Assembly: GCA_030263595.1 (NCBI GenBank) | Contig: SZPG01000022.1 | Coordinates: 1 to 64,000, forward strand | Source: Chloroflexi bacterium CFX6 | Lineage (GTDB): Bacteria > Chloroflexota > Anaerolineae > Anaerolineales > Villigracilaceae | Reading direction: 5' to 3' | DNA length: 64,000 bases | In this document: positions 1 through 64,000 of the stretch, piece after piece | Position numbering within the stretch: position 1 is the first letter of the stretch | Layout: every line of letters starts with the position of its first letter | Notes under the pieces: model-generated | Told to the model about the DNA's origin: nothing | The model's input: the letters and a program-made list of their open reading frames with translations, nothing else | Database searches by the model: none | Made by a program: the position numbers and the translations under genes

Positions 1-60
1 CGCGGTCATGGTTTGCGCCGGGGTTGCACTTCCTGATTCAATTTTTCGTTCCAACCCGCT

Positions 61-240
61 TTAGCAGGTCAAGCCCAGTTCCTCCATGCGTGCCAGCACT
101 TCTTCTCTGGGAGCGATCCTTCTGGGTACGTTCCTGCGCACAAAGCGCGTGGTGTCCGTCTCGACGCCCAATTTCATCAGGGCGTACCGATAACTTGCAG
201 TGTCAAGGGTGGAAGAGACAACGCGAGCCGTTAACCCGCC
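61..240 (-). pseudogene. Possible 3' remnant of an unidentified gene
   Basis: The minus strand has an open frame ending at 61. Its last 45 or so residues (including RYALMKLGVETD and REEVLARMEELG) look protein-like and come from GC-rich DNA. The upstream part of the same frame only mirrors the mazE promoter region and looks non-coding. I read this as the tail of a gene cut off when the A/T-richer mazEF pair arrived. The family is not recognised and the upstream limit is a guess. The first 60 bases of the window hold nothing I can name. Confidence 0.22.
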
Positions 241-315
241 CCTTGCGAAATAAGCCCTTGAAAAATCCAGCAAAAGGGTGTATCTTTGTTGTAGAAACAG
301 ACAGGAGATAACCTT

Positions 316-558
316 ATGCTCACAAAAATTCAAAAATGGGGCAATAGCCTTGCCCTACGAATACCAAAAGCCTTTGCGGTCGACGCGCAATTGGAAAATG
401 ATTCCTTCGTAGAAATAAGCATTGTAAAAGGCAAAATTATTATTACGCCAGTGCCAGCGCCAAGTTGGACGCTTGACGAATTGCTGGCAGGTATCACCAA
501 AGACAATCTTCATACTGAAGTTGATACAGGCTTTGCTGTAGGAAAAGAAGTCTGGTGA
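316..558 (+). CDS. mazE: MazE/AbrB-type antitoxin
   Basis: An 80-residue protein with an N-terminal AbrB/SpoVT-like swapped-hairpin DNA-binding domain. The typical MazE core KWGNSLALRIPKAF lies at about residues 7-20. The C-terminal half (after about residue 50) is acidic and would wrap around the toxin. In this family the antitoxin neutralises MazF and represses its own operon. The start follows a clear AGGAG-type ribosome site (about 302-307). The toxin gene begins 4 bases after the stop, the usual antitoxin-first order. Base composition is A/T-richer than the neighbouring metabolic genes, consistent with transfer. Family and role rest on motif and context. Confidence 0.88.
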   Translation: MLTKIQKWGNSLALRIPKAFAVDAQLENDSFVEISIVKGKIIITPVPAPSWTLDELLAGITKDNLHTEVDTGFAVGKEVW

Positions 559-562
559 ACCT

Positions 563-913
563 ATGGCGTACGTTCCCGACAGCGGCGACATCGTTTGGAT
601 TAGGTTCAATCCACAAGCAGGGCACGAGCAAGCAGGACATAGACCCGCATTGATCTTGTCTCCAAAGGCTTATAACGGGAAAGTCGGATTAGCCCTCCTC
701 TGCCCTATCACGAGCCAAGTCAAAGGGTATCCTTTTGAAGTTTTGATACCTGAGGGTCTAGAAGTCAAAGGCGTAGTCTTATCCGACCAAGTAAAAAGTC
801 TTGATTGGAAAGCAAGGAAGGCGGAATTCAGTTGCAAGTTACCACCTGAAAAGTTCAATGAAGTCGTCAAGAAGTTGAGCACCTTATTTCGTGAGCAAAT
901 TCAAAACATGTAG
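563..913 (+). CDS. mazF: MazF-type mRNA endoribonuclease toxin
   Basis: A 116-residue PemK/MazF-fold protein. Visible family motifs are GDIVWI at 8-13, GHRPALILSP at 25-34 with the conserved Arg27, PITSQVKGYPFEV in the middle, and VVLSDQVKSLDW. In the family the Arg and a Ser/Thr of the PITS region form the RNase site that cuts single-stranded mRNA at short sequences. The cleavage sequence cannot be read from this gene. Length is normal and nothing is broken, so the toxin is probably functional. It is translationally close-coupled to mazE. The 3' end is followed by a gene-poor stretch. Confidence 0.9.
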   Translation: MAYVPDSGDIVWIRFNPQAGHEQAGHRPALILSPKAYNGKVGLALLCPITSQVKGYPFEVLIPEGLEVKGVVLSDQVKSLDWKARKAEFSCKLPPEKFNEVVKKLSTLFREQIQNM

Positions 914-1190
914 AGTCTTGCAAGTCAAAAGCGGGCTAAGGGTTCGTAAAAAAATAAGCTCCCTCACCTTCCACGAAATGGATGTCATTGCGAGGGTGTT
1001 CGTCCCGAAGCAATCCCCACTTTGCAGGAAAATCCGTTTTCTCAGAAACAAGGTCATCCCGCGCTCTCTGGAAATCGGCTGGAAAACGTCCTTATTGCGC
1101 TATTTCCTTCTTCCTGCCCTTAGCCTAAAAATGCCGCCTCTTTTTTCAAACAGCATCCCATATCCAAACGATTCAATTGATAGGACATGA
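914..1190. other. Gene-poor stretch with a half-copy of a dispersed repeat
   Basis: No convincing gene is seen. Bases 984-1020 contain one arm of the GTCATTGCGAG...GAAGCAATC repeat that occurs as a full inverted repeat at 2617-2693. Open frames here run through the repeat and resemble nothing known. Confidence 0.5.
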
Positions 1191-1367
1191 ATGGCGCGGC
1201 TCTCTAAGGGGGACAGCTTTCTAATTGATAAACGCAAAGCGCGCATGACACCTTCCCGCCAGTGGATGGATCATTTCGGCGGAGTTTTTCGTATGGAGGA
1301 ATCCCGGCAAGACGCTGTAGAATTGGCGGTGCGCGCTGCGCGCTATCATTCAGAAGGACAAGGATAA
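1191..1367 (+). CDS. Small uncharacterised protein (58 aa) or gene remnant
   Basis: An open frame of 58 codons ends 6 bases before the start of the DUF606-type transporter gene and lies on the same strand. The product is charged and soluble (MARLSKGDSF at the start, EESRQDAVELAVRAARYH near the end). The C-terminal half could be an amphipathic helix. No good ribosome site precedes it, so it may be the surviving 3' end of a larger gene or a co-transcribed small gene. Family not recognised. Confidence 0.35.
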   Translation: MARLSKGDSFLIDKRKARMTPSRQWMDHFGGVFRMEESRQDAVELAVRAARYHSEGQG

Positions 1368-1373
1368 AACGAC

Positions 1374-1814
1374 ATGAAATTCATCGGTCTCTTCATCGTG
1401 GGCGTTATCGCCGGCTCGATGATCGCCATTCAGAGCGTCTTGAATTCAGCCCTGGGCAGGAAAACAGGGAATTTGGGTTCGGTGTTGATCCTGACGCTGG
1501 TCAGCGTCTCTTTGCTTCTGGTCCTGATAGTCCTTTTCCCCAGGACAGCGAATTTTAGGAATATACCCGGGTTGTCAGAATGGTATCTTTACGTCGGGGG
1601 AGCGTTGGGAGTGGTCATTTTGGCGGTCCCGATATTCCTGATCCCCAGGATCGGTACGACCTCCACGCTGACCGCATTGGTCGTGGGCCAACTGGGGTTA
1701 TCCCTGTTTATTGACCACTTTGGGTTATTCGGTTTTGAAAAGGTCGAAATCAGTTTGACGAGAATGTTCGGGGTCGCATTGCTCGCTTTGGGAGCGTTCC
1801 TAATCAAGCAATAA
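1374..1814 (+). CDS. DMT-superfamily membrane protein of the DUF606/YdcZ type
   Basis: A 146-residue, very hydrophobic protein with about five membrane spans and few charges. Typical features of the DUF606 (YdcZ) branch of drug/metabolite transporters are the N-terminal segment with IQSVLNSALGRKTGN (about 19-33) and the second half with GVVILAVPIFLIPRIG. Members are small and usually act as pairs or dimers; the substrate is unknown. The start has an AAGGA-type site about 12 bases upstream. It is preceded by a short open frame that may be co-transcribed. The next gene converges from the other strand. Confidence 0.8.
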   Translation: MKFIGLFIVGVIAGSMIAIQSVLNSALGRKTGNLGSVLILTLVSVSLLLVLIVLFPRTANFRNIPGLSEWYLYVGGALGVVILAVPIFLIPRIGTTSTLTALVVGQLGLSLFIDHFGLFGFEKVEISLTRMFGVALLALGAFLIKQ

Positions 1815-1848
1815 CGGGGGGCAGGCAACCCGAACGGATGGAACGACG

Positions 1849-2616
1849 CTATCGCACATCCACCCCGGTGGCGCGCGCCAGCAATTTATGTACCAGCGCG
1901 ATCGGCAACACCAACACCGCATGGATGACCGAACTCAACCCCAGGATCACCGCGACCGAACTGAGAAAATTACTGACCAGCGGGGCGACGTTATCCAACA
2001 TCCACGGACCCGCCCCGACCAGCAGGGCGATCGCAAACAACACCCCCACCGAAATCGTCAATTCCAGCCAGGCGTGACGGTCCGATTCGGAGGGCATCAT
2101 CGTACTGCTGACCGTGAAGGCAAGATACAACCACAGGTAAAAATCCTTTACCGTGGGAAGGAAGCGAACCCCCAGCCAGAACAGATCGAATTGACCGTTG
2201 CGGAACGTATCCCATAGCACGCGCATATCCAGCCGATAGATCGCCGCGTAGGCGACGAACAGCGTCCCGAAGATCAACGGCGCGGCGCCGATCAACGAAT
2301 CGCGTGCGATGTCCGAGCGGGCGGTTTCCACGTAACCGAGTTGCAGGCGTCCGTTGGGTAACGCGCGCGGGATGACGGAGAATCCGCCCGTTCGCACGCG
2401 CAACAACTTCGCCGTCAGGAAATGACTCAACTCATGCAGGAAAACCCCCGGCAGGAAAATGATCTGAAAAATGACGATCGTCAAACGCGCGTCGCGCGTC
2501 AGGATCAGTAACACCGCCTGTATCTCGCGATGCAAAAGCCGCTGGAGGGTGACCAGCGGCGCGAGCATCAACACGAACCAGAAGAAGCCGGTGAGTTGGG
2601 AGGACATGGATAACAT
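1849..2616 (-). CDS. HELSH-motif multi-span membrane protein, M50-like
   Basis: A 255-residue membrane protein with about six hydrophobic segments. A zinc-protease-type HELSH motif lies at residues 61-65 inside a hydrophobic helix (LPGVFLHELSHFLTAKLL). That placement, followed by a small-residue loop, resembles M50 site-2 proteases and their inactive relatives. I do not see a clear second metal ligand (an NPDG-type motif), so it may be a degenerate member. The annotated start lies next to an inverted repeat (2617-2693). A second ATG at 2607 is equally possible. It is followed on the opposite strand by the DUF606 gene (convergent). Confidence 0.65.
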   Translation of the reverse strand: MLSMSSQLTGFFWFVLMLAPLVTLQRLLHREIQAVLLILTRDARLTIVIFQIIFLPGVFLHELSHFLTAKLLRVRTGGFSVIPRALPNGRLQLGYVETARSDIARDSLIGAAPLIFGTLFVAYAAIYRLDMRVLWDTFRNGQFDLFWLGVRFLPTVKDFYLWLYLAFTVSSTMMPSESDRHAWLELTISVGVLFAIALLVGAGPWMLDNVAPLVSNFLSSVAVILGLSSVIHAVLVLPIALVHKLLARATGVDVR

Positions 2617-2693
2617 GTCATTGCGAGACTGCGGAGCAGTCGAAGCAATCTCCTCGCTGAAATATGAGATTGCTTCGCTCCGCTCGCAATGAC
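2617..2693. repeat. Inverted repeat, GTCATTGCGAG family
   Basis: Imperfect inverted repeat. The left arm begins GTCATTGCGAG and continues GAAGCAATCTC; the right arm is GAGATTGCTTCG...CTCGCAATGAC. It fills the gap between the HELSH protein and tpiA, 3 bases before the tpiA stop. Half-copies or relatives lie at 984-1020, 36897-36977 and 44813-44835. It could form a hairpin in RNA, but there is no T-tract. Confidence 0.85.
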
Positions 2694-2695
2694 AT

Positions 2696-3454
2696 TCATT
2701 TTACAGCCGTCCTCGTAATCGCAACGAACTCATCCACCTTGAGGCTCGCCCCTCCCACCAGCGCGCCGTCAATGTCGGACTGCCGGAAGAATTCGGATGC
2801 GTTCGCCGCGGTCACCGAACCGCCATACAGGATGCGGATCGCCTGCGCGTTATCCTCGCCGAATAAACGCATCAACGCGGGACGAATGACCTGCGCGTGC
2901 ACGACATTGGCATTTTCCCCGCTGGAGGCTTTTCCGGTCCCGATCGCCCACACCGGCTCATACGCGACCACGATGCGCGACGCGACGGCGGGATCCACGT
3001 CAGCGAAGCCCAAATTGATCTGGCGCAGGACCACCTCCGAGGTCCGGTTCGACTCGTATTCGTCCAGCGTCTCGCCCACACAGACGATCGGAGTCAGGTC
3101 GTGTTTCAAAGCCGCGCGCAATTTCCTGTTGACCCTCTCATCCGTCTCGCCGAAATACGTCCGGCGTTCCGAGTGGCCGATGATGACGTAATCGCAAAAC
3201 TCCCTGACCATGCCCGGCGCGACCTCGCCTGTGAACGCGCCCTTCTCCTCCCAGTGCATGTCCTGCGCGCCGAGGCTGATGCCACTCCCGTCGAGCATCG
3301 AAGCGATGGCGAAGATCGAAGTGAAGGGCGGACACAAAACTCTTTCCACGCCCGCGAGGTCCATCAGCGGCGAAAGCAGTTTCGAGACCAGTTCGCGCGC
3401 TTCCGCGACGGTCTTGTTCATCTTCCAGTTTCCGGCAACGAGGGGTGTACGCAT
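2696..3454 (-). CDS. tpiA: Triosephosphate isomerase
   Basis: Interconverts dihydroxyacetone phosphate and glyceraldehyde 3-phosphate in cytosolic glycolysis/gluconeogenesis. It is a 252-residue TIM barrel of normal length. The catalytic set is complete: Asn9 and Lys11 in AGNWKMNKT, His94 in IIGHSERR, Glu166 in VAYEPVWAIGTG, and the C-terminal phosphate loop ILYGGSV. The gene starts 2 bases after the pgk stop, so the two are certainly co-transcribed. It is the last gene of the gap-pgk-tpiA set. Its stop lies beside an inverted repeat rather than a recognisable terminator. Confidence 0.97.
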   Translation of the reverse strand: MRTPLVAGNWKMNKTVAEARELVSKLLSPLMDLAGVERVLCPPFTSIFAIASMLDGSGISLGAQDMHWEEKGAFTGEVAPGMVREFCDYVIIGHSERRTYFGETDERVNRKLRAALKHDLTPIVCVGETLDEYESNRTSEVVLRQINLGFADVDPAVASRIVVAYEPVWAIGTGKASSGENANVVHAQVIRPALMRLFGEDNAQAIRILYGGSVTAANASEFFRQSDIDGALVGGASLKVDEFVAITRTAVK

Positions 3455-3456
3455 GA

Positions 3457-4629
3457 TTATTTATCCATCAACGCCGCGACGCCGGGCAGTTCCCTGCCTT
3501 CGAGGAATTCCAGCGATGCGCCGCCGCCGGTGGAGACGTGCGTCATTTGTTTGGCGACGCCCGCCTTTTTGACCGCGCTCGCCGAGTCGCCGCCGCCAAT
3601 TACCGTGACCGCGCCGGATTCAGCCAGCATCTTCGCGAGGGCAAACGTGCCTTCGGCAAATTTGGGGAACTCGAAGACTCCGACGGGCCCGTTCCACACG
3701 ATGAGTTTGGCGTCCTTCAACGCCTCTTTGTATAACGTGAGCGTCTTCGGTCCCACATCCAACATGCGCCAGCCCCCGGGGATCGCCTCCACGTCAACGA
3801 CTTGCGTGTTCGCGTCTTCGGCAAATTTATCGGCGATGACCGCGTCCACGGGAAGGATCAATTTATCGTTGGATTTCGCCATGATCTCTTTGGCGGTTTC
3901 GAGCGAAGATTCTTCGACGAGGCTGTCCTGCATATCCAATCCCTTTGCGGCGAGGAAGGTGTTCGCCATGCCGCCGCCGACGATCAACTTGTCGCATTTG
4001 GAAAGCAGGGTTTCGACGACCAAAATCTTGTCGCTGATCTTCGCGCCGCCGAGGATGGCAACGTAGGGATGTTCGGGTTCTCCGACCGCCCTGCCGAGAT
4101 ATTCCAATTCCTGTTCCATCAAAAAGCCGGAGACGGCGGGCAGGAAGCGCGCGATCCCTTCTGTGGAGGCGTGCGCGCGGTGCGCCGAGCCGAACGCGTC
4201 GTTGACGTACACATCGCCGAGTGCCGCCAGTTGTTTGGCGAATTCCAGATCGTTCTTTTCCTCTTCGGGATGGAAGCGGGTGTTCTCCAACATCAACACG
4301 TCGCCCGGTTTCAACGCTTTCGCCATCGCTTCCACTTCCGCGCCGACGCAATCGGGCGCCATCTGCACGGGGCGATTGATCAGCGTGGACAAAACCTCCG
4401 AAGCCGCGCGCAGGCTAAAGGTCGGGTCTGAACCGCCTTTCGGTCGTCCGAGATGACTCATCAGCATCAACGACGCGCCCTGATCCAGAACGTATTGAAT
4501 CGTCGGCAGCGCAGCGCGGATGCGTTTGTCGTCGGTCACTTTGCCGTCCGCCATCGGCACGTTGAAATCCACGCGCATCAACACGCGTTTGTTTTTGAGG
4601 TCAATGTCTTTGACTGTTTTTTTGTTCAT
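3457..4629 (-). CDS. pgk: Phosphoglycerate kinase
   Basis: Transfers the acyl phosphate of 1,3-bisphosphoglycerate to ADP. It has 390 residues, the usual bacterial length. The N-terminal substrate-binding signature RVDFNVP lies at 19-25, followed by SHLGRPKG. The nucleotide-binding C-terminal half contains the WNGPVGVFE and [10 protein letters not shown] motifs. It sits between gap (upstream, with a 159-base repeat-filled gap) and tpiA (2-base gap). The ribosome site GGGAGACTACCG precedes the ATG. The repeats upstream (4642-4774) fall in the transcript if gap, pgk and tpiA form one unit. Confidence 0.97.
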
Positions 4630-4641
4630 CGGTAGTCTCCC

Positions 4642-4742
4642 GGTCTGATAGTCTAATAGTCTGATAGTCTAATAGTCTAATAGTCTGATAGGCTGATGGT
4701 CTGATAGTCTGTCAGATAGGCTGATAGGTTGAGAGTCAAATA
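4642..4742. repeat. Degenerate 8-bp tandem repeat, GTCTGATA family
   Basis: About a dozen units of 8 bases (GTCTGATA, GTCTAATA, GGCTGATA and close variants) fill the gap between gap and pgk. Units differ by one or two substitutions and one unit carries a 4-base insertion. One of several unrelated short-word families in this window. Confidence 0.88.
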
Positions 4743-4774
4743 GTCGCTTAGTCTCGACGATCAGACTAAGCGAC
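4743..4774. terminator. Perfect 12-bp hairpin between gap and pgk
   Basis: Arms GTCGCTTAGTCT (4743-4754) and AGACTAAGCGAC (4763-4774) are perfectly complementary around an 8-base loop. It lies 15 bases downstream of the gap stop. No T-tract follows on the minus strand, so it may be an RNA-processing or stability hairpin, or a folded end of the adjacent repeat, rather than a true terminator. Confidence 0.5.
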
Positions 4775-4788
4775 CAGTGACAATGAGA

Positions 4789-5847
4789 CTACAGGCTCTT
4801 CGCCATCATCGCCGCAAGATCGGCTGTGCGGCACGAGTAGCCCCATTCGTTATCGTACCAGGCGACGATCTTGGCGAACGTGCCTTTCTCCTTGCCCAGC
4901 ACCTGCGTGAATTGCAGGTCAACGGATGAGGAATGCGGGTCGCCCTTGTAATCAATGCTGACGAGCGGTTCGTCCACCGCCTGCAAAATGCCCTTCAAGC
5001 GCGGGGTCTGCGCGGCGTCGCGGAATGCCTGGCGCAATTCCTCGGTGGTGGTCGCCACTTCGAACTCGGCGGTCAGGTCAATGATGGAAACGGTCGAGGT
5101 GGGAACGCGCAGGGCGTAACCGTCGAGCCTGCCAGCCATATCGGGGATGACCAGTTTCAAAGCCTTCGCCGCGCCGGTCGAGGTTGGGATGATGTTGATG
5201 GCAGCCGCGCGGGCGCGTCGCAGGTCGGAATGCGGCAGGTCGAGTATCTTCTGGTCGTTGGTGTAGGAATGGACGGTGGTCATAAAGCCGCGCACGATCT
5301 TGAACTTATCGTGCGCCACCTTCACCGCCGGAGCCAGCCCGTTCGTGGTGCAGGAGGCGTTGGATATGACGTGATGTTTCTTCGGGTCGTACATGTCTTC
5401 GTTCACGCCCAGCACGATGGTCAGGTCTTCGCCTTCGGCGGGCGCGGAAATGATGACCTTCTTCGCTCCGCCTTTGGTGATGTGATTGACCGCGCCCTTC
5501 ACCTGTTTGCCTTTTTTGTTCACGCCGTCTTCCTTGATGGTGAACAGGCCGGTGGACTCGATCACGATCTCCACGCCCAGGTCGCCCCAGGGAATGGCGG
5601 CGGGATCGGTCTCCTTGAAGGCTTTGATCTTTTTGCCGTCAATCACGAGACCGTCGTCAGCGACCTCGACCTTGCCGTTGAAGCGCCCGTAGTTCGAGTC
5701 GTACTTGAGCAGGTGCGCCATGGTCTTCATGTCGCCGATGTCGTTGAATGCCGCAACCTCGAGCTCGTTCGGGTACATGTCGCGGATCGCCCGAAGCACC
5801 TGGCGTCCGATGCGTCCAAATCCGTTGATGCCGACTTTGACTGTCAT
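4789..5847 (-). CDS. gap: Glyceraldehyde-3-phosphate dehydrogenase
   Basis: Phosphorylating GAPDH of glycolysis, 352 residues. The NAD-binding [11 protein letters not shown] loop is at 7-16. FNDIGD (34-39), with its acidic residue, suggests NAD preference. The catalytic Cys166 lies in SNASCTTNG and His193 in TTVHSYTND; the C-terminal signature is [11 protein letters not shown]. It is slightly longer than E. coli GapA because of a Lys-rich insert around 109-130. It heads a gap-pgk-tpiA set; yvcK lies upstream on the same strand 161 bases away. A possible -10 (TAAAAT on the minus strand, near 5964-5969) would give a leader of about 110 bases, but no convincing -35 is seen. Confidence 0.97.
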
Positions 5848-6008
5848 TTCGTACCTCCGAAATCTATTTGTGATTTCTCCGCCTTACAGGTCCCTGACGG
5901 GACGCGGATGGACATGGATCAATAACGTAAAGCGGAGAATTTGTGATGAAGAATACAAAACGATTTTATCACACAGGTCAGCCGGAACGAATAATGACGA
6001 AAGTAATT

Positions 6009-7325
6009 TCATTCGAGCGGACCGGTGTATTCGTCCAATATTTCGATCAGGGTTTCAGCCAGTTTCTTCGAATCGTGACGCCAGGGATAATTCCCGTCCG
6101 CCAGGTCCGCGCAGCGCACGCGCGAATCGGCGAGGGTCTTTTCGTCCGCGCGCACCCATTGCGAGTCGTCGAGCAGTTGACCCTCATGGTTTTCATTGCA
6201 CAACACCACGTCGAAGAGGCGATCTCCCACGTGCTCCTCCAGCGCCCGCACGTGATCGTAACACGAGTACAGGTCGGTCTCCCCTTTTTGCGTGGCGATG
6301 TTGCTCACGTACACCTTGACCGCGCGGCTCGCCTGGATCGCGCCGAACAGGTCGTGAACCAGCAGGTTGGGCAAAAGACTGGTGTACAAACTTCCCGGCC
6401 CCACCACGATCATGTCCGCGTTGAGGATCGCCTTGATGACCGGCGGATACGCCGGCGCGTCGTTCGGCTCGAGCCAGACGTGTTGCACCTTCCCCGCCAT
6501 TTGAGGGATGCGGCTCTCCCCCTCCACCCGAACCTGATTCAGCGAATTGGGCAGCTGCATGTCCGCGACCAGTTTTACGTTATGCAGCGTGGAGGGAAGC
6601 ACGCGTCCGCTCACCGACAACACCTTGCCCGATTCCGCGATGGCGCCCTCGAAACTCCCGGTGATCTCCGCCAGCGCGGTGATGAACAGATTCCCAAACG
6701 AATGTCCGTCCAAATTCCCCGCGCCGCTGAAGCGATATTGGAACAATTGCGTGAGCATCTGCTCGTCGTTCGATAACGCGGCGAGACAATTGCGGATGTC
6801 GCCCGGCGGCAAAATGCCGAAACTCTCGCGCAATCGTCCCGATGACCCTCCATCGTCCGCAACCGTGACGACCGCCGTCAGGTTTCGCGTGTATAGTTTC
6901 AAGCCGCGCAAAAGGTTCGCCAGCCCGTGCCCGCCGCCGATGGCGACGATGCGCGGTCCGCGTTCGCGGCGGCGGTAATTGGCAAGTTCGTCCACGAGCG
7001 GTCTTCCCGGGCGGACGTAGGGACGCAGCAGGGAATTGTTCAACCGCCAGATGCCGTACACAACCAGCCCAACCCCCAGCCCGCCGAAGATCAACGCGCG
7101 CAGGACGCGCGGCAGAAAGCGAAGCGAGGCATAGGAAAGGATTTCGAGCAGCAGCGGGTTCGTCGAATCGGTGCGGTACAGGTCGAGAAGAAACATCGCC
7201 AGCCCCACCCCAAGCAGGGTCACGCCCGCCAGGATGACAAAGTACCATCGCTTCACGCCCAAACCGGGCGCGAACCAGCGTCCGATCAAACGCAGGTTTT
7301 TCGTAAAATCGTCTCGTTTCGACAT
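6009..7325 (-). CDS. yvcK: YvcK/CofD-like gluconeogenesis factor with N-terminal membrane anchor
   Basis: A 438-residue protein. Two hydrophobic spans at about 25-50 and 72-95 anchor a cytosolic YvcK/CofD-like domain. The domain shows the nucleotide-binding loop [16 protein letters not shown] (around 126-141), [15 protein letters not shown], the [10 protein letters not shown] motif and [17 protein letters not shown]. YvcK proteins bind UDP-sugars and are needed for growth on gluconeogenic carbon and for cell-wall precursor balance in Firmicutes. CofD itself makes F420, but the arrangement here is YvcK-like. Membrane-anchored YvcK forms are known. Proximity to gap-pgk-tpiA fits a role in carbon flux. 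Confidence 0.88.
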
Positions 7326-7393
7326 AATCGTATTTTCGAGACAAGTCTAGCAGGGAGAAGGGCAGGAGTCAATCAGCGTCGAACCCCCTCGGT

Positions 7394-7399
7394 TATAAT
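7394..7399 (+). promoter_or_regulatory. TATAAT box just before the ROK kinase start
   Basis: A perfect TATAAT ends 7 bases before the ATG at 7407. Transcription from it would start at or within a base or two of the start codon, giving a leaderless mRNA. No ribosome site is present between box and ATG. No good -35 is visible. Confidence 0.5.
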
Positions 7400-7406
7400 T
7401 GCAGCC

Positions 7407-8357
7407 ATGAGCCTCATCCTCGCAATAGACATCGGCGGGACACACATTCGCGTCGCCGCCTACGAACCCGACAGCACAAAACCCATCGCCCACAAACGGA
7501 CAAAATCCCTCGCGCAAACGCCCGGCGTATTCGACCGCCTCGTGGAAGCCGTCGAGTCGGTCTGGCAGGATGGGCAGGTTTCCGCAATCGGCATCGCTTC
7601 GCCCGGCCCTCTCGATCCACACACCGGCACGATCCTCGATACGCCCAACATTCCGCAATGGAAGAATTTTCCGCTCGCCCCCAAACTCTCGAAGCGCTTC
7701 GGCGTTCCCGTATATCTCGATAATGACGCAAACATGGCGGGGCTTGGCGAGTGGCAGTTCGGCGCGGGCAGGGGTCATAGCAACCTGGTCTATCTCACCA
7801 TCAGCACCGGCATCGGCGGCGGCGTGATCGTCAACGACACCCTGCTTCAAGGCTTTCACGGCATGGGCGCGGAACTCGGTCACATGATCATTGACCCCGA
7901 CGGACCGTTTTGCGGATGCGGTCATCGTGGACACATCGAATCGTTCTCGTCGGGACCCGCCATTGTGAGATACGTCAGGGAACAGATGGGCGCGGGAGAA
8001 AAAACCACGCTTCACGCGGACCCGAACCTGTCTCCCGCGCAAATTGCCGACGCGGCGCTGACAGGGGATCCGCTTGCGATCTCCGCCTTCGAGCGCGCGG
8101 GGCATTACCTCGGCATCGCGGTCGCCAATTACCTTGCCATCTTCGACCCGTCCATTCTGGTCTTTGGAGGCGGCGTCTCGCAGGTTGGCGACCTGTTGTT
8201 CAAGCCGTTCGAAGCGAGCCTGCGGAAACACGTCTTTCACCCGCATTACATGGACGACCTGAAGATCAGCAAAGCCGCATTGGGCGACGACGCCGGTCTG
8301 CTGGGCGCGCTGGCGTTGGCGCGGCTTGCCCTGAGCGCTTCGCAATCGAAGGGATGA
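7407..8357 (+). CDS. ROK-family sugar kinase (glucokinase-like)
   Basis: A 316-residue ROK protein, probably ATP-dependent glucose kinase feeding glycolysis. The phosphate-binding loop AIDIGGTHIRV is at 6-16. The catalytic Asp107 lies in LDNDANMAGLGE, with the conserved Glu156/His159 in GAELGHM. The zinc-type cysteine cluster is CGCGHRGHIES (169-179, shortened relative to the classic motif). No DNA-binding domain is attached, so it is an enzyme rather than a NagC-type repressor. The ATG at 7407 is chosen because the protein motif begins there and a TATAAT box ends just before it. An in-frame upstream extension overlaps the divergent yvcK gene and looks non-coding. Exact sugar uncertain. Confidence 0.87.
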   Translation: MSLILAIDIGGTHIRVAAYEPDSTKPIAHKRTKSLAQTPGVFDRLVEAVESVWQDGQVSAIGIASPGPLDPHTGTILDTPNIPQWKNFPLAPKLSKRFGVPVYLDNDANMAGLGEWQFGAGRGHSNLVYLTISTGIGGGVIVNDTLLQGFHGMGAELGHMIIDPDGPFCGCGHRGHIESFSSGPAIVRYVREQMGAGEKTTLHADPNLSPAQIADAALTGDPLAISAFERAGHYLGIAVANYLAIFDPSILVFGGGVSQVGDLLFKPFEASLRKHVFHPHYMDDLKISKAALGDDAGLLGALALARLALSASQSKG

Positions 8358-8578
8358 AGAGCAGGCAGAGATGCACGAGGCAAAATTATTCACGCCTCCC
8401 TTGTGGGCGGCAACGAAATGGTGGACAGCCGAACAACAGGCGGGGTAAAGGCTGATCGGACAGTATCAAACTCGCCCTGAGTATGATCGAAGGGGCCGGC
8501 TTGTCCCGAATCGTTGCGCAAGCCGCGTGACGAATCTTGCGTCACAGAATGTCGTACTATTTCCCAAACGTCGAACAT

Positions 8579-8627
8579 GGAGTCGGGAAGCCTGCTTCCG
8601 CATCTCGCCAGCAGGCGGCTGATTCCA
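8579..8627 (+). repeat. Two-hairpin dispersed element, copy 1
   Basis: A 49-base element resembling 20117-20167 almost end to end. It contains GGAAGC-CT-GCTTCC (8586-8599) and a second hairpin CGCC-AGCA-GGCG, and ends GGCTGATTCCA. It sits directly before the ribosome site of the aminotransferase gene. The rest of 8358-8641 shows only a short hairpin (GTGACG...CGTCAC type, about 8527-8543) and no gene. Confidence 0.72.
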
Positions 8628-8641
8628 AAAGAGGAAAATCC

Positions 8642-9970
8642 ATGAAAAAATTAAACGTGCCGGGTCCGAAAGCCCTGGCAATGATCGAACGTGATAAAAA
8701 AGTGATCTCATCGTCCTACCCGCGCGGATACCCCTTCGTGATGGATCACGGCAGGGGCGTGGAGGTGTGGGACCCCGACGGCAACCGCTTCATTGACATG
8801 ATGGGCGGCATCGCGGTCGTGGCGACGGGTCACGCCAACCCCAGGGTCGTGAAAGCGGTGCAGGATGCGGCGGAAAAGTTCCTGCACATCTCCTCCGATT
8901 TTTATCACGAGAACTGGATCCGCCTGAGCGAAAAACTGGACGAGATCGCGCCGTTCGAGGAAAACGCAAAAACGTTCCTGACCAACTCGGGAACCGAAGC
9001 GGTGGAGACCGCCATCAAACTTGCAAAGTTTTACACCAAGCGGCATAACTTCATCGGTTTTTTCGGCGCGTTCCACGGGCGCACGATGGGATCGGTGGCG
9101 TTCACTGCCAGCAAGCCGCATTATCATCGCGGTTTCTACCCGTTGATGCCGGGCGTGACGCACGTGCCGTTCCCCGATCCGTACCGCCCCATCCTGCATC
9201 GTAAAGCGGGCGAGGATTACGGCGAGACGGTGGTGCGCTTCATCGAGGAAGAGGTGTTCGGTCATAACGTGCCGGGCGACGAGATCGCCGGTGTGTTGGT
9301 CGAACCCATCCAGGGCGAGGGCGGGTACCTCGTTCCGCCGGACGGATTTTTCCCAGCCCTGCGAAAACTTTGCGACAAATACGGCATCCTGCTGATCGCG
9401 GACGAAGTGCAAAGCGGCATGGGACGCACCGGCAAATGGTGGGCAATCGAACACTGGGGCGTGGAGCCGGATATCGTCACCTCGGCGAAGGGGATCGCGT
9501 CCGGTCTTCCGCTCGGCGCGTGCATCGCGCGCGAATCGGTGATGACCTGGCCCAAAGGGGTGCATGGCAACACCTTCGGCGGCAATCCCGTCTCCTGCGC
9601 CGCCTCGCTGGCGACCATCGAACTGCTCGAAGAGCAATATCTCGCGAACGCCGCCGAGGTGGGACAATATGCGCTGGATGCGTTGCAGGAGATCCAGGCG
9701 CGGCACACTTCCATCGGCGACGTGCGCGGCAAGGGCTTGATGATCGGCGTCGAGTTCGTGAAAGGCAAAAGCTCCAAGGAACCGAACGAGGAGCTCCGCA
9801 ACATGATCGAAAGCAAAGCCTTCGAATACGGGCTGTTGCTTCTCGGATGCGGCAAATCGGTGATCCGCCTCGCGCCGCCCCTTTGCATCACCAAAAAGGA
9901 AATGGACGAAGCGCTCGACATCTTCGAGAACGTGATCACGATGGCTGAGAAGGAACAGGGGTTGAGGTAG
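8642..9970 (+). CDS. Class III PLP-dependent aminotransferase (ornithine/4-aminobutyrate type)
   Basis: A 442-residue fold-type I aminotransferase. SGTEA at 116-120 binds the PLP phosphate. The pyridine-binding Asp254 lies in LIADEVQSGMGRTG. The Schiff-base lysine is Lys283 in TSAKGIASGLPLGA, followed by HGNTFGGNPVSCAA. The family includes acetylornithine, ornithine, 4-aminobutyrate and beta-alanine transaminases. Sequence alone does not settle the substrate, and no arginine-pathway gene is adjacent. The start at 8642 has an excellent AGAGGAAAA ribosome site. An upstream in-frame extension through the repeat is rejected. A strong terminator follows (9980-10019), so it is probably monocistronic. 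Confidence 0.9.
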   Translation: MKKLNVPGPKALAMIERDKKVISSSYPRGYPFVMDHGRGVEVWDPDGNRFIDMMGGIAVVATGHANPRVVKAVQDAAEKFLHISSDFYHENWIRLSEKLDEIAPFEENAKTFLTNSGTEAVETAIKLAKFYTKRHNFIGFFGAFHGRTMGSVAFTASKPHYHRGFYPLMPGVTHVPFPDPYRPILHRKAGEDYGETVVRFIEEEVFGHNVPGDEIAGVLVEPIQGEGGYLVPPDGFFPALRKLCDKYGILLIADEVQSGMGRTGKWWAIEHWGVEPDIVTSAKGIASGLPLGACIARESVMTWPKGVHGNTFGGNPVSCAASLATIELLEEQYLANAAEVGQYALDALQEIQARHTSIGDVRGKGLMIGVEFVKGKSSKEPNEELRNMIESKAFEYGLLLLGCGKSVIRLAPPLCITKKEMDEALDIFENVITMAEKEQGLR

Positions 9971-9979
9971 TGGCGAAAT

Positions 9980-10019
9980 GCGCAGGCTGTCCGCCCGTGC
10001 GGACAGCCTGTGCGCTTTT
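9980..10019 (+). terminator. Rho-independent terminator after the aminotransferase
   Basis: A long GC-rich hairpin, GCGCAGGCTGTCCGC pairing with GCGGACAGCCTGTGCGC around a CCGT loop, with one mismatch, followed by TTTT. It lies 10 bases after the aminotransferase stop. Confidence 0.85.
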
Positions 10020-10090
10020 GAATGGACGGGCAGGCTGACCCGGCGATGCAACACCATCCCCCCTCTTACACATTGCATACAACCCGGTGA

Positions 10091-10096
10091 TAAAAT
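10091..10096 (+). promoter_or_regulatory. TAAAAT box just before the histidine kinase start
   Basis: TAAAAT ends 6 bases before the ATG at 10103, separated only by a run of C. There is no ribosome site. A transcript from this box would be leaderless, like the ROK kinase and murJ arrangements. Confidence 0.45.
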
Positions 10097-10102
10097 CCCC
10101 CC

Positions 10103-11671
10103 ATGCTTCCTGACTTCCGCGTCCGGCAACGCGATTACCTGCTCGAACTCTCGCGCGCGCTCACCCAGGAACTCGACCTTGAGAAATTGCTGGCGCGCGT
10201 GTTGAAAATTTCCATCGAGATGCTGGCTGGGCAGGCGGGTCTGATCGCCCTAAAGGAACAGGACGGCTGGCGCGTCGCCACCGCCCATGGAATTGCTCCC
10301 GCTTTCCTAAGCTATTTGACTCCGCTGTTGGCTGAGGAAAATGTCCGTGAACTGGACGTGCGCGAACTCAACCGCATGTTGAAGGAACTGACCTACACCG
10401 CCAGCATGGGACTCCTCAACGGCACCGCCCTGCCCCTCGCCGCCCACGGACAGGTCATCGGCGTCATCTTCATCTTCCGCAATTATCCCGATCTCTTCAC
10501 CCAAAACGACCGCGTCCTGCTTCAATCGTTTGCCGACCAGGCGGCGATCGCCGTGTTCAACGCGCGGCTTTACGGGCAGGTCTCCTACGAAAAACAAAGA
10601 CTGGATGCGCTTCTCGACTCCGCCGCAGACGGCATCCTGATCCTCAACGCCGACCATACCATCGAGCGATGCAACGTTTCCTTCGAAAGGCTTTTCGGCG
10701 AGCCGCGCGCCCAGATCATCGGAAAGGATCACACGGAGATCATCCGCTGGAGGGGAGACACGCAAGGTAAAACGCTCGAAGAGGCGGAGGCGGACGGCTG
10801 GCCCCTCACTCCCAACGCGACCTTGTACGTGGAGGGCGATCTCGAAAGGCGCGCCCAACCTCCGCTTCCCGTAGGCGTGACCTACGCGCCCATGCTCACA
10901 GAGGAGCGCAAACTTCGCAACATCATCGCCTCGGTGCGCGACATCACACACTTCCGCACGGCGGACGAGATCAAGTCCACGTTCATTTCGATCGTGAGTC
11001 ACGAACTCCGCACGCCCGTCGCGCTCATCAAGGGATACGCCTCCACCCTGCGCCGCGACGACGCCAAATGGGACAAAACCACCATCAACGATTCGCTGGC
11101 GGTCATCGAAGAGGAGGCGGATCGCCTGAGCCGCATGATTGACGACCTGCTCGACGCTTCACGCCTGCAGGCTGGCGGGATGAACCTCAACCGCGCGGAC
11201 GTTTCCCTCGCGATGCTTTCGAAACGCGTGGCGGAAAAATTTTCCACGCAATCGAAAAACCACGTCATCGTCACGGATTTTCCCGAAAACTTCCCGGTCA
11301 TCCTCGCCGACGAAACGCGCATCGAGCAGGTGATTTCCAATCTTGTCTCCAACGCGTTGAAATACGCCGCCAAAGGCGTGATCAAAATTGGCGGACAGGC
11401 GCGACCCGAACAGGTCGTCGTTTGCGTTTCGGACGAGGGTCCCGGCATCGAAGCCAGGGACCTGCCGCACATCTTCGACCGGTTCTATCGTTCGACGAAA
11501 GCCGCCAGGAATACGAAGGGAGCGGGTTTGGGACTATACCTCGCGCGCGCCATCGTGGAGGCGCACGGCGGGCGCATCTGGGCGGACGCTTCGACACAAC
11601 CCATCGGGCAGTCTACGCAGCGCCCGAAACCCGACGCCGGCGCGAGGATCTGTTTCTCCCTTCCGCGTTGA
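10103..11671 (+). CDS. GAF-PAS sensor histidine kinase, orphan
   Basis: A 522-residue cytosolic kinase with no membrane span. An N-terminal GAF-type domain (about 15-160) is followed by a PAS domain (about 165-285, including LDSAADGILILNADHTIERCN). The HisKA dimerisation domain has the phospho-acceptor His300 in SIVSHELRTPVALIKG. The catalytic ATPase shows the N-box (QVISNLVSNALKYA), DEGPGIE and GAGLGLYLARAIVEAHGG. No response regulator lies next to it, so its partner is elsewhere. It probably senses a small ligand or redox state in the cytoplasm, but the signal cannot be inferred. The stop codon directly abuts a palindromic repeat element. Confidence 0.92.
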   Translation: MLPDFRVRQRDYLLELSRALTQELDLEKLLARVLKISIEMLAGQAGLIALKEQDGWRVATAHGIAPAFLSYLTPLLAEENVRELDVRELNRMLKELTYTASMGLLNGTALPLAAHGQVIGVIFIFRNYPDLFTQNDRVLLQSFADQAAIAVFNARLYGQVSYEKQRLDALLDSAADGILILNADHTIERCNVSFERLFGEPRAQIIGKDHTEIIRWRGDTQGKTLEEAEADGWPLTPNATLYVEGDLERRAQPPLPVGVTYAPMLTEERKLRNIIASVRDITHFRTADEIKSTFISIVSHELRTPVALIKGYASTLRRDDAKWDKTTINDSLAVIEEEADRLSRMIDDLLDASRLQAGGMNLNRADVSLAMLSKRVAEKFSTQSKNHVIVTDFPENFPVILADETRIEQVISNLVSNALKYAAKGVIKIGGQARPEQVVVCVSDEGPGIEARDLPHIFDRFYRSTKAARNTKGAGLGLYLARAIVEAHGGRIWADASTQPIGQSTQRPKPDAGARICFSLPR

Positions 11672-11700
11672 TCTCACCCTCCCCCAAAGGGAGAGGGATG
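11672..11700. repeat. GGAGAGGG palindromic element, intergenic copy
   Basis: Reads TCTCACCCTCCCCC-AAA-GGGAGAGGG. It starts at the base after the histidine kinase stop codon. Related copies are at 43208-43328, 52509-52543 and 62967-62999. In RNA it would form a short GC hairpin, but no T-tract follows. Confidence 0.75.
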
Positions 11701-11799
11701 TCGTGTCGGGGTGGTAAAATCAATCGAAACAGAACCAGCCCTTCGTGAGTCCGAAGCGCCCCGAGCGCAGGCGAAGGGAAATCCAAAGAGGAAATATTC

Positions 11800-13608
11800 A
11801 TGGCAAACAAAGTTCTTCCAAGAAGCAGGATGGATAAAAAATTCACGTGGAACGCGGAAAGCGTCTTCCCATCCGACGACGCATGGGGGAAGGAGGTCAA
11901 CAGGATCATCGCGGACATCCCGTCCGTCAAACAATATCAGGGACGGCTCGCAGAGGGAGCGTCGGTCCTGCTCGACGCGCTCACCGCGGTGGATGAATTG
12001 CTTTCGCACGCGCAGAAGGCATACATGTACGCGGGGTTTTCGTATAACGTGGATACGACGAACCAGAAAGCCGCGGGAATGTTGGACAAGGCGCAGGGCA
12101 TGTACGGGCAGGTGGCTTCGGCGGTCTCTTATCTGAACCCGGAAATCCTGGCGATCGGCAGGGAGAGGCTCGAGCGGTGGATGACCGAAAACGCGAAACT
12201 CGCGGTGTACATGCACGCCTTCGACGACCTCTTCCGCAAACAGGCGCACGTGCGCTCGACGGAGGTGGAGGAGATCCTCGGACTCGTGAGCGATCCCTTG
12301 AGCGGCGCGTCCAACTCGACGAGCATGTTGACCAACGCGGACTTCAAATTCAAACCCATCAAGGACGAGAAGGGACGGGCGATTGACGTTACGCAGGGAA
12401 ATTATGACAGCGAGTTGATGCACCTGACGAGCCGCAGGGCGCGCAAAGCCGCGTATACCGCATACATGGATAAATACGTGGAACACAAGAACACGCTCGC
12501 GGCGAACCTCTCTGCATCCATCAAGGCGAATGTCTTTTACATGCGGGCGCGCAGGCACGAGACCACGCTGGCGGCTTCGCTGTTCGATTTGAACGTTCCG
12601 ACCGAGGTGTTCTACAACCTGATTGATACGTTCAAAAAGAACCTGCCGGTCTGGCATCGCTACTTCGAACTTCGACGCAAGGCGCTGGGCGTGAGGAAAC
12701 TTGCCTATTACGACATGTGGGCGCCCGTCACGAAGAAGAAGGTGAAAGTGCCTTTCGAAAAGGCGGTGGATTTGATTTGCGAAAGCCTCGCGCCGATGGG
12801 CAGGGAATACGTGAAAACGCTCCGCAAGGGCGTTCTCGAAGACCGCTGGGTGGATCGTTACCCAAACCAGGGCAAGGGACACGGCGCGTTCTCGTGGGGT
12901 TCGCAAGGCACATACCCGTTCATCATGATGAGTTTCACGGACGAAGTGACCAGCATGAGCACGCTCGCGCACGAACTCGGTCATTCGATGCACTCGTATC
13001 TCACGTGGAAGCATCAGCCGTTCGCCTACGCCAATTACTCGTTGTTCGTCGCGGAGGTCGCGTCCAACTTCCACCAGGCGATGATGCGCGGGCATTTGTT
13101 GAATTCGAACATTGACAAACACTTCAAACTCGCGCTCATCGAAGAGGCGGTCGGCGGAAACTTCTTCCGTTACTTCTTCCAGATGCCGACCCTGGCGCGC
13201 TTCGAACTTGAGACCCACCAGCGCGCCGAACGCGGCGAACCCCTGACAGCCGATTCGATGATCGCCCTGATGGCTGATCTGTTCGCCGAGGGATTTGGTC
13301 CAAACTTCGACGTGGACCGCGAGCGCGTCGGCATGACGTGGGCGACCTTCCCGCATCTGTTCTCGGATTATTACGTCTACGCCTACGCGACGGGCATTTC
13401 CGGCGCGCACGCCGCGGCGGGACGCATCCTGCGCGGCGAACCGAACGCGGTGGAAAATTATCTCGGCTTCCTGAAGTCCGGTTCGTCGGATTACTCGCTG
13501 AACGCACTCAAAAAAGCCGGCATTGACCTGACCTCCCCTGCAACCGTAGAGGAGACCTTCGCGGTCATGGAAAATTACATTGACCGGATGGAAGAATTGA
13601 TGGGATAG
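11800..13608 (+). CDS. pepF: Oligoendopeptidase F (M3B metallopeptidase)
   Basis: A 602-residue cytosolic zinc peptidase that cuts short peptides. The zinc motif HELGH is at 391-395 in STLAHELGHSMHSYL. The third ligand region is FVAEVASNFHQAMM about 27 residues later. The N-terminal helical oligopeptidase-F domain occupies about 100-190. The length matches PepF (about 600 residues). The C-terminal substrate-binding region YYVYAYATGISGAHAA is present. The start has an AAAGAGGAAAT ribosome site. A TAAAAT-like box at about 11715 could be its promoter. No signal peptide. Confidence 0.95.
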   Translation: MANKVLPRSRMDKKFTWNAESVFPSDDAWGKEVNRIIADIPSVKQYQGRLAEGASVLLDALTAVDELLSHAQKAYMYAGFSYNVDTTNQKAAGMLDKAQGMYGQVASAVSYLNPEILAIGRERLERWMTENAKLAVYMHAFDDLFRKQAHVRSTEVEEILGLVSDPLSGASNSTSMLTNADFKFKPIKDEKGRAIDVTQGNYDSELMHLTSRRARKAAYTAYMDKYVEHKNTLAANLSASIKANVFYMRARRHETTLAASLFDLNVPTEVFYNLIDTFKKNLPVWHRYFELRRKALGVRKLAYYDMWAPVTKKKVKVPFEKAVDLICESLAPMGREYVKTLRKGVLEDRWVDRYPNQGKGHGAFSWGSQGTYPFIMMSFTDEVTSMSTLAHELGHSMHSYLTWKHQPFAYANYSLFVAEVASNFHQAMMRGHLLNSNIDKHFKLALIEEAVGGNFFRYFFQMPTLARFELETHQRAERGEPLTADSMIALMADLFAEGFGPNFDVDRERVGMTWATFPHLFSDYYVYAYATGISGAHAAAGRILRGEPNAVENYLGFLKSGSSDYSLNALKKAGIDLTSPATVEETFAVMENYIDRMEELMG

Positions 13609-13660
13609 CCGCGCAATTTCCAGTCTCCACACCGGAAGACCCGAAAGTTGGAGATTGCGC

Positions 13661-13690
13661 CAATCGCAAATCGTAAATCGGAAATCGCAG
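13661..13690. repeat. Degenerate 7-bp tandem repeat, AATCGNA family, copy 1
   Basis: Units AATCGCA, AATCGTA, AATCGGA and AATCGCA in tandem. They end one base before the ATG of the CpXC protein gene, displacing any ribosome site. The same family on the other strand lies at 25001-25049 and 61849-61920. Confidence 0.82.
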
Positions 13691-13691
13691 A

Positions 13692-15053
13692 ATGCCACAA
13701 ACACAAATCGCATGTCCAAACTGCCGCCAGATGATCGCGGCGAATATCGAACAACTCTTCGACGTGACGCAGGATCCGCAAGCCAAACAGAGATTGCTGG
13801 GTGGAATCTCGAACATGGCGCACTGTCCGCATTGCGGGTTTCAGGGACGGCTTGCCACGCCCATCGTGTATCACGACAACGAGAAGGAACTCCTGCTCAC
13901 GTTCTTCCCGCCTGAGTTGAACGTCCCGTTGAACGATCAGGAAAAGATCATCGGTCCGCTCATCAAAAAGGCGACGGATAGCCTGCCCCCCGAAAAACGG
14001 AAAGGTTATTTGCTCAAGCCCGTCGCCAACCTTTCGTATGAATCGATGATCAAGTTGATCCTCGAAAAGGACGGGATCACTTCGGAGATGCTCAAGGAAC
14101 AGCAGGACCGCGTCCAGGTCATCGAACGGCTCCTGCAAGCCAGTTCGAAGGATGTAAGAAGCGAGATCCTCCGGCAGAACGAGCAATTGCTGGACGAGCA
14201 GTTCTTTGCGTTGTTCAGCCGTCTCGCGCAAAGCGCGGCGGGGAGCGGGCAGGAAGCCATGGCGCGCGCCATGTTCGATCTGCAAAACCAATTGCTCGAG
14301 GAGACCGCGCTCGGGCGTCAGTTGAAGGAATCGGTTGGGGAGTTGGAAGCAGCCACAAAGTCGTTGCAGGAAGCGGGGCAGAGACTCACGCGCGAGAAAC
14401 TGCTGGATCTCGTCCTTGAATCCCCGAACGACGCGCGGGTCAAGGCGTACGTCAGCCTGGCGCGCGTCGGGATGGATTATCAATTCTTCCAGTCTCTCAG
14501 CGAGAGGATTGACAAGGCGTCGGGCGAGGAGAAGGCGAGGCTGGAATCCGTCCGCGGGAAACTGCTCGGTCTCATCAATGATTACGACAAGCAGGTGGAG
14601 GCGCGCTACAAACAGGCGCAGGACCTCGTGGAGAAGATCCTGGCGCAGGACGACATCGTCAGGGCGGTGCAGGATAATTTGCAGAACATCACGCAGGACG
14701 TGGCGGACATCGCGAGCCAGATGTTGCGGCAGGCTTCCGAAAGAAACGACTACGCGCGGATGGGCAAATTGCAGAAAATGATCGAGGCGCTGCGGCAGGC
14801 GTCCACGCCGCCGGAGATCGAACTCATCGAACACCTGCTGGAGGCGCCCGACGATGCCGCGCTCGAAAAGAGGCTGGCGGATAACCAGGGAATGCTCGAC
14901 GATCAGTTCATGCAGGCGCTGATCGGGCTGGTCGCGCAGATTGACCAGGCGGCGGAGCAGGGCAATCCCGAAGCAAAAGCGTTGAGCGAAAAACTCGGCA
15001 AGGTTTACAAGACCGCGATGAAGTTTTCGATGAAGAGGAACATGGCGCAGTAA
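13692..15053 (+). CDS. CpXC zinc-domain protein with helical C-terminal region
   Basis: A 453-residue protein. Cys8/Cys11 and Cys45/Cys48 form the paired CPNC and CPHC knuckles of the CpXC domain (about 1-125, including a LLLTFFPPELNVPLND segment). The remainder (about 150-453) is highly charged, helix-rich and probably coiled coil, with repeated EEQLLDEQF-like and LEKRLADNQGMLDDQF-like stretches. CpXC proteins are uncharacterised; structural or chaperone-like roles are possible. It is followed by a strong bidirectional terminator. There is no clear ribosome site because a tandem repeat abuts the ATG. Confidence 0.75.
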   Translation: MPQTQIACPNCRQMIAANIEQLFDVTQDPQAKQRLLGGISNMAHCPHCGFQGRLATPIVYHDNEKELLLTFFPPELNVPLNDQEKIIGPLIKKATDSLPPEKRKGYLLKPVANLSYESMIKLILEKDGITSEMLKEQQDRVQVIERLLQASSKDVRSEILRQNEQLLDEQFFALFSRLAQSAAGSGQEAMARAMFDLQNQLLEETALGRQLKESVGELEAATKSLQEAGQRLTREKLLDLVLESPNDARVKAYVSLARVGMDYQFFQSLSERIDKASGEEKARLESVRGKLLGLINDYDKQVEARYKQAQDLVEKILAQDDIVRAVQDNLQNITQDVADIASQMLRQASERNDYARMGKLQKMIEALRQASTPPEIELIEHLLEAPDDAALEKRLADNQGMLDDQFMQALIGLVAQIDQAAEQGNPEAKALSEKLGKVYKTAMKFSMKRNMAQ

Positions 15054-15098
15054 TCTGCTACTTCACATCCGCTTGAAAAAGACCATAGAAAACGCAAT

Positions 15099-15133
15099 AA
15101 AAAAGTGGGTTCCTTGTGGAACCCACTTTTTTT
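15099..15133. terminator. Bidirectional terminator
   Basis: AAAAGTGGGTTCC-TTGT-GGAACCCACTTTT with A-tract on the left and T-tract on the right. It serves both the CpXC gene (plus) and the convergent secreted-protein gene (minus). Confidence 0.93.
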
Positions 15134-15148
15134 GTGTGTTGAACGTCG

Positions 15149-15676
15149 TCACCTGACCGGCGTGCAACTTACGGTGTCGGGGTTGCGCGTGGTCGTGCAG
15201 GTGTAGTTCTGGGTCAGCAACAGCGCGCCGGTGGCGGTGTCGTAGACCGAGATCGTGGCGTTCGTCCAGAAGATGAAGTCAATGCGCCCGGTCCAGTTGG
15301 GGTTGGGACAACCGGCCTCATCCCAGGGGATGGTTTCAGGGTCGTCGGTCTCGGTGAAGAAGGGCGACCTGCCGTTCTTGCGGATGGGGTCGTCGCCGTC
15401 GAGCGTCTGCTGTCCAGTGGCGGACACCTTGGGGTAACTCTGACCCGGCACGTCGTTGCCGCCGTAGTTGGTGCAGACGACCGCCGGAATGCCGCTGGCG
15501 TTCAAAACAAGGGTCACGTCGGTATTGCCCAGCCCGCTGGCGAACCCGGAGGCGATGAGCGAACCGAGCGAGAAGGTAACGCCCGATAATTTGACCGCGC
15601 CGCCTGCGAACACCGTCGAAGTCGAAAGCGTCAGGATCAACAGCGCCGCCAGGATGGTAAACAGTTTCTTGTTCAT
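15149..15676 (-). CDS. Secreted protein of unknown function
   Basis: A 175-residue protein with a classical Sec signal peptide at 1-24 (MNKKLFTILAALL..., cleavage likely after STVFA). The mature part is rich in Thr, Ser, Asn and Gly and has four cysteines (CTNYGG, GCPNPN, NYTCTT, VSCTPV) that could form two disulfides. An FWTNATISVYDTATG segment suggests beta structure. No family is recognised. The AGGAGAGA ribosome site before the ATG is very good. It lies alone, divergent from the large cyclase/ATPase gene, and shares a terminator with the CpXC gene. Confidence 0.72.
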   Translation of the reverse strand: MNKKLFTILAALLILTLSTSTVFAGGAVKLSGVTFSLGSLIASGFASGLGNTDVTLVLNASGIPAVVCTNYGGNDVPGQSYPKVSATGQQTLDGDDPIRKNGRSPFFTETDDPETIPWDEAGCPNPNWTGRIDFIFWTNATISVYDTATGALLLTQNYTCTTTRNPDTVSCTPVR

Positions 15677-15830
15677 GTCTCTCCTCTATTGAGTGGTCGA
15701 ACGGATTCGATGAGCAAAACTCGTTTATTGCCTGTTTCCCCGGACTGCCTCCTTTCCCTGTAAAGAAACGACAGTTACAGCCTGTTGCGCGCAACTGGAA
15801 AATGATGGATAATCGGGTAAATTTTACTTA

Positions 15831-15868
15831 TATTGTAATGACCGTAACATATCCAAAAGGTTACAATA
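15831..15868. promoter_or_regulatory. Inverted repeat TATTGTAA...TTACAATA, possible operator
   Basis: Perfect 8-base arms at 15831-15838 and 15861-15868 lie in the A/T-rich gap between the divergent secreted-protein and cyclase/ATPase genes. The spacing (30 bases, centre to centre) would place two half-sites about three helical turns apart. No regulator can be assigned. Confidence 0.35.
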
Positions 15869-15908
15869 ATCGCGGAGCCGCGCGCGGCAGCGCAGCTTAC
15901 GAGCCTGT

Positions 15909-18900
15909 ATGAATTTACGCAACAATCCGGCAGAACCGAACGAACGCGAAAATCTGGAACGGGCAATCGCCGCCGTCGAAGCCAGGCGCTTCGAGTTGGG
16001 GGATGAGGCTGCGGAGGTCGCCCTGGCGTCCATGCGCGAAAAACTTGCCAAACTGGACGCGCGGGAACGCGCCTCGCACAAACCGCAGCAACGGAAACTG
16101 GTCACCGTACTTTTCGCGGACGTTTCCGGGTTTACCGCCATGGCTGAGACGATGGATCACGAAGTCGTCACCGAGGTGATCAACTCCCTCTGGTCGCGCG
16201 TGGACAAAGCCGTCCTCGATCACGGCGGCTTCATTGACAAGCACATCGGCGACGCGATCATGGCGTTGTTCGGCACGCCGACCGCCCACGAAGACGACCC
16301 GGAGCGCGCCATCCGCGCCGCGCTGCAGATCCAGTCCGAGATCCGCGACTGGAAGCGGGAACAATCCGAAACCCTGGCGGATTACAAAAGCCAGATCCAA
16401 AACATCCAATTGCGGATCGGCATCAACACCGGTCCCGCCCTGCTTGGCACGGTCGGCACCATGGGGGAATACACAGCCATCGGCGATACCGTGAACCTCG
16501 CCAGCCGCCTGGAACACGCGGCGCCCGTTGGCGGGATCCTGATCTCCCAAGACACACACCAGCACGTAAGAGGACTGTTCAACATCACAGCCCTCGAGCC
16601 GCTAACCGTCAGGGGCAAGAGCGAACCGATCCAGGTCTTTACGGTCAACGGGGTGAAACCGCGTTCCTTCCGCGATACCACCCGCGGCGTCGAAGGCATC
16701 GAGACGCGCACCATCGGCCGCGAGCGGGAACTGGCGCAAATGCAAACCGCCTTCGAACAGACGGTTTCAAACCGGCAGACACATCTCCTCAACCTCATCG
16801 CGGAGGCGGGCATCGGCAAATCGCGATTGTTGTTCGAGTTCGGCAAATGGCTCGATGCAAAGGAACAGCCCGTCACGCTTTTCAAAGGGCGCGCAACCCA
16901 GGAGACCTTTCAGATACCCTATTCGCTTCTGCGCGGCATTCTCGCTTCGGCGTTCGAGATCGAAGAGAGCGACCGCGCCTCTGTTGCGCGGCAAAAATTC
17001 GAAAGCGGCATCCTGAAAAACACGAGCGACAGGGACAACGCCATCCTGTACGCCCATTTCATCGGTCACCTCATCGGTCTCGATTTTTCAGCCAGTCCCC
17101 ACTTGAAAGGCATTCTGGGAGATGCGCGACAAATCCGCGACAGGGCTTTTTACTACGCCGCGCAGTTGCTGACCGAATTGTCCCAGCGCCAGCCGGTGAT
17201 CATCTTCCTCGAGGATATCCACTGGGCGGACAGCGGTTCGCTCGACTTCCTCGAATACCTGATGAACACCAAACCCGACCTGCCGCTTCTGGTGATCGGC
17301 TTGGCCCGTTCGACCCTCTTCGAACACAGACCGGACTGGGCGACGGGAGCGGTTCAAACCCTGACCTTGAATCTGCCTCCGTTATCCGACGCCGATACGC
17401 GCCGACTCGTCGAGGAGATCCTGCAAAAAGTCCCTCACATACCCGAAGCCCTGATCGGGTTGATCGTCAACAAGGCGGAGGGGAGTCCCTTCTACGTGGA
17501 GGAATTGATCCGGGCATTGATCGAGGGAGGGGTCATCGTCAGAGGGGCGGAGCAGTGGTCGGTGGAGATGAAGCGTCTTTCCGACCTCAAGGTCCCAGCC
17601 ACATTGACGGGTCTGCTCCAGGCGCGGTTGGACGGTTTGATGGCGGACGTCCGCGAAACGCTGCAACAGGCCTCCGTAGTGGGACGCATCTTCTGGATGG
17701 ACATTCTCGAACACATGCGCAACCCGGAATTCCAAAGCGCGGAAACCGCGATCCCGGTCATGGACAAATTGGGGGTATTGCGCGCCAAGGAACTGGTCTT
17801 TCGTTACGAGGAGTCCGCGTCCAAACAGGCGCTGGAATTCATCTTCAAGAATCAGATCCTCCACGACGTGACGTACGAAAGCGTGTTGCTCAGGCTCCGC
17901 CCCGTTTATCACGTGCAAGCCGCGGAGGGACTGGTCGAATTGGGCGGGGAACGCGCCAATGAATACGCGGGGCGCGTGGGCGAACATTACGAACGCGCGG
18001 GCGAATTCCTGAAAGCCGCGGAATGGTACGCGCGAGCCGGACTGCAGGCGCAAAGCAGGTACGCATCCGACTCAGCCGTCAACTTTTACCGAAAAGCGCT
18101 CGACTTTCTCGAACGATCCCGTTCGGCTGAACACCTCCGGTTGAAGCTCGAAGTATTTTTGCGCCTGGGCGAAGTATTGAACTGGCAGGCGCGCTACACG
18201 GACGCGGCGGAAAACTTCAACGCGATGTCGAAAGCCGCGCAGGAGGTCAACGATCTCATCGCCCAATCGCAGGCGCTGTTGGGGCTGGCAACTGCGCAGG
18301 GATATCAGGGAGACAACCAGGCGTCGCTCGAAAGCGCGATCCGTTCGGAGTCGCTGGCGCGAAATGCCGAGGCAAAATTGGAACTGGCGCGGGCATTGTG
18401 GGCGCAGGGTTCCGCCCGTTATCGCCTGGGCGATTCGCAGGCGGCAATGTCCCTTGCGGAACAGGCGCTTGCCATATTCACGGAGTTGAACAACCAGAAT
18501 GAGATGGCGCGGTGCATGAATCTTTTGGGCGCGGCGTACTACGTCTCGGGCCGGTTCGACAAGGCGGAAGAGTATTGGGAAAACGCCCTGAGGATCTTTC
18601 AGGAACTGGGCAACCGGCAGCAGGGCATGGACCTGCTCAGCAACCTCGGCGTGATCGCGGACGCGCGCGGCGATTACGAGACCGCCTTCCAAAGGTACGA
18701 CCGCGCGTTGTCCATCGCGCGCGAGGTGGGATACAGGGACGGAGAGATCGTGTTCCTCACGAACCGCGGCGGCGAACTGGCGGCTTTGGGAAATTACGAA
18801 GCCGCAGAAGCGGACCTGCGCCAGGCGATCCACATGGCGGGCATCACCGGCTCGTGGTGCATGCCGCTCACCTTCAACTACCGCGCCGAGGCGCTGATCG

Positions 18901-19289
18901 GCATGGGCAGGTACGAGGAAGCCTTTTATTCCGCACGCCAGGCACTGGTTTTGGCCGAGGAGGAAAAGACGCCCGAATACGCCGGCATGGCGTGGCGCAC
19001 GCTGGGAATGATCTGCGACCGGACGAATGACGCAGTCCGCTTTTCGGATTGGGAAACGCGCAAACCGGGGGAATACGACGCGGAAACCTGCTTCAGCAGA
19101 AGCGTGAAGGTCTTTGTGGACGCCGAAATTGACATGGAACGCGCCCGCACCTTGCGCGAATGGGCGCGTTACGAGTTCAAACGCAATCGCCGGGAACGGG
19201 CTGAAGAAATGTGGCGGGAAGCGCGGGACATCTTTGCCAGCCTCGGCGCGCAAATGGAAGTCGAGCGGATGAAGGAACTGCCCGCCTGA
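15909..19289 (+). CDS. Class III nucleotide cyclase / AAA ATPase / TPR signalling protein
   Basis: A 1126-residue regulator. After a short helical N-terminus comes a class III cyclase domain (about 62-245). Its metal-binding Asp71 is in VLFADVSGFTAM and Asp115 in FIDKHIGDAIMALFG; Lys111 suggests ATP rather than GTP. From about 275 there is a large STAND-type AAA ATPase with the P-loop AEAGIGKSRL (298-307) and Walker B IIFLEDIHWADSG. The C-terminal 450 residues are TPR repeats (for example NLLGAAYYVSGRFDKAEEYW). The layout matches the Chloroflexi and actinobacterial cyclase-ATPase-TPR family, probably cAMP output or a signal-activated scaffold. It lacks a good ribosome site. Its stop abuts the convergent PIG-L gene with no spare base. 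Confidence 0.9.
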   Translation: MNLRNNPAEPNERENLERAIAAVEARRFELGDEAAEVALASMREKLAKLDARERASHKPQQRKLVTVLFADVSGFTAMAETMDHEVVTEVINSLWSRVDKAVLDHGGFIDKHIGDAIMALFGTPTAHEDDPERAIRAALQIQSEIRDWKREQSETLADYKSQIQNIQLRIGINTGPALLGTVGTMGEYTAIGDTVNLASRLEHAAPVGGILISQDTHQHVRGLFNITALEPLTVRGKSEPIQVFTVNGVKPRSFRDTTRGVEGIETRTIGRERELAQMQTAFEQTVSNRQTHLLNLIAEAGIGKSRLLFEFGKWLDAKEQPVTLFKGRATQETFQIPYSLLRGILASAFEIEESDRASVARQKFESGILKNTSDRDNAILYAHFIGHLIGLDFSASPHLKGILGDARQIRDRAFYYAAQLLTELSQRQPVIIFLEDIHWADSGSLDFLEYLMNTKPDLPLLVIGLARSTLFEHRPDWATGAVQTLTLNLPPLSDADTRRLVEEILQKVPHIPEALIGLIVNKAEGSPFYVEELIRALIEGGVIVRGAEQWSVEMKRLSDLKVPATLTGLLQARLDGLMADVRETLQQASVVGRIFWMDILEHMRNPEFQSAETAIPVMDKLGVLRAKELVFRYEESASKQALEFIFKNQILHDVTYESVLLRLRPVYHVQAAEGLVELGGERANEYAGRVGEHYERAGEFLKAAEWYARAGLQAQSRYASDSAVNFYRKALDFLERSRSAEHLRLKLEVFLRLGEVLNWQARYTDAAENFNAMSKAAQEVNDLIAQSQALLGLATAQGYQGDNQASLESAIRSESLARNAEAKLELARALWAQGSARYRLGDSQAAMSLAEQALAIFTELNNQNEMARCMNLLGAAYYVSGRFDKAEEYWENALRIFQELGNRQQGMDLLSNLGVIADARGDYETAFQRYDRALSIAREVGYRDGEIVFLTNRGGELAALGNYEAAEADLRQAIHMAGITGSWCMPLTFNYRAEALIGMGRYEEAFYSARQALVLAEEEKTPEYAGMAWRTLGMICDRTNDAVRFSDWETRKPGEYDAETCFSRSVKVFVDAEIDMERARTLREWARYEFKRNRRERAEEMWREARDIFASLGAQMEVERMKELPA

Positions 19290-20102
19290 TCACCGCAAGC
19301 CTTCGAACAGATCCGCCTCCACCTTCCTCCCTCCATTCGCAAAACTAAAAACCCGATAGAACGCGCCTTGAAGCGTCAACAACCGGCGGACCTCGTCCTT
19401 CGACAAACCCAGCAACGGAGCGATGCTGGGCAGCTGGCTTTGATGGCAAAGGATCGCATCCCACGCGGTCTTCCAGTGAGAGGCGACATCCACGCGGGTG
19501 GTCACAGACCATTCCCTCCACGCCACTTCGTTGCGCTGCCGCCCGTCCACCTCATGGACGATCTCGCCGACGTGAGGCAGAATGAAGTTCACGAATCCTT
19601 CCGTATCCACCATGTAATAGAATTTCGATACGCGGCGCGGCGGCAGCCCCGAAGGATCGGGATAACCCGCATCCGCCGCGCAGACGACCGCCGCATGAGT
19701 AAACTGGCTGATCGCGATGTGATCGGGATGCCCGTAGTTCCCATCCGGCGGAAACGTGACGATCACCTGCGGCTCGATCCTCCGAATGTGTGCGGCAATT
19801 TTGCCGATCGCCTCCATCGGATCGGCTCGATCCAGATCGCCGTCAATGTAATCCAGGAAATGGATCTCCTTCAGCCCCAGGATTTTCCCTGCCGCCTCCA
19901 CCTCCTTCGCGCGGATTTGGGCGATTCGCTCGAAGCCGGGGTTCGATCCTTCGTCCCCGAACCAGCCCCTCTCGCCGCGCGTCGCGCAGACGAGGTAGGT
20001 CTCCACCCCCTCGGCGGAATACTTTGCCAGCGTCCCGCCCATCCCCATGGATTCGTCATCCGGGTGGGCAAAGACGGCGAGAAGTTTCAATGTGTCGGTC
20101 AT
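19290..20102 (-). CDS. PIG-L/LmbE-family deacetylase
   Basis: A 270-residue zinc-dependent N-deacetylase fold. The first metal and catalytic motif AHPDDE lies at 12-17 and the third zinc-ligand region GHPDHIAISQFTHAA around 118-132. Relatives deacetylate GlcNAc-linked substrates (BshB, MshB, GlcNAc-PI). Here the substrate is unknown, and no bacillithiol or mycothiol genes are nearby. The TRGERGW segment (41-47) is typical of the family. The ATG has an AAAGAGGAAA ribosome site very like those of the aminotransferase and pepF. Its 3' end touches the stop of the convergent cyclase/ATPase gene. Confidence 0.9.
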   Translation of the reverse strand: MTDTLKLLAVFAHPDDESMGMGGTLAKYSAEGVETYLVCATRGERGWFGDEGSNPGFERIAQIRAKEVEAAGKILGLKEIHFLDYIDGDLDRADPMEAIGKIAAHIRRIEPQVIVTFPPDGNYGHPDHIAISQFTHAAVVCAADAGYPDPSGLPPRRVSKFYYMVDTEGFVNFILPHVGEIVHEVDGRQRNEVAWREWSVTTRVDVASHWKTAWDAILCHQSQLPSIAPLLGLSKDEVRRLLTLQGAFYRVFSFANGGRKVEADLFEGLR

Positions 20103-20116
20103 CGCGTTTCCTCTTT

Positions 20117-20167
20117 GGACTCAGGGAGCCTTGCTCCCGTCCCCGCCAGCAAGCCTGGCTGATTCCA
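20117..20167 (+). repeat. Two-hairpin dispersed element, copy 2
   Basis: Same element as 8579-8627 in the same absolute orientation. It contains GGGAGC-CTT-GCTCCC (20124-20138) and GCCAG-CAAGC-CTGGC (20145-20159), and ends GGCTGATTCCA. Relative to copy 1 the stems differ by paired changes, so folding is kept. It fills the gap between two minus-strand genes. Confidence 0.75.
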
Positions 20168-20173
20168 TACTCA

Positions 20174-21286
20174 TCAATCGTGCGCGTGATCGTAGACGCG
20201 CTCGAATTCCTGCATGAAAAATTCCGCGATCCGTTCGTCGTAAACGACGACGACGTTCTCATCGTTCCGTTCCTCCGCCGCCCTCGAAAAATTATAAGAG
20301 CCAAGCGCGACGATCTTCCCATCCACGATGAAGATCTTGTGGTGCATCTGACCGTCAATCCCGTCAATCAACACGTCCAAGCCCGCCTGGCGGAACGGAT
20401 CGAATTCCGTGCCTTGGTTCGATTTGATCTGCTCCTCGTCCATCACGCCCTTGACATCGAGACCCGCCTCTGCCTTTTCGCGAACAATTGCGCCCAGTTC
20501 GTTTGAAGTGAACGAAAACGCGAGGAAGTAAATGCTCGCCTGAGACTCGCTCAACAAGTTGTAGAGTGCGGTCAACACGTGATCGTCCGGGGAGAAGTAG
20601 GTATCCACGCGCGTGCCGTCGAGCGTGAGATTCGGGTTCGGCGTCTCCGCGGCGACATCGGGCCCGAACATGTTATCCTCGAACATCTCGTTGAATTCCT
20701 TCGCGTAATTCTCCGCCATCTTCGTCGAACGGATGCGGATCATGTTGTTGTTATCCTCGTACGTCCCCGAATCGGTGAAATTCATCGAACCCAGCCAGAC
20801 CTCCGAACGGTCAATGACCATGAACTTGTTGTGCATCAAACCCGGTTGGTTGTCTCCCACGATGGGAACCCCCGCCTCCAGCAATCTTTGCACGTCCGAA
20901 CTGTCCATGTTGGTCGATTCCATGACCATGCGGACCGTCACGCCGCGGTCGTGCGCGCGCAACAGGGCGTTGCGAACGCTGTTCAGGGTGATGCTGTACG
21001 CGGCGACGTCAATGCTCAGGCGCGCCGCGTCCACCGCTTCGACGAGCGGTCCGTCAATCCCCCCCGTCCCCTGCGGCGAAAGCGGGCTATCCGGATTCGT
21101 CACGTATAACTCGAACCAGGGACCGCGCAGACCATATCCAGCCTGCAAGTCAATCGGCGTAAGTTCATCGCCGGGCGTTGGGGTGACGTCACTCTCAGGC
21201 GTTGCAGTTTGTGTGATCTCCCCACAAGCGGATAGCAGAAATAGTATGACGAACAGTCCATATTGAAATCGGCGGTTAAGATTCAT
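20174..21286 (-). CDS. PLD-superfamily lipoprotein with two HKD motifs
   Basis: A 370-residue secreted protein. A signal peptide ends in the lipobox LLSAC (Cys21), and a Thr/Pro-rich linker follows. The two phospholipase D motifs are MHNKFMVID (His152) with GSMNF, and MHHKIFIVD (His315) with GSYNF. Both halves are complete, so the pseudodimer active site is intact. Reactions in this superfamily include phospholipid transfer/hydrolysis and nuclease activity. The surface-anchored, compact form with a VVVYDER-type C-terminus resembles PLD-like nucleases of the Nuc/helicase type as much as cardiolipin synthase. It overlaps the upstream DUF2652 gene by 11 bases, so the two are co-translated. Confidence 0.87.
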   Translation of the reverse strand: MNLNRRFQYGLFVILFLLSACGEITQTATPESDVTPTPGDELTPIDLQAGYGLRGPWFELYVTNPDSPLSPQGTGGIDGPLVEAVDAARLSIDVAAYSITLNSVRNALLRAHDRGVTVRMVMESTNMDSSDVQRLLEAGVPIVGDNQPGLMHNKFMVIDRSEVWLGSMNFTDSGTYEDNNNMIRIRSTKMAENYAKEFNEMFEDNMFGPDVAAETPNPNLTLDGTRVDTYFSPDDHVLTALYNLLSESQASIYFLAFSFTSNELGAIVREKAEAGLDVKGVMDEEQIKSNQGTEFDPFRQAGLDVLIDGIDGQMHHKIFIVDGKIVALGSYNFSRAAEERNDENVVVVYDERIAEFFMQEFERVYDHAHD

Positions 21287-22379
21287 TCGATTCCCTGGCT
21301 TGGTTGTATTCTTCGTTTGCCAGCCGCACAGCCCTTGCCAGCACCCGATCGTACTTTATGACATAGAAGAGCATAATATGCGCGACAATACGCCGAATCA
21401 AACGCGGCAAAGGCATGTGGATCTGCGCGAGGCTATGCACGCGTGTCCCACCGCCAGGCAAGGGTTCGAAACGCAGGGTTTCAGTATGCAACTTCCGGCC
21501 ATCATCGAACGAATCGACGGTCGAGTATTCGAACGGACGCCAGTCCAGCGTCACCTCGGTGCTCACGGACTTGCCGTGCGCGCAGTGATTGCTCGCCCCT
21601 TTCCCCGCCCGCCCCATGGGTCTGTCGCCTGCGTACCAATGGGCGTCCCCCGCCCACAGGTTGCGTTTGAGCGGGTCATGGAGCCATTCCCAGGTCAGGG
21701 GTGGAGGCGTGGAAAAGTCTACGCGGATGACCGCGTCTGCATCCTTCTCCTCGACCACGATGCGGCGTTCCTCGGTAACCTCCCGGTAACGCTGGTGCAA
21801 ATCGAGGTTATAGGTTTTCACCTGCCCCAGGTGTTCGTATGCCTCCGTCTGAACGTGCGCGCCTTCGAGGTCGAGTTGCAGGTGATCGAGGCATTGCTCG
21901 GTCAACATCATGTAGGCGCGCCAGCCTGTCGTCTCAGCGACGTGATTTTTGAGCAGGCGGTGGATCAGGTTGACATCCGACCCAACCAGTTCGCGTATGT
22001 CGCGCACCTGTTGAACGACATAATCTCCGTGATGGGCAATGAACTTGAGATCGAGCGAAGGGATGTGTTGGCAGGCGTTACACGTGCAGGTCGTCGCCCG
22101 TTTGATCGAAGTCTGCCGATCGCGGAAGGCAACGTACGTGGCTTCGACCAGTTCCAGTAGCGTCTCGCCGCGCTGTATCTTCGGTTCGGGCGCGTACGCA
22201 AAGACCGCATCGCCCTCCAGTTTGCTGATCGTGAGCAGGGTTTCGATCTTCTCGCAGATCACTCCCAAAAGATCGGACAGGATTTCGTGCGAATGTTCGA
22301 GTTCCGTTCCCGCGACGAACGACGTGTAACCCGAAATATCGGCTAGCAATAAATACCCGTGCTGGGTCGCTGCGCTCAT
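21276..22379 (-). CDS. DUF2652 cyclase-like domain plus SRPBCC-like domain protein
   Basis: A 367-residue cytosolic protein. The first 180 residues are a DUF2652 domain, a degenerate relative of class III nucleotide cyclases. It opens with YLLLADISGYTSFV and continues with LEGDAVFAYAP and GSDVNLIHRLLKNHV. A cysteine pair (CTCNAC) lies around residue 97-102. The second half (about 210-345) looks like an SRPBCC/START-like pocket with FSTPPPLTWEWLHDP and GGGTRVHSLAQIHMP. The first domain could bind nucleotides and the second a hydrophobic ligand; the function is unknown. It overlaps the PLD lipoprotein gene by 11 bases. It is divergent from murJ, with only about 38 bases between starts. Confidence 0.75.
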   Translation of the reverse strand: MSAATQHGYLLLADISGYTSFVAGTELEHSHEILSDLLGVICEKIETLLTISKLEGDAVFAYAPEPKIQRGETLLELVEATYVAFRDRQTSIKRATTCTCNACQHIPSLDLKFIAHHGDYVVQQVRDIRELVGSDVNLIHRLLKNHVAETTGWRAYMMLTEQCLDHLQLDLEGAHVQTEAYEHLGQVKTYNLDLHQRYREVTEERRIVVEEKDADAVIRVDFSTPPPLTWEWLHDPLKRNLWAGDAHWYAGDRPMGRAGKGASNHCAHGKSVSTEVTLDWRPFEYSTVDSFDDGRKLHTETLRFEPLPGGGTRVHSLAQIHMPLPRLIRRIVAHIMLFYVIKYDRVLARAVRLANEEYNQARESNES

Positions 22380-22403
22380 ACTCTCTCCTCAGGTTTTCAC
22401 GAT

Positions 22404-22409
22404 TATAAT
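22404..22409 (+). promoter_or_regulatory. TATAAT box just before the murJ GTG start
   Basis: A perfect TATAAT ends 8 bases before the GTG at 22418, with only CCTCCCCC-like bases between and no ribosome site. A transcript would begin at about the start codon (leaderless). It lies in the short divergent gap with the DUF2652 gene. Confidence 0.48.
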
Positions 22410-22417
22410 CCTCCCCC

Positions 22418-24010
22418 GTGACCCTCACCAATGCAAACAGACAAATTGCCCGCGCCGCCGGGACGGTGATGTTCGCCATCCTCTTCGGTCAACTCATGGG
22501 GCTGGCGCGCGGCGTCATCGTCGCCGGCGTCTTCGGCGCGTCGCTCGAACTGGATGCCTTCTACGCGGCGAACCGCGTCAGCGAGACGCTCTTTCTTCTG
22601 GTCGCGGGAGGCGCGCTCGGCTCCGCGTTCATCCCGACGTTTACTGGATTACTCGCGCGTGACGAAAAGGACTCCGCCTGGAGACTCGCCTCCGCCCTCG
22701 CCAATGCGGTCACGCTGACCCTCAGCCTGCTCGCCGTTCTATTGGCTTTATTCGCCCCGCAGGTTGTCCGTTACGCCCTCGCGCCGGGCTTCTCCACCAA
22801 CTCGGAACTTTTCGCCCTCACGATTTCATTGCTCCGCATTCAATTGATCTCCGCCGTCCTTTTCGGGTTGGGCGGTTTGGTCATCGGCATCCTCAACGCG
22901 CACCAGATCTTTCTCGTTCCCGCGCTCACGCCCGCCCTGTATCAACTGGGCATCATCCTCGGCGCGCTCTTCCTCGCGCCCTCCATGGGAATTTACGGTC
23001 TCGCATGGGGCGTTGTGATCGGCGCAGTCTTGTACCTGGCGATACAACTTCCGCCGCTCGTAAAACTCGTCGCCCGTCACTCCCCGCTTTCCGCTTTCCG
23101 CTTTTCACTAGGTCTTCACGACTCCAACGTCCGCACCGTCCTTCTTCTCATGCTCCCGCGCCTGCTCGGCGTCGCCGTCGTGCAACTCAACTTCTGGGTC
23201 AACACCTGGCTCGCCTCCAAAATGGAAGCGGGGAGCGTCTCCGCGCTGTACTATGGATTCTCGCTGATGCTCATGGCGCAAGCCGCCATCGCCCAGTCCG
23301 TCGCCATTGCCGCCATGCCGACCTTCTCCGCGCAGCACGCGCTCGGCAAGCGGGACGAGATGCGCTCGTCGTTGGCGGCATCGTTGCGCGGAATCTTGCT
23401 TTTGGCTGTACCTGCGAGCATTGGATTGATGATGTTGCGCGTTCCGTTGGTTTCTTCCCTCTATCAGCGCGGCGAGTTCGATGAGCGGGACGTGCAACTC
23501 GTGGCGTGGGCGCTGCTCTGGTATGCGGCGGGGCTGGTCGGTCACTCGATCATGGAAGTATTGACTCGTGCTTTCTATGCCCAGCAGGACACCAAGACCC
23601 CCGTTCTCATCGGCACGATTGCGATGGGACTCAATGTCCTATTCAGCATTTTGTTCTCACGGTGGTTCGCGCAGATCGGCTGGTATCCGCTTGGCGGATT
23701 GGCGTTGGCAAATTCGCTTGCCACCGCACTCGAAGCGACGGCGTTGTTCTTCTTCATGCGGAAGCGCTTGAACGGAATTGAAGGCAGGCGGATTGCCGAT
23801 GCCGCGTGGAGGGTAGGGGCGGCGGGGCTTGGAATGGCGGTCGGCTTGGGGTCCTGGATCCAGGTTACGGGTGGGATGAACCGTTGGTTCGTCGCGTTGG
23901 GAGGAGTCGCGCTGGGCGCGGTCGTTTACCTGGCGGGCGTGGTGATCCTCAAAGTCCCCGAGACAAGAACGATACTGAATGTCGTGAGGCGCCGGATAAA
24001 AACAAGATGA
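22418..24010 (+). CDS. murJ: Lipid II flippase MurJ
   Basis: A 530-residue polytopic membrane protein with about 14 hydrophobic spans, the MVF/MOP flippase layout. Family hallmarks are the N-terminal GQLMGLARGVIVAGVFGAS, then DAFYAANRVSETLF, GALGSAFIPTFTGL and, later, EVLTRAFYAQQDTKTPV. It moves lipid II across the membrane for peptidoglycan synthesis. The start is a GTG at 22418, because hydrophobic coding begins there and the promoter box ends just before it. A run around 23085-23110 (CGCTTTCCGCTTTTCAC) resembles the window's heptamer repeats. Convergent with the small protein at 24046. Confidence 0.92.
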   Translation: MTLTNANRQIARAAGTVMFAILFGQLMGLARGVIVAGVFGASLELDAFYAANRVSETLFLLVAGGALGSAFIPTFTGLLARDEKDSAWRLASALANAVTLTLSLLAVLLALFAPQVVRYALAPGFSTNSELFALTISLLRIQLISAVLFGLGGLVIGILNAHQIFLVPALTPALYQLGIILGALFLAPSMGIYGLAWGVVIGAVLYLAIQLPPLVKLVARHSPLSAFRFSLGLHDSNVRTVLLLMLPRLLGVAVVQLNFWVNTWLASKMEAGSVSALYYGFSLMLMAQAAIAQSVAIAAMPTFSAQHALGKRDEMRSSLAASLRGILLLAVPASIGLMMLRVPLVSSLYQRGEFDERDVQLVAWALLWYAAGLVGHSIMEVLTRAFYAQQDTKTPVLIGTIAMGLNVLFSILFSRWFAQIGWYPLGGLALANSLATALEATALFFFMRKRLNGIEGRRIADAAWRVGAAGLGMAVGLGSWIQVTGGMNRWFVALGGVALGAVVYLAGVVILKVPETRTILNVVRRRIKTR

Positions 24011-24045
24011 TGGGACGGCAGTTGAACCGCCGTTCCACCCATCAA

Positions 24046-24267
24046 CTATTTTTTCGGCGCGGCGCTCAGGAAACCGCCAAGCAGGTTGGCGGCGTCTGAA
24101 ATATCCATTTTGCCGCCGCCGCCCGATGCGATAGCCTTGTCCACGAGGGCATCGAACTGGTCGGGGAGTCTGTCCTTCAAAAATTGAACGACGATCCTGA
24201 CCACGTTTTCCGCGGTCTCCTTCGGCAAGCCTGTTTTCTTCACGATCAGATTCACAAGTTCGTTCAT
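24046..24267 (-). CDS. Small helical protein of unknown function
   Basis: A 73-residue protein. Residues 1-45 look like two amphipathic helices (LVKKTGLPKETAENVV, QFLKDRLPDQF). A Gly-rich turn and a second short helical part (DISDAANLLGGFLSAAPKK) follow. The pattern vaguely recalls short DUF2267/DUF937-type helical domains, but I cannot place it. The ribosome site AGGAGAG is strong, so it is a real gene. It lies downstream of the PAP2-like gene and is probably in the xseA-xseB-PAP2 transcript. Confidence 0.65.
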   Translation of the reverse strand: MNELVNLIVKKTGLPKETAENVVRIVVQFLKDRLPDQFDALVDKAIASGGGGKMDISDAANLLGGFLSAAPKK

Positions 24268-24291
24268 TTTTCTCTCCTTTGTTTGTTTTTG

Positions 24292-24744
24292 TTATTTCCA
24301 GATCATCCACTGCGCGGTCGCGACGATGAGACCGAGCAGGATGCCTCCCACAACTTCCAGCGGCGTGTGTCCGATGACTTCGCGCAGATCCTTCTGGTTG
24401 ATCGGGTGTCCGTGCAGAAGTTCGTCGAACAAAACGTTGATGCGTTGGGCGTGAATGCCTGCCTGCTGGCGCACGCCCGCCGCGTCGTACGTGACGATCA
24501 TCGTGATCGCGACCCCCAGCGCGAAGAGAGGGTTGTCGAATCCGTGATACAGACCGATCGCAAGCGTTGTGGCGGTCATCAGCGACGAATGTGAACTGGG
24601 CATGCCGCCGGTGGTGATGAGAAGCGCCCAGTTCCACTTGCGCGTCCGCAGGTAATCCAGCGGCATCTTGATGATCTGCGCGATCAGCCACGCGCTCAAG
24701 CCTGCGATCAACGCCTTGTTTTCCAACACGGCGGCGAGATTCAT
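24292..24744 (-). CDS. Divergent PAP2-family (DUF212/YuiD-like) membrane protein
   Basis: A 150-residue membrane protein with about four spans. The DUF212 signatures are GGMPSSHSSLMTA (46-58), TYDAAGVRQQAGIHA and the late GHTPLEVVGGILLG. The SSH and GHT blocks match acid phosphatase/PAP2 motifs, so a lipid phosphatase activity is possible but unproven. It overlaps xseB by 4 bases (ATGA type), so translation is coupled. Confidence 0.87.
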   Translation of the reverse strand: MNLAAVLENKALIAGLSAWLIAQIIKMPLDYLRTRKWNWALLITTGGMPSSHSSLMTATTLAIGLYHGFDNPLFALGVAITMIVTYDAAGVRQQAGIHAQRINVLFDELLHGHPINQKDLREVIGHTPLEVVGGILLGLIVATAQWMIWK

Positions 24745-24992
24745 TCGGACTCTTCCTCGAATGAGACGACCTCATCCCCGGCGACCTGCCTCACTTTGAG
24801 TTCCGCGGCTTCGAGAAGTTCGCCGCATCGCGACGCCAGAGCCTGCCCCCGCTCGAACAATTTGATCGCCTCTTCGAGTTGGCTCTGTTCCCCTTCCAAT
24901 GTTGCGACGATCTCCTCCAGTTCGGCGAGCGCCTCTTCGAAGGTCAACTCTTCGACGGGCTTTTCTGTTTTTTTGGACGATCCTTTAGGCAT
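24741..24992 (-). CDS. xseB: Exodeoxyribonuclease VII small subunit
   Basis: An 83-residue helical-hairpin protein. The family core FEEALAELEEIVATLEGEQS (18-37) continues with LEEAIKLFERGQALASRCGELL. It binds XseA helices to form the single-strand exonuclease. A basic N-terminal tail (MPKGSSKKTEKP) precedes the core. It lies downstream of xseA, separated by about 140 bases of short-word repeats, and overlaps the PAP2-like gene. Confidence 0.92.
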   Translation of the reverse strand: MPKGSSKKTEKPVEELTFEEALAELEEIVATLEGEQSQLEEAIKLFERGQALASRCGELLEAAELKVRQVAGDEVVSFEEESE

Positions 24993-25000
24993 GAGCGCTC

Positions 25001-25141
25001 CGATTTACGATTTGCGATTTACGATTGACGATTAGCGATTTGCAATTGCGCGGGACGATTAGGATACAAAACTGCTCACTGGTCACTGATTACTGATTAC
25101 GGATCACTGATCACTGGTTACTGCTCACTGCTCACTGCTTT
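25001..25141. repeat. Two degenerate 7-bp tandem-repeat families between xseA and xseB
   Basis: Bases 25001-25049 carry CGATTTA/CGATTTG/CGATTGA units. Bases 25071-25141 carry ACTGATT/ACTGATC/ACTGCTC units. The second family runs into the 3' end of xseA and supplies its stop codon region. Together they leave no room for other features. Confidence 0.85.
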
Positions 25142-26343
25142 CTCACCTCGAACTCTCCATCGCTGACTCTCACCTTCATTTCGTCGCTTGCCAAAGCAAC
25201 CCGCGACACCACGCGACCGTCGTCTTTACGCGTCACAACGGCATAACCGCGCGCCAGCACCGCCAGCGGATTCAACGCCTCAAGTCTGCTTCGTGTTCCA
25301 TTCAATTGCGCCGATTGTAATTTTATACGATGAACCAGGGATGACAAAGCGCGGCGGGAGAGTTCGTCCACGCGCTGACGTTCGGATTGGATGCGGCGCG
25401 AGGGAGAAAGGTAACGGAGTTGGGAAACGAGGGAGGAGAGCGAGGATCGCTTTGCAGAGATCAGGTCGAGGGTTGAAGCGGTGAGGCGGGAGCGGAAAGT
25501 GGAAAGTTGAAAGTGGAGATCTTCGAGCGTTGTTTGCGTGGCAAGTTCGGCGGCGGCGGTGGGAGTCGGGGCGCGCAGGTCGGCGGCGAAGTCGCATAAG
25601 GTGAAGTCCGTTTCGTGACCGACTCCGCAGATCACCGGAACTTTCGAGGCGGCAACCGCGCGCACGACGCGTTCGTCGTTGAACGCCCACAGGTCTTCGA
25701 TGGAACCGCCGCCGCGCGCAAGGAGGATCACGTCGGAGGATTGGAGGATTGGAGATTGAAGGGCTTTGACGAGGGCGGGAGGGGCGTCAATTCCCTGAAC
25801 AGGCGAGGGAGCAAGTATGACTTCAATCAATGGCAACCGTCGGCGCAGGATGTTAAGCATGTCGCGCAGCGCCGCGCCCGTCGCGGAGGTGACGATGCCG
25901 ATGCGTTTTGGGAATTCGGGAATGGGGCGTTTTCTTTCGGGGTCGAAGAGACCTTCGGCTTCGAGCATGGCTTTGAGACGTAAAAATTCCTGGAACAACG
26001 CGCCCTCGCCCACAGGCCGGATCTGATCGGCGTAGAGTTGATATTGTCCCTGCGGTTCGTAGATCCCGATCTTCCCGTGGACTTCCACTTCCATGCCGTC
26101 GCGCAGGGACAGACTCAGCCGCGCCGCGCTCGTCTTCCACATCACGCATCGGAGGGACGCGTTGGCGTCTTTGAGCGTGAAATACACGTGGCCCGATGCG
26201 GGACGCGACAAATTCGAGATTTCTCCCTGCACCCACACGTCCTGAAGCGTTTCGTTCTCTTCCAGCAGTTTGCGGATGAGGAAGGTGAGTTTGGAAACGG
26301 TGAAGGTTTGCGGTACCGGCGCGGGGAAGAGGGAGGGCTGCAT
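25132..26343 (-). CDS. xseA: Exodeoxyribonuclease VII large subunit
   Basis: A 403-residue subunit that degrades single-stranded DNA with XseB. The N-terminal OB-fold (about 15-115) includes VWVQGEISNLSRPASGHVYFTLKD. The catalytic core contains the GIVTSATGAALRDML block, the LLARGGGSIEDLWAFNDE motif, and VICGVGHETDFTLCDFAADLRAPTPTAAAE. A helical region with LSTFRSRL follows, and then the C-terminal ARGYAVVTRKDDGRVV. Part of the helical region (about 25497-25524) is coded by GGAAAGT heptamers seen elsewhere as intergenic repeats. The last codons and stop lie in the ACTG heptamer tract. Confidence 0.95.
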   Translation of the reverse strand: MQPSLFPAPVPQTFTVSKLTFLIRKLLEENETLQDVWVQGEISNLSRPASGHVYFTLKDANASLRCVMWKTSAARLSLSLRDGMEVEVHGKIGIYEPQGQYQLYADQIRPVGEGALFQEFLRLKAMLEAEGLFDPERKRPIPEFPKRIGIVTSATGAALRDMLNILRRRLPLIEVILAPSPVQGIDAPPALVKALQSPILQSSDVILLARGGGSIEDLWAFNDERVVRAVAASKVPVICGVGHETDFTLCDFAADLRAPTPTAAAELATQTTLEDLHFQLSTFRSRLTASTLDLISAKRSSLSSLVSQLRYLSPSRRIQSERQRVDELSRRALSSLVHRIKLQSAQLNGTRSRLEALNPLAVLARGYAVVTRKDDGRVVSRVALASDEMKVRVSDGEFEVRKQ

Positions 26344-26461
26344 GGATGGGAGGATAACTTAAAAAGGAGGAAGGAGGAAGGGGGGAGGATGAGGGAACTT
26401 ATATTTTTACGAACCCCAAACCAATTGGAGGTAAAATATTATTGACAGAAAGAGCAACTCA

Positions 26462-26635
26462 ATGACCGCCACCCAAGCCACGGCAGAAGTATTCTGGACG
26501 GCATTCAAAGTTCTGCCCGCCGAAGAAAAACGCGCCGTACTTCAAAAAATCATTCTCGATGAAAACCTCCGCCTGGTTGCGGGACCTGTTCCCGTTTTCT
26601 GCTACAATTCCCCTCACCGCACGAATTACCTCTGA
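26462..26635 (+). pseudogene. Truncated antitoxin-like remnant (57 aa)
   Basis: The first 35 residues (MTATQATAEVFWTAFKVL, then PAEEKRAVLQKIILDE) resemble N-termini of small helical antitoxins that precede RelE-type toxins. The product then changes into an unrelated tail and stops, and no toxin follows. An AGAGCA-type site and a TAAAAT box (about 26432) precede it. The rest of 26344-26747 contains only repeats. Confidence 0.4.
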
Positions 26636-26646
26636 CCATCCCTCTC

Positions 26647-26722
26647 GCTTTCCACTTTCCACTTTCCACTGCCCACTGATTACTGATGACTGATAACTGA
26701 TCACTGATCACTGATAACTGCT
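26647..26722. repeat. Degenerate 7-bp tandem repeats (CTTTCCA and ACTGATN families)
   Basis: Three to four CTTTCCA units (26647-26672) pass into ACTGATT/ACTGATG/ACTGATA/ACTGATC units (to 26722). The second family is the same as 25071-25141 and the first matches the run inside xseA. Confidence 0.85.
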
Positions 26723-26747
26723 CCCCTCATCCTTCCTAATCCCCACC

Positions 26748-27236
26748 ATGAATCACCTCTGGTCACCCTGGCGTATGGAATATATCGAAAACCACAACAA
26801 GGAAAACGGCTGTATCTTTTGCGCCGCGCAAAGCAGGGAAGACAGCGCGGAAAACCTCATCGCGCATCGCGGCGAACTGGCGTACGTGATCCTCAACCGC
26901 TACCCCTACACGAGCGGACACCTCATGGTCGTGCCGTTTGCGCATCAGCCGACCCTCGAGGAACTCGACCTCGCGACCCGCGCCGAAATGATGGAACTCA
27001 CCTCGCTATGCATGACCGTCCTGCGAAAAGTCTATAATCCGCAAGCCTTCAACATGGGCGCGAACATCGGCGAAGCCGCGGGCGCGGGCGTGAAGGAACA
27101 CGTCCACATCCACATCGTCCCGCGTTGGAGGGGAGATACGAACTTCATGTCCGCGCTCGGAGGGACGCGCGTCCTGCCCGAGTTGCTGGAAGATACCTAT
27201 CAACGCATCAAGAATGGGTTTCAAGAAATCAAGTGA
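26748..27236 (+). CDS. HIT-family nucleotide hydrolase/phosphorylase
   Basis: A 162-residue HIT protein related to AP4A phosphorylase-like hydrolases. The histidine triad HVHIHIV is at 118-124 within KEHVHIHIVPRWRGD. The N-terminal part has a CIFCAA zinc-type pair and ILNRYPYTSGHLMVVP, typical of the group. It probably cleaves dinucleoside polyphosphates or AMP conjugates in the cytosol. The last 23 bases overlap the DUF3048 gene start, so the pair may be coupled. A good ribosome site is absent; the ATG follows a C-rich stretch. Confidence 0.92.
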   Translation: MNHLWSPWRMEYIENHNKENGCIFCAAQSREDSAENLIAHRGELAYVILNRYPYTSGHLMVVPFAHQPTLEELDLATRAEMMELTSLCMTVLRKVYNPQAFNMGANIGEAAGAGVKEHVHIHIVPRWRGDTNFMSALGGTRVLPELLEDTYQRIKNGFQEIK

Positions 27237-28827
27237 TACCCGCCAATTCGTACCGCGACATTTGGTACTGCGACATTCATGTCGCAAGCGGGGCGACATA
27301 AACGTCGCGGTACTTTTCGGGTCGCTGATCCTCCTCGTCCTCGCCGCCTGCGCGCCAACGACCAGACAGCCCCCGCCTCCGCCTGCGACCGAACTCTCCG
27401 ATCCTCTTCAACCCTCGCCGGGATCGCAACCCACCGCCAAACTCACCCTCGAACCCACACCCCACCCCAACCAGGTCAACCCGCTCACCGGTTTGCGCGT
27501 CGCCGACCCCTCCCTGCTCGAGCTGCCCGCCATGCTGGTCTCGATCTCCACTTTTCCCGTCACGGCGCGTCCGCAGGCGGGATTGTCCTTTGCGCCGTTC
27601 GTGTTCGAGGTTTACATCACCGAAGGCACCACGCGTTACCTCACAGCCTTCTACGGCGAATTCCCCGCGCCCGAGGTCCCGCGCACCGGGGGTTGCGAAG
27701 CGCGCAGAGAGCCGTTCACTCAAAGCGATCTCATGCTCGGCAACCGCGTTTGGCTGGACGAGAATCAAAACAACCTTCAGGACGATTGGGAGCGCGGCGT
27801 CGGCGGCGTGTGCGTCAATTTGTACGATGAAAATCTCGACCTGTTCCAGCAAACGTCAACGGACAGCAACGGCTATTACGGATTCAACGTCGGCGCGGGG
27901 AGATATTACGTCGCGTTCGCAAAACCGGATGGCATGGAGTTCGCGCAGAAGGATGCCGGGGAGGAGGATCGGGATAGCGACGTGGATCCAGCCTCCGGGT
28001 GGAGCGACGCGCTAAACGTCTCATCCTCGCTTCTTCACCTGGACGCGGGCTTGATCCCGTCCGAGAAACCTTTCCCCACCTCCGAACTTCCTCCCGCCCA
28101 GGTGGGACCGGTTCGCTCCGGGCGTTTGGTCTATGCCGACATCGCGGCGTTCTTCAAAAACTCGTGCCTGATCTACGCGTACGCCTCCTCCGAAGTTCTG
28201 GTGGAACTGCCCAGGTGCGCCTTCGTGGATCACAACATTCAGGGCGGCGGTTACATGCTCGATATTTCGGAGTTGATCGAACTCGCGTACGAACGGAGGA
28301 ACCCGCGCACGGACGAACATTATCGAAGCAACATTTTTTCCCTGGAGGCGCCGCAGGGCGGAGACCCCGCCTCGCGGCTGGACGTGTTCATCGCATGGCT
28401 CAATCAATCCGCATGGGTGTACGACGCCGCGTCGCAGGCATGGTGGCGTTACGTGGACGAGGCAAACCCGCAGACCGCCGGAGTCCTGCACCCGGAAGTG
28501 GATCGCCTGACCGGGCGTCAACTGCAATTCGAGAATGTGATCGTGTTGTTCGCGCAGCACGACGTGATCTCGCCCACCAACCTGGACATTCACCTCGAAC
28601 GCGGACTTTCCGGCAGGGCATTGTTATTTCGCGATGGACGGGTTTATTCCATCCGCTGGAGCGCGGAGGAGGATGCGCCGATCCAGTTTCGATATGAAAG
28701 CGGCGAGTTGTTTCCACTGAAGCCGGGTCGCGCCTGGATCACGATCGTCACGCCGCTCACGGCTGTAACCGAAAAGAGAGCGGGCGAATGGCTGCTGCAA
28801 TTCAGCCAACCGCCGGGAGCAAAATAA
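27214..28827 (+). CDS. DUF3048-type lipoprotein with a nested SdrD B-like domain
   Basis: A 537-residue exported protein. A lipobox LVLAAC (Cys46) follows a hydrophobic stretch, then a Pro/Thr linker. DUF3048 (YerB-like) begins at NPLTGLRVADPS (89-100) with RPQAGLSFAPFVFEVYITEG, and resumes at VGPVRSGRLVYADIAAFF (about 297). Between them (about 158-295) lies an inserted cell-wall B-type beta domain: GNRVWLDENQNNLQDDWE, GVCVNLYDE, TDSNGYYGF, GRYYVAF. The true start is uncertain: residues 13-34 are coded by a palindromic repeat (27250-27313). Function unknown; DUF3048 proteins are cell-surface. Confidence 0.82.
   Translation: MGFKKSSDTRQFVPRHLVLRHSCRKRGDINVAVLFGSLILLVLAACAPTTRQPPPPPATELSDPLQPSPGSQPTAKLTLEPTPHPNQVNPLTGLRVADPSLLELPAMLVSISTFPVTARPQAGLSFAPFVFEVYITEGTTRYLTAFYGEFPAPEVPRTGGCEARREPFTQSDLMLGNRVWLDENQNNLQDDWERGVGGVCVNLYDENLDLFQQTSTDSNGYYGFNVGAGRYYVAFAKPDGMEFAQKDAGEEDRDSDVDPASGWSDALNVSSSLLHLDAGLIPSEKPFPTSELPPAQVGPVRSGRLVYADIAAFFKNSCLIYAYASSEVLVELPRCAFVDHNIQGGGYMLDISELIELAYERRNPRTDEHYRSNIFSLEAPQGGDPASRLDVFIAWLNQSAWVYDAASQAWWRYVDEANPQTAGVLHPEVDRLTGRQLQFENVIVLFAQHDVISPTNLDIHLERGLSGRALLFRDGRVYSIRWSAEEDAPIQFRYESGELFPLKPGRAWITIVTPLTAVTEKRAGEWLLQFSQPPGAK
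27250..27313. repeat. Palindromic GTACCGCGAC repeat in the DUF3048 start region
   Basis: Arms GTACCGCGAC (27250-27259) and GTCGCGGTAC (27304-27313) enclose an inner GCGACATTCATGTCGC palindrome. A related GCGACTTTCAAGTCGC occurs at about 38121-38136. It lies in the reading frame and encodes the basic N-region of the signal peptide. Confidence 0.8.
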
Positions 28828-28866
28828 TTTCCGCGCGGCGCGCTTCCGACCGTATCTAGACCGCGC

Positions 28867-29553
28867 ATGGACTGGAGAAGTATGCACCCGTACGTCGTTC
28901 CGCTAAAAACCCTGTTCGAGAAACACGCCGACCCGACTCAAGCCGCGCCGATGAAAAAATACATGCGCGACCAGTTCGAGTTTTTGGGAATCAAGACCCC
29001 CGAACGCCGCGGGTTGCAAAAACAATTCTTCGCGAAGCACGGGCTTCCGTTCGTCGTCGAACTCGATCCGATCCTGCGCGATCTTTGGGAGTTGCCTCAG
29101 CGGGAATTTCAATACGCCGGCGTCGGCTTGCTGGGTCGCCTCGTCGAGGCGATTCCACAGGAATTCATCACAACCATCGAATACCTGATCGTAGCCAAAT
29201 CCTGGTGGGATACGGTGGATTCGCTCGCGGGCGAGATCGTCGGGGTTCATTTTCACTGCTTCCCGAAAGCGCGCGAAAAATACGTCGCCAAATGGCGCGC
29301 CTCCGACGATTTCTGGTTGAGGCGCACGTGCCTCCTCTTCCAACTCGGCTATAAGGAAGCCACCGATTTCGATTTGTTATGCGACCTGATCCGCGAGAAC
29401 CTCGGCTCGAAGGAATTCTTCATCAACAAAGCCATCGGCTGGGCGCTGCGTCAATACGCGCGCACCGATCCGAAAGCCGTGAAGAAGTTCGTGAAGGAAA
29501 CGAAGGACTTGCATCCTCTGAGCCGGCGCGAGGCGATGAAGCATTTGGAATGA
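28867..29553 (+). CDS. AlkD-like DNA alkylation-repair glycosylase
   Basis: A 228-residue all-helical HEAT-repeat protein of the AlkC/AlkD superfamily, which removes bulky or cationic alkyl bases such as 3- and 7-alkylpurines. The conserved WWDTVDSLAGEIVG segment (113-126) matches the AlkD Trp-x3-Asp spacing (Trp114, Asp118). A later IGWALRQYAR supplies the second Trp region. Other family marks are GIKTPERRGLQKQF and SRREAMKHLE at the end. The start could be the ATG at 28867 or at 28882 (MHPYV). It stands alone before the thiolase operon. Confidence 0.88.
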   Translation: MDWRSMHPYVVPLKTLFEKHADPTQAAPMKKYMRDQFEFLGIKTPERRGLQKQFFAKHGLPFVVELDPILRDLWELPQREFQYAGVGLLGRLVEAIPQEFITTIEYLIVAKSWWDTVDSLAGEIVGVHFHCFPKAREKYVAKWRASDDFWLRRTCLLFQLGYKEATDFDLLCDLIRENLGSKEFFINKAIGWALRQYARTDPKAVKKFVKETKDLHPLSRREAMKHLE

Positions 29554-29578
29554 ATGGAAATCGCCAAACCGGGTTTGT

Positions 29579-29610
29579 GGTAACCTGTCCGTTACCCGCC
29601 GGTTTATAAT
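29579..29610 (+). promoter_or_regulatory. Thiolase promoter with palindromic operator
   Basis: A TATAAT box (29605-29610) lies 27 bases before the thiolase ATG. Immediately upstream is the perfect palindrome GGTAAC-CTGTCC-GTTACC (29579-29596). A TetR- or GntR-type regulator of fatty-acid-type genes would bind such a site. No regulator is nearby. Confidence 0.5.
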
Positions 29611-29637
29611 GGAACCACACCACGAAAAGGAGACGCA

Positions 29638-30837
29638 ATGAGCAAGGAAAACGAAGCAGTCATACTGAGCGCGGCGCGCACGCCGATCGGAAAATTCCAG
29701 GGAGCGTTGAGCGGCGTCCCTGCCACGCAACTGGGGGCGGTTGCGGTCAAAGCCGCCGTGGAGCGCGCAGGCATCAACCCCGAAGAGGTCGAGGAAGTCA
29801 TCATGGGCAACGTCGTCTCGGCGGGGCTGGGACAGGCGCCGGCGCGCCAGTCGGGCATCCACGCCGGTATCCCTGCGACGGTCGGCGCAAGCACGATCAA
29901 CAAGGTCTGCGGATCGGGTTTGAAAGCCGCAATGATCGCCGCGCAAGCCATCCGCGCGGGCGACGCGGAGCTCTTCGTCACGGGCGGGTTCGAGTCCATG
30001 AGTCGCGTGCCGTATCTCGTCAATGGGCGAGGCGGCGAACTTAAGTTTGGCAACCAGACTCTCACCGACGCCCTGCTCTACGACGGCTTGTGGGACCCGT
30101 TCGAGAATTGGATCATGGGCAACGCGGCGGAATTCATCGCGGACGAGTACGAGGTCACGCGCGAGGCGATGGATCAGTTTGCGCTTCGCTCTCACGAGAG
30201 GGCTGTTGCGGCTCAAGAAGCGGGGAAGTTCGACGCTGAGATCGTTCCCGTCCAAATTCAGGGACGCAAAGGCGCGGTGACCGAGGTGACGCAGGACGAA
30301 GGTCCGAGAAAAGATTCGACGCTGGCAGCGTTATCCAAACTCAAACCCGCCTTCAAAGCGGACGGCAAGGTAAGCCCCGGCAACTCGTCGCAAATGAGCG
30401 ACGGCGGCGCGGCGGTGGTGGTCGCATCCCGCGCCTACGCGGAAAAATATGATCTCAAACCGATGGCGCGGATCGTCGGTTACGCACAGGCGGCGGTCGA
30501 GCCGAAATATCTGTTTGCCGCGCCCGCTCATGCGATACCCAAATTGTTGAAGAGGATCGGATGGACGCTCGCAGACGTTGACCTGATAGAGGTCAACGAA
30601 GCCTTCGCCGCGCAAGTGCTTGCGGATGGATACGCCCTTGCCAACGAAGGTTGGGATTGGGACAAGGTCAACGTGAACGGCGGCGCGATCGCACTCGGTC
30701 ATCCACTTGGGGCGAGCGGCGCGCGCGTGTTGACGACCCTGCTCTATGCGCTGAAGGACCGCGGCTTGAAGCGCGGCATCGCGTCGCTGTGTTTGGGCGG
30801 AGGCGAGGCGGTGGCGATGGCGGTAGAGTTGGAGTAG
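29638..30837 (+). CDS. Acetyl-CoA acetyltransferase (thiolase)
   Basis: A 399-residue thiolase. The nucleophilic Cys91 is in INKVCGSGLKAAMI, the NEAFA block in EVNEAFAAQ, the catalytic His in GGAIALGHPLGASGAR, and the second Cys in ASLCLGGGEAVAMAVE. It condenses two acetyl-CoA or cleaves 3-ketoacyl-CoA. Together with the adjacent 3-hydroxyacyl-CoA dehydrogenase it suggests a short-chain beta-oxidation or butyrate/PHB-type step. The start has an AAAAGGAGA ribosome site. A tandem repeat and hairpin separates it from the dehydrogenase gene. Confidence 0.95.
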   Translation: MSKENEAVILSAARTPIGKFQGALSGVPATQLGAVAVKAAVERAGINPEEVEEVIMGNVVSAGLGQAPARQSGIHAGIPATVGASTINKVCGSGLKAAMIAAQAIRAGDAELFVTGGFESMSRVPYLVNGRGGELKFGNQTLTDALLYDGLWDPFENWIMGNAAEFIADEYEVTREAMDQFALRSHERAVAAQEAGKFDAEIVPVQIQGRKGAVTEVTQDEGPRKDSTLAALSKLKPAFKADGKVSPGNSSQMSDGGAAVVVASRAYAEKYDLKPMARIVGYAQAAVEPKYLFAAPAHAIPKLLKRIGWTLADVDLIEVNEAFAAQVLADGYALANEGWDWDKVNVNGGAIALGHPLGASGARVLTTLLYALKDRGLKRGIASLCLGGGEAVAMAVELE

Positions 30838-30843
30838 GTACGT

Positions 30844-30911
30844 TAGACAGGTACACAGGTAAACAGGTAGACAGGTAAACACGTGCGTACCTGTCTACGT
30901 GTCTACTTGTA
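30844..30911. repeat. Degenerate 8-bp tandem repeat (ACAGGTAN) with hairpin
   Basis: Units ACAGGTAC, ACAGGTAA, ACAGGTAG and ACAGGTAA are followed by inverted units. GTAGACAGGTA (30867-30877) and TACCTGTCTAC (30888-30898) form a perfect 11-base stem. It sits between the thiolase and dehydrogenase genes, where it may tune differential expression. Confidence 0.82.
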
Positions 30912-30932
30912 TGCCTCCCTCGAGGAGACACA

Positions 30933-31778
30933 ATGACCATCAAACACATCTTCATCATCGGCGCGGGGACGATGGGCAATGGTATCGCGCAGGTCGCGGC
31001 GACATCGGGCTATCAGGTCACGTGCATGGACGTCGTCCCCGCCGCGCTCGAAAAAGCCAAAGCGACGATCGCCAAATCCACGAACAAATTGCTCGAAAAA
31101 GGGACGATCGCCGTCGAGCAAAAAGCCAATGCGGACGCGATCCAATTCGTGGGGAACATGGACTCGATGAAAGACGCAGACTTCGTCATCGAAGCCGCGA
31201 CCGAAAACCCCGAACTCAAAATCAAGATCTTCAAAGATATGGGCGCCGCCGCGCGCGAAGGCGTGATCCTGGCGAGCAACACCTCTTCGATCTCCATCAC
31301 CAAGATCGCCGCGCAGACCAGGCGACCGGAGAAGGTCATCGGGATGCACTTCATGAATCCCGTCCCGTTGATGAAACTGGTGGAGGTCATCAAAGGTCTC
31401 GCCACCGACGATGAAACTCTCCAGACCACGCTTGAGTTATGCAAGGTCATGGGCAAGGAACCCGTCGAGGCGAATGATTCGCCGGGCTTCATCTCCAACC
31501 GGGTCCTATGCCCGATGATCAACGAAGCGATCTTCGCGCTCCAGGAGGGAGTCGGCGCGCCCGAAGCGATTGACGCGGTGATGAAACTCGGCATGAACCA
31601 CCCGATGGGTCCGCTCACACTGGCGGATTTGATCGGCTTGGACGTGGTGTTGTTCGTGATGGAAGTGTTGCAGCGCGATCTGGGCGAAGACAAATATCGC
31701 CCCGCGCCGTTGTTGCGGAAGATGGTGGACGCGGGGTATTTAGGCAGGAAGTCGGGGAGAGGGTTCTATACGTATTAG
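30933..31778 (+). CDS. 3-Hydroxybutyryl-CoA / 3-hydroxyacyl-CoA dehydrogenase
   Basis: A 281-residue NAD(P)-dependent dehydrogenase. The dinucleotide-binding loop [16 protein letters not shown] (8-23) is followed by an acidic residue (MDV) typical of NAD use. [11 protein letters not shown] and the signature [17 protein letters not shown] (with the catalytic His) are present. The C-terminal helical domain includes [18 protein letters not shown]. The full length matches the single-domain bacterial enzyme. It follows thiolase on the same strand (about 95 bases), so the two act in one pathway. The ribosome site CGAGGAG is strong. Confidence 0.95.
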
Positions 31779-31860
31779 AGAATTGGAGGCTTGGAGGCTG
31801 GAAGATCATGCCTGCCTCCAAGCCGAAAAGAAAATCGAAGAAGCGCGGCGCTTAACTTGT

Positions 31861-32226
31861 TTATAGCTCCATGAACTTTTTGATCTCAACCATTACAATA
31901 TCAAAATCATCCAGCAAATCCCCAGTCAACGCAGACGGGAAAACATCTCCATCTTGATCGTGAAAGTGATGCGGAGGGTTGTTCAAGTTGGGGTAGTGTG
32001 GAGCGTTGTCCCACCTCAGAAGCGAATGGTCACTATACAGTTGAAAAGAGTAGCGCTGGAAATTCTTATCTGCCAAAAAGCGAATTTGAAGATAATGCGA
32101 CAGAATCAAAGCGTGGACTTTGAAGACAAAAGTCTCATCGTCCACGGCTTCGTTTTCGAGAACTTGAATATCGCTTAATTCGGGCGCGGCGCGCATCCGC
32201 GCCAGCAGGTCGTCAAGCAGAGCCAT
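31861..32226 (-). CDS. TumE-type (DUF6516) toxin
   Basis: A 121-residue DUF6516-like protein. The block LILSHYLQIRFLADKNFQRY, with YSFQLYSDHSLLRWDNAPHYP and the HHFHDQDG segment, resembles TumE toxins of toxin-antitoxin pairs. It is predicted to be cytosolic; the enzymatic activity is not established here. The ATG at 32226 (MALLDDLL) is preferred; an in-frame ATG at 32250 would lengthen the overlap with the antitoxin from 14 to 38 bases. It is second in a two-gene unit. Not certain that the family name fits fully. Confidence 0.65.
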   Translation of the reverse strand: MALLDDLLARMRAAPELSDIQVLENEAVDDETFVFKVHALILSHYLQIRFLADKNFQRYSFQLYSDHSLLRWDNAPHYPNLNNPPHHFHDQDGDVFPSALTGDLLDDFDIVMVEIKKFMEL

Positions 32227-32551
32227 GTTCGACCACTTGGGCACGGACAACTTGCCACTTACGCAGGAATATCAACGCGGCTTCCCAATCCATCCAAACG
32301 TCCTCCTGTTCGGGCGCGGCAGTGTTTTTGAGGGAGGCGGAGAACGCGTCGAAGGACTGTTTGTAACGCGCTTCCAATTTGTCGTTCCTGTCTTTATACA
32401 CAGCGATCTGACGGTCAATATAGTCCAACAACAAGGCAGACAAGGCACGCTCAAAATTATCGAATATGCCTTCGCGGATCAACGGCGAAACGATCTTCTC
32501 AACCGAACGCACCAACCGCGCCTCATGGGCGGATAAAACTGTATTTGTCAT
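32213..32551 (-). CDS. Antitoxin partner of the TumE-like toxin
   Basis: A 112-residue charged, helix-rich protein. The N-terminal half (SAHEARLVRSVEKIV, FDNFERALSALLLDYIDRQ) looks like a ribbon-helix or coiled antitoxin dimerisation region. The C-terminal part (WMDWEAALIFLRKWQVV) would contact the toxin. It lies directly upstream of the DUF6516 gene and overlaps it by 14 bases, the standard antitoxin-first order. Identity is inferred mainly from that pairing. Confidence 0.6.
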   Translation of the reverse strand: MTNTVLSAHEARLVRSVEKIVSPLIREGIFDNFERALSALLLDYIDRQIAVYKDRNDKLEARYKQSFDAFSASLKNTAAPEQEDVWMDWEAALIFLRKWQVVRAQVVEHGSA

Positions 32552-32632
32552 TCTGCCTCCAGTTTTCTCTGGTTTGAATTATACATCATGGGTGATTCTC
32601 GTTTGGGAGTAAAATTTACTTTATGAACACAA

Positions 32633-32747
32633 ACCATCCACGAATTCACACGAATAAACGAATACCCTTGCCCTCCATTCGCGCATTCGTGACTCTATTC
32701 GTGGACGGTCTTCGCCCTTCCCCCCTTCAGGGGGAAGCCGGAAAGGG
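32633..32747. repeat. Degenerate ACGAAT words followed by a CTTCCCCC hairpin
   Basis: 32633-32706 holds variants of an 8-base word (ACGAATTC, ACGAATAA, ATTCGTG...) in both orientations. 32717-32737 is a perfect CTTCCCCC/GGGGGAAG hairpin like the window's other C-rich palindromes. No gene is seen in 32552-32868. Confidence 0.7.
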
Positions 32748-32782
32748 GTTCATCCTATGACCATGACCAAGCCCTCATCCAT

Positions 32783-32868
32783 CTTAACCATGATTAGCAG
32801 GATTGAAGGATTACCATGATTAGAGTTATGCAAATCATGGTAATCATGATAATCAAGGAAATCAAGAT
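32783..32868. repeat. Degenerate 9-bp tandem repeat (AATCATGGT) before the GxxExxY gene
   Basis: Units such as AATCATGGT, AATCATGAT, AATCAAGGA and AATCAAGAT run directly up to the ATG of the GxxExxY gene, replacing a ribosome site. A matching tract lies just after the gene (33285-33337). Confidence 0.82.
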
Positions 32869-33279
32869 ATGAAACACGAAGACTTGACCCGCCGCATCAT
32901 TGCCGCTGCCATGAAAGTCCACTCCACACTTGGTAACGGCTTTCAAGAAAAGATTTACCAGCGCGCAATGGCAATCGAAATGCCCTACCAAAACCTTGCC
33001 TTCGAGCCTGAAAAGGAAATGTCCATCTTCTATCGCGGAATCAAAATCGGCACCCGCCGCGTGGACTTCTTCGTCGAAAAACTGATCATGGTCGAACTCA
33101 AAGCCGTCATTCAATTGGAAGACGTCCATCTCGCCCAAGCCATGAATTACCTCGAAGCGTATAATATGGAAATCGGACTTCTTATAAACTTTGGCGCGAA
33201 AAGCCTGCAATTCAAGCGCGTCCACAATAACAAGATACTAAAGCTCGGGGATGACGACAACAATCCCCCAGCGAAGTAG
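32869..33279 (+). CDS. GxxExxY-family protein, PD-(D/E)XK nuclease-like
   Basis: A 136-residue protein with the name-giving motif GFQEKIY at 24-30. The VDFFVEKLIMVELKAV segment (about 64-79) is the likely nuclease-type core (Asp, then Glu-x-Lys). HLAQAMNYLEAYN, then IGLLINFGAKSLQFKRV, completes the fold. The biological role is unknown; such genes occur in many bacteria without obvious context. Both sides are bordered by the same AATCA nonamer family (32783-32868 and 33285-33337), and the ATG is part of that tract. That suggests the gene moves with, or is targeted by, those repeats. Confidence 0.82.
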   Translation: MKHEDLTRRIIAAAMKVHSTLGNGFQEKIYQRAMAIEMPYQNLAFEPEKEMSIFYRGIKIGTRRVDFFVEKLIMVELKAVIQLEDVHLAQAMNYLEAYNMEIGLLINFGAKSLQFKRVHNNKILKLGDDDNNPPAK

Positions 33280-33284
33280 ATCAC

Positions 33285-33337
33285 GGCAATCCAGAAATCA
33301 AGGTAATCCTTCAATCAAGAAAATCAAGGTACAGACC
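33285..33337. repeat. AATCAAGGT nonamer tract after the GxxExxY gene
   Basis: CAATCCAGA, AATCAAGGT, AATCCTTC, AATCAAGAA and AATCAAGGT units resemble the tract at 32783-32868, in the same orientation. A very short frame (about 33339-33407) follows and is not supported as a gene. Confidence 0.75.
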
Positions 33338-33429
33338 ATGCCCCATGACCAACCCTACCTCCTAGCCGAAAAAATAATCGAAGAAGCAATTAACAGTCGG
33401 AAGTAATATGTAAACTAGATGGAGGAAAC

Positions 33430-34140
33430 ATGCCCTCAACATTAAGTGGATTACTTGTAATTCTTTTCGCTATCTTACCTGGCGTACCAGCAAACAATAT
33501 TTACCAACGACTTGTAGGAGTTACCAGAAAAGAAGAGCAATGGAGCGCAATCGTAAGAATGATTGGCTTTAGCTTGGGAGGACTAATTTTTTATGTAATC
33601 ATTGGCAAATTCATTAATGCTCCATTACCAGCTTATATCTCACCTAATACATTTGCGAATCTTGTCGTTGATCGCGCTACCCTATTTGGCATTTCACTGT
33701 CATTAACGGGACACTTCATTGCTTCTGCATTAATAAGCATTGCGATTTCATACATCGTCTTATTATTAGATCTAATCGGCGGGAAGACACTTTACCAAGA
33801 TACCTGGGATAAGTTTGCAAGTACATACGTTGATAATCGCTGGGTTGTTGTAAAGCTAACCAACGGAGATACATATCTTGGCATTTTGGGAAGAGCTGAC
33901 ATAAATGTGGATAAAATCGAAAGGGACATAATCCTAAAGGAGCCTTCTGTTTATTTGGCAGAGAACGAAAATTATCTCGCCACAAATTATCAATTTTTGT
34001 TTTTATCTGGGTCAATGATTGAGTCGATAGGTGCAATGCCCAATTTCACTGATACAAGAATAATACCTGTTGGGTCATTTGTGTTTAGTCAAACTTCAAA
34101 AGATAAGGAGTCCAAAAATGAGCGACGAAAAAAAGGATAA
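33430..34140 (+). CDS. DUF6338-like membrane protein
   Basis: A 236-residue protein. Three N-terminal hydrophobic regions (about 7-25, 42-62 and 85-115) are followed by a soluble C-terminal domain containing RWVVVKLTNGDTYLGILGRAD and RDIILKEP, which matches the DUF6338 pattern. Function is unknown; such proteins are often found near defence or mobile loci. Base composition is strikingly A/T-rich compared with flanking genes, a sign of transfer. The ribosome site GGAGGA is strong. It overlaps the following small gene by 23 bases. Confidence 0.7.
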   Translation: MPSTLSGLLVILFAILPGVPANNIYQRLVGVTRKEEQWSAIVRMIGFSLGGLIFYVIIGKFINAPLPAYISPNTFANLVVDRATLFGISLSLTGHFIASALISIAISYIVLLLDLIGGKTLYQDTWDKFASTYVDNRWVVVKLTNGDTYLGILGRADINVDKIERDIILKEPSVYLAENENYLATNYQFLFLSGSMIESIGAMPNFTDTRIIPVGSFVFSQTSKDKESKNERRKKG

Positions 34141-34285
34141 GAAGCCTAATGAACCTCTCAAAAAAATAATTAATGATGGTGATAGTACAAAATCCGCCAA
34201 GCCAAACCCACCGCAAAAACCGCCTGAGGGTCCATCGCCTACGCCACCTCCAGGAAAACAAAAAGATGGAAATGATAAAAAGTAA
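34118..34285 (+). CDS. Small Lys/Pro-rich partner protein (55 aa)
   Basis: A 55-residue low-complexity protein: MSDEKKDKKPNEPLKK, then a Pro-rich second half (KPPEGPSPTPPPGK). It is predicted to be disordered. The ATG at 34118 has an excellent AAGGAG site (about 34107) inside the end of the DUF6338-like gene, so the two are translationally coupled. It shares that gene's A/T-rich composition. No family is recognised. Confidence 0.6.
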   Translation: MSDEKKDKKPNEPLKKIINDGDSTKSAKPNPPQKPPEGPSPTPPPGKQKDGNDKK

Positions 34286-34332
34286 AATCAGCCAATGACC
34301 ATCAATCTATATTCATCCCAAATCCACCTACA

Positions 34333-34401
34333 CTTCCCCCAAATCCGACGATATAGTGGTTCTACCCTCAACCCAAATTTTCTCGTCGTATTTGGGGGAA
34401 G
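34333..34401. repeat. Long inverted repeat CTTCCCCCAAAT...
   Basis: Arms 34333-34351 and 34383-34401 match at 18 of 19 positions (CTTCCCCCAAATNCGACGA and its complement) around a 31-base loop. It lies between the A/T-rich DUF6338 locus and the PhoD gene and may mark the border of the acquired segment or terminate its transcript. Confidence 0.7.
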
Positions 34402-34430
34402 CAGGATGGGGACAGAAAGGCGGATAAAAC

Positions 34431-35873
34431 ATGAACAAACCATCCATCCTCCTCGGTCCCATCGTGGGTGGGTTGAGTCATAACAACGTAAACATCTGGG
34501 CGCGGGCGAACGCGCAGTCCACATTGCATGTCTGGCTTGCGACACGAGCGGACCTGAAAGACGCGGAACATGTCGGTGAAAGGGAATTGTCTTCGACCGA
34601 AGGTTTTGCGGGTATCGTTCCCCTTGCAAAACTCAAACCCGATACGCAATACCATTACGCGGTCAGCCTCCGCAAATCGAAACCAGCCCGCACGAATTTC
34701 CACACCTTCACCACCTTCCCCAAACCGTCCGCGCGGAAATCGTTTTCCTTTGTCTTTGGTTCCTGCTATCTCCCCAACGGCGAGGAAGGCAGCCTGACCT
34801 TCGACGAAATTCACAAGCACATTGAAGTGGACGATTTACGTTTCGGGCTTTTTCTCGGCGACCAGATCTATGCGGACGACGCCGAACGAAACGGGATTCA
34901 CAAGATCGCGGTCACATTGGATGACTACCGTTCGGTCTACGCCCATGCCTGGTCGCGCCCCCCAATGAAACGACTCCTTCCAGACCTGCCTCTCTTCATG
35001 ATCCTCGACGATCACGAGGTGGACGATGACTGGCGCTTCAACGATCCCGACCGCAACGCCACCTCCATCCCTCCGCACAACCGATTTCTGCGGCAGCTGA
35101 GAAGGGTGCCCATCGAACAACGACAACTCACAAAGGAACGTATCCGCGCCGCGCTCAAGGCATATTATGAGCATCAAGCCATGCACGCGCCGAAGATGCT
35201 GCTTCCGCTCCAGACCGATCTTCAAGGCTCGTTCATGCTCCAGCCTGAAGATGAAGGGACGTTCGCCTACGCCTCCACCTGCGGCAGCGCGGCATTCTTC
35301 GTCCTGGACACCCGTACTCAACGCGTGAAAAAAGGAAAGAACGTTCTGCTGGGAGAAACCCAGTGGGAACAATTGGAGGAATGGTTCCGAAACGTCAAGG
35401 ACAAATACCCGGTCAAGTTTCTGGTCTCATCGGGTACGATCCTTTTCCCCTTCTGGCTGGATGTGGTCGCGGATCGCTGGTCAGGTTTTCGGTCCGAGCG
35501 TGAACGGCTTTTTGAATTCCTGGCTGTCAACGAGACCGAAGGCGTCCACATCCTGACCGGCGACCTGCATTCTGCGCACGTTGTATCCGCAGAGATCAAA
35601 TGTCCGAGCGGGAAACGCATCCCCATTTGGGAATTCTGCTCCACACCCTTTGAACAGGAATCGATGTGGATCAGCAACACCTATCACCCCATCCTGTTCT
35701 CGAAGTGGATAAGAAATCAGAAAAAGCATTACCGCCAGACCGGAAACAACTTCGGCATCGTCCATGTGGATTTCGAAGGGTCTGTCCCGCGTGTTAGCTT
35801 TACCCTGCATTACAACGATAACGGATGGAAAACCCGCCCGACTATAATTGGGACAAATCCATTAACAAGCTGA
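34431..35873 (+). CDS. PhoD-like metallophosphatase
   Basis: A 480-residue protein with an N-terminal fibronectin-like region (about 5-95, GPIVGGLSHNNVNIWARA) and a PhoD-type calcineurin-like domain. Metal-binding motifs are FGSCY, LFLGDQIYADD, MILDDHEVDDDW and VHILTGDLHSAHV. No signal peptide is visible, unlike secreted alkaline phosphatase D, so it may act in the cytosol on phosphodiesters or phosphomonoesters. The C-terminal part is complete. It is 6 bases upstream of the frameshifted acyltransferase gene. Confidence 0.9.
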   Translation: MNKPSILLGPIVGGLSHNNVNIWARANAQSTLHVWLATRADLKDAEHVGERELSSTEGFAGIVPLAKLKPDTQYHYAVSLRKSKPARTNFHTFTTFPKPSARKSFSFVFGSCYLPNGEEGSLTFDEIHKHIEVDDLRFGLFLGDQIYADDAERNGIHKIAVTLDDYRSVYAHAWSRPPMKRLLPDLPLFMILDDHEVDDDWRFNDPDRNATSIPPHNRFLRQLRRVPIEQRQLTKERIRAALKAYYEHQAMHAPKMLLPLQTDLQGSFMLQPEDEGTFAYASTCGSAAFFVLDTRTQRVKKGKNVLLGETQWEQLEEWFRNVKDKYPVKFLVSSGTILFPFWLDVVADRWSGFRSERERLFEFLAVNETEGVHILTGDLHSAHVVSAEIKCPSGKRIPIWEFCSTPFEQESMWISNTYHPILFSKWIRNQKKHYRQTGNNFGIVHVDFEGSVPRVSFTLHYNDNGWKTRPTIIGTNPLTS

Positions 35874-35879
35874 GGAATC

Positions 35880-36891
35880 ATGCCCAACAACCCTCTCCCC
35901 CTCATCGAAGCGCGCGGATCGCATCGCGAAGTCGGTCGGCAGATCGGCGAGCAGTGCAGGGAACGCATCCAGCGCGACGTGGGAAGCGATGCTCGATCAA
36001 AGCAATGCGTATCTCGCCCCCAGCCAAAAGGTCTACCCCCAATACATCGAGGAACTCGAAGGCATCGCCGAGGGCGCGGGCGTACCGTTCGAGGAGGTCT
36101 TCCTCACGATATGCGAGGAACTCTGGGAGGACTTCGCCTGGCACGGCTGCACCGACATGGCGGCGCGCGGCAAAGCCACCGCCGACGGAACCACCCTCAT
36201 CGCGCACACGAACGATCTCCTGCCGAAAACCGAATCGATGCTGGTCCTGCTCAAGGTCCAGGCGGGAAGCGAGCCGGAGTTCCTCGGCGTTTCTGCCGGC
36301 GGCATCGCCATTAGCGCGGGATACAACGCCGCGAAGATCAGTCTCACCGGCAATCAACTCGATAGCAACGACGTCCGTCCCGGCGTGCCGCGTCTGCTTG
36401 TCGTCCGCGCCATCCTGGGATCGAAAACTTTGAGCGAAGCCATGAGCCATTGCCTGCTCCCGACGCGCGCCTCCAGTTACAACAACGTGATCGCGGACGG
36501 AAGCGGCGAGGTCTATTCGATGGAAGGCTCGGCGACGGACCTCGAAGCGATCTACATCACGGACAACGTGATGGCGCACGCGAATCATTACGTCGCCCCG
36601 ACGATGCGACGCTTCGAACGTGACCGGGCTGGACTCGCCAACTCGATCATTCGCCACAACCGGGCGGACTACCTGCTCCGCCGGAATTACGGCAATTTGA
36701 CCCCCGAGCTTTTCCGCACGCTGTTGGCGGATCACGCCGGGTATCCCACGTCCATTTGCAAACATGGACTTGAAACCCAAACCGTCTTCAGCATCATTAT
36801 TCAGGTGGAAGCGCTCAACGCCTGGATCGGGCGCGGTCACGCCTGCGAGACGGAATATATCGAATATCAACTTGAGCCGTATCAAAAATAA
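35880..36891 (+). pseudogene. Frameshifted C45-type acyltransferase (isopenicillin N acyltransferase-like)
   Basis: The N-terminal part (from ATG 35880) reads MPNNPLPLIEARGSHREVGR, then QIGEQCRERIQ, the typical start of acyl-CoA:6-APA acyltransferase-like proteins. Downstream of about 35970 homology continues in the next frame: WEAMLDQSNAYLAP..., then the autoproteolytic cysteine in WHGCTDMAARG, and TLIAHTNDLLPKT. A single-base shift between about 35967 and 35985 joins the two. C45 enzymes self-cleave before the Cys and hydrolyse or transfer amide-linked acyl groups. It is either a recent pseudogene, a sequencing error, or a programmed event (no slippery run is seen). The ATG has a GAGGAA-type site. 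Confidence 0.72.
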
Positions 36892-36896
36892 TTTCA

Positions 36897-36977
36897 TGTC
36901 ACTCTGAGCGAGAGTACGCTGCGAGCGAAGAGTCTCGCCCGTCGTGACAAAGATTCTTCGCTTCGCTCAGAATGACA
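36897..36977. repeat. Inverted repeat, GTCACTCTGAGCGA family
   Basis: Arms TGTCACTCTGAGCGA (36897-36911) and TCGCTCAGAATGACA (36963-36977) differ by two bases. It fills the gap between the C45 gene and the DUF2817 gene. The same style of GAAGCGAAG-type spacer occurs at 2617-2693 and 44813-44835. Confidence 0.82.
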
Positions 36978-36988
36978 GCCAAAAAATC

Positions 36989-38119
36989 ATGACAAACATC
37001 CAATCCCTCTTCCTCAAAACCTACGAAGCCTCGCGCGAGCGATTTCGGAAATATCTTTCAACTGTTCAATCCATGTGGTCAGGCGCAAAGTTATTTCAAC
37101 ACAAATTGCAAGGCGGCGAAGACCTGACCATTGACTGGATCTACTCCGATGCGACCGAATCCAACCAAAAGGTCTTCATTCTGACCACCGGCGAACATGG
37201 CGTGGAAGGGTACGTCGGTTCGGCGATGATGCAACTATTCATCGAAAAATACGCGCCCAAACTCGATCCGCGTAACACGGGCATATTGCTCGTCCATGCC
37301 ATCAACCCGTGGGGAATGAAATATCACCGCCGCGGTAACAGGGACAACATTGACCTCAACCGCACCTTCCTCTGGAACGTCGGTCACGACCCGGGCTTCA
37401 ATCCCGATTACGACAGGATCGGCAAGTTCCTCAATCCCGGCGCACAAATCAAAAACCTGTTTTTTGACAATATTGGCTACACGCTCCAGTTGTTTGGTCA
37501 CATCGCGCGCATGGGAATGAAGAACTTTCGTGACGCGCTCCTGCTTGGACAATACCGCGATCCCAAAGGTCTGTACTACGGCGGGACCGAACGCCCCGAA
37601 GAGACCCAAACCCTGATGGAGCTCTACAAACAGATGATGGCTTCCTACGACCAGATCCTGCACCTGGATATGCACACCGGCTACGGTCCGCGTTACCAGA
37701 TGAGTCTGGTCAACTCGGCATTGGATAAAGGCACATCGGAATATTTCGTCGAACGCTTCGATTACCCCCTCGTGGTTGCCGCGACCGCCGACGAGTTCTA
37801 CGCCATCCGCGGCGACATGGTGGATTACGAGTATGCCTTATGGCAGAACGAATTTCCCGAAAAACGATTCTTCGCCACGGCGTTCGAGTTTGGCACGCTG
37901 GGAGATACGATGTACGGCTTGTTCCAAAGTCCGCGCGTGATGATCCATGAAAACCGCGCCTACTGGCATGGAGCAAAAAACGAAAGCCTGCTTGCGCGCG
38001 CGAAACTCGGATTCGAGGAACTATTCAACCCATCCGCGAACGATTGGAAGGAGAAGGCAGTCAAGGACGCGGATCAGGCGTTTACAGGAATTCTGAAAGC
38101 CGAGGGATATATTCCGTAA
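36989..38119 (+). CDS. DUF2817 protein, M14-type carboxypeptidase-like
   Basis: A 376-residue protein with a zinc-carboxypeptidase-like core. The metal motif HGVE (His70, Glu73) is in FILTTGEHGVEGYVG. NPWGMKYHRRGNRDNIDLNR resembles the substrate-arginine and Asn-Arg block of M14 enzymes, and LHLDMHTGYGPR supplies a later metal His. DUF2817 is an M14-like family of unproven substrate. The ATG at 36989 is preferred: an earlier start would translate the upstream repeat. A strong terminator follows (38210-38236). Confidence 0.85.
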   Translation: MTNIQSLFLKTYEASRERFRKYLSTVQSMWSGAKLFQHKLQGGEDLTIDWIYSDATESNQKVFILTTGEHGVEGYVGSAMMQLFIEKYAPKLDPRNTGILLVHAINPWGMKYHRRGNRDNIDLNRTFLWNVGHDPGFNPDYDRIGKFLNPGAQIKNLFFDNIGYTLQLFGHIARMGMKNFRDALLLGQYRDPKGLYYGGTERPEETQTLMELYKQMMASYDQILHLDMHTGYGPRYQMSLVNSALDKGTSEYFVERFDYPLVVAATADEFYAIRGDMVDYEYALWQNEFPEKRFFATAFEFGTLGDTMYGLFQSPRVMIHENRAYWHGAKNESLLARAKLGFEELFNPSANDWKEKAVKDADQAFTGILKAEGYIP

Positions 38120-38209
38120 CGCGACTTTCAAGTCGCAACCCAAAGGCGACACTGTGAAACGCCTCGCGCTACAAAATCTTCGCGATTGGACGGCTTTCTA
38201 TAAACTTAT

Positions 38210-38236
38210 CCGCCGGCGTGTGCTGGCGGCTTTTTC
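38210..38236 (+). terminator. Rho-independent terminator after the DUF2817 gene
   Basis: Stem CCGCCGGC-GTGT-GCTGGCGG (one G-T pair), followed by CTTTTT. It closes the upstream transcript before the promoter at 38249. Confidence 0.85.
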
Positions 38237-38248
38237 TTGTCCGGGAGC

Positions 38249-38306
38249 TTGACAATTCCCCAAAAAAGGCTATACTAATAAAGTACTTTATAATATAAAG
38301 TACTTT
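38249..38306 (+). promoter_or_regulatory. Strong promoter with twin AAAGTACTTT operators
   Basis: TTGACA (38249-38254), 16 bases, TATACT (38271-38276). The perfect palindrome AAAGTACTTT occurs twice just downstream, at 38280-38289 and 38297-38306 (17 bases apart), covering the start-site region. The second gene of the operon is a winged-helix regulator, so autorepression at these sites is the likely control. Confidence 0.78.
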
Positions 38307-38324
38307 TGAAAGAAAGGAACTCCT

Positions 38325-38960
38325 ATGACAGATGAACTTTCCAGGATCCGCTTCGTCGCCACAAACTACTCGAGGCTGCAAGGACTGAGGGAAGTGCCGG
38401 TGGGAATGCTCGTCGTTTTCGTAGCGGTCTGGGCGATGTACAACCAAGGTCCCACAGCCGACTTGACCGCTCCCCTGCTCGTCACTTTTGGCGCCGCCAT
38501 CCTTTACTGGCTGACCGACCGCTACTACAGCCGCGCCTTCGGGCAGGTAAAACAGACTCGTAGACAGCGCAACAGGGAAATCCTTGCCTCGGTGACTTTC
38601 GGCATGTTGGCGCTTCTGGCATTCTGGCTGGATACTGCTGTGGAAATGCCCGTCAGCGCGCTGGGGTTGGTGTTCGCCGCAGCGCTGCTGGAAAATTTCT
38701 GGCAAGTCACCTCGTCGGTCCGGAAAGAAGCGGTGTCGCATTTTCCAGAAAACTTTGTCGCCGCCATCCTGATCCTGTTGGTCAGCATCCTGCCCGTGTT
38801 CGGCTTGAATTGGTGGCAGGCGCTTGGGATGAAATCCCAGATGGTGAGCGTGTTCCTGGTCATCGGGATTGTCCTCATCCTGGCAGGGATTTGGGGACAC
38901 ATCCGATTGGTCCGTGTTCTATCGGCTGCGGAGGCGAAATCACATGACAACGCCGTTTGA
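38325..38960 (+). CDS. Multi-span membrane protein of unknown function
   Basis: A 211-residue protein with about five hydrophobic spans (for example GMLVVFVAVWAMY, LLVTFGAAILYWLTD, LASVTFGMLALLAFWLD, FVAAILILLVSILPVF, VSVFLVIGIVLILAGIWG). A short, charged cytoplasmic loop follows the second span (QVKQTRRQRNRE). No catalytic motif is visible. The ribosome site AAAGAAAGGAAC is good. It overlaps the following regulator gene by 17 bases, so it is probably the protein whose level the regulator controls. Confidence 0.75.
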   Translation: MTDELSRIRFVATNYSRLQGLREVPVGMLVVFVAVWAMYNQGPTADLTAPLLVTFGAAILYWLTDRYYSRAFGQVKQTRRQRNREILASVTFGMLALLAFWLDTAVEMPVSALGLVFAAALLENFWQVTSSVRKEAVSHFPENFVAAILILLVSILPVFGLNWWQALGMKSQMVSVFLVIGIVLILAGIWGHIRLVRVLSAAEAKSHDNAV

Positions 38961-39285
38961 AGAACTCGCCAATCTCGATAAATTGGTGCACGAACCAGCG
39001 CGGCTTGCCATTCTGACGGCTCTCTCCGCCTGCGAGAGCGCGGACTTCACCGCCCTGCGGCGATTGACAGGATTGAGCGATGGGAACCTATCCGTTCAAC
39101 TGTCCAAACTGGAGGAGGCGGGGTTGGTGGACGTGTTGAAACAGTTTGTCGGCAAAAAGCCAAACACCCGGGCAAAGATAACGAAAAAAGGGCTTGCCGC
39201 CGTTCAGCGGCACTGGGAACAGTTGAACGCCATTAGAAAAAATGCCGAGGTCTGGGAGGACGATACGCCGGAAAAGTCGTTGTAA
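38944..39285 (+). CDS. Winged-helix transcriptional regulator (MarR/ArsR-like)
   Basis: A 113-residue protein with one winged-helix domain: LVHEPARLAILTALSACESA, then DFTALRRLTGLSDGNLSVQLSKLEEAGLVD. The wing is FVGKKPNTRAKITKKGLA. It lacks a ligand domain. It is co-translated with the upstream membrane protein (17-base overlap). It most likely binds the twin AAAGTACTTT sites at its own promoter. Confidence 0.88.
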   Translation: MTTPFEELANLDKLVHEPARLAILTALSACESADFTALRRLTGLSDGNLSVQLSKLEEAGLVDVLKQFVGKKPNTRAKITKKGLAAVQRHWEQLNAIRKNAEVWEDDTPEKSL

Positions 39286-39309
39286 AAGCAAACAAATTCG
39301 GAGGGCATC

Positions 39310-39939
39310 ATGAAAGACCTAATCAAATCCGCGTGGGGACTCGTTCAGGAGAATCGAAAAGCGTATATCACTCTCAACGTCGTCTACTACGGGTTGGTGG
39401 CTGTCTGCATGGTCTACGTCGCGTTCGATCAGGAATTACAGAAATCCCTGCTGGATCAGATCGGCGCGGCGTTTATGACGGGACCGCTCTCATTTGTGGG
39501 GCAGGCTTACGTCAACACGCAGGCGCTTACCGCCATCCTTGCCACGTTCTTCGTCAACCTCCTGCTCGGATCACTTGCGGTCATCACATTGCCGTCGTTG
39601 GTCGTTCCATTCAGCGGGATACTGGTCGGCGTCTATCGCGCCATCGTGTGGGGATTGCTGCTTTCGCCCGCAAACCCCGATTTGCGACTCGTGATGATCC
39701 CGCATTCGATCACCTTGATCCTCGAGGGACAGGCTTACATCCTCGCCATGTTCGCCGCCTATCTTCAGGGACGCGCTTTCCTGTTCCCGGGAACCGTTGG
39801 GCTGGAGAGCCGGGCAAAAGGGTACGTGGAGGGGTTGAAACGAACCGGCAAACTCTATGCGCTGGTCGTTCTGACCCTTGCCGTCGCGGCGATCTACGAA
39901 GTGGCGGAGGTTATCATCATCATCAAGTTCTTCTCGTAG
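39310..39939 (+). CDS. SpoIIM/DUF95-like membrane protein
   Basis: A 209-residue membrane protein with about five spans. The central part (ATFFVNLLLGSLAVITLPSL, then the NPDLRLVMIPHSITLILEG stretch) resembles stage II sporulation M/DUF95 proteins. The last span (LAVAAIYEVAEVIII) keeps an in-membrane acidic residue. The ribosome site CGGAGG is strong. It is the third gene of the regulator operon. Its 3' end overlaps the convergent methyltransferase by 17 bases. Cell division or envelope roles in this family are not relevant to a non-sporulator; function unknown. Confidence 0.6.
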   Translation: MKDLIKSAWGLVQENRKAYITLNVVYYGLVAVCMVYVAFDQELQKSLLDQIGAAFMTGPLSFVGQAYVNTQALTAILATFFVNLLLGSLAVITLPSLVVPFSGILVGVYRAIVWGLLLSPANPDLRLVMIPHSITLILEGQAYILAMFAAYLQGRAFLFPGTVGLESRAKGYVEGLKRTGKLYALVVLTLAVAAIYEVAEVIIIIKFFS

Positions 39940-40561
39940 GATCGAGCGTCTTTCTCAACATCGCCACTCGATACATTCCGCCGACGATGCTCGGTTCATT
40001 CGCGACGATCGAACCGGCGCTGCCATCCATCAAATCGCCCAGCCGACGGTTAATATCCGTGCCGAGCAATGTGGAAAAGAAGTTGATGAATTTACGAACG
40101 GGGGAAACGCTCATGCCTTCGGGTAGAAATTTATCGAAGATGACGGCGCGTCCGCCAGGCTTGAGCGCGCGCAACGCGGATTGTAAACAGGCGTTCCCAT
40201 CGGGTATCACAGACAGGATCAAATTCAGGATGACCGCGTCGAAGGCGGCTTCGTCCACGAGCAAGGCTTGGGCGTCGCCCTCGATCAATCGGACGGAGGC
40301 AGGGCATCGGTCCAGTTTGAGGCGGGCGCGGGCGAGCATTTCGGGGCTGAGGTCAATGCCGGTCGCATCCACGCCCGCAGGCAGGAGAGGCAGGTCCGCG
40401 CCGGTTCCCACGCCGACAAGTAAAACCTTCTCGCCGGGTTTCAAGTCCAGTAATTCGAGCGCGCGTTTTCGTCCGGGCGTGAAAATTCGGTTGACCGTCG
40501 AATCATAGATCGGCGCCCAGAGGTGATAGATAAATCGATTCCAACGATTTGTCATTTTCAT
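39923..40561 (-). CDS. SAM-dependent methyltransferase (UbiE/class I type)
   Basis: A 212-residue class I methyltransferase. SAM-binding motif I VLLVGVGTGADLPLL is followed by the acidic DATGIDLSPEML. FDAVILNLILSVIPDG corresponds to motifs II/III. Substrate unknown; it resembles UbiE-like and phosphatidylethanolamine-type enzymes. The ATG at 40561 (MKMTNRW) overlaps the upstream stop by 4 bases. It is the last gene of a four-gene minus-strand operon. Confidence 0.85.
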   Translation of the reverse strand: MKMTNRWNRFIYHLWAPIYDSTVNRIFTPGRKRALELLDLKPGEKVLLVGVGTGADLPLLPAGVDATGIDLSPEMLARARLKLDRCPASVRLIEGDAQALLVDEAAFDAVILNLILSVIPDGNACLQSALRALKPGGRAVIFDKFLPEGMSVSPVRKFINFFSTLLGTDINRRLGDLMDGSAGSIVANEPSIVGGMYRVAMLRKTLDPTRRT

Positions 40562-41268
40562 TGTTGCTTCACAATACCACGCATCGCGGCAGGCACGGCG
40601 ATATTTGTCCGCCCGCCCTTCTTGAATCGGAAGTCGCATTTCGCCGCGCCTTCGGCAAGCGTCATTGTGCGTTTCAATCCCCAGCCGAGGGTTTCGCTAT
40701 AGAGAATGTCCACAGGGCAAAGGTATGGAGCGAGTTCGGGCGCGTCGTGTTTCGCGAGAAATTTGCAGGAGGCGCATTCGATGTAATCCACGCCGTAGTC
40801 GAAGGTCTCGCCGTCGCCTTCGATGAAGTCGTAAACGTAGTCATCGGGATATTTCCGTTGATGCGACTCGACGGCGTGTTTTCGCAAACGATCCAGATAG
40901 CGGCGGGAGAAATTCATCCTGCCGAACAATAATTTCAGAATGGCAGGATAGGTATCCAGAAATTTTCCGCCGATCTCATACATCAACTCGCCGGTCTCTT
41001 CCGCTGTTTTGCCTCTCGATTTGTTGACGCGGTACATCGCCAGGAACATGGCGGTGAAAACGATGAATTCCGTGAATGGCTGTTTGCCGCCGATATACAG
41101 AAGTTGGGGAATCAGGTTCTCGAATTCGCGGCGCGTTCGGGCAATGAGCGCGTCCGCATCCTCGCCGAAATATTTTTCCAGCGCCGAACGCGCGGATTTT
41201 GCGACCAGGTCGAATTCCAGCAGGTAGCGGGGTTTTCGCCGCATGTAGTATGAGGAGGGATCGGTCAT
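40558..41268 (-). CDS. L-2-amino-thiazoline-4-carboxylate hydrolase-family protein
   Basis: A 236-residue soluble protein. ATC hydrolase-family features are the helical N-terminal half (EKYFGEDADALIARTRREFE) and the C-terminal pocket with DYIECASCKFLAKHDAPELAPYLCPVD and LYSETLGWGLKRTMTLAEGA, including cysteines and the RTMT-type motif. The founding enzyme converts ATC to cysteine, but most members have no known substrate. The overlaps with both neighbours (4 bases each) show tight co-translation with two methyltransferases, so a modification pathway is possible. Confidence 0.8.
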   Translation of the reverse strand: MTDPSSYYMRRKPRYLLEFDLVAKSARSALEKYFGEDADALIARTRREFENLIPQLLYIGGKQPFTEFIVFTAMFLAMYRVNKSRGKTAEETGELMYEIGGKFLDTYPAILKLLFGRMNFSRRYLDRLRKHAVESHQRKYPDDYVYDFIEGDGETFDYGVDYIECASCKFLAKHDAPELAPYLCPVDILYSETLGWGLKRTMTLAEGAAKCDFRFKKGGRTNIAVPAAMRGIVKQQ

Positions 41269-42089
41269 GTCAATCGCCTGCTTCCCAACCGATAGTGGAA
41301 AATGCCGGTGGAGTTTCGTAAGAAGGAAATGGTGTACATAAATCGGAAGGGACGCACGCGCGGTTCGTCGGTGCCATAGTAATGCCACTCTTCCAACATG
41401 CGGATGCCCGGGCTCCACTGCTCGACGTCGCAGCCATGTTTCAGAGCGAATTGCAAGCGCGCGCTGATCTTTGAAAACTTTAGTTGCAGGTTATCTCCCC
41501 AGACGACCCAGGGAGTGTGCGCGTCGAAAACCATCTCCGCGCCCGGGAAAGCGGCATGCAAGGTTCGTACCAGCCATTTGACCTGCGCCTCTTCAAAATA
41601 CGGGAGAACACCCTCGGCAATGAAAAGGAATGGACGCGGATATAAAGCCTTCACCAAATCAATCCACGCCGGGTCGAGGGCGGAACAAGGCAAAAGATGA
41701 TACCGCCCGCTTTCATCGCCGACGAGTTTCCGGCGCAGGGCGATCACTTCGGGCAGGTCAAGGTCATACCACTCGACGCGCCCGTTATCGACGCGCTCGA
41801 AGCGGGTGTCGAGTCCACAGCCGATGTGAACCACCACCCCATCGGGATGAGCCGTCAGAAAGTCGCGTGCGAAGCGGTCAAATTCACGGACGCGGCAGAC
41901 AAGTCCAATGATGTCATGTTTTTGCATCTTGAAACGCGAGGGATCGAAATCCAGTTTGCCGACGATCTCCACAGCTTTGTCATCCCTCACCATCGCGTCG
42001 GGACGCTGCGATTCCCGGGCGCGATGATACAAAGGAATGAGCAGGGTTTCTGAAACGCCGTCCAAAGTGTGGGATATTTTTTCGGTCAT
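41265..42089 (-). CDS. Leucine carboxyl methyltransferase-type SAM enzyme
   Basis: A 274-residue protein of the LCMT/TcmP family. HIGCGLDTRFERVDN is SAM motif I, VEWYDLDLPEVIALRRKL motif II, and FLFIAEGVLPYFEE motif III. The family methylates carboxyl groups of small metabolites or peptides. The ATG at 42089 is chosen for its GAAGAGGAGCGG ribosome site. It overlaps the ATC-hydrolase-like gene by 4 bases and follows the ICMT-like gene by 14. Confidence 0.87.
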   Translation of the reverse strand: MTEKISHTLDGVSETLLIPLYHRARESQRPDAMVRDDKAVEIVGKLDFDPSRFKMQKHDIIGLVCRVREFDRFARDFLTAHPDGVVVHIGCGLDTRFERVDNGRVEWYDLDLPEVIALRRKLVGDESGRYHLLPCSALDPAWIDLVKALYPRPFLFIAEGVLPYFEEAQVKWLVRTLHAAFPGAEMVFDAHTPWVVWGDNLQLKFSKISARLQFALKHGCDVEQWSPGIRMLEEWHYYGTDEPRVRPFRFMYTISFLRNSTGIFHYRLGSRRLT

Positions 42090-42103
42090 ATTACCGCTCC
42101 TCT

Positions 42104-42784
42104 TCACCATACGCCCGGTATCAATCGGGCGGTTTTGCCGGCATATTCCTCGAAGTGCTGTCCGAAGTATTCTGCAAGCAGTTTATCTTCAACAGAAAGC
42201 CGATAGATTATGGAAGGCAATAAAAGAGTCAGGGTGACGATAAATCCCCCAAGACTGGAATACCCACAGGCGATGCCCAACGCGATGAGCAAATATCCCA
42301 TGTAAGCAGGATGACGAATGAAGCGATACGGTCCACGTTGCATGAGTGGTTGCCCCTCTACGACGGAGACGTGTCCCGAATAAAACTTTCCCAGCGTCCG
42401 CCGCGCCCAGACGAATAACACTGCGCCGAGAATGACGAGGGGCAAACCTGCATTTTGCATCCAGAGCCTACGCGGAGGAACTGCGTTGAAAAACAGATAT
42501 TCAACGGGAGGCAGATAGAACGCGGCGATCATGCCAACAGCAATTGCCCAGAACGACCAATCGTCTCGTTCCTCCTTCAGCGTTTCGCCTTTTGTCTGAG
42601 GCAGCCAATATCGGACGCCGCGAATCCAGTAAACGATGATGATCCCGAAAAAATAAATCGCTCCCGTTATCAAAAGAAACCAACCCAGCATGTTGGATCG
42701 AATCGTCGCCCAGCCCAGAAGACTCAAAAGAAATGTCAGCCCCAATATTATGACAGTCAAAAAGAAAACAGCCCGGCGACTCAT
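42104..42784 (-). CDS. ICMT/PEMT-like integral membrane methyltransferase
   Basis: A 226-residue membrane protein with about five spans. The C-terminal isoprenylcysteine carboxyl methyltransferase-like core is GPYRFIRHPAYMGYLLIALG, then SVEDKLLAEYFGQHFEEYA. The His/Arg-rich GPYRxIRHP loop binds SAM at the membrane face. In bacteria such proteins methylate lipids or quinone-related molecules. The start at 42784 (MSRRAVFF) is preferred to an upstream ATG at 42802. It is the first gene of the operon. Confidence 0.85.
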   Translation of the reverse strand: MSRRAVFFLTVIILGLTFLLSLLGWATIRSNMLGWFLLITGAIYFFGIIIVYWIRGVRYWLPQTKGETLKEERDDWSFWAIAVGMIAAFYLPPVEYLFFNAVPPRRLWMQNAGLPLVILGAVLFVWARRTLGKFYSGHVSVVEGQPLMQRGPYRFIRHPAYMGYLLIALGIACGYSSLGGFIVTLTLLLPSIIYRLSVEDKLLAEYFGQHFEEYAGKTARLIPGVW

Positions 42785-42862
42785 GGTTGCCTCAGCTATC
42801 ACTATATGCCGTTTGGATCGAAAGTCAATACCCCTCCCTGCGGGCGATCCGACCTTTGTACG

Positions 42863-44599
42863 CTACAGCGTCATCGCGCAGCCGTCCGCGCGTGGATCGC
42901 TTCCCGCGCACAGAACGCCTGATTCCTCATCTCGCAGAATCACCTGTCCCCTGCCGAACAAGGCGCGTTCATAGCCTGAAACCCAATACACAGGATGTCC
43001 CATCTTTTCCAAAGCAGAATAGGTTTCCTGCGGCATGTTCTCTTCGATGGCGACGCGCCCGCCCGCTTCGTCCACGTCAATGCAAAAACGCGGGAGGTCG
43101 AGCGCGGATTGAGGGTCTAGACCCGCGTCGTGGAGAGCGGAGAGGACCTGGACGTGTCCCTGCGGTTGCATGAATCCACCCATGACGCCGTAGGAGGCGT
43201 AGAGGACCTCACCCCCAGCCCCTCTCCTGGAAGGAGAGGGGGGTACGCCCTCACCCCCAGCCCCTCTCCTTCCAGGAGAGGGGGGTACGCCCTCACCCCC
43301 GCCCCCTCTCCCCACGGGAGAGGGGAGTCTTGTAACCATCGCAGGGATGATCGTGTGATAGGGTCGTTTGCGAGGCGCGAGGCAGTTGGGGTGATTCGGG
43401 TCGAGGCTGAAGTTGTGTCCGCGGTTTTGCAGGGTGAAGCCCCAGCCTTTGGGGACGATGCCCGTGCCGAAGCCCATGTAGTTGCTGTTGATGAACGAGC
43501 AGGCGTTACCGAATTTATCCACGACGCTGAGATAGACGGTATCAGAGGATGCAACGGGAGTCCCGCGAGAAATATCGAGTGTTGCGCGTTGCGTGTTGAT
43601 TAGTTTGCGGCGTTCGGTTGCGTATTCCTTCGAGAGCAGTTCCTTGATCGGCACGTTCGAAAACTTCGGGTCGGCGACGTACCAACTCGCATCCGCAAAC
43701 GCCAGGCGCAGGGATTCGATCATCAAGTGCATTTTTTCCACGGATAGAACGTCGAGCGACTCCAGGTCGAAGCCTTCGAGGATGTTCAACGCGATGAGCG
43801 CCGTGATGCCCTGTCCATTGGGCGGACATTCGTAGACGCGCAGTCCTCGATACGTGACGGAGATCGGCTCCTCCCACGTGGACACATGCGAGGCAAGATC
43901 ATTCATGGACATACACCCACCCGCTTCTTTCAATACGCTGACAATTGATTCTGCAACCGGACCCTGGTAAAACCCGACAGCGCCCCGCTCCGCCACAACC
44001 TTGAACGTGCGCGCCAGACCGGGGTTGCGGAAGATTTCGCCCGCTTTCGGCGCGCGCCCGTCAATCGTCAATTCGTGACCGTTCAACGCGGACTTCAGTT
44101 GTCTGTCCGCGCCGCGCGCCCAAAAGTGCGCGGTGATCGGCGTGACGGGAAAACCTTCTTCGGCGAGTCGGATGGCAGGCGCAAGGACGTCGCCCATCAA
44201 GAGCGATCCGTGCTTGGCGATCAGGTCGCACCAACCCGCGCACGCGCCGGGGACAGTCACCGTGTGGGCATGGAACGGAGGCAATGATTCAGCGAGGAGT
44301 CCCTCGCGCTTTAGCCGATCCAGCGTCAGGGCGGAAGGAGCCGCACCCGATCCATTGAGGGCGGTGACTTGTCCCGTATCCGCAGAATAATAGAGGGCGA
44401 ACATGTCCCCGCCAATCCCAGTGGAGGTGGGTTCGGTCACGTTGAGCGCGGCGCCCGCAGCGACGGCAGCGTCGGCGGCATTGCCTCCCCTGGCAAGGAT
44501 TTCGAGACCGGCAGCGGTGGCGAGCGGCTGGGACGTGGCGACGATGCCATTACGACCATAGACGGGCGAACGACGGGAGGTGAAGGTGGGCGTTTGCAT
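42863..44599 (-). CDS. ggt: Gamma-glutamyltransferase with an in-frame repeat insertion
   Basis: A 578-residue Ntn hydrolase of the GGT family. The N-terminal part shows GRNGIVATSQPLATAAG and the GTGIGGDMF-like GIGGDMFALYY. The autocatalytic Thr is about 354 in the SDTVYLSVVDKFGNACSF segment. Residues about 424-464 are an insertion of three 14-residue repeats of the VPPSPGRRGAGGEG type, coded by palindromic DNA (43208-43328). They split the normal AMVTR...LYASYGVMGGFMQPQG run. No signal peptide is visible. Probably hydrolyses gamma-glutamyl compounds; whether the insert is tolerated is unknown. The surrounding sequence is intact. Confidence 0.93.
   Translation of the reverse strand: MQTPTFTSRRSPVYGRNGIVATSQPLATAAGLEILARGGNAADAAVAAGAALNVTEPTSTGIGGDMFALYYSADTGQVTALNGSGAAPSALTLDRLKREGLLAESLPPFHAHTVTVPGACAGWCDLIAKHGSLLMGDVLAPAIRLAEEGFPVTPITAHFWARGADRQLKSALNGHELTIDGRAPKAGEIFRNPGLARTFKVVAERGAVGFYQGPVAESIVSVLKEAGGCMSMNDLASHVSTWEEPISVTYRGLRVYECPPNGQGITALIALNILEGFDLESLDVLSVEKMHLMIESLRLAFADASWYVADPKFSNVPIKELLSKEYATERRKLINTQRATLDISRGTPVASSDTVYLSVVDKFGNACSFINSNYMGFGTGIVPKGWGFTLQNRGHNFSLDPNHPNCLAPRKRPYHTIIPAMVTRLPSPVGRGGGGEGVPPSPGRRGAGGEGVPPSPSRRGAGGEVLYASYGVMGGFMQPQGHVQVLSALHDAGLDPQSALDLPRFCIDVDEAGGRVAIEENMPQETYSALEKMGHPVYWVSGYERALFGRGQVILRDEESGVLCAGSDPRADGCAMTL
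43208..43328. repeat. Three tandem copies of the GGAGAGGG palindromic element inside ggt
   Basis: Units begin at 43208, 43250 and 43292: two exact 42-base steps plus a shorter third unit of about 37 bases. Each has the CTCACCCCCAGCCCCTCTCC...GGAGAGGGG pattern and can form a hairpin. The 42-base period equals 14 codons, so the reading frame survives. Copies 1 and 2 differ at a few loop bases (GGAA versus TTCC). Confidence 0.92.
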
Positions 44600-44622
44600 G
44601 GGTTCTCTTTTCTGTTATGCAT

Positions 44623-44765
44623 GGTGGTTGAGTAGCCCCGTCGCGCTGAGCGGAGCGACAGCGAAGTCGAAGCGTGGCGGGGCGTATCGAAACCACCAAT
44701 AAGCAAAGTGATTCTGGTTAGTTGTGGTTTCGATACGGCGGACTAGCGCCGCCTACTCAACCACC
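44623..44765. repeat. Nested 143-base inverted repeat
   Basis: Outer arms GGTGGTTGAGTAG (44623-44635) and CTACTCAACCACC (44753-44765) are perfect. Inner arms GTATCGAAACCAC (44684-44696) and GTGGTTTCGATAC (44724-44736) are also perfect. Small MITE-like layout in a gene-free gap upstream of ggt; no transposase frame. A half-copy of the GCTTCGCTTCGCTCAG repeat follows at 44813-44835. Confidence 0.82.
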
Positions 44766-44866
44766 GAGTTGCTATTGAATACAGGTGGTCTCGCCTGCGT
44801 TGGTAGAGATGCTTCGCTTCGCTCAGCATGACATTACAAAGTATAATCCCTCCAACGAGGTGGACG

Positions 44867-44965
44867 ATGAAAAGACTTCTCTCCCTGCTCTTCGTTCTTG
44901 GACTGGCGCTCTCCGCATGTGGACCTTCGCAAACGCAATCCGCGCCAACGAGAAGAAAGATGTAA
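44867..44965 (+). pseudogene. Truncated lipoprotein leader (32 aa)
   Basis: The sequence MKRLLSLLFVLGLALSACG is a textbook lipoprotein signal peptide with the lipobox Cys. It is preceded by TATAAT (44842-44847) and a GAGGTGGA site. It runs only 32 residues before stopping next to the A/T-rich restriction-modification pair. The mature body appears to have been lost when that pair entered. Confidence 0.55.
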
Positions 44966-44984
44966 ATGGTAAAATAGGGTTACT

Positions 44985-46175
44985 ATGCTAGCAAAACCAA
45001 CAGTCGCCAAAAAGAGAAAATACAATGTTTTAGATGTGAAATCCGCCAAGAAGGTAGCCACCTTTTGGCTCCAACGCGCCAAACTTGAAAACGCAATTGA
45101 TTTTGGTTTGCCAGAAGTAGATGATCGTTACCATATATGGCGTGTACCATTGGTAGGCAAAACTTCACACGATAGAATTGGCGAAATTGTAATTGACGCT
45201 TATACATCCTTGATTGTCGAGGACAAATCAACTAAACCAGAACTGCTTGAGTCTCGACTTCTCGGACGAAACGGTCATAAGAAAGCAAAGGCGAAAAAGA
45301 TAAATGGGACTTATGTTTTATCGTCTTTAAGAAATATGATTGCACAAGGTGACAGTGAAGAACTCCTGCAAGAACTTCCTGCGGGGAGTGTGAATCTTAT
45401 CTTCACTTCGCCGCCTTACTATAATGCCCGTCCCGAATATACTGATTACGTTACGTACGAAGAATATCTACTAAAAATCCGCAAAATTATTCAAAATGCT
45501 CATCGTGTTCTAGCAGAGGGTTGCTTTTTTGTAATGAACATTTCGCCTGTGCTTGTTCGTCGGGCTAGCAGGAATCAAGCATCGAAACGTATTGCTGTGC
45601 CATTTGACATGCACCGTTTATTCATTGAAGAGGGCTATGATTTTATCGACGATATTATTTGGGAAAAGCCCGAAGGCGCGGGTTGGGCAACAGGAAGAGG
45701 CAGGCGTTTTGCCGCTGACAGAAACCCTTTGCAATATAAACCCGTTCCTGTCACCGAATATATTTTGGTCTACCGTAAACATACCGACAAACTAATTGAC
45801 TGGAATATCCGCGCTCATCCTGACAAGGATATTGTGAAAGCATCCAAAGTTGGGGATGACTATGACCGCACAAACATCTGGAAAATTACACCGTCGCACG
45901 ATCAACGCCACCCTGCGATTTTTCCTGTTGAGCTAGCAGAAAAAGTAATTAGATATTATTCGTTCAAAGGAGATGTCGTACTTGATCCATTTGCTGGCAT
46001 TGGAACTGTCGGAAAAGCAGCAGTGAAGCTAAACAGACGGTTTGTGTTGCTTGAACAGAATCCAAAATACATTTCAATTATTCGGGAAGAAGTAAAATCC
46101 TGGCTTGGAAAAGAAGCAAAGCAGGTTAATACGCTCAATTGCCCGCCTATTGACGCAGACAATATATTACTTTGA
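44985..46175 (+). CDS. DNA methyltransferase (N4-cytosine/N6-adenine), type II
   Basis: A 396-residue amino-methyltransferase. The catalytic [12 protein letters not shown] motif (SPPY at 142-145) lies N-terminal to the SAM-binding [13 protein letters not shown] near residue 345, the order of the beta class. Ser in SPPY favours N4-cytosine, but adenine is not excluded. The N-terminal 110 residues, with [15 protein letters not shown], may be a target-recognition or dimerisation part. It is A/T-rich. A TAAAAT box at 44970-44975 ends 9 bases before the ATG. It lies next to a probable endonuclease (46183). Recognition sequence unknown. Confidence 0.93.
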
Positions 46176-46182
46176 GGGGCAA

Positions 46183-47367
46183 ATGCCAAGAACAAAGAAA
46201 ACCCAACTAAACACACTCACCGAACTGATTTCATCCGCCGATTTGGATTTACTTTCTGCCAGCGGCAGCCAACTCGTTGAGCAAATCGGATTAGATGTTG
46301 TTCGCGGTGTGGTGTTGGATATTCTGACAGGCAAGAATCTTCGAGATTCAACCGAAGCCTTGACGCGTCGTCGAATCGCCACTTTGAATCTTGCCATAGT
46401 GGAAATGTTTATCAAAGGCTCTGCAAGTTCAAAAGATTTTATCAATCGCCTCCCAGATATTGCCACAGAGATTCTTTCAAAGAAAAAGCTGTCAAAAGCC
46501 GAACGGTGGCTTGCACAATGGATACTTGGTTTAACAGACAAGGCATTTCAAAATGTATTGCGAGATGATCCCGAAGCAATTGCAGAGTATCGGGACAGGT
46601 ACATCCAAATTTGCGATGAAGTCATTTCTGCACGTAAAACAGAAAAGGGCACTCTAAAAGGTGAAATAACATTTAACGGGAATCAAAAAGCACAAATCAA
46701 TTGGCTTTGGATGACCTATCTCCTAAACACAATAGGCGCGCAAACACTCGCGATTCGTGGATCAGAAAAATCCGCCTACGGAAAACTTTTCGAGAAGTTG
46801 GTTCTTGGATCTTTGCTCCACATCTTGGGCTTCAAGCATATTTCCCCACCTCCGCAAGAATACAACAAAGTCTTTTGGCTTTCTTCACGAAACGAAAAAA
46901 GGGAAAGCGATGCTACCCTGCTCTATGAATTAGGTCAGGGCGTGCGGTTTGACATCGGTTTCATTGGAAGAGGAAATCCTGAAATTTCACTCGACAAAGT
47001 GACTCGATTTGAACGTGAAATTTCGATGGGACGCTCTAAATTTTTTATGGCAACGATTATTCTCGTTGACCGTATTGGGGCAAATAGCAGAATAGAACGC
47101 ATGGCGGAAGATGTTCAAGGCACAATCATTCAGATGAGCGCAGGATACTGGATAAAACAAGTAGCGCAAGTGTTGAACGACACACTTGGTTTTAAACATG
47201 ACTTGCTCCACATGAAAGACAACGAAATAGAGAAATATTTACGCAAAGCCATAAGAAAAGTTCCGCTGGAACAATTTATTGGACTATCTGATGATTTTGG
47301 AAATCAGTTTATCAAAGAAGAACAAGCGCAATACAACCTTTTTGAAGAAGATAACGATGAGGAATAG
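46183..47367 (+). CDS. Probable type II restriction endonuclease
   Basis: A 394-residue protein paired with the methyltransferase. The region DATLLYELGQGVRFDIGFIG, then RGNPEISLDKVTRFEREI, looks like a nuclease core with spaced acidic and Lys residues. The N-terminal 150 residues are helical (DSTEALTRRRIATLNLAIVE). It recalls CfrBI-type endonucleases, but I could not confirm this. The ATG at 46183 has a GAGGGG site and starts 7 bases after the methyltransferase stop. It shares the A/T-rich composition. A terminator follows. Confidence 0.7.
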   Translation: MPRTKKTQLNTLTELISSADLDLLSASGSQLVEQIGLDVVRGVVLDILTGKNLRDSTEALTRRRIATLNLAIVEMFIKGSASSKDFINRLPDIATEILSKKKLSKAERWLAQWILGLTDKAFQNVLRDDPEAIAEYRDRYIQICDEVISARKTEKGTLKGEITFNGNQKAQINWLWMTYLLNTIGAQTLAIRGSEKSAYGKLFEKLVLGSLLHILGFKHISPPPQEYNKVFWLSSRNEKRESDATLLYELGQGVRFDIGFIGRGNPEISLDKVTRFEREISMGRSKFFMATIILVDRIGANSRIERMAEDVQGTIIQMSAGYWIKQVAQVLNDTLGFKHDLLHMKDNEIEKYLRKAIRKVPLEQFIGLSDDFGNQFIKEEQAQYNLFEEDNDEE

Positions 47368-47373
47368 ATCAGG

Positions 47374-47404
47374 AAACTCTCAGCAATAAGTTGAGAGTTT
47401 TTTC
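47374..47404 (+). terminator. Terminator of the restriction-modification operon
   Basis: AAACTCTCA...TGAGAGTTT stem, followed by TTTTC. It lies 6 bases after the endonuclease stop. The gap 47405-47632 shows nothing else clear. Confidence 0.88.
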
Positions 47405-47632
47405 AACTCCGTTGGGGAGCGATTATCACGGCTGGCAGAGTCACATTTACGAGCCTGCGGATGTGTGTCCGTTTCGATAAAGAGTCTACGTGAGAATTTT
47501 TTTGGACGCGGGCTCGGTTTTGCTCCCGACACGTGACCTTCATCCTGATTTCCATCGCTTATATTCCCATCTACAAAATTTCTTCACCTTTGCGCAGGCA
47601 GTATCTGGTACGCTGGGTTTGCGTCATAAAAG

Positions 47633-48175
47633 ATGAGAAATCCAGTATCTGATGAGCAACATCTCCTGCAACGCGCCTCCCGGTTGGAGACTCAAGCCCT
47701 GGCTGAAATCTACGACACCTACAGCCCGGGCATCTATCGCTATTCCATGCGCCTACTCGGAGATGAGTGCCTGGCGGAGGATTGCGTAGCCGATACGTTC
47801 GCGCGCTTCCTCAAATCCCTGCAGGAGCGGCGCGGTCCGCGCGAGCGCCTTCAGGCGTATTTGTATCGCATCGCGCACAACTGGATCGTGGACCTGTACC
47901 GGAACAACGGACAAACCGTCAGCCTGGGCGATGCCGTTCGGAGCGAGGCAGACCTCCCTGAGGAGGAAGCGGCGAAACGTATCCGCCAGAAGCAGGTGCG
48001 CGCCGCGATCCGCCAACTGACGCCGGAGCAGCAGATGGTGGTCTCGCTGAAATATCTCGAAGAGTGGAGCAACGAGGAGGTTGCGCGCGCGCTAAAGAAA
48101 CCGGTCGGCGCGGTCAAATCGCTTCAGCATCGCGCCTTGAAGAGTTTGTATAAGTTGCTGGCGGAGAAGAGCTGA
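47633..48175 (+). CDS. ECF-type RNA polymerase sigma factor
   Basis: A 180-residue sigma-70-family factor. Region 2 is about 22-85 (ALAEIYDTYSPGIYRYSM, then LAEDCVADTFARFLKSL). Region 4 is about 117-175, with ALKKPVGAVKSLQHRALKSL as the helix-turn-helix. There is no region 1 or 3. The stop is one base before the start of the next gene, a DUF5667-type protein that probably controls it. The ATG follows ATAAAAG directly, so the transcript may be nearly leaderless. Confidence 0.9.
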   Translation: MRNPVSDEQHLLQRASRLETQALAEIYDTYSPGIYRYSMRLLGDECLAEDCVADTFARFLKSLQERRGPRERLQAYLYRIAHNWIVDLYRNNGQTVSLGDAVRSEADLPEEEAAKRIRQKQVRAAIRQLTPEQQMVVSLKYLEEWSNEEVARALKKPVGAVKSLQHRALKSLYKLLAEKS

Positions 48176-48176
48176 C

Positions 48177-49178
48177 ATGAACGATCGAAATGAATTGGAA
48201 ACGCTCGTAGAACAACGGCTCGAGGAGATCAAGCCCGCGCCGCCGCGTGACCCGCATAAGGCTGCGCGCGGACGCGCGTTATTTTTGAGCGAGGCGGTAT
48301 CCGCGAGCGCGCTCCCACGTCAGAAAGGGTGGACGTCAATTTTCAAAAAGGAGCGATATGCAATGAACGCGATACTCTCGATACTCGTCGCCGTCGGGCT
48401 GTTGTTCGGCGGGGGGACGGCCGTCAGCGCGGCGCAGGACGACCTGCCCAATGAACCGTTGTACGCGGTGAAGATTTGGACGGAAGATCTCAGCCTGCAA
48501 TTTCAGGACGCGCCGGAAGAAAAGGTGGACCGCCTGATGGACCTGACGCGGACCCGCATTCAGGAAATGATCCGCTTGTCCGAAGAAGGCGAGCCGATCC
48601 CCGACCAGGTGACGCTGCGGCTCGAACAGCACATTCAGCAGGCTTTACAACTCTGCGCGAACATGGACGATCCCACCCTCGAGCGCGCCCTATTGCAAAT
48701 CCGCGATCAACTTCAACAGCAGGATCGCGATATGGAGCGGCTGCAACTCCAAACGCGGGATCAACTCCTCACACAGACCCGCCTGATGATCCAGGAACGA
48801 TTACGACTGGTGGAGGACGGCTTGCTCGATCCTGAAATGTTCCGCGAACAGGCAAGGAACGGCTTCCGCTTCGGGCAGGACGATGAACCGACCCCGCCCG
48901 CGCAGGACGGGAATGGACAGCAACATCAAAACGGTCAACCCACCGAGGCGCCTGCTGGACCGAATACCGATCCCAGTGGACCGAATACCGACCCCGGCGG
49001 ACCCAATACCGACCCCGGCGGACCCAACACCGACCCCGCTGGACCGAACGCCGACCCGGGCGGACCGAATGCCGACCCTAACAGCAACACAAATGATTCC
49101 GATAACGGAGCGAACGGCAACGGCTTGGGAGGGGATAACGCCAACAACAATGGATCGGGCGGAAACGGCAGACCATAA
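48177..49178 (+). CDS. DUF5667-like exported partner protein with a PNTDPGG repeat tail
   Basis: A 333-residue protein. A charged cytosolic N-terminus (1-60) is followed by one membrane span (about 64-85, ILSILVAVGLLFGGGTA). The outside part (about 88-235) has LPNEPLYAVKIWTEDLSL and Gln-rich helices of the DUF5667 type. The C-terminal tail holds six 7-residue repeats (PNTDPGG, PNADPGG variants) and an Asn/Gly-rich end. Its position directly after the ECF gene suggests an anti-sigma or signal-sensing function; no zinc-finger anti-sigma motif is seen. A bidirectional terminator follows. Confidence 0.7.
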   Translation: MNDRNELETLVEQRLEEIKPAPPRDPHKAARGRALFLSEAVSASALPRQKGWTSIFKKERYAMNAILSILVAVGLLFGGGTAVSAAQDDLPNEPLYAVKIWTEDLSLQFQDAPEEKVDRLMDLTRTRIQEMIRLSEEGEPIPDQVTLRLEQHIQQALQLCANMDDPTLERALLQIRDQLQQQDRDMERLQLQTRDQLLTQTRLMIQERLRLVEDGLLDPEMFREQARNGFRFGQDDEPTPPAQDGNGQQHQNGQPTEAPAGPNTDPSGPNTDPGGPNTDPGGPNTDPAGPNADPGGPNADPNSNTNDSDNGANGNGLGGDNANNNGSGGNGRP

Positions 49179-49187
49179 TCGAACGAT

Positions 49188-49228
49188 AAAAAACGCTCCC
49201 CGTCTCGTGTTGACGGGGAGCGTTTTTT
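49188..49228. terminator. Bidirectional terminator
   Basis: A-tract, stem CGCTCCCCGTC...GACGGGGAGCG, T-tract. Placed between the convergent DUF5667 and multihaem genes. Confidence 0.95.
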
Positions 49229-49233
49229 ATCCG

Positions 49234-50643
49234 CTAGTCATCGTCGTCGTCGTCACCGCCGCCATCGCCCCCTCCTTCGTCATCCGGGTTGTTGCTGTCG
49301 TGGCAGGCAAGACAGGTCGCGGAACTCAAGGTCTGCGTGTGGCAATCGCGGCACGATGCGCCGCCGTGATTGACTCCGCTCCCGCCCTCGTCCGCAATCG
49401 CCGGGTGCGGACCGTCGTACCTCGTGTACCAATTGTCGGTGGAATGGCACGCGGCGCAATCCAAGCCAAACATCCCGGCGTGGAAAACCGGGTCGCCGTG
49501 ACAACTCGCGCAGGACGTTGACAGACCGGTAAATTGACCGGCGTTATGGCATTGCTCGCACGCCAGCCCCGCATGGCGTCCGGTCAACGGGAAGTTGCTC
49601 CTGCTATGATCGAAATCCGCATCCTCCCAATCGGACGGGTTATGGCAGGCGGCGCAGTCCGTTCCATATTGACCGTCGTGTTCGTCGTCCTGTCTGTGGC
49701 AGGAATAGCAATCAGAGGGCGTGCCTTTGAAGACGTTGTCTCGATGGCAGGACTCGCAAGCCGCATTCGCGTGTTCCCCTTCGAGCCTGAACGACGAAAG
49801 ATCGTGATCGAACTTCGCCGGACTCCAACCCTCCGCCGAATGACAGACCGCGCAATCCCCTCCAAACTGTCCCTCGTGCGGATCGTCGCTGAGGTGACAG
49901 GAACGGCAATCCTGAGGCGTCATTGCAAAATCGCCAAGTCCGCGCGCTCCCGCGTGGCACTTCGCGCAATCCAGGTCCGCGTGCCGGCCGGCGATCTTGA
50001 ACTGAAACTTGTCGTGGTCGAAATTCGTAACGAGGCTGTCCACGCCGTCGTGGCAATCCAGGCAGGCGGAGGCATACGATTGGACGTGCCCCGTCATAAA
50101 ACCGGCATCCAATTGACGATGACACGCGTCGCAGGTCTGCGGATCGAATTTGGAGATGTCGTCCGCGTGGCAATCGGAACATACGAACGCCTCGCGCGTG
50201 ACCTTGAACTGGTGCCCTTTCAACGAGAATCCCACCGCCTCGTGTGGGAACTGGGCGTTACCCAGGTCGGTGAGGCTTGCGTCCGCGCCGCGGTGTTCGG
50301 GGTGACAATGCCTGCAACGCAGATCAGGCTGATCGGTCAGGATCGAACCGTGCATGGTCGCCACGTCCTGCATCTGACGCGCGATGTCCCCGTGACAGTT
50401 CACACAGCGATCCTCCATCCTTGCCGTCTCCCAGGGCGCGGTGTGACAGGCTTCGCAGTTCCCGCCGGTCTCCGCATGAGACGCGACGCCGCCCAGCATC
50501 TCCCCGCGCTGCGCGTTCAACGGGCCCGGGTTATACATCAACCCTCCGCTCGCATACGCGTACCCCGCAATGACGAGCGCGGTGACGAACGCCGCGATCA
50601 TCCCCGTCCCGGACAAACAACCCAAACGATTTTTATTACGCAT
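49234..50643 (-). CDS. Seventeen-haem c-type cytochrome
   Basis: A 469-residue exported protein. I count 17 CXXCH haem-binding motifs between about residue 60 and 450, beginning CEACH and ending CLACH. The N-terminus has one hydrophobic segment (about 11-31, MIAAFVTALVIAGYAYAS), a signal peptide or anchor. Doublets such as FDHDLSSFRLEGEHANAACE repeat every 40 or so residues, typical of cytochromes c that serve as electron conduits. The tail is DDEGGGDGGG followed by Asp. It is the last gene of the ferredoxin-flavoprotein-cytochrome operon. The electron acceptor is not evident. Confidence 0.92.
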   Translation of the reverse strand: MRNKNRLGCLSGTGMIAAFVTALVIAGYAYASGGLMYNPGPLNAQRGEMLGGVASHAETGGNCEACHTAPWETARMEDRCVNCHGDIARQMQDVATMHGSILTDQPDLRCRHCHPEHRGADASLTDLGNAQFPHEAVGFSLKGHQFKVTREAFVCSDCHADDISKFDPQTCDACHRQLDAGFMTGHVQSYASACLDCHDGVDSLVTNFDHDKFQFKIAGRHADLDCAKCHAGARGLGDFAMTPQDCRSCHLSDDPHEGQFGGDCAVCHSAEGWSPAKFDHDLSSFRLEGEHANAACESCHRDNVFKGTPSDCYSCHRQDDEHDGQYGTDCAACHNPSDWEDADFDHSRSNFPLTGRHAGLACEQCHNAGQFTGLSTSCASCHGDPVFHAGMFGLDCAACHSTDNWYTRYDGPHPAIADEGGSGVNHGGASCRDCHTQTLSSATCLACHDSNNPDDEGGGDGGGDDDDDD

Positions 50644-50656
50644 TTTCCCTCCGAGC

Positions 50657-51211
50657 CTACTTCAAAAAGGTCGCGTAATACAACGCCGCGCCGACGTGAA
50701 CGAACGCGGAAATGAACAAAGCCATGCCGATGGGAATGTGGATCGTATGCCAGAGCGCCAGCAGACGCCGCGCCTGTTTGAGAGCCTCCTGCGAAAGCGT
50801 CCCCTCGATCTCGAGCCCGTCCATCGAGCGCGGGATGCGGGTAAAGATGTAACGACCGACGAACCCGCTGACAACAATGATGACCGTAAGCAGAGTCGTC
50901 GCGCCCGCCAGCCCGTTGAACTTCCACGAGGTGTGAAGCAAAACCATGTACGGACCGACCAGTCCGGTAAAAATGTGGAACTGAAGCCACGCGGACATCC
51001 TCCCCCATCTCACGCTGCGGCTCCGCTTGCGAAGGCTGTACAGCGTCTCGGTCATCAGCATGAAAACGAAGCCCAGGATCCCGATGCCGTGACCGAACAA
51101 CTCACCGGCAGGCGGGATCTCACGCGTAAGGACGACGACCAGCCCGTACATGCCCGTGATCGCGATCATCGCCAGAAAAGCCAGCCATAGTTCTTTGTTG
51201 CCTCGAAGCAT
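50657..51211 (-). CDS. Cytochrome b-like membrane protein
   Basis: A 184-residue protein with about four membrane spans. Candidate haem b ligands are His in LFGHGIGILGFVFML, HIFTGLVGPYMVLLHTS, WHTIHIPIGMALF and SAFVHVGAALYY. The pattern fits small di-haem b-type subunits that pass electrons to periplasmic cytochromes c. It is 13 bases upstream of the 17-haem gene and downstream of the flavoprotein gene. Exact family not identified. Confidence 0.75.
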   Translation of the reverse strand: MLRGNKELWLAFLAMIAITGMYGLVVVLTREIPPAGELFGHGIGILGFVFMLMTETLYSLRKRSRSVRWGRMSAWLQFHIFTGLVGPYMVLLHTSWKFNGLAGATTLLTVIIVVSGFVGRYIFTRIPRSMDGLEIEGTLSQEALKQARRLLALWHTIHIPIGMALFISAFVHVGAALYYATFLK

Positions 51212-51280
51212 GAAACCTCCGTATTTGGAATCGAACGGCTTGCCGTTCGGATTTCCAGTAGCAAGTTTCCGCGATCCAAA

Positions 51281-52609
51281 TTACTCTTTCCTGCCCGCCC
51301 AAAACTCCGCGATCAGGTCGCCGACCTTCGCATTCGGCGCAAGCAACCTTTCGCGGATCGGCGAAATGTCCACCTTCTCCGAAATGATCTTCTCGAGCGG
51401 GAACGAAAGTTTCTGGTCGCCCATCACCACCGCGCCCAGCAGGGTCGTCCCGCCGATCAATAACCGCAGACGATTCACGTCGAAACCGGTCTGCGCGACC
51501 AGGGCTTCGGGCAACTGACGCCACGTCTCGCTGTCGCCTCTTGCGATGCCCACCAGATCGTCGTCGCGTCCGCGCCCAACCGTGCCGATGATCGTCGTCG
51601 TCAAGCCCGCCAGCCGCGTCACGTTGAACGGAACGGATTTGACGTAGGCGGTCTTCCTGCCAGCCATATTCAAACCCGCCGCGTATCCCTGCTGCCGGGC
51701 GGGTCCCCACAAACTATCCAGGACAGAACGTCCCGTCGCGGGGTCATACGCCTGAGCCACATCCCCCGCCGCGAAGATGTCGGGATCGTTCGTCTGCAAA
51801 AATTCGTTGACCAGGATCCCCCGATCAACCGCCAGCCCAGCCTGCCTCGCCAACTCCACGCGTGGACTTATCCCGATCGCGTACGCGACCAGATCGCACC
51901 TCAACGATTTCCCATCCAGCAATCGAACGCCCGCGACGCGGTTCCTCCTCCCGGTCACCTCGACGACCTCCGCGTGATGGCGCAGTTTCACGCCCTCCTC
52001 CTGGAGGCGATGTTCGACGATGCGCGATTCCTGTTCGTCGAGAACGTTGCTCCAGTACCGATCCCCGCGCAACAGATAATGGACCTTCATGCCCCGGGAG
52101 ACAAACCCCTCCACCAGTTCGAGCGCCGTGATCCCTCCGCCCACCACGATCGCCGTTTTGCCGCGCCGCGCGTGTTTCAGGATGCGTTTCGCGTCCTCCA
52201 AATGATCGAGTTTGAATACGCCCTCGAGGTTCGATCCGGGAACCTCCAGTGGAACCGCCTGCGCGCCCACCGCGATCAACAGGCGATCATAGGACAACAA
52301 CGCGCCGCCATCCAGTTGCAGGGAGCGGGATTCACGCGCGATCTTCGTCACCCTCCCTTTGAGGTAACGAAAGTTCATCCTGCGATAATCATCCGCCGTG
52401 CGCGGGAAGAGAGCCTTGTCGTGCAGTTCGCCCGTCAGGTAATAGGCAAGACCGGGGCGGGAATAGAATCCGTGCGGGTCGTCTCCGATCATGACGATCT
52501 CAACTCCGTCCTCACCCTGCCTCCTCCCAAAGGGAGAGGGATATATGGAGCGAATCGCTTCGATTGCCGCGACCCCGGACACACCGGAACCGATGATCAC
52601 GTACCTCAT
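51281..52609 (-). CDS. NAD(P)/FAD-dependent oxidoreductase with an in-frame repeat insertion
   Basis: A 442-residue pyridine-nucleotide-disulfide-type reductase. FAD-binding YVIIGSGVSGVAAIEAIR (3-20) and the NAD-binding GKTAIVVGGGITALELVEGF (about 150) are present, followed by the GDVAQAYD FAD block. Between the first helix and EIVMIGDDPHGFYSRPGL is an extra IYPSPFGRRQGEDGV (about 22-36). It is coded by a GGAGAGGG palindromic element (52509-52543), where the family normally has a short turn. The upstream ferredoxin gene overlaps by 4 bases. Probably moves electrons from NAD(P)H or ferredoxin to the cytochromes. Confidence 0.92.
   Translation of the reverse strand: MRYVIIGSGVSGVAAIEAIRSIYPSPFGRRQGEDGVEIVMIGDDPHGFYSRPGLAYYLTGELHDKALFPRTADDYRRMNFRYLKGRVTKIARESRSLQLDGGALLSYDRLLIAVGAQAVPLEVPGSNLEGVFKLDHLEDAKRILKHARRGKTAIVVGGGITALELVEGFVSRGMKVHYLLRGDRYWSNVLDEQESRIVEHRLQEEGVKLRHHAEVVEVTGRRNRVAGVRLLDGKSLRCDLVAYAIGISPRVELARQAGLAVDRGILVNEFLQTNDPDIFAAGDVAQAYDPATGRSVLDSLWGPARQQGYAAGLNMAGRKTAYVKSVPFNVTRLAGLTTTIIGTVGRGRDDDLVGIARGDSETWRQLPEALVAQTGFDVNRLRLLIGGTTLLGAVVMGDQKLSFPLEKIISEKVDISPIRERLLAPNAKVGDLIAEFWAGRKE
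52509..52543. repeat. GGAGAGGG palindromic element inside the FAD oxidoreductase gene
   Basis: CCTCACCCTGCCTCCTCCC-AAA-GGGAGAGGG, close to the copy at 11672-11700. It lies in frame near the start of the coding sequence and adds about 14 residues (SPFGRRQGEDG type) between two conserved blocks. Confidence 0.88.
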
Positions 52610-52872
52610 GGTTTCCTCCCCGCAAACAGATCGGTCTTCTCGAAGCGCAAAACCCCGCGCGGGCAACGCGCCACGCACTCGCCGCACGTCAGGCACTGGC
52701 TGTGAACGACCGGGTCCCCGCGCCAGGCATGGGCGCGCACGTCAATGCCGATGGGACAGTTGTAGGAACAAATCCCACACTGCACACAACGCGCGGGGTC
52801 GGGCGTCACCTGTCCCGACGCGAGAACCGCGCGCCTGTCCGCATCTCTTCTGAAAATACTCAAGACATTCAT
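52606..52872 (-). CDS. Bacterial-type 4Fe-4S ferredoxin domain protein
   Basis: An 88-residue protein with two CxxCxxCxxxCP clusters: CVQCGICSYNCPIG (29-42) and CLTCGECVARCPRG. That is two [4Fe-4S] centres with ferredoxin spacing. The segments between them (VRAHAWRGDPVVHSQ) resemble heterodisulfide reductase-type ferredoxin subunits. It overlaps the flavoprotein gene by 4 bases and is the first gene of the electron-transfer operon. Soluble and probably bound to the flavoprotein. Confidence 0.92.
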   Translation of the reverse strand: MNVLSIFRRDADRRAVLASGQVTPDPARCVQCGICSYNCPIGIDVRAHAWRGDPVVHSQCLTCGECVARCPRGVLRFEKTDLFAGRKP

Positions 52873-53005
52873 CCCTTTACAAGTCGTCCATCAGGACGAG
52901 AAGTTACGGCTTCCAATAGTTATTATAGGCACGCATGGGGATGACAAAAGTCACGATTAAGTCACAACTTCATCCCACGATCCCGCTCCAGGGCTGATGG
53001 GAGAC

Positions 53006-53037
53006 AAAAAAAACAGGGCTGTCTCACGACAACCCTG
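53006..53037 (-). terminator. cspA terminator
   Basis: CAGGG(T)TGT...ACA(G)CCCTG stem on the minus strand, followed by TTTTTTTT. It is 44 bases after the cspA stop. Confidence 0.85.
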
Positions 53038-53080
53038 CTCGGTTCGCAAAACTTAAGTCGGCAAGCCGACAATCTCAGTC

Positions 53081-53293
53081 TTACGAGAGGGGCACAACAT
53101 TGGCGGCTTGCAAACCCTTGGGACCTTCCTCGATGGAAAATTCCACCTTCTGCTCGGCTACCAACTTGCGGTACCCATCCGATTGAATGGCGCTGAAGTG
53201 AACGAACACATCCTCGCCTTCATCACGGCCGATGAAACCATAGCCCTTCGTGGCGTTGAACCACTTCACGGTTCCGACAATACGATCTGACAT
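53081..53293 (-). CDS. cspA: Cold-shock domain protein
   Basis: A 70-residue CSD protein. RNP1-like [10 protein letters not shown] and RNP2-like [10 protein letters not shown] bind single-stranded RNA and DNA. The usual [12 protein letters not shown] start is followed by [20 protein letters not shown]. It acts as an RNA chaperone. The ribosome site GCAGGAGAG is strong. The leader upstream (53294-53390) is G/C-rich; a regulatory fold is possible but not shown. Confidence 0.96.
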
Positions 53294-53392
53294 CTTTCAA
53301 CTCTCCTGCTGAGAAAAATTTAGCCCGTCCACGGCGCCGGGGCGCCACGACCCGGACAACGCCCGCAAGGTTATCACGCCTGAAAATTGATG

Positions 53393-54046
53393 TCAAGACT
53401 CCATCAAAGCCTTGAACAGGGACGCGTACCGGGACGCCAGGCGCGTCCACGGCGGCGACCACCTCGTCTGCGGGATTCCCCCTCGGATGACCCTCCGCAT
53501 CCCCTCCGCGCCCTCGAACTGCTCCAGCAAAAGGACGCTTCTCCCCAACTCGAACGCCGCGTGCGCGTCCGAGCCGACCGTTCCCGGGATATTGTGTTCT
53601 TCTGCAAACCGACGCGCCTGACGATTGAATTGCGGCAACATGCAGCGCGAGTTATAGACCTCGATCGCATCCACCAGCGGCAGGATTTCGAGCAGATCCT
53701 CTTTCCGCCAGCCGCCCGAACGCCACCGATCAAAGGGATGCGAAACGCTGATGAACGCCCCCTGCTCCCTCAAGCGGCGGATCGTCTCTTGTGGAGAAAG
53801 CCCGGCTGGGATCTCCTCCGACACGAACGCGGCAAGGATCTCCCCGCGCGTGGTCATAATCTCCTCCCCCACAATGACTCGTTCCGGGTCGAGCGCCCGC
53901 GCCATCAACGCGCCTGCGATCGTATTGTGATCGGTGACCACCACGCGGTCAATCCCCTTGCGGCGCGCGGCTGCAACCAACTCCGCCGGGCGGGTGAGGG
54001 AATCGCGCGAGACGTCCGTGTGGCAGTGGAATTCGACAGAAGGCAT
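53393..54046 (-). CDS. PHP-domain metal-dependent phosphoesterase
   Basis: A 217-residue PHP protein. Metal motifs are HCHTDVSRDS (7-16), VVTDHNTIAGAL, VGEEIMTTRGE, ISVSHPFDRWRSGG and TVGSDAHAAFELG. The set resembles the TrpH/YciV group (5'-3' exoribonuclease or AMP phosphatase). The ATG at 54046 begins right before VEFHCHTD; longer frames are non-coding. It is divergent from the SPFH-like pair. Confidence 0.9.
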   Translation of the reverse strand: MPSVEFHCHTDVSRDSLTRPAELVAAARRKGIDRVVVTDHNTIAGALMARALDPERVIVGEEIMTTRGEILAAFVSEEIPAGLSPQETIRRLREQGAFISVSHPFDRWRSGGWRKEDLLEILPLVDAIEVYNSRCMLPQFNRQARRFAEEHNIPGTVGSDAHAAFELGRSVLLLEQFEGAEGMRRVIRGGIPQTRWSPPWTRLASRYASLFKALMES

Positions 54047-54071
54047 CAACCGATTGTATCTTGTAATTCGT

Positions 54072-54099
54072 TTGGCGCATTGAGGCGTTTTGTTATAAA
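54072..54099 (+). promoter_or_regulatory. Promoter of the SPFH-like pair
   Basis: TTGGCG (54072-54077), 16 bases, TATAAA (54094-54099). The box ends 10 bases before the ATG at 54110, so the leader would be about 3-5 bases. It sits in the divergent gap with the PHP gene. Confidence 0.55.
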
Positions 54100-54109
54100 A
54101 TTCAAATAT

Positions 54110-55795
54110 ATGGGTGACATCCGCTTCTACCATCGGCCCTGGTTTTATCTGATATTTCCACCAATTCTGGTCGTTATTCTGTATTTTTTCACGGCTCCAC
54201 AAAACCTGGATTACAGAGTGTATGTTTGGGGCGTCGCCAGAAACCTGGCAATATATTTTGCTCTCTTGATCCTCTGGCTCGCCTTTTTCGCGCAATTCGT
54301 CCTTCCGGTTCAAACGTTTCGTAATAGGCAAAAAATATTCAATCGACTCATCACCTACCTGCTCGGCAGGCATGGTCCCGCCCTGTTTGTGGAAAACGGC
54401 ATTGTCAAAGAACATTCCGGCGAGCGATTAAAAAAAGGACCCGGTGTAGTCTGGCTCGATTCAGCCAGTGCGGCTGTTACGCGCACAGCGACCGAAATCA
54501 AACAAACGATCGGACCCGGCGTACACTTTATTGATAAGGGAGAATTCATCGCAGGTATTGTAGACCTGCATATCCAGACACATTCCATTAATTTCAAGGA
54601 TAATGAAAACCCATTCGCCGAAAAAACCGAAGATCAAAACCCGGAAAAAACCAAAGATCAAAACTCCGAGAAACACCGACAGGTGCAGGATCGCCGGAAA
54701 ATGGTCGGCGCGCTGACTCGCGATGGCATCGAGGTGATCCCCAACATTTCCGTTACCTTCAGGGTCAATACCGGCTTTCCAAAGGAAGGCGAACCGGGAT
54801 CGAGATTCGGATACAGGACGGGGGAAACAAGAGAAGCCAAAGAAAATGAAAAGAAGGACAAGGAGGCGATTTTCCAGGCGATCATCGGGCAGGGCGTCAG
54901 GATTGACCTGAACGCTCCGAATGAATCTGCGCGCAAACGCCTTGCCTGGAATGAACTTCCCCTTTCCCTCGCCATAGATGTCTGGCGCGAGTACGCGGCA
55001 AAGTTCACCCTTGACCAGTTCTTCGACCCGGCTCCAATCGCCCAACCGCAAGAGGAGGGAACCTCGCCACCTGCCGAGGGGGAGGCAAAACCGGCAAATG
55101 GCGCTGATGATTATCGAAAGGAAGGCATTGTTGCCATACTTGGCGAGATCAACTCGCTACTGGGCAAGGCAATCAAGCGATTGGAGGTCAAGAAGGATAA
55201 GCCTCGCCCTCAAAAAACCGAAATGCCCGAAGCGGCAGCGCCTGACGCAGGCAGGGAAAAGGAACCTCAAACAAAAACAGCGCTGCAAGTGATCAACGAC
55301 ATGGTCAAGGCGCGATTGACTCAAAGTGAAGTGGACCATCTCGACGATCATGGCAACCGAGACAGTCAAGAAAAAAAGATCGAGAGCGACGAATATAAAT
55401 TATTGAAATCCCGAGGTCTCATCGTCCAGAATGTAAGCATAAGCAACCTGAAACTTCATCCCACAGTGGACGAACAGTTGACCAAACAATGGTCGGCAAA
55501 CTGGCTGTCCAATGCAAAAGCTGAAAGCGATCAAATTGACCGCAAACGGAGCATCGTGGAAACAATTGCCCGTGAACGGGCGCTCATAAAGTATGCAAAC
55601 GCGCTCAGCCGTGAAATCAACGAGTTGTCGGAAGGCAAACAGCCTAAAGTCAGGGACGTCCTCAAAAGGCTTTTTATGCGAACACGCGCCCTGATCCGCA
55701 GCGGTGAATATAGCGATCAATTGCGCCGCCGCATGAGTCTGGAGTTGCAGGAAATAGAAGACATGATCAAGTGGGTGGAGGAAAACGGTCAATGA
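54110..55795 (+). CDS. SPFH/band 7-like membrane protein A
   Basis: A 561-residue protein. Two N-terminal spans (about 9-28 and 40-64) are followed by a soluble region with a band 7-like layout: a beta region (GPALFVENGIVKEHSGERL, KGPGVVWLDSASAAVTRTAT), an IEVIPNISVTFRVNTGFP stretch typical of SPFH cores, and long charged helices at 400-560. It contains EKTEDQN/EKTKDQN-type repeats near 165-180. Its C-terminus overlaps the next gene by 4 bases. Function unknown; the pair may form a hetero-oligomeric ring or scaffold at the membrane. Confidence 0.6.
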   Translation: MGDIRFYHRPWFYLIFPPILVVILYFFTAPQNLDYRVYVWGVARNLAIYFALLILWLAFFAQFVLPVQTFRNRQKIFNRLITYLLGRHGPALFVENGIVKEHSGERLKKGPGVVWLDSASAAVTRTATEIKQTIGPGVHFIDKGEFIAGIVDLHIQTHSINFKDNENPFAEKTEDQNPEKTKDQNSEKHRQVQDRRKMVGALTRDGIEVIPNISVTFRVNTGFPKEGEPGSRFGYRTGETREAKENEKKDKEAIFQAIIGQGVRIDLNAPNESARKRLAWNELPLSLAIDVWREYAAKFTLDQFFDPAPIAQPQEEGTSPPAEGEAKPANGADDYRKEGIVAILGEINSLLGKAIKRLEVKKDKPRPQKTEMPEAAAPDAGREKEPQTKTALQVINDMVKARLTQSEVDHLDDHGNRDSQEKKIESDEYKLLKSRGLIVQNVSISNLKLHPTVDEQLTKQWSANWLSNAKAESDQIDRKRSIVETIARERALIKYANALSREINELSEGKQPKVRDVLKRLFMRTRALIRSGEYSDQLRRRMSLELQEIEDMIKWVEENGQ

Positions 55796-57453
55796 CATCG
55801 CCTGAATCCTCATCCAACGCCGCGAATGAAACCGCATTGCAAAAGGAATGGCGGTTATTTCGGGAACTTTTTTTCCGCCTGCTCGACGTTCTATTGAACA
55901 GACTCTTTGACTTAAGATCGGAAAAGGCGATTCGCCGCAGGCGGTACTTGATCTTTCTGTTCCTCGTTTCCGGTTTCCTGGTCAACTTGAAAGACTTTCC
56001 TTTGCCGATTTGGGCAGGATACGTTCAGGATATTCTTTCCTACCTTTTTAGGCAGGGCTCTTACACGCCCAATTATGCGGGAAATCCCTTCATCAACTTT
56101 ATCTGGATAAGCCTCAGCGCGATGGCTAATCCAAACACGCTTCAGTATCTCCCAATATTACTCGTCTCATTTATAGTTGCCCGGGAATCCACCGCGCTCT
56201 ACCTCGCAGACATTTTCAACCTCGACGCGATAGATGTGCGTGCGGCTCGACAATTTGTGGTGGCAGTCGCTCTGTCGGGCAGCAATGAAACCATCCGCAT
56301 CGCCCATGGGGAAGTATTGGAGGAACACAGATCTTCGCCTGTCTTCTTGATTGGAGGACCAGGCAAAGTGATCGTGGATATCGATTCGGTTGCCTTATTC
56401 GAAAAACCGGATGGCACTCCTCGGATTATCGGTCCCACAGGCGAAGAACCAAAAGGTAAAGCCACGCTGGACGGATTCGAGCGTCTCAGGACAGCCTTTG
56501 ACCTGCGCGACCATTTCATCGAACTGCGCGATCAGATGAAAACGGGCAATCCAGAAGAGGAAACAAAATCGCCTGCCGTAAAAAGCAGGAGCCAGGACGG
56601 AATTCCCATCACCGCTACCGACGTCCGATTCATGTTCAGCGTTGATCGCGGCGCAAACAATTCTAACGATAAAAACCCATACCCGTACAATCCAAAAGCC
56701 ATCGAAAGTTTGGTGTACAAAGCCGCCTCACGGGTGACGCCCGACCTTGAAAATCCATCCACGATCGAGTATTCATGGTTTAATAACATGGTTCGCCTGA
56801 TCCGAGGCAGGCTGGGCAATTTCATGAGCGAACGAAAATTAACCGAATATCTTGCGAGTATCGGTATGCCGGAATATATAAAAGCGAAGCAGCAAGAGAA
56901 ACAGATCGTCAAAGAACTTCAAAAACTGGCTCCGCCAACGACAGAGGATAAGCCCAAAGGAAAAGATATCAAACGGCCGCCCAAATTCACGCCGCGCTAC
57001 GAGATCAAAAATCTTTTCTCGCAATTTGCCGAAGAATTCACCAGGAAAGCCCGCGACCAGGGCGTAGAACTCCATTGGATTGGCGTCGGCACCTGGAAAA
57101 CGCCTGTTGATATCGTGCCCGAGAAACATCTCGAAGCATGGAAGATCAGCCGCGAAAACTTTGACAAGGGGAGCGATAAAGCCACAAAGAAACTCATCGA
57201 AGAGACAACCATCCAGGCAATGACAACCCTAATTCAGGATGTTCCGATTGGCGCTTACACCACTGCAACCAAGGAGTTTATAGATCATAACAAAGCCATG
57301 CGCTCCATACTCAAATCCTATCAACTGCAGTTGATCGAGACGAGGGATTTTATAGACGCCAAAGCAAAAGCCACCCAGGAAGAAAAAACGATTGCAGAAA
57401 GGATCCAACAGGCTATAAGCAAGATCATCAAAGCCTTTGGTCACGGTCCCTAA
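55792..57453 (+). CDS. SPFH/band 7-like membrane protein B
   Basis: A 553-residue protein. Two hydrophobic segments lie at about 53-73 and 115-133, with one weaker one between. A middle region has band 7-like features (ARESTALYLADIFNLDAIDV, SPVFLIGGPGKVIVDIDSVA, GIPITATDVRFMFSVDRGAN). A C-terminal helical part follows, with QGVELHWIGVGTWKTPVDIV. Residues 1-15 are low complexity. It starts within the stop of protein A (ATGA), so the two are made together, and psuG follows 4 bases later. No catalytic motif. Function unknown. Confidence 0.58.
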   Translation: MTSPESSSNAANETALQKEWRLFRELFFRLLDVLLNRLFDLRSEKAIRRRRYLIFLFLVSGFLVNLKDFPLPIWAGYVQDILSYLFRQGSYTPNYAGNPFINFIWISLSAMANPNTLQYLPILLVSFIVARESTALYLADIFNLDAIDVRAARQFVVAVALSGSNETIRIAHGEVLEEHRSSPVFLIGGPGKVIVDIDSVALFEKPDGTPRIIGPTGEEPKGKATLDGFERLRTAFDLRDHFIELRDQMKTGNPEEETKSPAVKSRSQDGIPITATDVRFMFSVDRGANNSNDKNPYPYNPKAIESLVYKAASRVTPDLENPSTIEYSWFNNMVRLIRGRLGNFMSERKLTEYLASIGMPEYIKAKQQEKQIVKELQKLAPPTTEDKPKGKDIKRPPKFTPRYEIKNLFSQFAEEFTRKARDQGVELHWIGVGTWKTPVDIVPEKHLEAWKISRENFDKGSDKATKKLIEETTIQAMTTLIQDVPIGAYTTATKEFIDHNKAMRSILKSYQLQLIETRDFIDAKAKATQEEKTIAERIQQAISKIIKAFGHGP

Positions 57454-57457
57454 AAAT

Positions 57458-58390
57458 ATGAATACGTTCATTGAAGAAATAGTTTATTCTGTTGATTCAA
57501 AACGCGCAAGGAAAACCTTCCTCCCCATCGTCGCGCTCGAATCCACCGTCCTCACGCATGGACTTCCGCGCCCGCAGAATTTACAGTTGGCGCGGGATAT
57601 GGAGCGCGCCGTGCGAGAGGAAGGCGCGACTCCCGCCACCATCGGCTTCCTGGACGGCTACCTGCACATCGGGCTGACCGACGCCGAACTCGAAAGGCTC
57701 GCCAGCGAAAAAGACCCGTACAAGGTCGGACCGCGCGATTTTGCAGCGGTCATTACCAACGAAGCCTGCGGCGGCACGACCGTCGCCGGGACGATGCTCG
57801 CCTGTAAATACGCCAACATCAGGGTCTTTGCCACAGGCGGGATCGGCGGCGTGCATCGCGAGTCGCACTTCGATATTTCGGCGGATTTGCAGGCATTGGC
57901 GACCATTCCCATGATCGTCGTCTGCGCGGGGGCAAAGGCAATATTGGATCTACCCGCCACGCTCGAATACCTCGAGACCATGAGCGTGCCGGTCATCGGT
58001 TACGACACGGACGATTTCCCCGCGTTCTACTCGCGTGAAAGCGGACTCGAAGTCACCGAAAAACTGGAGAACCCGCAGGACATCGTTGACTTCGCCAAAG
58101 CGCATTGGGACGCGGGATTGCAAAGCGCGGTCCTCGTGGCGAATCCGATTCCCAAAGCGGAGGCAATCCCAAAGTCCGAGATCGAACCGTTGATCGAACA
58201 GGCAAACAAGGAGTCCAGGGACAAGGGCAAACACGGCAAGGATGTCACTCCTTTTCTCCTCGACCGCCTCAACGAATTGACCAAAGGCAGGTCCATGCGC
58301 GCAAACCTGTCCCTGCTCCTGAACAACGCCCGACTCGCCGCGCAGATCGCACGCGCCCTGCGGCAAAGCGAGCGCAGAAAGGTCGCCTGA
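57458..58390 (+). CDS. psuG: Pseudouridine-5'-phosphate glycosidase
   Basis: A 310-residue enzyme that splits pseudouridine 5'-phosphate into uracil and ribose 5-phosphate. The active-site LESTVLTHGLPRP segment (about 30-42) is present, then FAAVITNEACGGTTVAGTM and the FATGGIGGVHRE block with DISADLQAL. VAKAL-type Lys and Glu residues are kept (VVCAGAKAILDLPATLEYLET). It starts 4 bases after the SPFH-like B stop. No PsuK kinase is adjacent. Its stop overlaps the next ATG by 1 base. Confidence 0.92.
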   Translation: MNTFIEEIVYSVDSKRARKTFLPIVALESTVLTHGLPRPQNLQLARDMERAVREEGATPATIGFLDGYLHIGLTDAELERLASEKDPYKVGPRDFAAVITNEACGGTTVAGTMLACKYANIRVFATGGIGGVHRESHFDISADLQALATIPMIVVCAGAKAILDLPATLEYLETMSVPVIGYDTDDFPAFYSRESGLEVTEKLENPQDIVDFAKAHWDAGLQSAVLVANPIPKAEAIPKSEIEPLIEQANKESRDKGKHGKDVTPFLLDRLNELTKGRSMRANLSLLLNNARLAAQIARALRQSERRKVA

Positions 58391-58803
58391 TGCCCAACGG
58401 ATTTACGCTGTCAGAGGTCTTCAACGCAAGACCGTCCGCCATTTACAAAGCCTGGCTGAGCGGCGAGGGACACTCCGCGATGACCGGCAGCGCGGCAACA
58501 GTGGACGGCAGGGTCGGCGGGAAATTCACGGCCTGGGACGGATACATCTCCGGCTCGACCCTCGAACTGACGCCGGATCGGCGCATCGTTCAAGCCTGGC
58601 GGACAACTGAATTCCCGGACGACGCGCCGGATTCCCGCCTCGAGATTTTGCTCGAGGAAGTCGAGGGCGGAACGAAGGTCACGCTCACCCATTCGGATAT
58701 GCCGGAGGACCAGGTGGATTCGTATCGGCAGGGATGGGAGGATTTCTACTTCAAACCAATGAGGGAATACTTCGGGAAACGACCCCCAACCTTGACAATT
58801 TAG
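58390..58803 (+). CDS. AHSA1-type SRPBCC protein
   Basis: A 137-residue START-like fold. Family blocks are PSAIYKAWLSGEGHSAMTG, VGGKFTAWDGYISGSTLELT, IVQAWRTTEFPDDAPDSRLE and VTLTHSDMPEDQVDSYRQGW. Such proteins bind small hydrophobic ligands or act as Hsp90-activator-like modules. It is the last gene of the transcript from 54110. The promoter of the next gene lies over its last codons. Confidence 0.88.
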   Translation: MPNGFTLSEVFNARPSAIYKAWLSGEGHSAMTGSAATVDGRVGGKFTAWDGYISGSTLELTPDRRIVQAWRTTEFPDDAPDSRLEILLEEVEGGTKVTLTHSDMPEDQVDSYRQGWEDFYFKPMREYFGKRPPTLTI

Positions 58804-58820
58804 AACACTTGTTCTATACT
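58792..58820 (+). promoter_or_regulatory. Canonical promoter with a GAAC-N4-GTTC palindrome
   Basis: TTGACA (58792-58797), 17 bases, TATACT (58815-58820). The spacer holds TAGAACACTTGTTCTA (58801-58816), a perfect palindrome that contains GAAC-ACTT-GTTC, the LexA (SOS) box consensus of many Gram-positive-type bacteria. A repressor bound there would block the promoter. The downstream gene is an uncharacterised membrane protein. Confidence 0.75.
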
Positions 58821-58859
58821 CGACCTCAGTAGCCACCCATTCGACAAAAGGAGGTCGAG

Positions 58860-59627
58860 ATGACTGTCTATCGCAAAAATTCAGGGGACGGTCTTGCCGC
58901 CCTGTTCCGCGACATCACGCGCGGGCGGCGTTTGAATCGCGGCGCCGCGTGGGGCATGATGATCATCGGCGCGCTGCTCGCGTTCGAAATCTCCAACTTC
59001 AACGCCACGCGCTTCGCCCTGACCGACATCATCGGCGAACTTTCCTTCGGCGGCGTGCGCTGGGCGACCATCCTTGCCATTGCCTTCTGCGGTATTGACT
59101 TTGCAGGCATCGCCCGCATCTTCACCCCCGAACAGGGAAGCGACGAACCGGTGGAGGTCTGGTATCTCTTCGGCGCGTGGCTGCTTGCCGCCGCCATGAA
59201 CGCCGTGCTTACCTGGTGGGGCGTTTCGGTCGCCATCGTCAATCACGCCAGCGCAAGCGGCAATGCCGTGGTTAATGCGACCACCATGACCAAAGTCGTG
59301 CCGATCTTCGTCGCGGTGATGATCCTGCTCATCCGCATTTTGCTGATCGGCACGTTCTCCATCGCGGGAGACCGCCTGTTCACAACCGGCGACCGCCGGT
59401 CCTACAACAATGCGCCGCGACCCGCGCAACAGAACGCCTATCGCCCGGTCAGCCAGCCCTCCCTGCGACCCGCTTCAAGCATCAACCGCCCCGTCCAGGC
59501 GCAGACGAACGCGTATCGCCCGGCGCCCAAGCCCGCCCAGCAAACCTCTTTCACGCGCCCGGAACCCACCTACCATAACCTGTCCTTCAACGGAGGAACG
59601 GAGGGCGACCGCTCGTACGGCGCCTGA
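58860..59627 (+). CDS. Multi-span membrane protein with Pro/Gln-rich tail
   Basis: A 255-residue protein. The first 170 residues have about four membrane spans (GMMIIGALLAFEIS, WATILAIAFCGIDFAG, WLLAAAMNAVLTWWG, VVPIFVAVMILLIRILLI). The rest is a disordered, Pro/Arg/Gln-rich tail with QNAYRPVSQPS and TNAYRPAPKPA motif repeats. The ribosome site AAAGGAGG is ideal. Its promoter carries a LexA-like palindrome. Function unknown. Confidence 0.75.
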   Translation: MTVYRKNSGDGLAALFRDITRGRRLNRGAAWGMMIIGALLAFEISNFNATRFALTDIIGELSFGGVRWATILAIAFCGIDFAGIARIFTPEQGSDEPVEVWYLFGAWLLAAAMNAVLTWWGVSVAIVNHASASGNAVVNATTMTKVVPIFVAVMILLIRILLIGTFSIAGDRLFTTGDRRSYNNAPRPAQQNAYRPVSQPSLRPASSINRPVQAQTNAYRPAPKPAQQTSFTRPEPTYHNLSFNGGTEGDRSYGA

Positions 59628-59771
59628 TTTCCCGCCGCGTAACGCGTCACACAGACAAGACCATCGGTTTCGAACCGCGCTTCGTCTTCGCTTCGTTCCG
59701 CTCTGCGCGAACATAGTATTCCGAACTCTTTTCGAGCTCGGGTTTCCAAATCTGATTTGAGGACCCAACCC

Positions 59772-60467
59772 ATGCCCCGCGCTCGCACTGCCAACCACGA
59801 CCCCCGGCAGACAGCCGCGACCCAGGACGGAAGCGGCTGTTTGTCTCTTTATTCCCTGCCGTTGTTCGCCATACTGCTGATCGCCTGCCTGCTCACCGCG
59901 CTTGCGTTCAACATGCCCGTTCAGACCTCAGCCATGTCCGCCGCACCCATAAACAGCCCGGCAGCCTCGAACGGCATTTCCCCCATCTTCACGCGGGAAG
60001 TCCAACACTGGGCGGATGACATCGCGCGCTGGGCAAACGCCTCCTCCCTCGACCCGAACCTGGTCGCGGTCGTCATGCAGATCGAATCCTGCGGGGATCC
60101 GCGCGCCAGATCCAGCGCGGGCGCGATGGGATTGTTCCAGGTCATGCCGTTCCATTTTCAAAGCGGAGAGAACCCTTACGATCCCAACACGAACGCCTTG
60201 CGCGGGTTGAACTATCTCTCACGCTCATTGGAGACCTCGCGCGGCAGCGTCCGCCTGGCGCTGGCGGGATACAACGGAGGCATCGGCGTCATCGCGCGCG
60301 GCGAGTGGACGTGGTCCGCCCAAACGTTGAGATATGTCTATTACGGCGCGCCCATCTACGAGGACGCGCGAAGCGGGGTAACGTTCAGTCCCAAACTGGA
60401 CGAATGGTATCGAAAATACGGGGCTGGTTTATGCAGGCAGGCAGGTCGAAGACTAGGGATCGAGTAG
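59772..60467 (+). CDS. Membrane-anchored lytic transglycosylase (SLT domain)
   Basis: A 231-residue protein. A signal anchor at about 32-52 is followed by a transglycosylase domain. LDPNLVAVVMQIESCGDPRA carries the catalytic Glu, SSAGAMGLFQVMPFHF the GLMQ-type motif, and LALAGYNGG the AYN-type motif. It cuts peptidoglycan glycan strands with 1,6-anhydro formation. The ATG at 59772 has a GAGG-type site. The 3' end overlaps the convergent histidine kinase by 15 bases. Confidence 0.88.
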   Translation: MPRARTANHDPRQTAATQDGSGCLSLYSLPLFAILLIACLLTALAFNMPVQTSAMSAAPINSPAASNGISPIFTREVQHWADDIARWANASSLDPNLVAVVMQIESCGDPRARSSAGAMGLFQVMPFHFQSGENPYDPNTNALRGLNYLSRSLETSRGSVRLALAGYNGGIGVIARGEWTWSAQTLRYVYYGAPIYEDARSGVTFSPKLDEWYRKYGAGLCRQAGRRLGIE

Positions 60468-61820
60468 CGGCAACCAGATGGCGAAGGTCGTCCCCTGACC
60501 CTCCTTCGAGTCCACTTCGATGCGTCCGTTGTGACGTTCGACGATCCATTTCGTGATGGAAAGCCCAAGCCCGAATCCCGTGGACTTGCCGCGCGTGCGC
60601 GATTTTTCGGCGCGATAGAAACGGTCGAAGATGTGGAGCATATCCTCGGCGGGGATTCCAGGACCGGTGTCCCGGCAAATGATGCGAGCCTGACCGCCCA
60701 CTTTCGCGAGGCTGAGAAATACGTCGCCGCCTTCCGGGGTGTATTGAATGGCATTGGCGATCAGGTTGATCAACACCTGCTTCAGACGGTCGCGGTCTCC
60801 GTTGACCTGCAACTGGTCAATATCGCTGAGGTGGACGCGCACCTTGCCGCCCGCAATAACGTGCATTTGCTGAAATACTTCAGTGACCAGGAGATCCAGT
60901 TCCACGCGTTGGAAATTCAACGGAAGGTTGCCGGATTCAGCCTGCGCCAGCATCAGCAACCCGCCGACCAGGCGGGTTAGCCGTCCCGCCTCCTGATCAA
61001 TGCTGGTCAGCGACTCGGCGTCGAAGCGCTTCATGCGGCGCATGAGATCCACGTTTCCCTTGATGACCGTCAGGGGAGTGCGAAGTTCGTGGCTGACATC
61101 CGCAATGAATCGCTGCTGCGAAGTAAAAAGCGCCTCGAGTCTTTCGAGGGTGCGGTTGAAAGTCTGGATCAGGCTCCCGATCTCGTCCTCTTCATATCCC
61201 TGCAGCGGGATGCGCCGGGAAAGGTCGTCGGCGCGGTTGATCTGTTCGGCGGTTTCCACAATGACCTTGAGCGGCTCGAGCGCCCGTCCGAGCGTGAACC
61301 ACAGGGCAAGCCCGACGACGATCACGCCATACACCCAGATCACAAACAATACGTACAACAGGTAACGGCGGGCGAAGACGATCGAATCCAGCGGCGTTGC
61401 AACCTGCATCACGGCGATTTGATTCCCGCCATATCCCAGCGGAACGCTCAGGACGCGGAACGATCGCGCGTCGTGTTCGACTTCACGGAAACGGGGGAGA
61501 CTCACATGCGTGCCGGCCGGGTCGAACGCAACCGCAGACCTGCCCAACGGACCGAAGCCGTCCTGCAACTCGTTATTCAACCCCCATACCTGCGCCTGAA
61601 CGTCGCTTTCCACATTGACGGGGGAGGCGCTGAACCTCACCTCCTTCAGGTCCGTCACGTTCGATATGGCGATGAATTCCTGCGCCGCGGCGGCAAGTTT
61701 ATCGTCCACCTGGCTGAGCAGCACCGTATTCACGAGCGAAAAGACCGCCGCGCCAAAGATGAGCAGGATGCCACCCAGTAGCAATGAGTACAAAAGTGTC
61801 AGGCGCTGGGTGAGGGACAT
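60453..61820 (-). CDS. Membrane sensor histidine kinase
   Basis: A 455-residue kinase. A span at about 10-34, an extracytoplasmic domain (about 36-150), a second span (about 153-175) and a HAMP domain (about 177-230) are followed by the catalytic part. The phospho-acceptor is His244 in ADVSHELRTPLTVIKG. The ATPase shows VLINLIANAIQYTPEGG and GFGLGLSITKWIVERHNG. It partners the response regulator upstream (106-base gap filled by the AATCG-type repeat). Its ATG follows the repeat without a clear ribosome site. Confidence 0.92.
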   Translation of the reverse strand: MSLTQRLTLLYSLLLGGILLIFGAAVFSLVNTVLLSQVDDKLAAAAQEFIAISNVTDLKEVRFSASPVNVESDVQAQVWGLNNELQDGFGPLGRSAVAFDPAGTHVSLPRFREVEHDARSFRVLSVPLGYGGNQIAVMQVATPLDSIVFARRYLLYVLFVIWVYGVIVVGLALWFTLGRALEPLKVIVETAEQINRADDLSRRIPLQGYEEDEIGSLIQTFNRTLERLEALFTSQQRFIADVSHELRTPLTVIKGNVDLMRRMKRFDAESLTSIDQEAGRLTRLVGGLLMLAQAESGNLPLNFQRVELDLLVTEVFQQMHVIAGGKVRVHLSDIDQLQVNGDRDRLKQVLINLIANAIQYTPEGGDVFLSLAKVGGQARIICRDTGPGIPAEDMLHIFDRFYRAEKSRTRGKSTGFGLGLSITKWIVERHNGRIEVDSKEGQGTTFAIWLPLLDP

Positions 61821-61848
61821 TACGATACTTCGACAGGCTCAGTGCAAG

Positions 61849-61920
61849 TTTACGATTTACGATTGACGATTTGCAATTTGCTATTTGGAATTTGCGATTT
61901 GCGATTTGCGATTTGCGATC
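61849..61920. repeat. Degenerate 7-bp tandem repeat (CGATTTN family), copy 3
   Basis: About ten units (TTACGAT, TTGCGAT, TTGACGAT, TTGCAAT, TTGGAAT and variants) separate the response regulator from its kinase. Same family as 13661-13690 and 25001-25049. Confidence 0.85.
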
Positions 61921-61926
61921 GACGCG

Positions 61927-62604
61927 CTACGGATTTTCGCGTAACACATACCCCACGCCGCGCACCGTATGGATCAGGCGCGGCTCCCCGTCGCTCTCCA
62001 GTTTCTGGCGCAGGTACCGGATGTACACCTCGAGCACGTTGCTCTCGCCGCCAAAATCATATCCCCACACGCGGTCGAAGATCACCTCACGCGTCAACAC
62101 CTGCTTCGGATGACGCAGGAACAACTCGAGCAGTTCATATTCCTTCGCGGTCAGCGAAATGGTGCGGTCGCCGCGCGAGGCTTGCCTCGAACCCGTATCC
62201 AACGATAGATCCGCGAACTTCAAAACCGGGATGCGTTCCGGTTGCGTTCGCCGCAGCAGCGCCCGCACGCGCGCCAACAACTCATCCAGGTTGAACGGCT
62301 TGATCATGTAATCGTCCGCGCCCGCGTCGAGTCCCTGGATGCGGTCCTGCACGGTGTCCTTTGCGGTCAACATCAAAATGGGGATCGAGCCGCCCGTTCG
62401 CAGGCGATGGCAGACTTCCAACCCGTCCATGCCGGGCAGCATCCAATCCAGGATCACAAGATCGGGCGTATGGTCGCGGGCAAGGATCAAACCCATGCGT
62501 CCGTCGGTGGCGGTGTCCACGGTATAGCCTTCGTAAGCCAGACCGCGTTGAAGCAGTTTCAGGATCTGCTGGTCGTCTTCGATGATCAGGATACGCTCGT
62601 TCAT
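61927..62604 (-). CDS. OmpR-family response regulator
   Basis: A 225-residue regulator. The receiver domain has the acidic IIEDDQ pocket, phospho-acceptor Asp53 in [12 protein letters not shown] and the LMLTAKD/KPF motifs. The C-terminal winged helix (about 130-222) includes [23 protein letters not shown] and [11 protein letters not shown]. The ATG at 62604 is preferred; 62610 is 6 bases upstream. It pairs with the histidine kinase (60453-61820). Confidence 0.93.
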
Positions 62605-62746
62605 AATCATTGCTCCTGACCAAAATATACCACAACTTAATCTCCCATTAACCGGGACGGAGAATCCCGCTTCGGACCTAACCGACGCCTGATCCTGCCC
62701 CTTGGGGTTTTACCGCGCCGACGCCTCCTCCGCTCGAAACCCAAAC

Positions 62747-62774
62747 TTGACACATCCCTCCGCGAGAGTATAAT
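62747..62774 (+). promoter_or_regulatory. serS promoter
   Basis: TTGACA (62747-62752), 16 bases, TATAAT (62769-62774). Transcription would start near 62781 and run through the T-box leader into serS. Confidence 0.85.
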
Positions 62775-62780
62775 CACGCC

Positions 62781-63075
62781 CAACAAGACAGCGTGAAGAC
62801 AAGTACCTGTTCAACCGTCCAGAAAGTTGCCGGCCGATGCGAGGCAACCGGGCAGACAGCGAAATCCCCTTCACCGAATCGCCCTCGCAGGGATGTAACG
62901 CAAAAATTATTTTGCGCCATATCGTAAGAGGGACGCGAGCGCCCGTTACAGCGCACTCCAAGACCGCCTCACCCCAGCCCTCTCCCGGAGGAAGAGGGGA
63001 AAAGCGGTAAAAGCAGGTGGCACCACGAGACGCCCCCTCGTCCTGCAAACGGACCGGGGGCGTATTTCATTCTCT
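62781..63075 (+). promoter_or_regulatory. T-box riboswitch (seryl-tRNA-sensing) of serS
   Basis: Stem I base: GTGAAG (62793-62798) pairs with CTTCAC (62868-62873); an AGTA bulge follows. The distal helix GTTGCC...GGCAAC encloses a GATG-type loop. A likely Ser specifier, TCC, is at 62865-62867 (tentative register). A probable stem III, ACCGC (62963-62967)/GCGGT (63004-63008), encloses a GGAGAGGG repeat. The antiterminator pairs GCAGG (63013-63017) with CCTGC (63042-63046) and ACGAG with CTCGT. Its 7-base bulge TGGCACC (63018-63024) is canonical; the variable C matches the tRNA-Ser discriminator G. The competing terminator ACGCCCCC/GGGGGCGT (63030-63063) is followed by a weak T-rich run. Uncharged tRNA-Ser would favour antitermination. 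Confidence 0.88.
62967..62999. repeat. GGAGAGGG palindromic element in the T-box leader
   Basis: CCTCACCCCAGCCCTCTCC...GGAAGAGGGG, same family as the copies inside ggt and the FAD oxidoreductase gene. It is located in the loop of the probable stem III. Confidence 0.85.
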
Positions 63076-63143
63076 ATGGAATCGATCAACAACTGATCGC
63101 ACGGAACAAAGTCCGTGATTCCAAAGTGCATCGGAGGCGCAAC

Positions 63144-64000
63144 ATGTTGGATCTAAATCTAATTCGCGAAAATCCCGACCTCATCCGCACGGCGCTCAGG
63201 CACCGCCAGATGGACGCGTCCCCTGTGGACGACATCCTCGGACTGGACGAAAGGCGCCGCGCCCTGCTCACCGAAGTGGAGAAGTTGAAGGCGGAGCGCA
63301 ACGCGGTCTCGAAGGAGATCGGCAGGATGAAAGACGCGGCGGAACGCGAAAAGAAAATTTCCGCGATGCGCGAGGTCGGGGACAGGATCGCCGCGCTCGA
63401 TAAGCAGGTGGCGGACGTCGAGGCGGAATTGACCGCATTGACCGCCTCCCTGCCCAACGTCCCGGATGAACGCACGCCGATAGGCGCATCCGAGGAGGAG
63501 AACGTCGTCATCAAAACGATCGGCAAACTCCCCGAGTTCGACTTCGAACCGAAGCCCCATTGGGACCTGGGTCCCGCGCTCGGCGTGATTGACTTCGAAC
63601 GCGGCACAAAGATCACCGGCTCACGCTTCTACGTCCTGAGCGGACCCGGCGCGCGCCTGCAACGCGCCTTGATCGCCTTCATGCTCGACCTGCACACGAA
63701 CGGCGGACAGGGCTACACGGAAAAATACCTGCCCTTCGTGGTGAAATATGATACGGTCTACGGCGCGGGTCAATTGCCGAAGTTTGCCGACAACCTGTAC
63801 AAAGACCACGAAGAGGAATTGTATTTCGTGCCGACCGCCGAGGTGCCGCTGACGGGCTTGCACATGGACGAGATCCTCGACGAGGCGCAATTGCCCCTGC
63901 TTTACACGGGATACACTCCCTGCTTCCGCCGCGAAAAGATGAGCGCCGGGCGCGACGTGCGCGGCATCAAACGCGGGCATCAGTTCGACAAGGTCGAGAT
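63144..64000 (+). CDS. serS: Seryl-tRNA synthetase, 5' part (runs off the window)
   Basis: The first 285 codons of a class II synthetase. The N-terminal coiled-coil tRNA arm spans about 1-110 (MLDLNLIRENPDLIRTALRH; KLKAERNAVSKEIGRMKDA). The catalytic domain begins near 135. Visible blocks are KITGSRFYVLSGPGARLQRA, motif 2 region YTGYTPCFRREK and the FVPTAEVPLTGLH substrate loop. The TAE-type motif for serine binding is present. It charges tRNA-Ser. The ribosome site CGGAGG is strong. Regulated by the upstream T-box. The 3' end is outside the window. Confidence 0.95.
   Translation, partial: MLDLNLIRENPDLIRTALRHRQMDASPVDDILGLDERRRALLTEVEKLKAERNAVSKEIGRMKDAAEREKKISAMREVGDRIAALDKQVADVEAELTALTASLPNVPDERTPIGASEEENVVIKTIGKLPEFDFEPKPHWDLGPALGVIDFERGTKITGSRFYVLSGPGARLQRALIAFMLDLHTNGGQGYTEKYLPFVVKYDTVYGAGQLPKFADNLYKDHEEELYFVPTAEVPLTGLHMDEILDEAQLPLLYTGYTPCFRREKMSAGRDVRGIKRGHQFDKVE

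Follow-up and report, generated by a model that had tools for sequence, protein, structure and literature searches.

A triplex-motif palindrome repeated in frame within a Chloroflexota gamma-glutamyltransferase gene, and the association of such hairpins with putative DUF559 nucleases

The G/C-rich intrastrand triplex motif TM, or TMECO (earlier PIT), was counted 3610 times in 262 proteobacterial genomes by Holder et al. (2015; PMC4666352). According to the accessible text of that paper, the motif numbers 23 copies in E. coli, is strictly intergenic in E. coli K-12 and is tied to genome instability, with no mobility activities ever found nearby. A literature search with the arm sequence of the element described here also leads to the genome paper of Enterobacter 638 (partial text of PMC2869309). 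REPs of the GTAG and CGTC families are known to occur within genes, REPtrons have been described, and in recB of two Xanthomonas species different REPs occupy about the same site (partial text of PMC3733652). Rickettsia palindromic elements (RPEs) are known to insert in frame; in the accessible part of a review (PMC10969869) they measure about 150 bp and no partner enzyme is named.

The window analysed here is the whole stretch of 64,000 nucleotides taken from Chloroflexi bacterium CFX6. Its ggt ORF matches the PF01019 profile and encodes a full-length GGT-family protein, in agreement with a sequence-only reading of this DNA that had called the gene intact apart from an insertion. That reading had placed the insertion at 43208-43328, within 3 bases of the exact borders (Table 1), which by comparison with orthologues fall between ...AMVTR and LYASYG and enclose 123 bp. 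Its estimate of about 40 added residues holds for the 41 codons; since empty orthologues have about 5 residues at the site (ASDNS in L012), the protein is longer than these by about 36 residues, and the flanking blocks, which it took to be normally adjacent, are separated by those few residues. Three direct repeats, spaced 42 and 42 bases apart as it had described, make up the insert. TRF reports them as a single array (period 42, 2.8 copies, 88% matches, score 175), the top score among the 16 TRF rows of the window, and to judge from this array the three units look like the tandem amplification of one element. In each, a 3-base loop closes a hairpin, for example CCCCTCTCCT-TCC-AGGAGAGGGG, and three further bases lead to GGGGTGAGG. 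The window contains the motif GGAGAGGG 11 times where 1.73 would be expected, and six of the 11 sit in the ggt insert.

Table 1. Positions of the ggt gene, its insert and the repeat units, numbered within the window
Feature	Position	Strand	Basis
ggt, gamma-glutamyltransferase-family ORF, 578 aa	42863..44599	-	ORF list; Pfam PF01019 E 4.7e-146
In-frame insert, 41 codons, residues 425-465	43205..43327	-	sequence, orthologues, structure model
Hairpin of unit 1 (5' in the gene; GACTC before it, coding strand)	43304..43324	.	direct repeats, copy inspection
Hairpin of unit 2	43262..43282	.	direct repeats, copy inspection
Hairpin of unit 3	43220..43240	.	direct repeats, copy inspection
Tandem array, period 42; hairpin, then three bases, then third-strand block GGGGTGAGG (coding strand)	43207..43325	-	

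Inspected by eye, the units of the window fit the TM pattern of a C-rich arm, a loop of 3-6, a G-rich arm, a 3-nt spacer and a second G-rich block. Their blocks are 10 nt long, units 2 and 3 being mismatched at the inner end of the arms, while copies such as L047, L057, L064 and L068 have 9-nt blocks and the 3-nt spacer. In sequence, the unit is a TM element, and what had been taken for an unfamiliar repeat corresponds to the TM (earlier PIT) triplex motif of PMC4666352, so far as the accessible text describes it. The two are alike in architecture, in high copy number and in being unevenly distributed between close relatives. In E. coli K-12, however, TM is intergenic and without a mobility gene, whereas the element described here often stands in frame within genes and is linked to DUF559; in the genome of the window, at least 21 of the 51 copies examined lie in 16 genes. 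The likeness to RPEs that had been proposed is fair as to behaviour, both being palindromes with an open frame that are inserted in frame in unrelated genes (partial text of PMC10969869). An assembly artefact was rejected, as relatives in separate assemblies carry one or two units of the same family at the ggt site (L004, L011, L013 and L015; L238, L239, L253 and L291).

A GGT match is present in 31 of 41 genomes, our own included. Of 30 fetched loci, 25 could be read by motif at the insertion site, by a procedure that detects open frames only and that broken frames would escape: 11 are empty, their loops measuring 26-29 residues from PYHT to the MGG motif, and the other 14 have open-frame inserts. 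Two further loci (L020, L025) are empty and a distant relative (L032) also lacks an insert; L029 and L031 were unreadable at this position. TM-type inserts are present in five loops, with three units in our genome, two in L004 and one each in L011, L013 and L015. Four others (L006-L009) contain another repeat, translated as TAKxAKxAK, and the inserts of L005, L010, L014, L016 and L017 look by eye like further repeats. The pattern of the L010 insert is also present upstream of ggt in the window (L003). For the GCTGAGCGGAGC repeat, the pattern count is confined to the fetched loci.

Do these inserts contribute to the enzyme, or does the loop simply accept what the genome has to offer? In the one case measured, the TAKxAK repeat in 11 genomes, the ggt loop holds the resident repeat of its genome: the four genomes that have it in ggt contain 40+46, 59+63, 43+49 and 48+41 copies (forward+reverse), and the other seven 0 to 14 in total each. 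In other genomes, this loop is occupied by unrelated repeats. That many genomes have inserts at this loop would be in keeping with a segment that serves enzyme function and is retained by selection as sequence. Yet the insert sequences vary from genome to genome, and in another sample of 80 GTDB loci, seven contigs of which are common to the first set, 63 loops are no longer than 28 residues and 17 are longer, as anticipated by the sequence-only reading, which had expected orthologues to lack the insert. In an AlphaFold model of the protein (mean pLDDT 85), whose body resembles solved GGT-family structures (best 2nlz), the insert falls between strands 420-424 and 465-472, at a beta-hairpin turn, and residues 429-461 have a pLDDT below 50, which also argues against a selected function. 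The insert is predicted to be a floppy extension of that turn, and a functional segment is the least probable of the explanations we considered.

How widely is the palindrome dispersed? The pattern CCCTCTCC-n3-25-GGAGAGGG has 74 matches in the genome, compared to 3 for the reversed pattern; with loops of 3-6 there are 71 copies, compared to 2. We examined 51 of the 71, namely 48 around the first 50 places listed and the three of the window. The third-strand block stands on one side of the hairpin in 35 copies, on both sides in 10 and on neither in 6. Of the 51 hairpin cores, 41 are open in all six frames and 10 are closed by a stop in one; the GGGGTGAGGG block contributes a TGA to one frame. 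Copies within genes were recognised by their position in a Pfam match, between two matches or at the mid-profile start of a match, and in ggt by comparison with orthologues; at least 21 of the 51 are of this kind, and they fall in 16 genes. Here too the sequence-only reading, which had expected in-frame copies in varied genes, is borne out. The host genes encode glutamate-synthase-like and other oxidoreductases, alanyl-tRNA synthetase, amidohydrolases, DUF2298, a MalT-like regulator (weak match), a Cas4-like protein, MutS domain II, the leucyl-tRNA synthetase editing domain, a GMC oxidoreductase, a kynureninase-like protein, two [2Fe-2S] xanthine-dehydrogenase-type proteins, methionine synthase and GGT. 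The 26 copies in coding loci include both orientations and five orientation-phase classes, which speaks more for selection once the element is in place than for frame-directed insertion, and in ggt the frame was probably kept by selection on the gene rather than by the element. Among 17 LeuRS loci that cover the site, the insert is present in our genome (L218) and in L219, L224 has a shorter PSP-type stretch and 14 have none. The palindrome is dispersed in this genome and stands in frame in many genes, and most of the GGT and LeuRS orthologues examined lack it. A GANTC tag is strong on the TM copies of this genome (17/35 against 9/420); at hairpins that flank DUF559 it is weak (9 and 3 of 137; background 79/4225), and it was rejected as a general tag. 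A known structured RNA was rejected as well: none of 24 Rfam matches (E up to 1) reaches the gathering score, and we read the weak miRNA matches among them as chance hairpin matches.

The methionine synthase gene metH of the same genome contains three TM palindromes and, between the first and the second, an in-frame DUF559 domain (PF04480) that scores 118.2 bits against a cut-off of 20.6; because of this domain, DUF559 was then tested in general. The metH linker is a second variable site. In the 24 of 30 fetched loci that could be read by motif, six have DUF559 and palindromes in frame, two have palindromes alone (by eye), twelve have other inserts and four are short, with 45-47 residues. Seven of the DUF559 loci analysed are metH copies, the six others being 62-84% identical to the domain of our genome. 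Comparison of 15 pairs, after those with L112 had been dropped for length, left five unsaturated and ten saturated; dN/dS in the five is 0.06-0.11, with dS up to 1.7. These low values indicate that the nuclease sequence itself is conserved by purifying selection, and not the frame alone.

A DUF559 (PF04480) match was obtained by profile search in 142 of 301 Chloroflexota genomes. DUF559 genes of this phylum are associated with hairpins, the arms match across the gene and covary with the protein, and copies of whole units stand at different sites. We analysed 91 loci (L078, L079, L085-L113 and L114-L173), the best-scoring among all matches; L114-L173 follow the listing order, except that G021:C19 (metH) was moved forward, and one row is covered by the stretch of its neighbour. 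Scoring perfect C-rich hairpins with arms of at least 9, their density reaches 8.0 per kb over the 50 bp immediately downstream of DUF559 and 6.4 per kb at 50-100 bp upstream, and 0-0.13 per kb at a distance of 0.5-4 kb. A hairpin lies within 250 bp at 61 of the 91 loci, on both sides at 38 and at none of the other 30. DUF559 fragments of our genome (L080-L084), which have no such hairpin near, were excluded before counting; inclusion of L080 would give 61/92. The sole TM-bracketed DUF559 of our genome is the metH copy, while L078 has, by eye, other C-rich palindromes with longer loops. For 75 stand-alone genes (DUF559 ORF of at most 300 aa), 74 of 150 flanks have a hairpin within 150 bp, compared to 7 of 372 edges of other genes, defined as plain ORFs of at least 150 aa, in the same stretches.

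At the 38 loci with hairpins on both sides, left and right arms have a mean similarity of 0.873, compared to 0.732 +/- 0.013 when permuted; without the metH group (31 loci) the values are 0.867 and 0.705. The arm is identical on both sides at 17 of the 38, where 1.7 would be expected and 9 was the maximum in 2000 permutations. Similarity of DUF559 proteins correlates with that of their arms (Mantel r 0.37, p 0.0005, n=55; r 0.32 after pairs above 65% identity had been dropped), a covariation that could come from co-inheritance. Two arm types are dispersed, mainly in genomes where DUF559 itself bears them. G253 has 127 CTCCCCCCGC hairpins (of the 50 listed, 14 are no more than 4 kb from DUF559), G147 has 11, five of them at DUF559 genes, and 20 other genomes have none. 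The CCCCTTCCCT hairpin is found 55 times in G129 (13 within 4 kb of DUF559), nine times in G007 (seven being DUF559 flanks), four times in G021 (one flank, three elsewhere), three times in G126, whose DUF559 arm is near but not identical, once in G281 (the flank itself) and once in G025, away from its fetched DUF559 loci; 16 genomes have none. Arm-specific dispersal is seen in G253, G129 and G147 and weakly in G021; G007 and G281 add little. One genome has a 598-bp unit in two places with different flanks (L122 and L139, 93% identical), with terminal inverted repeats of about 70 bp by eye, hairpins included. Another has a 614-bp unit twice (L104 and L118, 82%), with a common ACCTACCCCC end at the start. 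Such pairs are what a mobile unit would leave behind.

Outside the phylum, 14 DUF559 loci were chosen for variety from 43 matches in a plasmid collection. Ten have a C-rich hairpin with an arm of at least 8 within 250 bp, and four, from Sphingomonas, Deinococcus, Sinorhizobium and Qipengyuania, on both sides. An E. coli H240 record and one Azospirillum locus have none of this kind, nor do those of Picosynechococcus and Pseudanabaena, which by eye have other G/C-rich palindromes on both sides.

At the level of whole genomes, TM (at least one copy) and strong DUF559 matches (E below 1e-9) occur together in 73 of the 301, TM only in 48, DUF559 only in 32 and neither in 148, an odds ratio of 7.0 (p 4e-14, with phylogeny not corrected for). 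Two control genomes gave a PF04480 match, and E. coli, with the 23 TMs reported in the accessible text of PMC4666352, is not among them. Classic REPs are moved by a tyrosine (Y1/RAYT) transposase in the REPtron style, and our palindromes might be REPs of that kind: their genome has five Y1_Tnp matches, and both intragenic GTAG/CGTC-family REPs and REPtrons are known (partial text of PMC3733652). The two systems also share small palindromes, genome-specific families, a palindrome-flanked enzyme gene and some intragenic copies. RAYT, however, is a tyrosine transposase whose REPs have GTAG/CGTC tags, whereas here we find a Vsr-fold nuclease, C-rich arms and a G-rich third strand (compared with the accessible text of PMC3733652). 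The five Y1 loci of our genome (about 3.3 kb each) contain no TM arm or third-strand motif, and across the phylum a C-rich hairpin lies within 250 bp on one of 54 Y1 flank sides (27 loci; eight more with short flanks at contig ends, none of which had a hairpin, were excluded). Within 12 nt of the hairpin foot, on the tag side of half-type copies of our genome and on either strand, GTAG or its complement is found in 0 of 35 and CGTC in 1 of 35. Presence of Y1 is not associated with TM (odds ratio 1.4, p 0.15) and has no effect within DUF559 strata, while the DUF559 effect persists in both Y1 strata (TM at least 5: odds ratios 6.0 in Y1-positive and 4.3 in Y1-negative genomes). Given the flank counts, the null genome association and the missing tags, we reject Y1/RAYT as the mobiliser and regard this origin as very improbable.

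Homing endonucleases of the Vsr/EDxHD type are small nucleases with a role in mobility, which cut the empty site, the element then being copied. The model of the DUF559 protein (pLDDT 90) has as its best fold match the endonuclease-like 3hrl (E 1.8e-7), which is matched by sequence too (E 7.3e-20). The catalytic domain of the homing endonuclease I-Bth0305I (3r3p) follows at E 5e-4 and E. coli Vsr, more weakly, at E 0.045, with some mitoribosome chains scoring in between; the likeness to homing endonucleases, second-best after 3hrl, is one of fold only. Residues invariant in 43 DUF559 domains include E18, D47, E58, D60, D73 and R76, of which D47, E58 and D60 are probably catalytic. We read DUF559 as a putative PD-(D/E)XK nuclease of the Vsr/homing fold. 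Unlike homing endonucleases, the units seen here include no intron or intein, and their termini are hairpins. In Caulobacter, the DUF559 protein VsrA is reported to account for an SOS response in cells without the methyltransferase ScmA (partial text of PMC12907096), which suggests that DUF559 members can cut DNA in the cell; DUF559 proteins can also have other jobs, as VsrA illustrates.

Could DUF559 nevertheless be a passenger? Hairpins might spread by replication slippage, template switching or gene conversion, with nuclease cassettes recombining or inserting between them. This would agree with Holder et al., who in the accessible text of PMC4666352 connect TM with genome instability and with no mobility gene, and with the arrays of units, which resemble slippage products. 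TM-rich genomes without DUF559 do exist: 14 of 56 with at least 10 copies lack any match, one of them having 151 copies, and as eight of the 14 are at least 90% complete, incompleteness is no explanation. On the other hand, a passenger would hardly account for arms that match on both sides of DUF559, for the covariation of arm and nuclease, for the arm-specific dispersal in G253, G147 and G129, or for the preference of hairpins for DUF559 over other gene edges. We gave this alternative more weight, and the nuclease less, because part of the arm dispersal consists of the flanks themselves and because the TM-rich genomes without DUF559 are mostly fairly complete; on balance we still consider it unlikely.

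We therefore favour, with a probability of about two in three, the explanation that the ggt insert arose by tandem amplification of a non-autonomous mobile TM palindrome whose spread is driven by a DUF559 nuclease. The small palindrome, which has the layout of the TM family (C-rich arm, loop, G-rich arm, GGGGTGAGGG), looks like a dependent relative of a mobile element with its own DUF559. The hairpins would be the substrate of the nuclease, in cis within its own unit and in trans at the small copies; spread would begin with DNA cleavage, and host repair would copy the element. Insertion is presumably not directed by frame. As the core leaves five or all six frames open, insertions of 3n bases in exposed loops or linkers would survive selection, after which slippage in multiples of three could add further units. 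In metH, nuclease and palindromes have become a lasting in-frame part of the gene.

Beyond this locus, we lean slightly towards a wider proposal: hairpin-DUF559-hairpin units may be a widespread mobile class in several phyla, an analogue of the REPtron with a Vsr/homing-type nuclease, in which TM/PIT elements are the non-autonomous palindromes and their families track the nuclease, with in-frame colonisation of proteins in Anaerolineales and of metH by the nuclease itself. The link between DUF559 and palindromes was not found in the literature searched, in which subscription papers were scarcely covered, and this is weak evidence of novelty; the available texts of PMC12907096 and PMC12306157 lack the word stem of palindrome and DUF559, respectively. 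The insertion first described is real and part of something more general: a known palindrome is present in an unexpected place, and its strong and specific link to a Vsr/homing-type nuclease offers a mechanism. TM/PIT elements have been reported from hundreds of bacterial genomes, no mechanism of movement is known for them, and a partner enzyme could settle their origin. If true, this would give many DUF559 genes a role and provide, besides RAYT, a second solution for the spread of tiny palindromes. The loops of ggt and metH suggest that exposed turns are recurrent landing pads, and since in the TAKxAK case the loop translates whichever repeat dominates the genome, repeat DNA could steadily supply new linker sequence.

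In four of the 11 genomes tested (G012, G013, G017 and G019; loci L006-L009), the ggt loop, the beta-hairpin turn that bears the in-frame insert, contains the translation of a second dispersed repeat, CCGCNAAGNNCGCNAAG.... In these four genomes the repeat has 86-122 matches per genome, on both strands, frequently arranged as inverted pairs. A further repeat-like element lies close to the ggt gene of the window, with CGTATCGAAACCACC.../...GTGGTTTCGATACG as inverted arms and GGTGGTTGAGTAG/CTACTCAACCACC as outer arms; its GCTGAGCGGAGC...GTCGAAGC part recurs in the ggt loop insert of a relative (L010). By eye, letters resembling this part are also seen in the loop of L005.

Repeat-like features of the window and a cluster of partial DUF559 matches in the same genome
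Feature	Position	Remarks
7- and 8-base repeat arrays (GTCTGATA, CGATTTA, ACTGATC, TTTGCGA)	window 4643-4737, 25001-25137, 26667-26720, 61849-61919	
Repeat-like element	window 44623-44765	immediately upstream of ggt; inverted arms
Tandem array of GGACCGAATACCGACCCCGGC	window 48957-49078	21-bp unit, 5.8 copies
Partial DUF559 matches (L080-L084)	G000:C133:55276-59242	own genome; clustered over ~4 kb

The unit length of the GGACCGAATACCGACCCCGGC array is a multiple of three.

GANTC, the CcrM/HinfI site, occurs at most 9 nt from the hairpin foot in 17 of the 35 half-type TM copies of the own genome (third-strand block on one side only), compared to 9 of 420 background windows; L033, L048 and L070 are examples of own copies with such a site. 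TM hairpins are absent near the partial DUF559 cluster of this genome, which is possibly a nuclease graveyard.

In the metH linker, the variable insert site of the methionine synthase gene, relatives (L193-L208) carry additional insert types, e.g. GTGLAPVQGAGASPAPT, NYQLPTT and QVDTETGKQVDKET, and these perhaps represent other repeat families.
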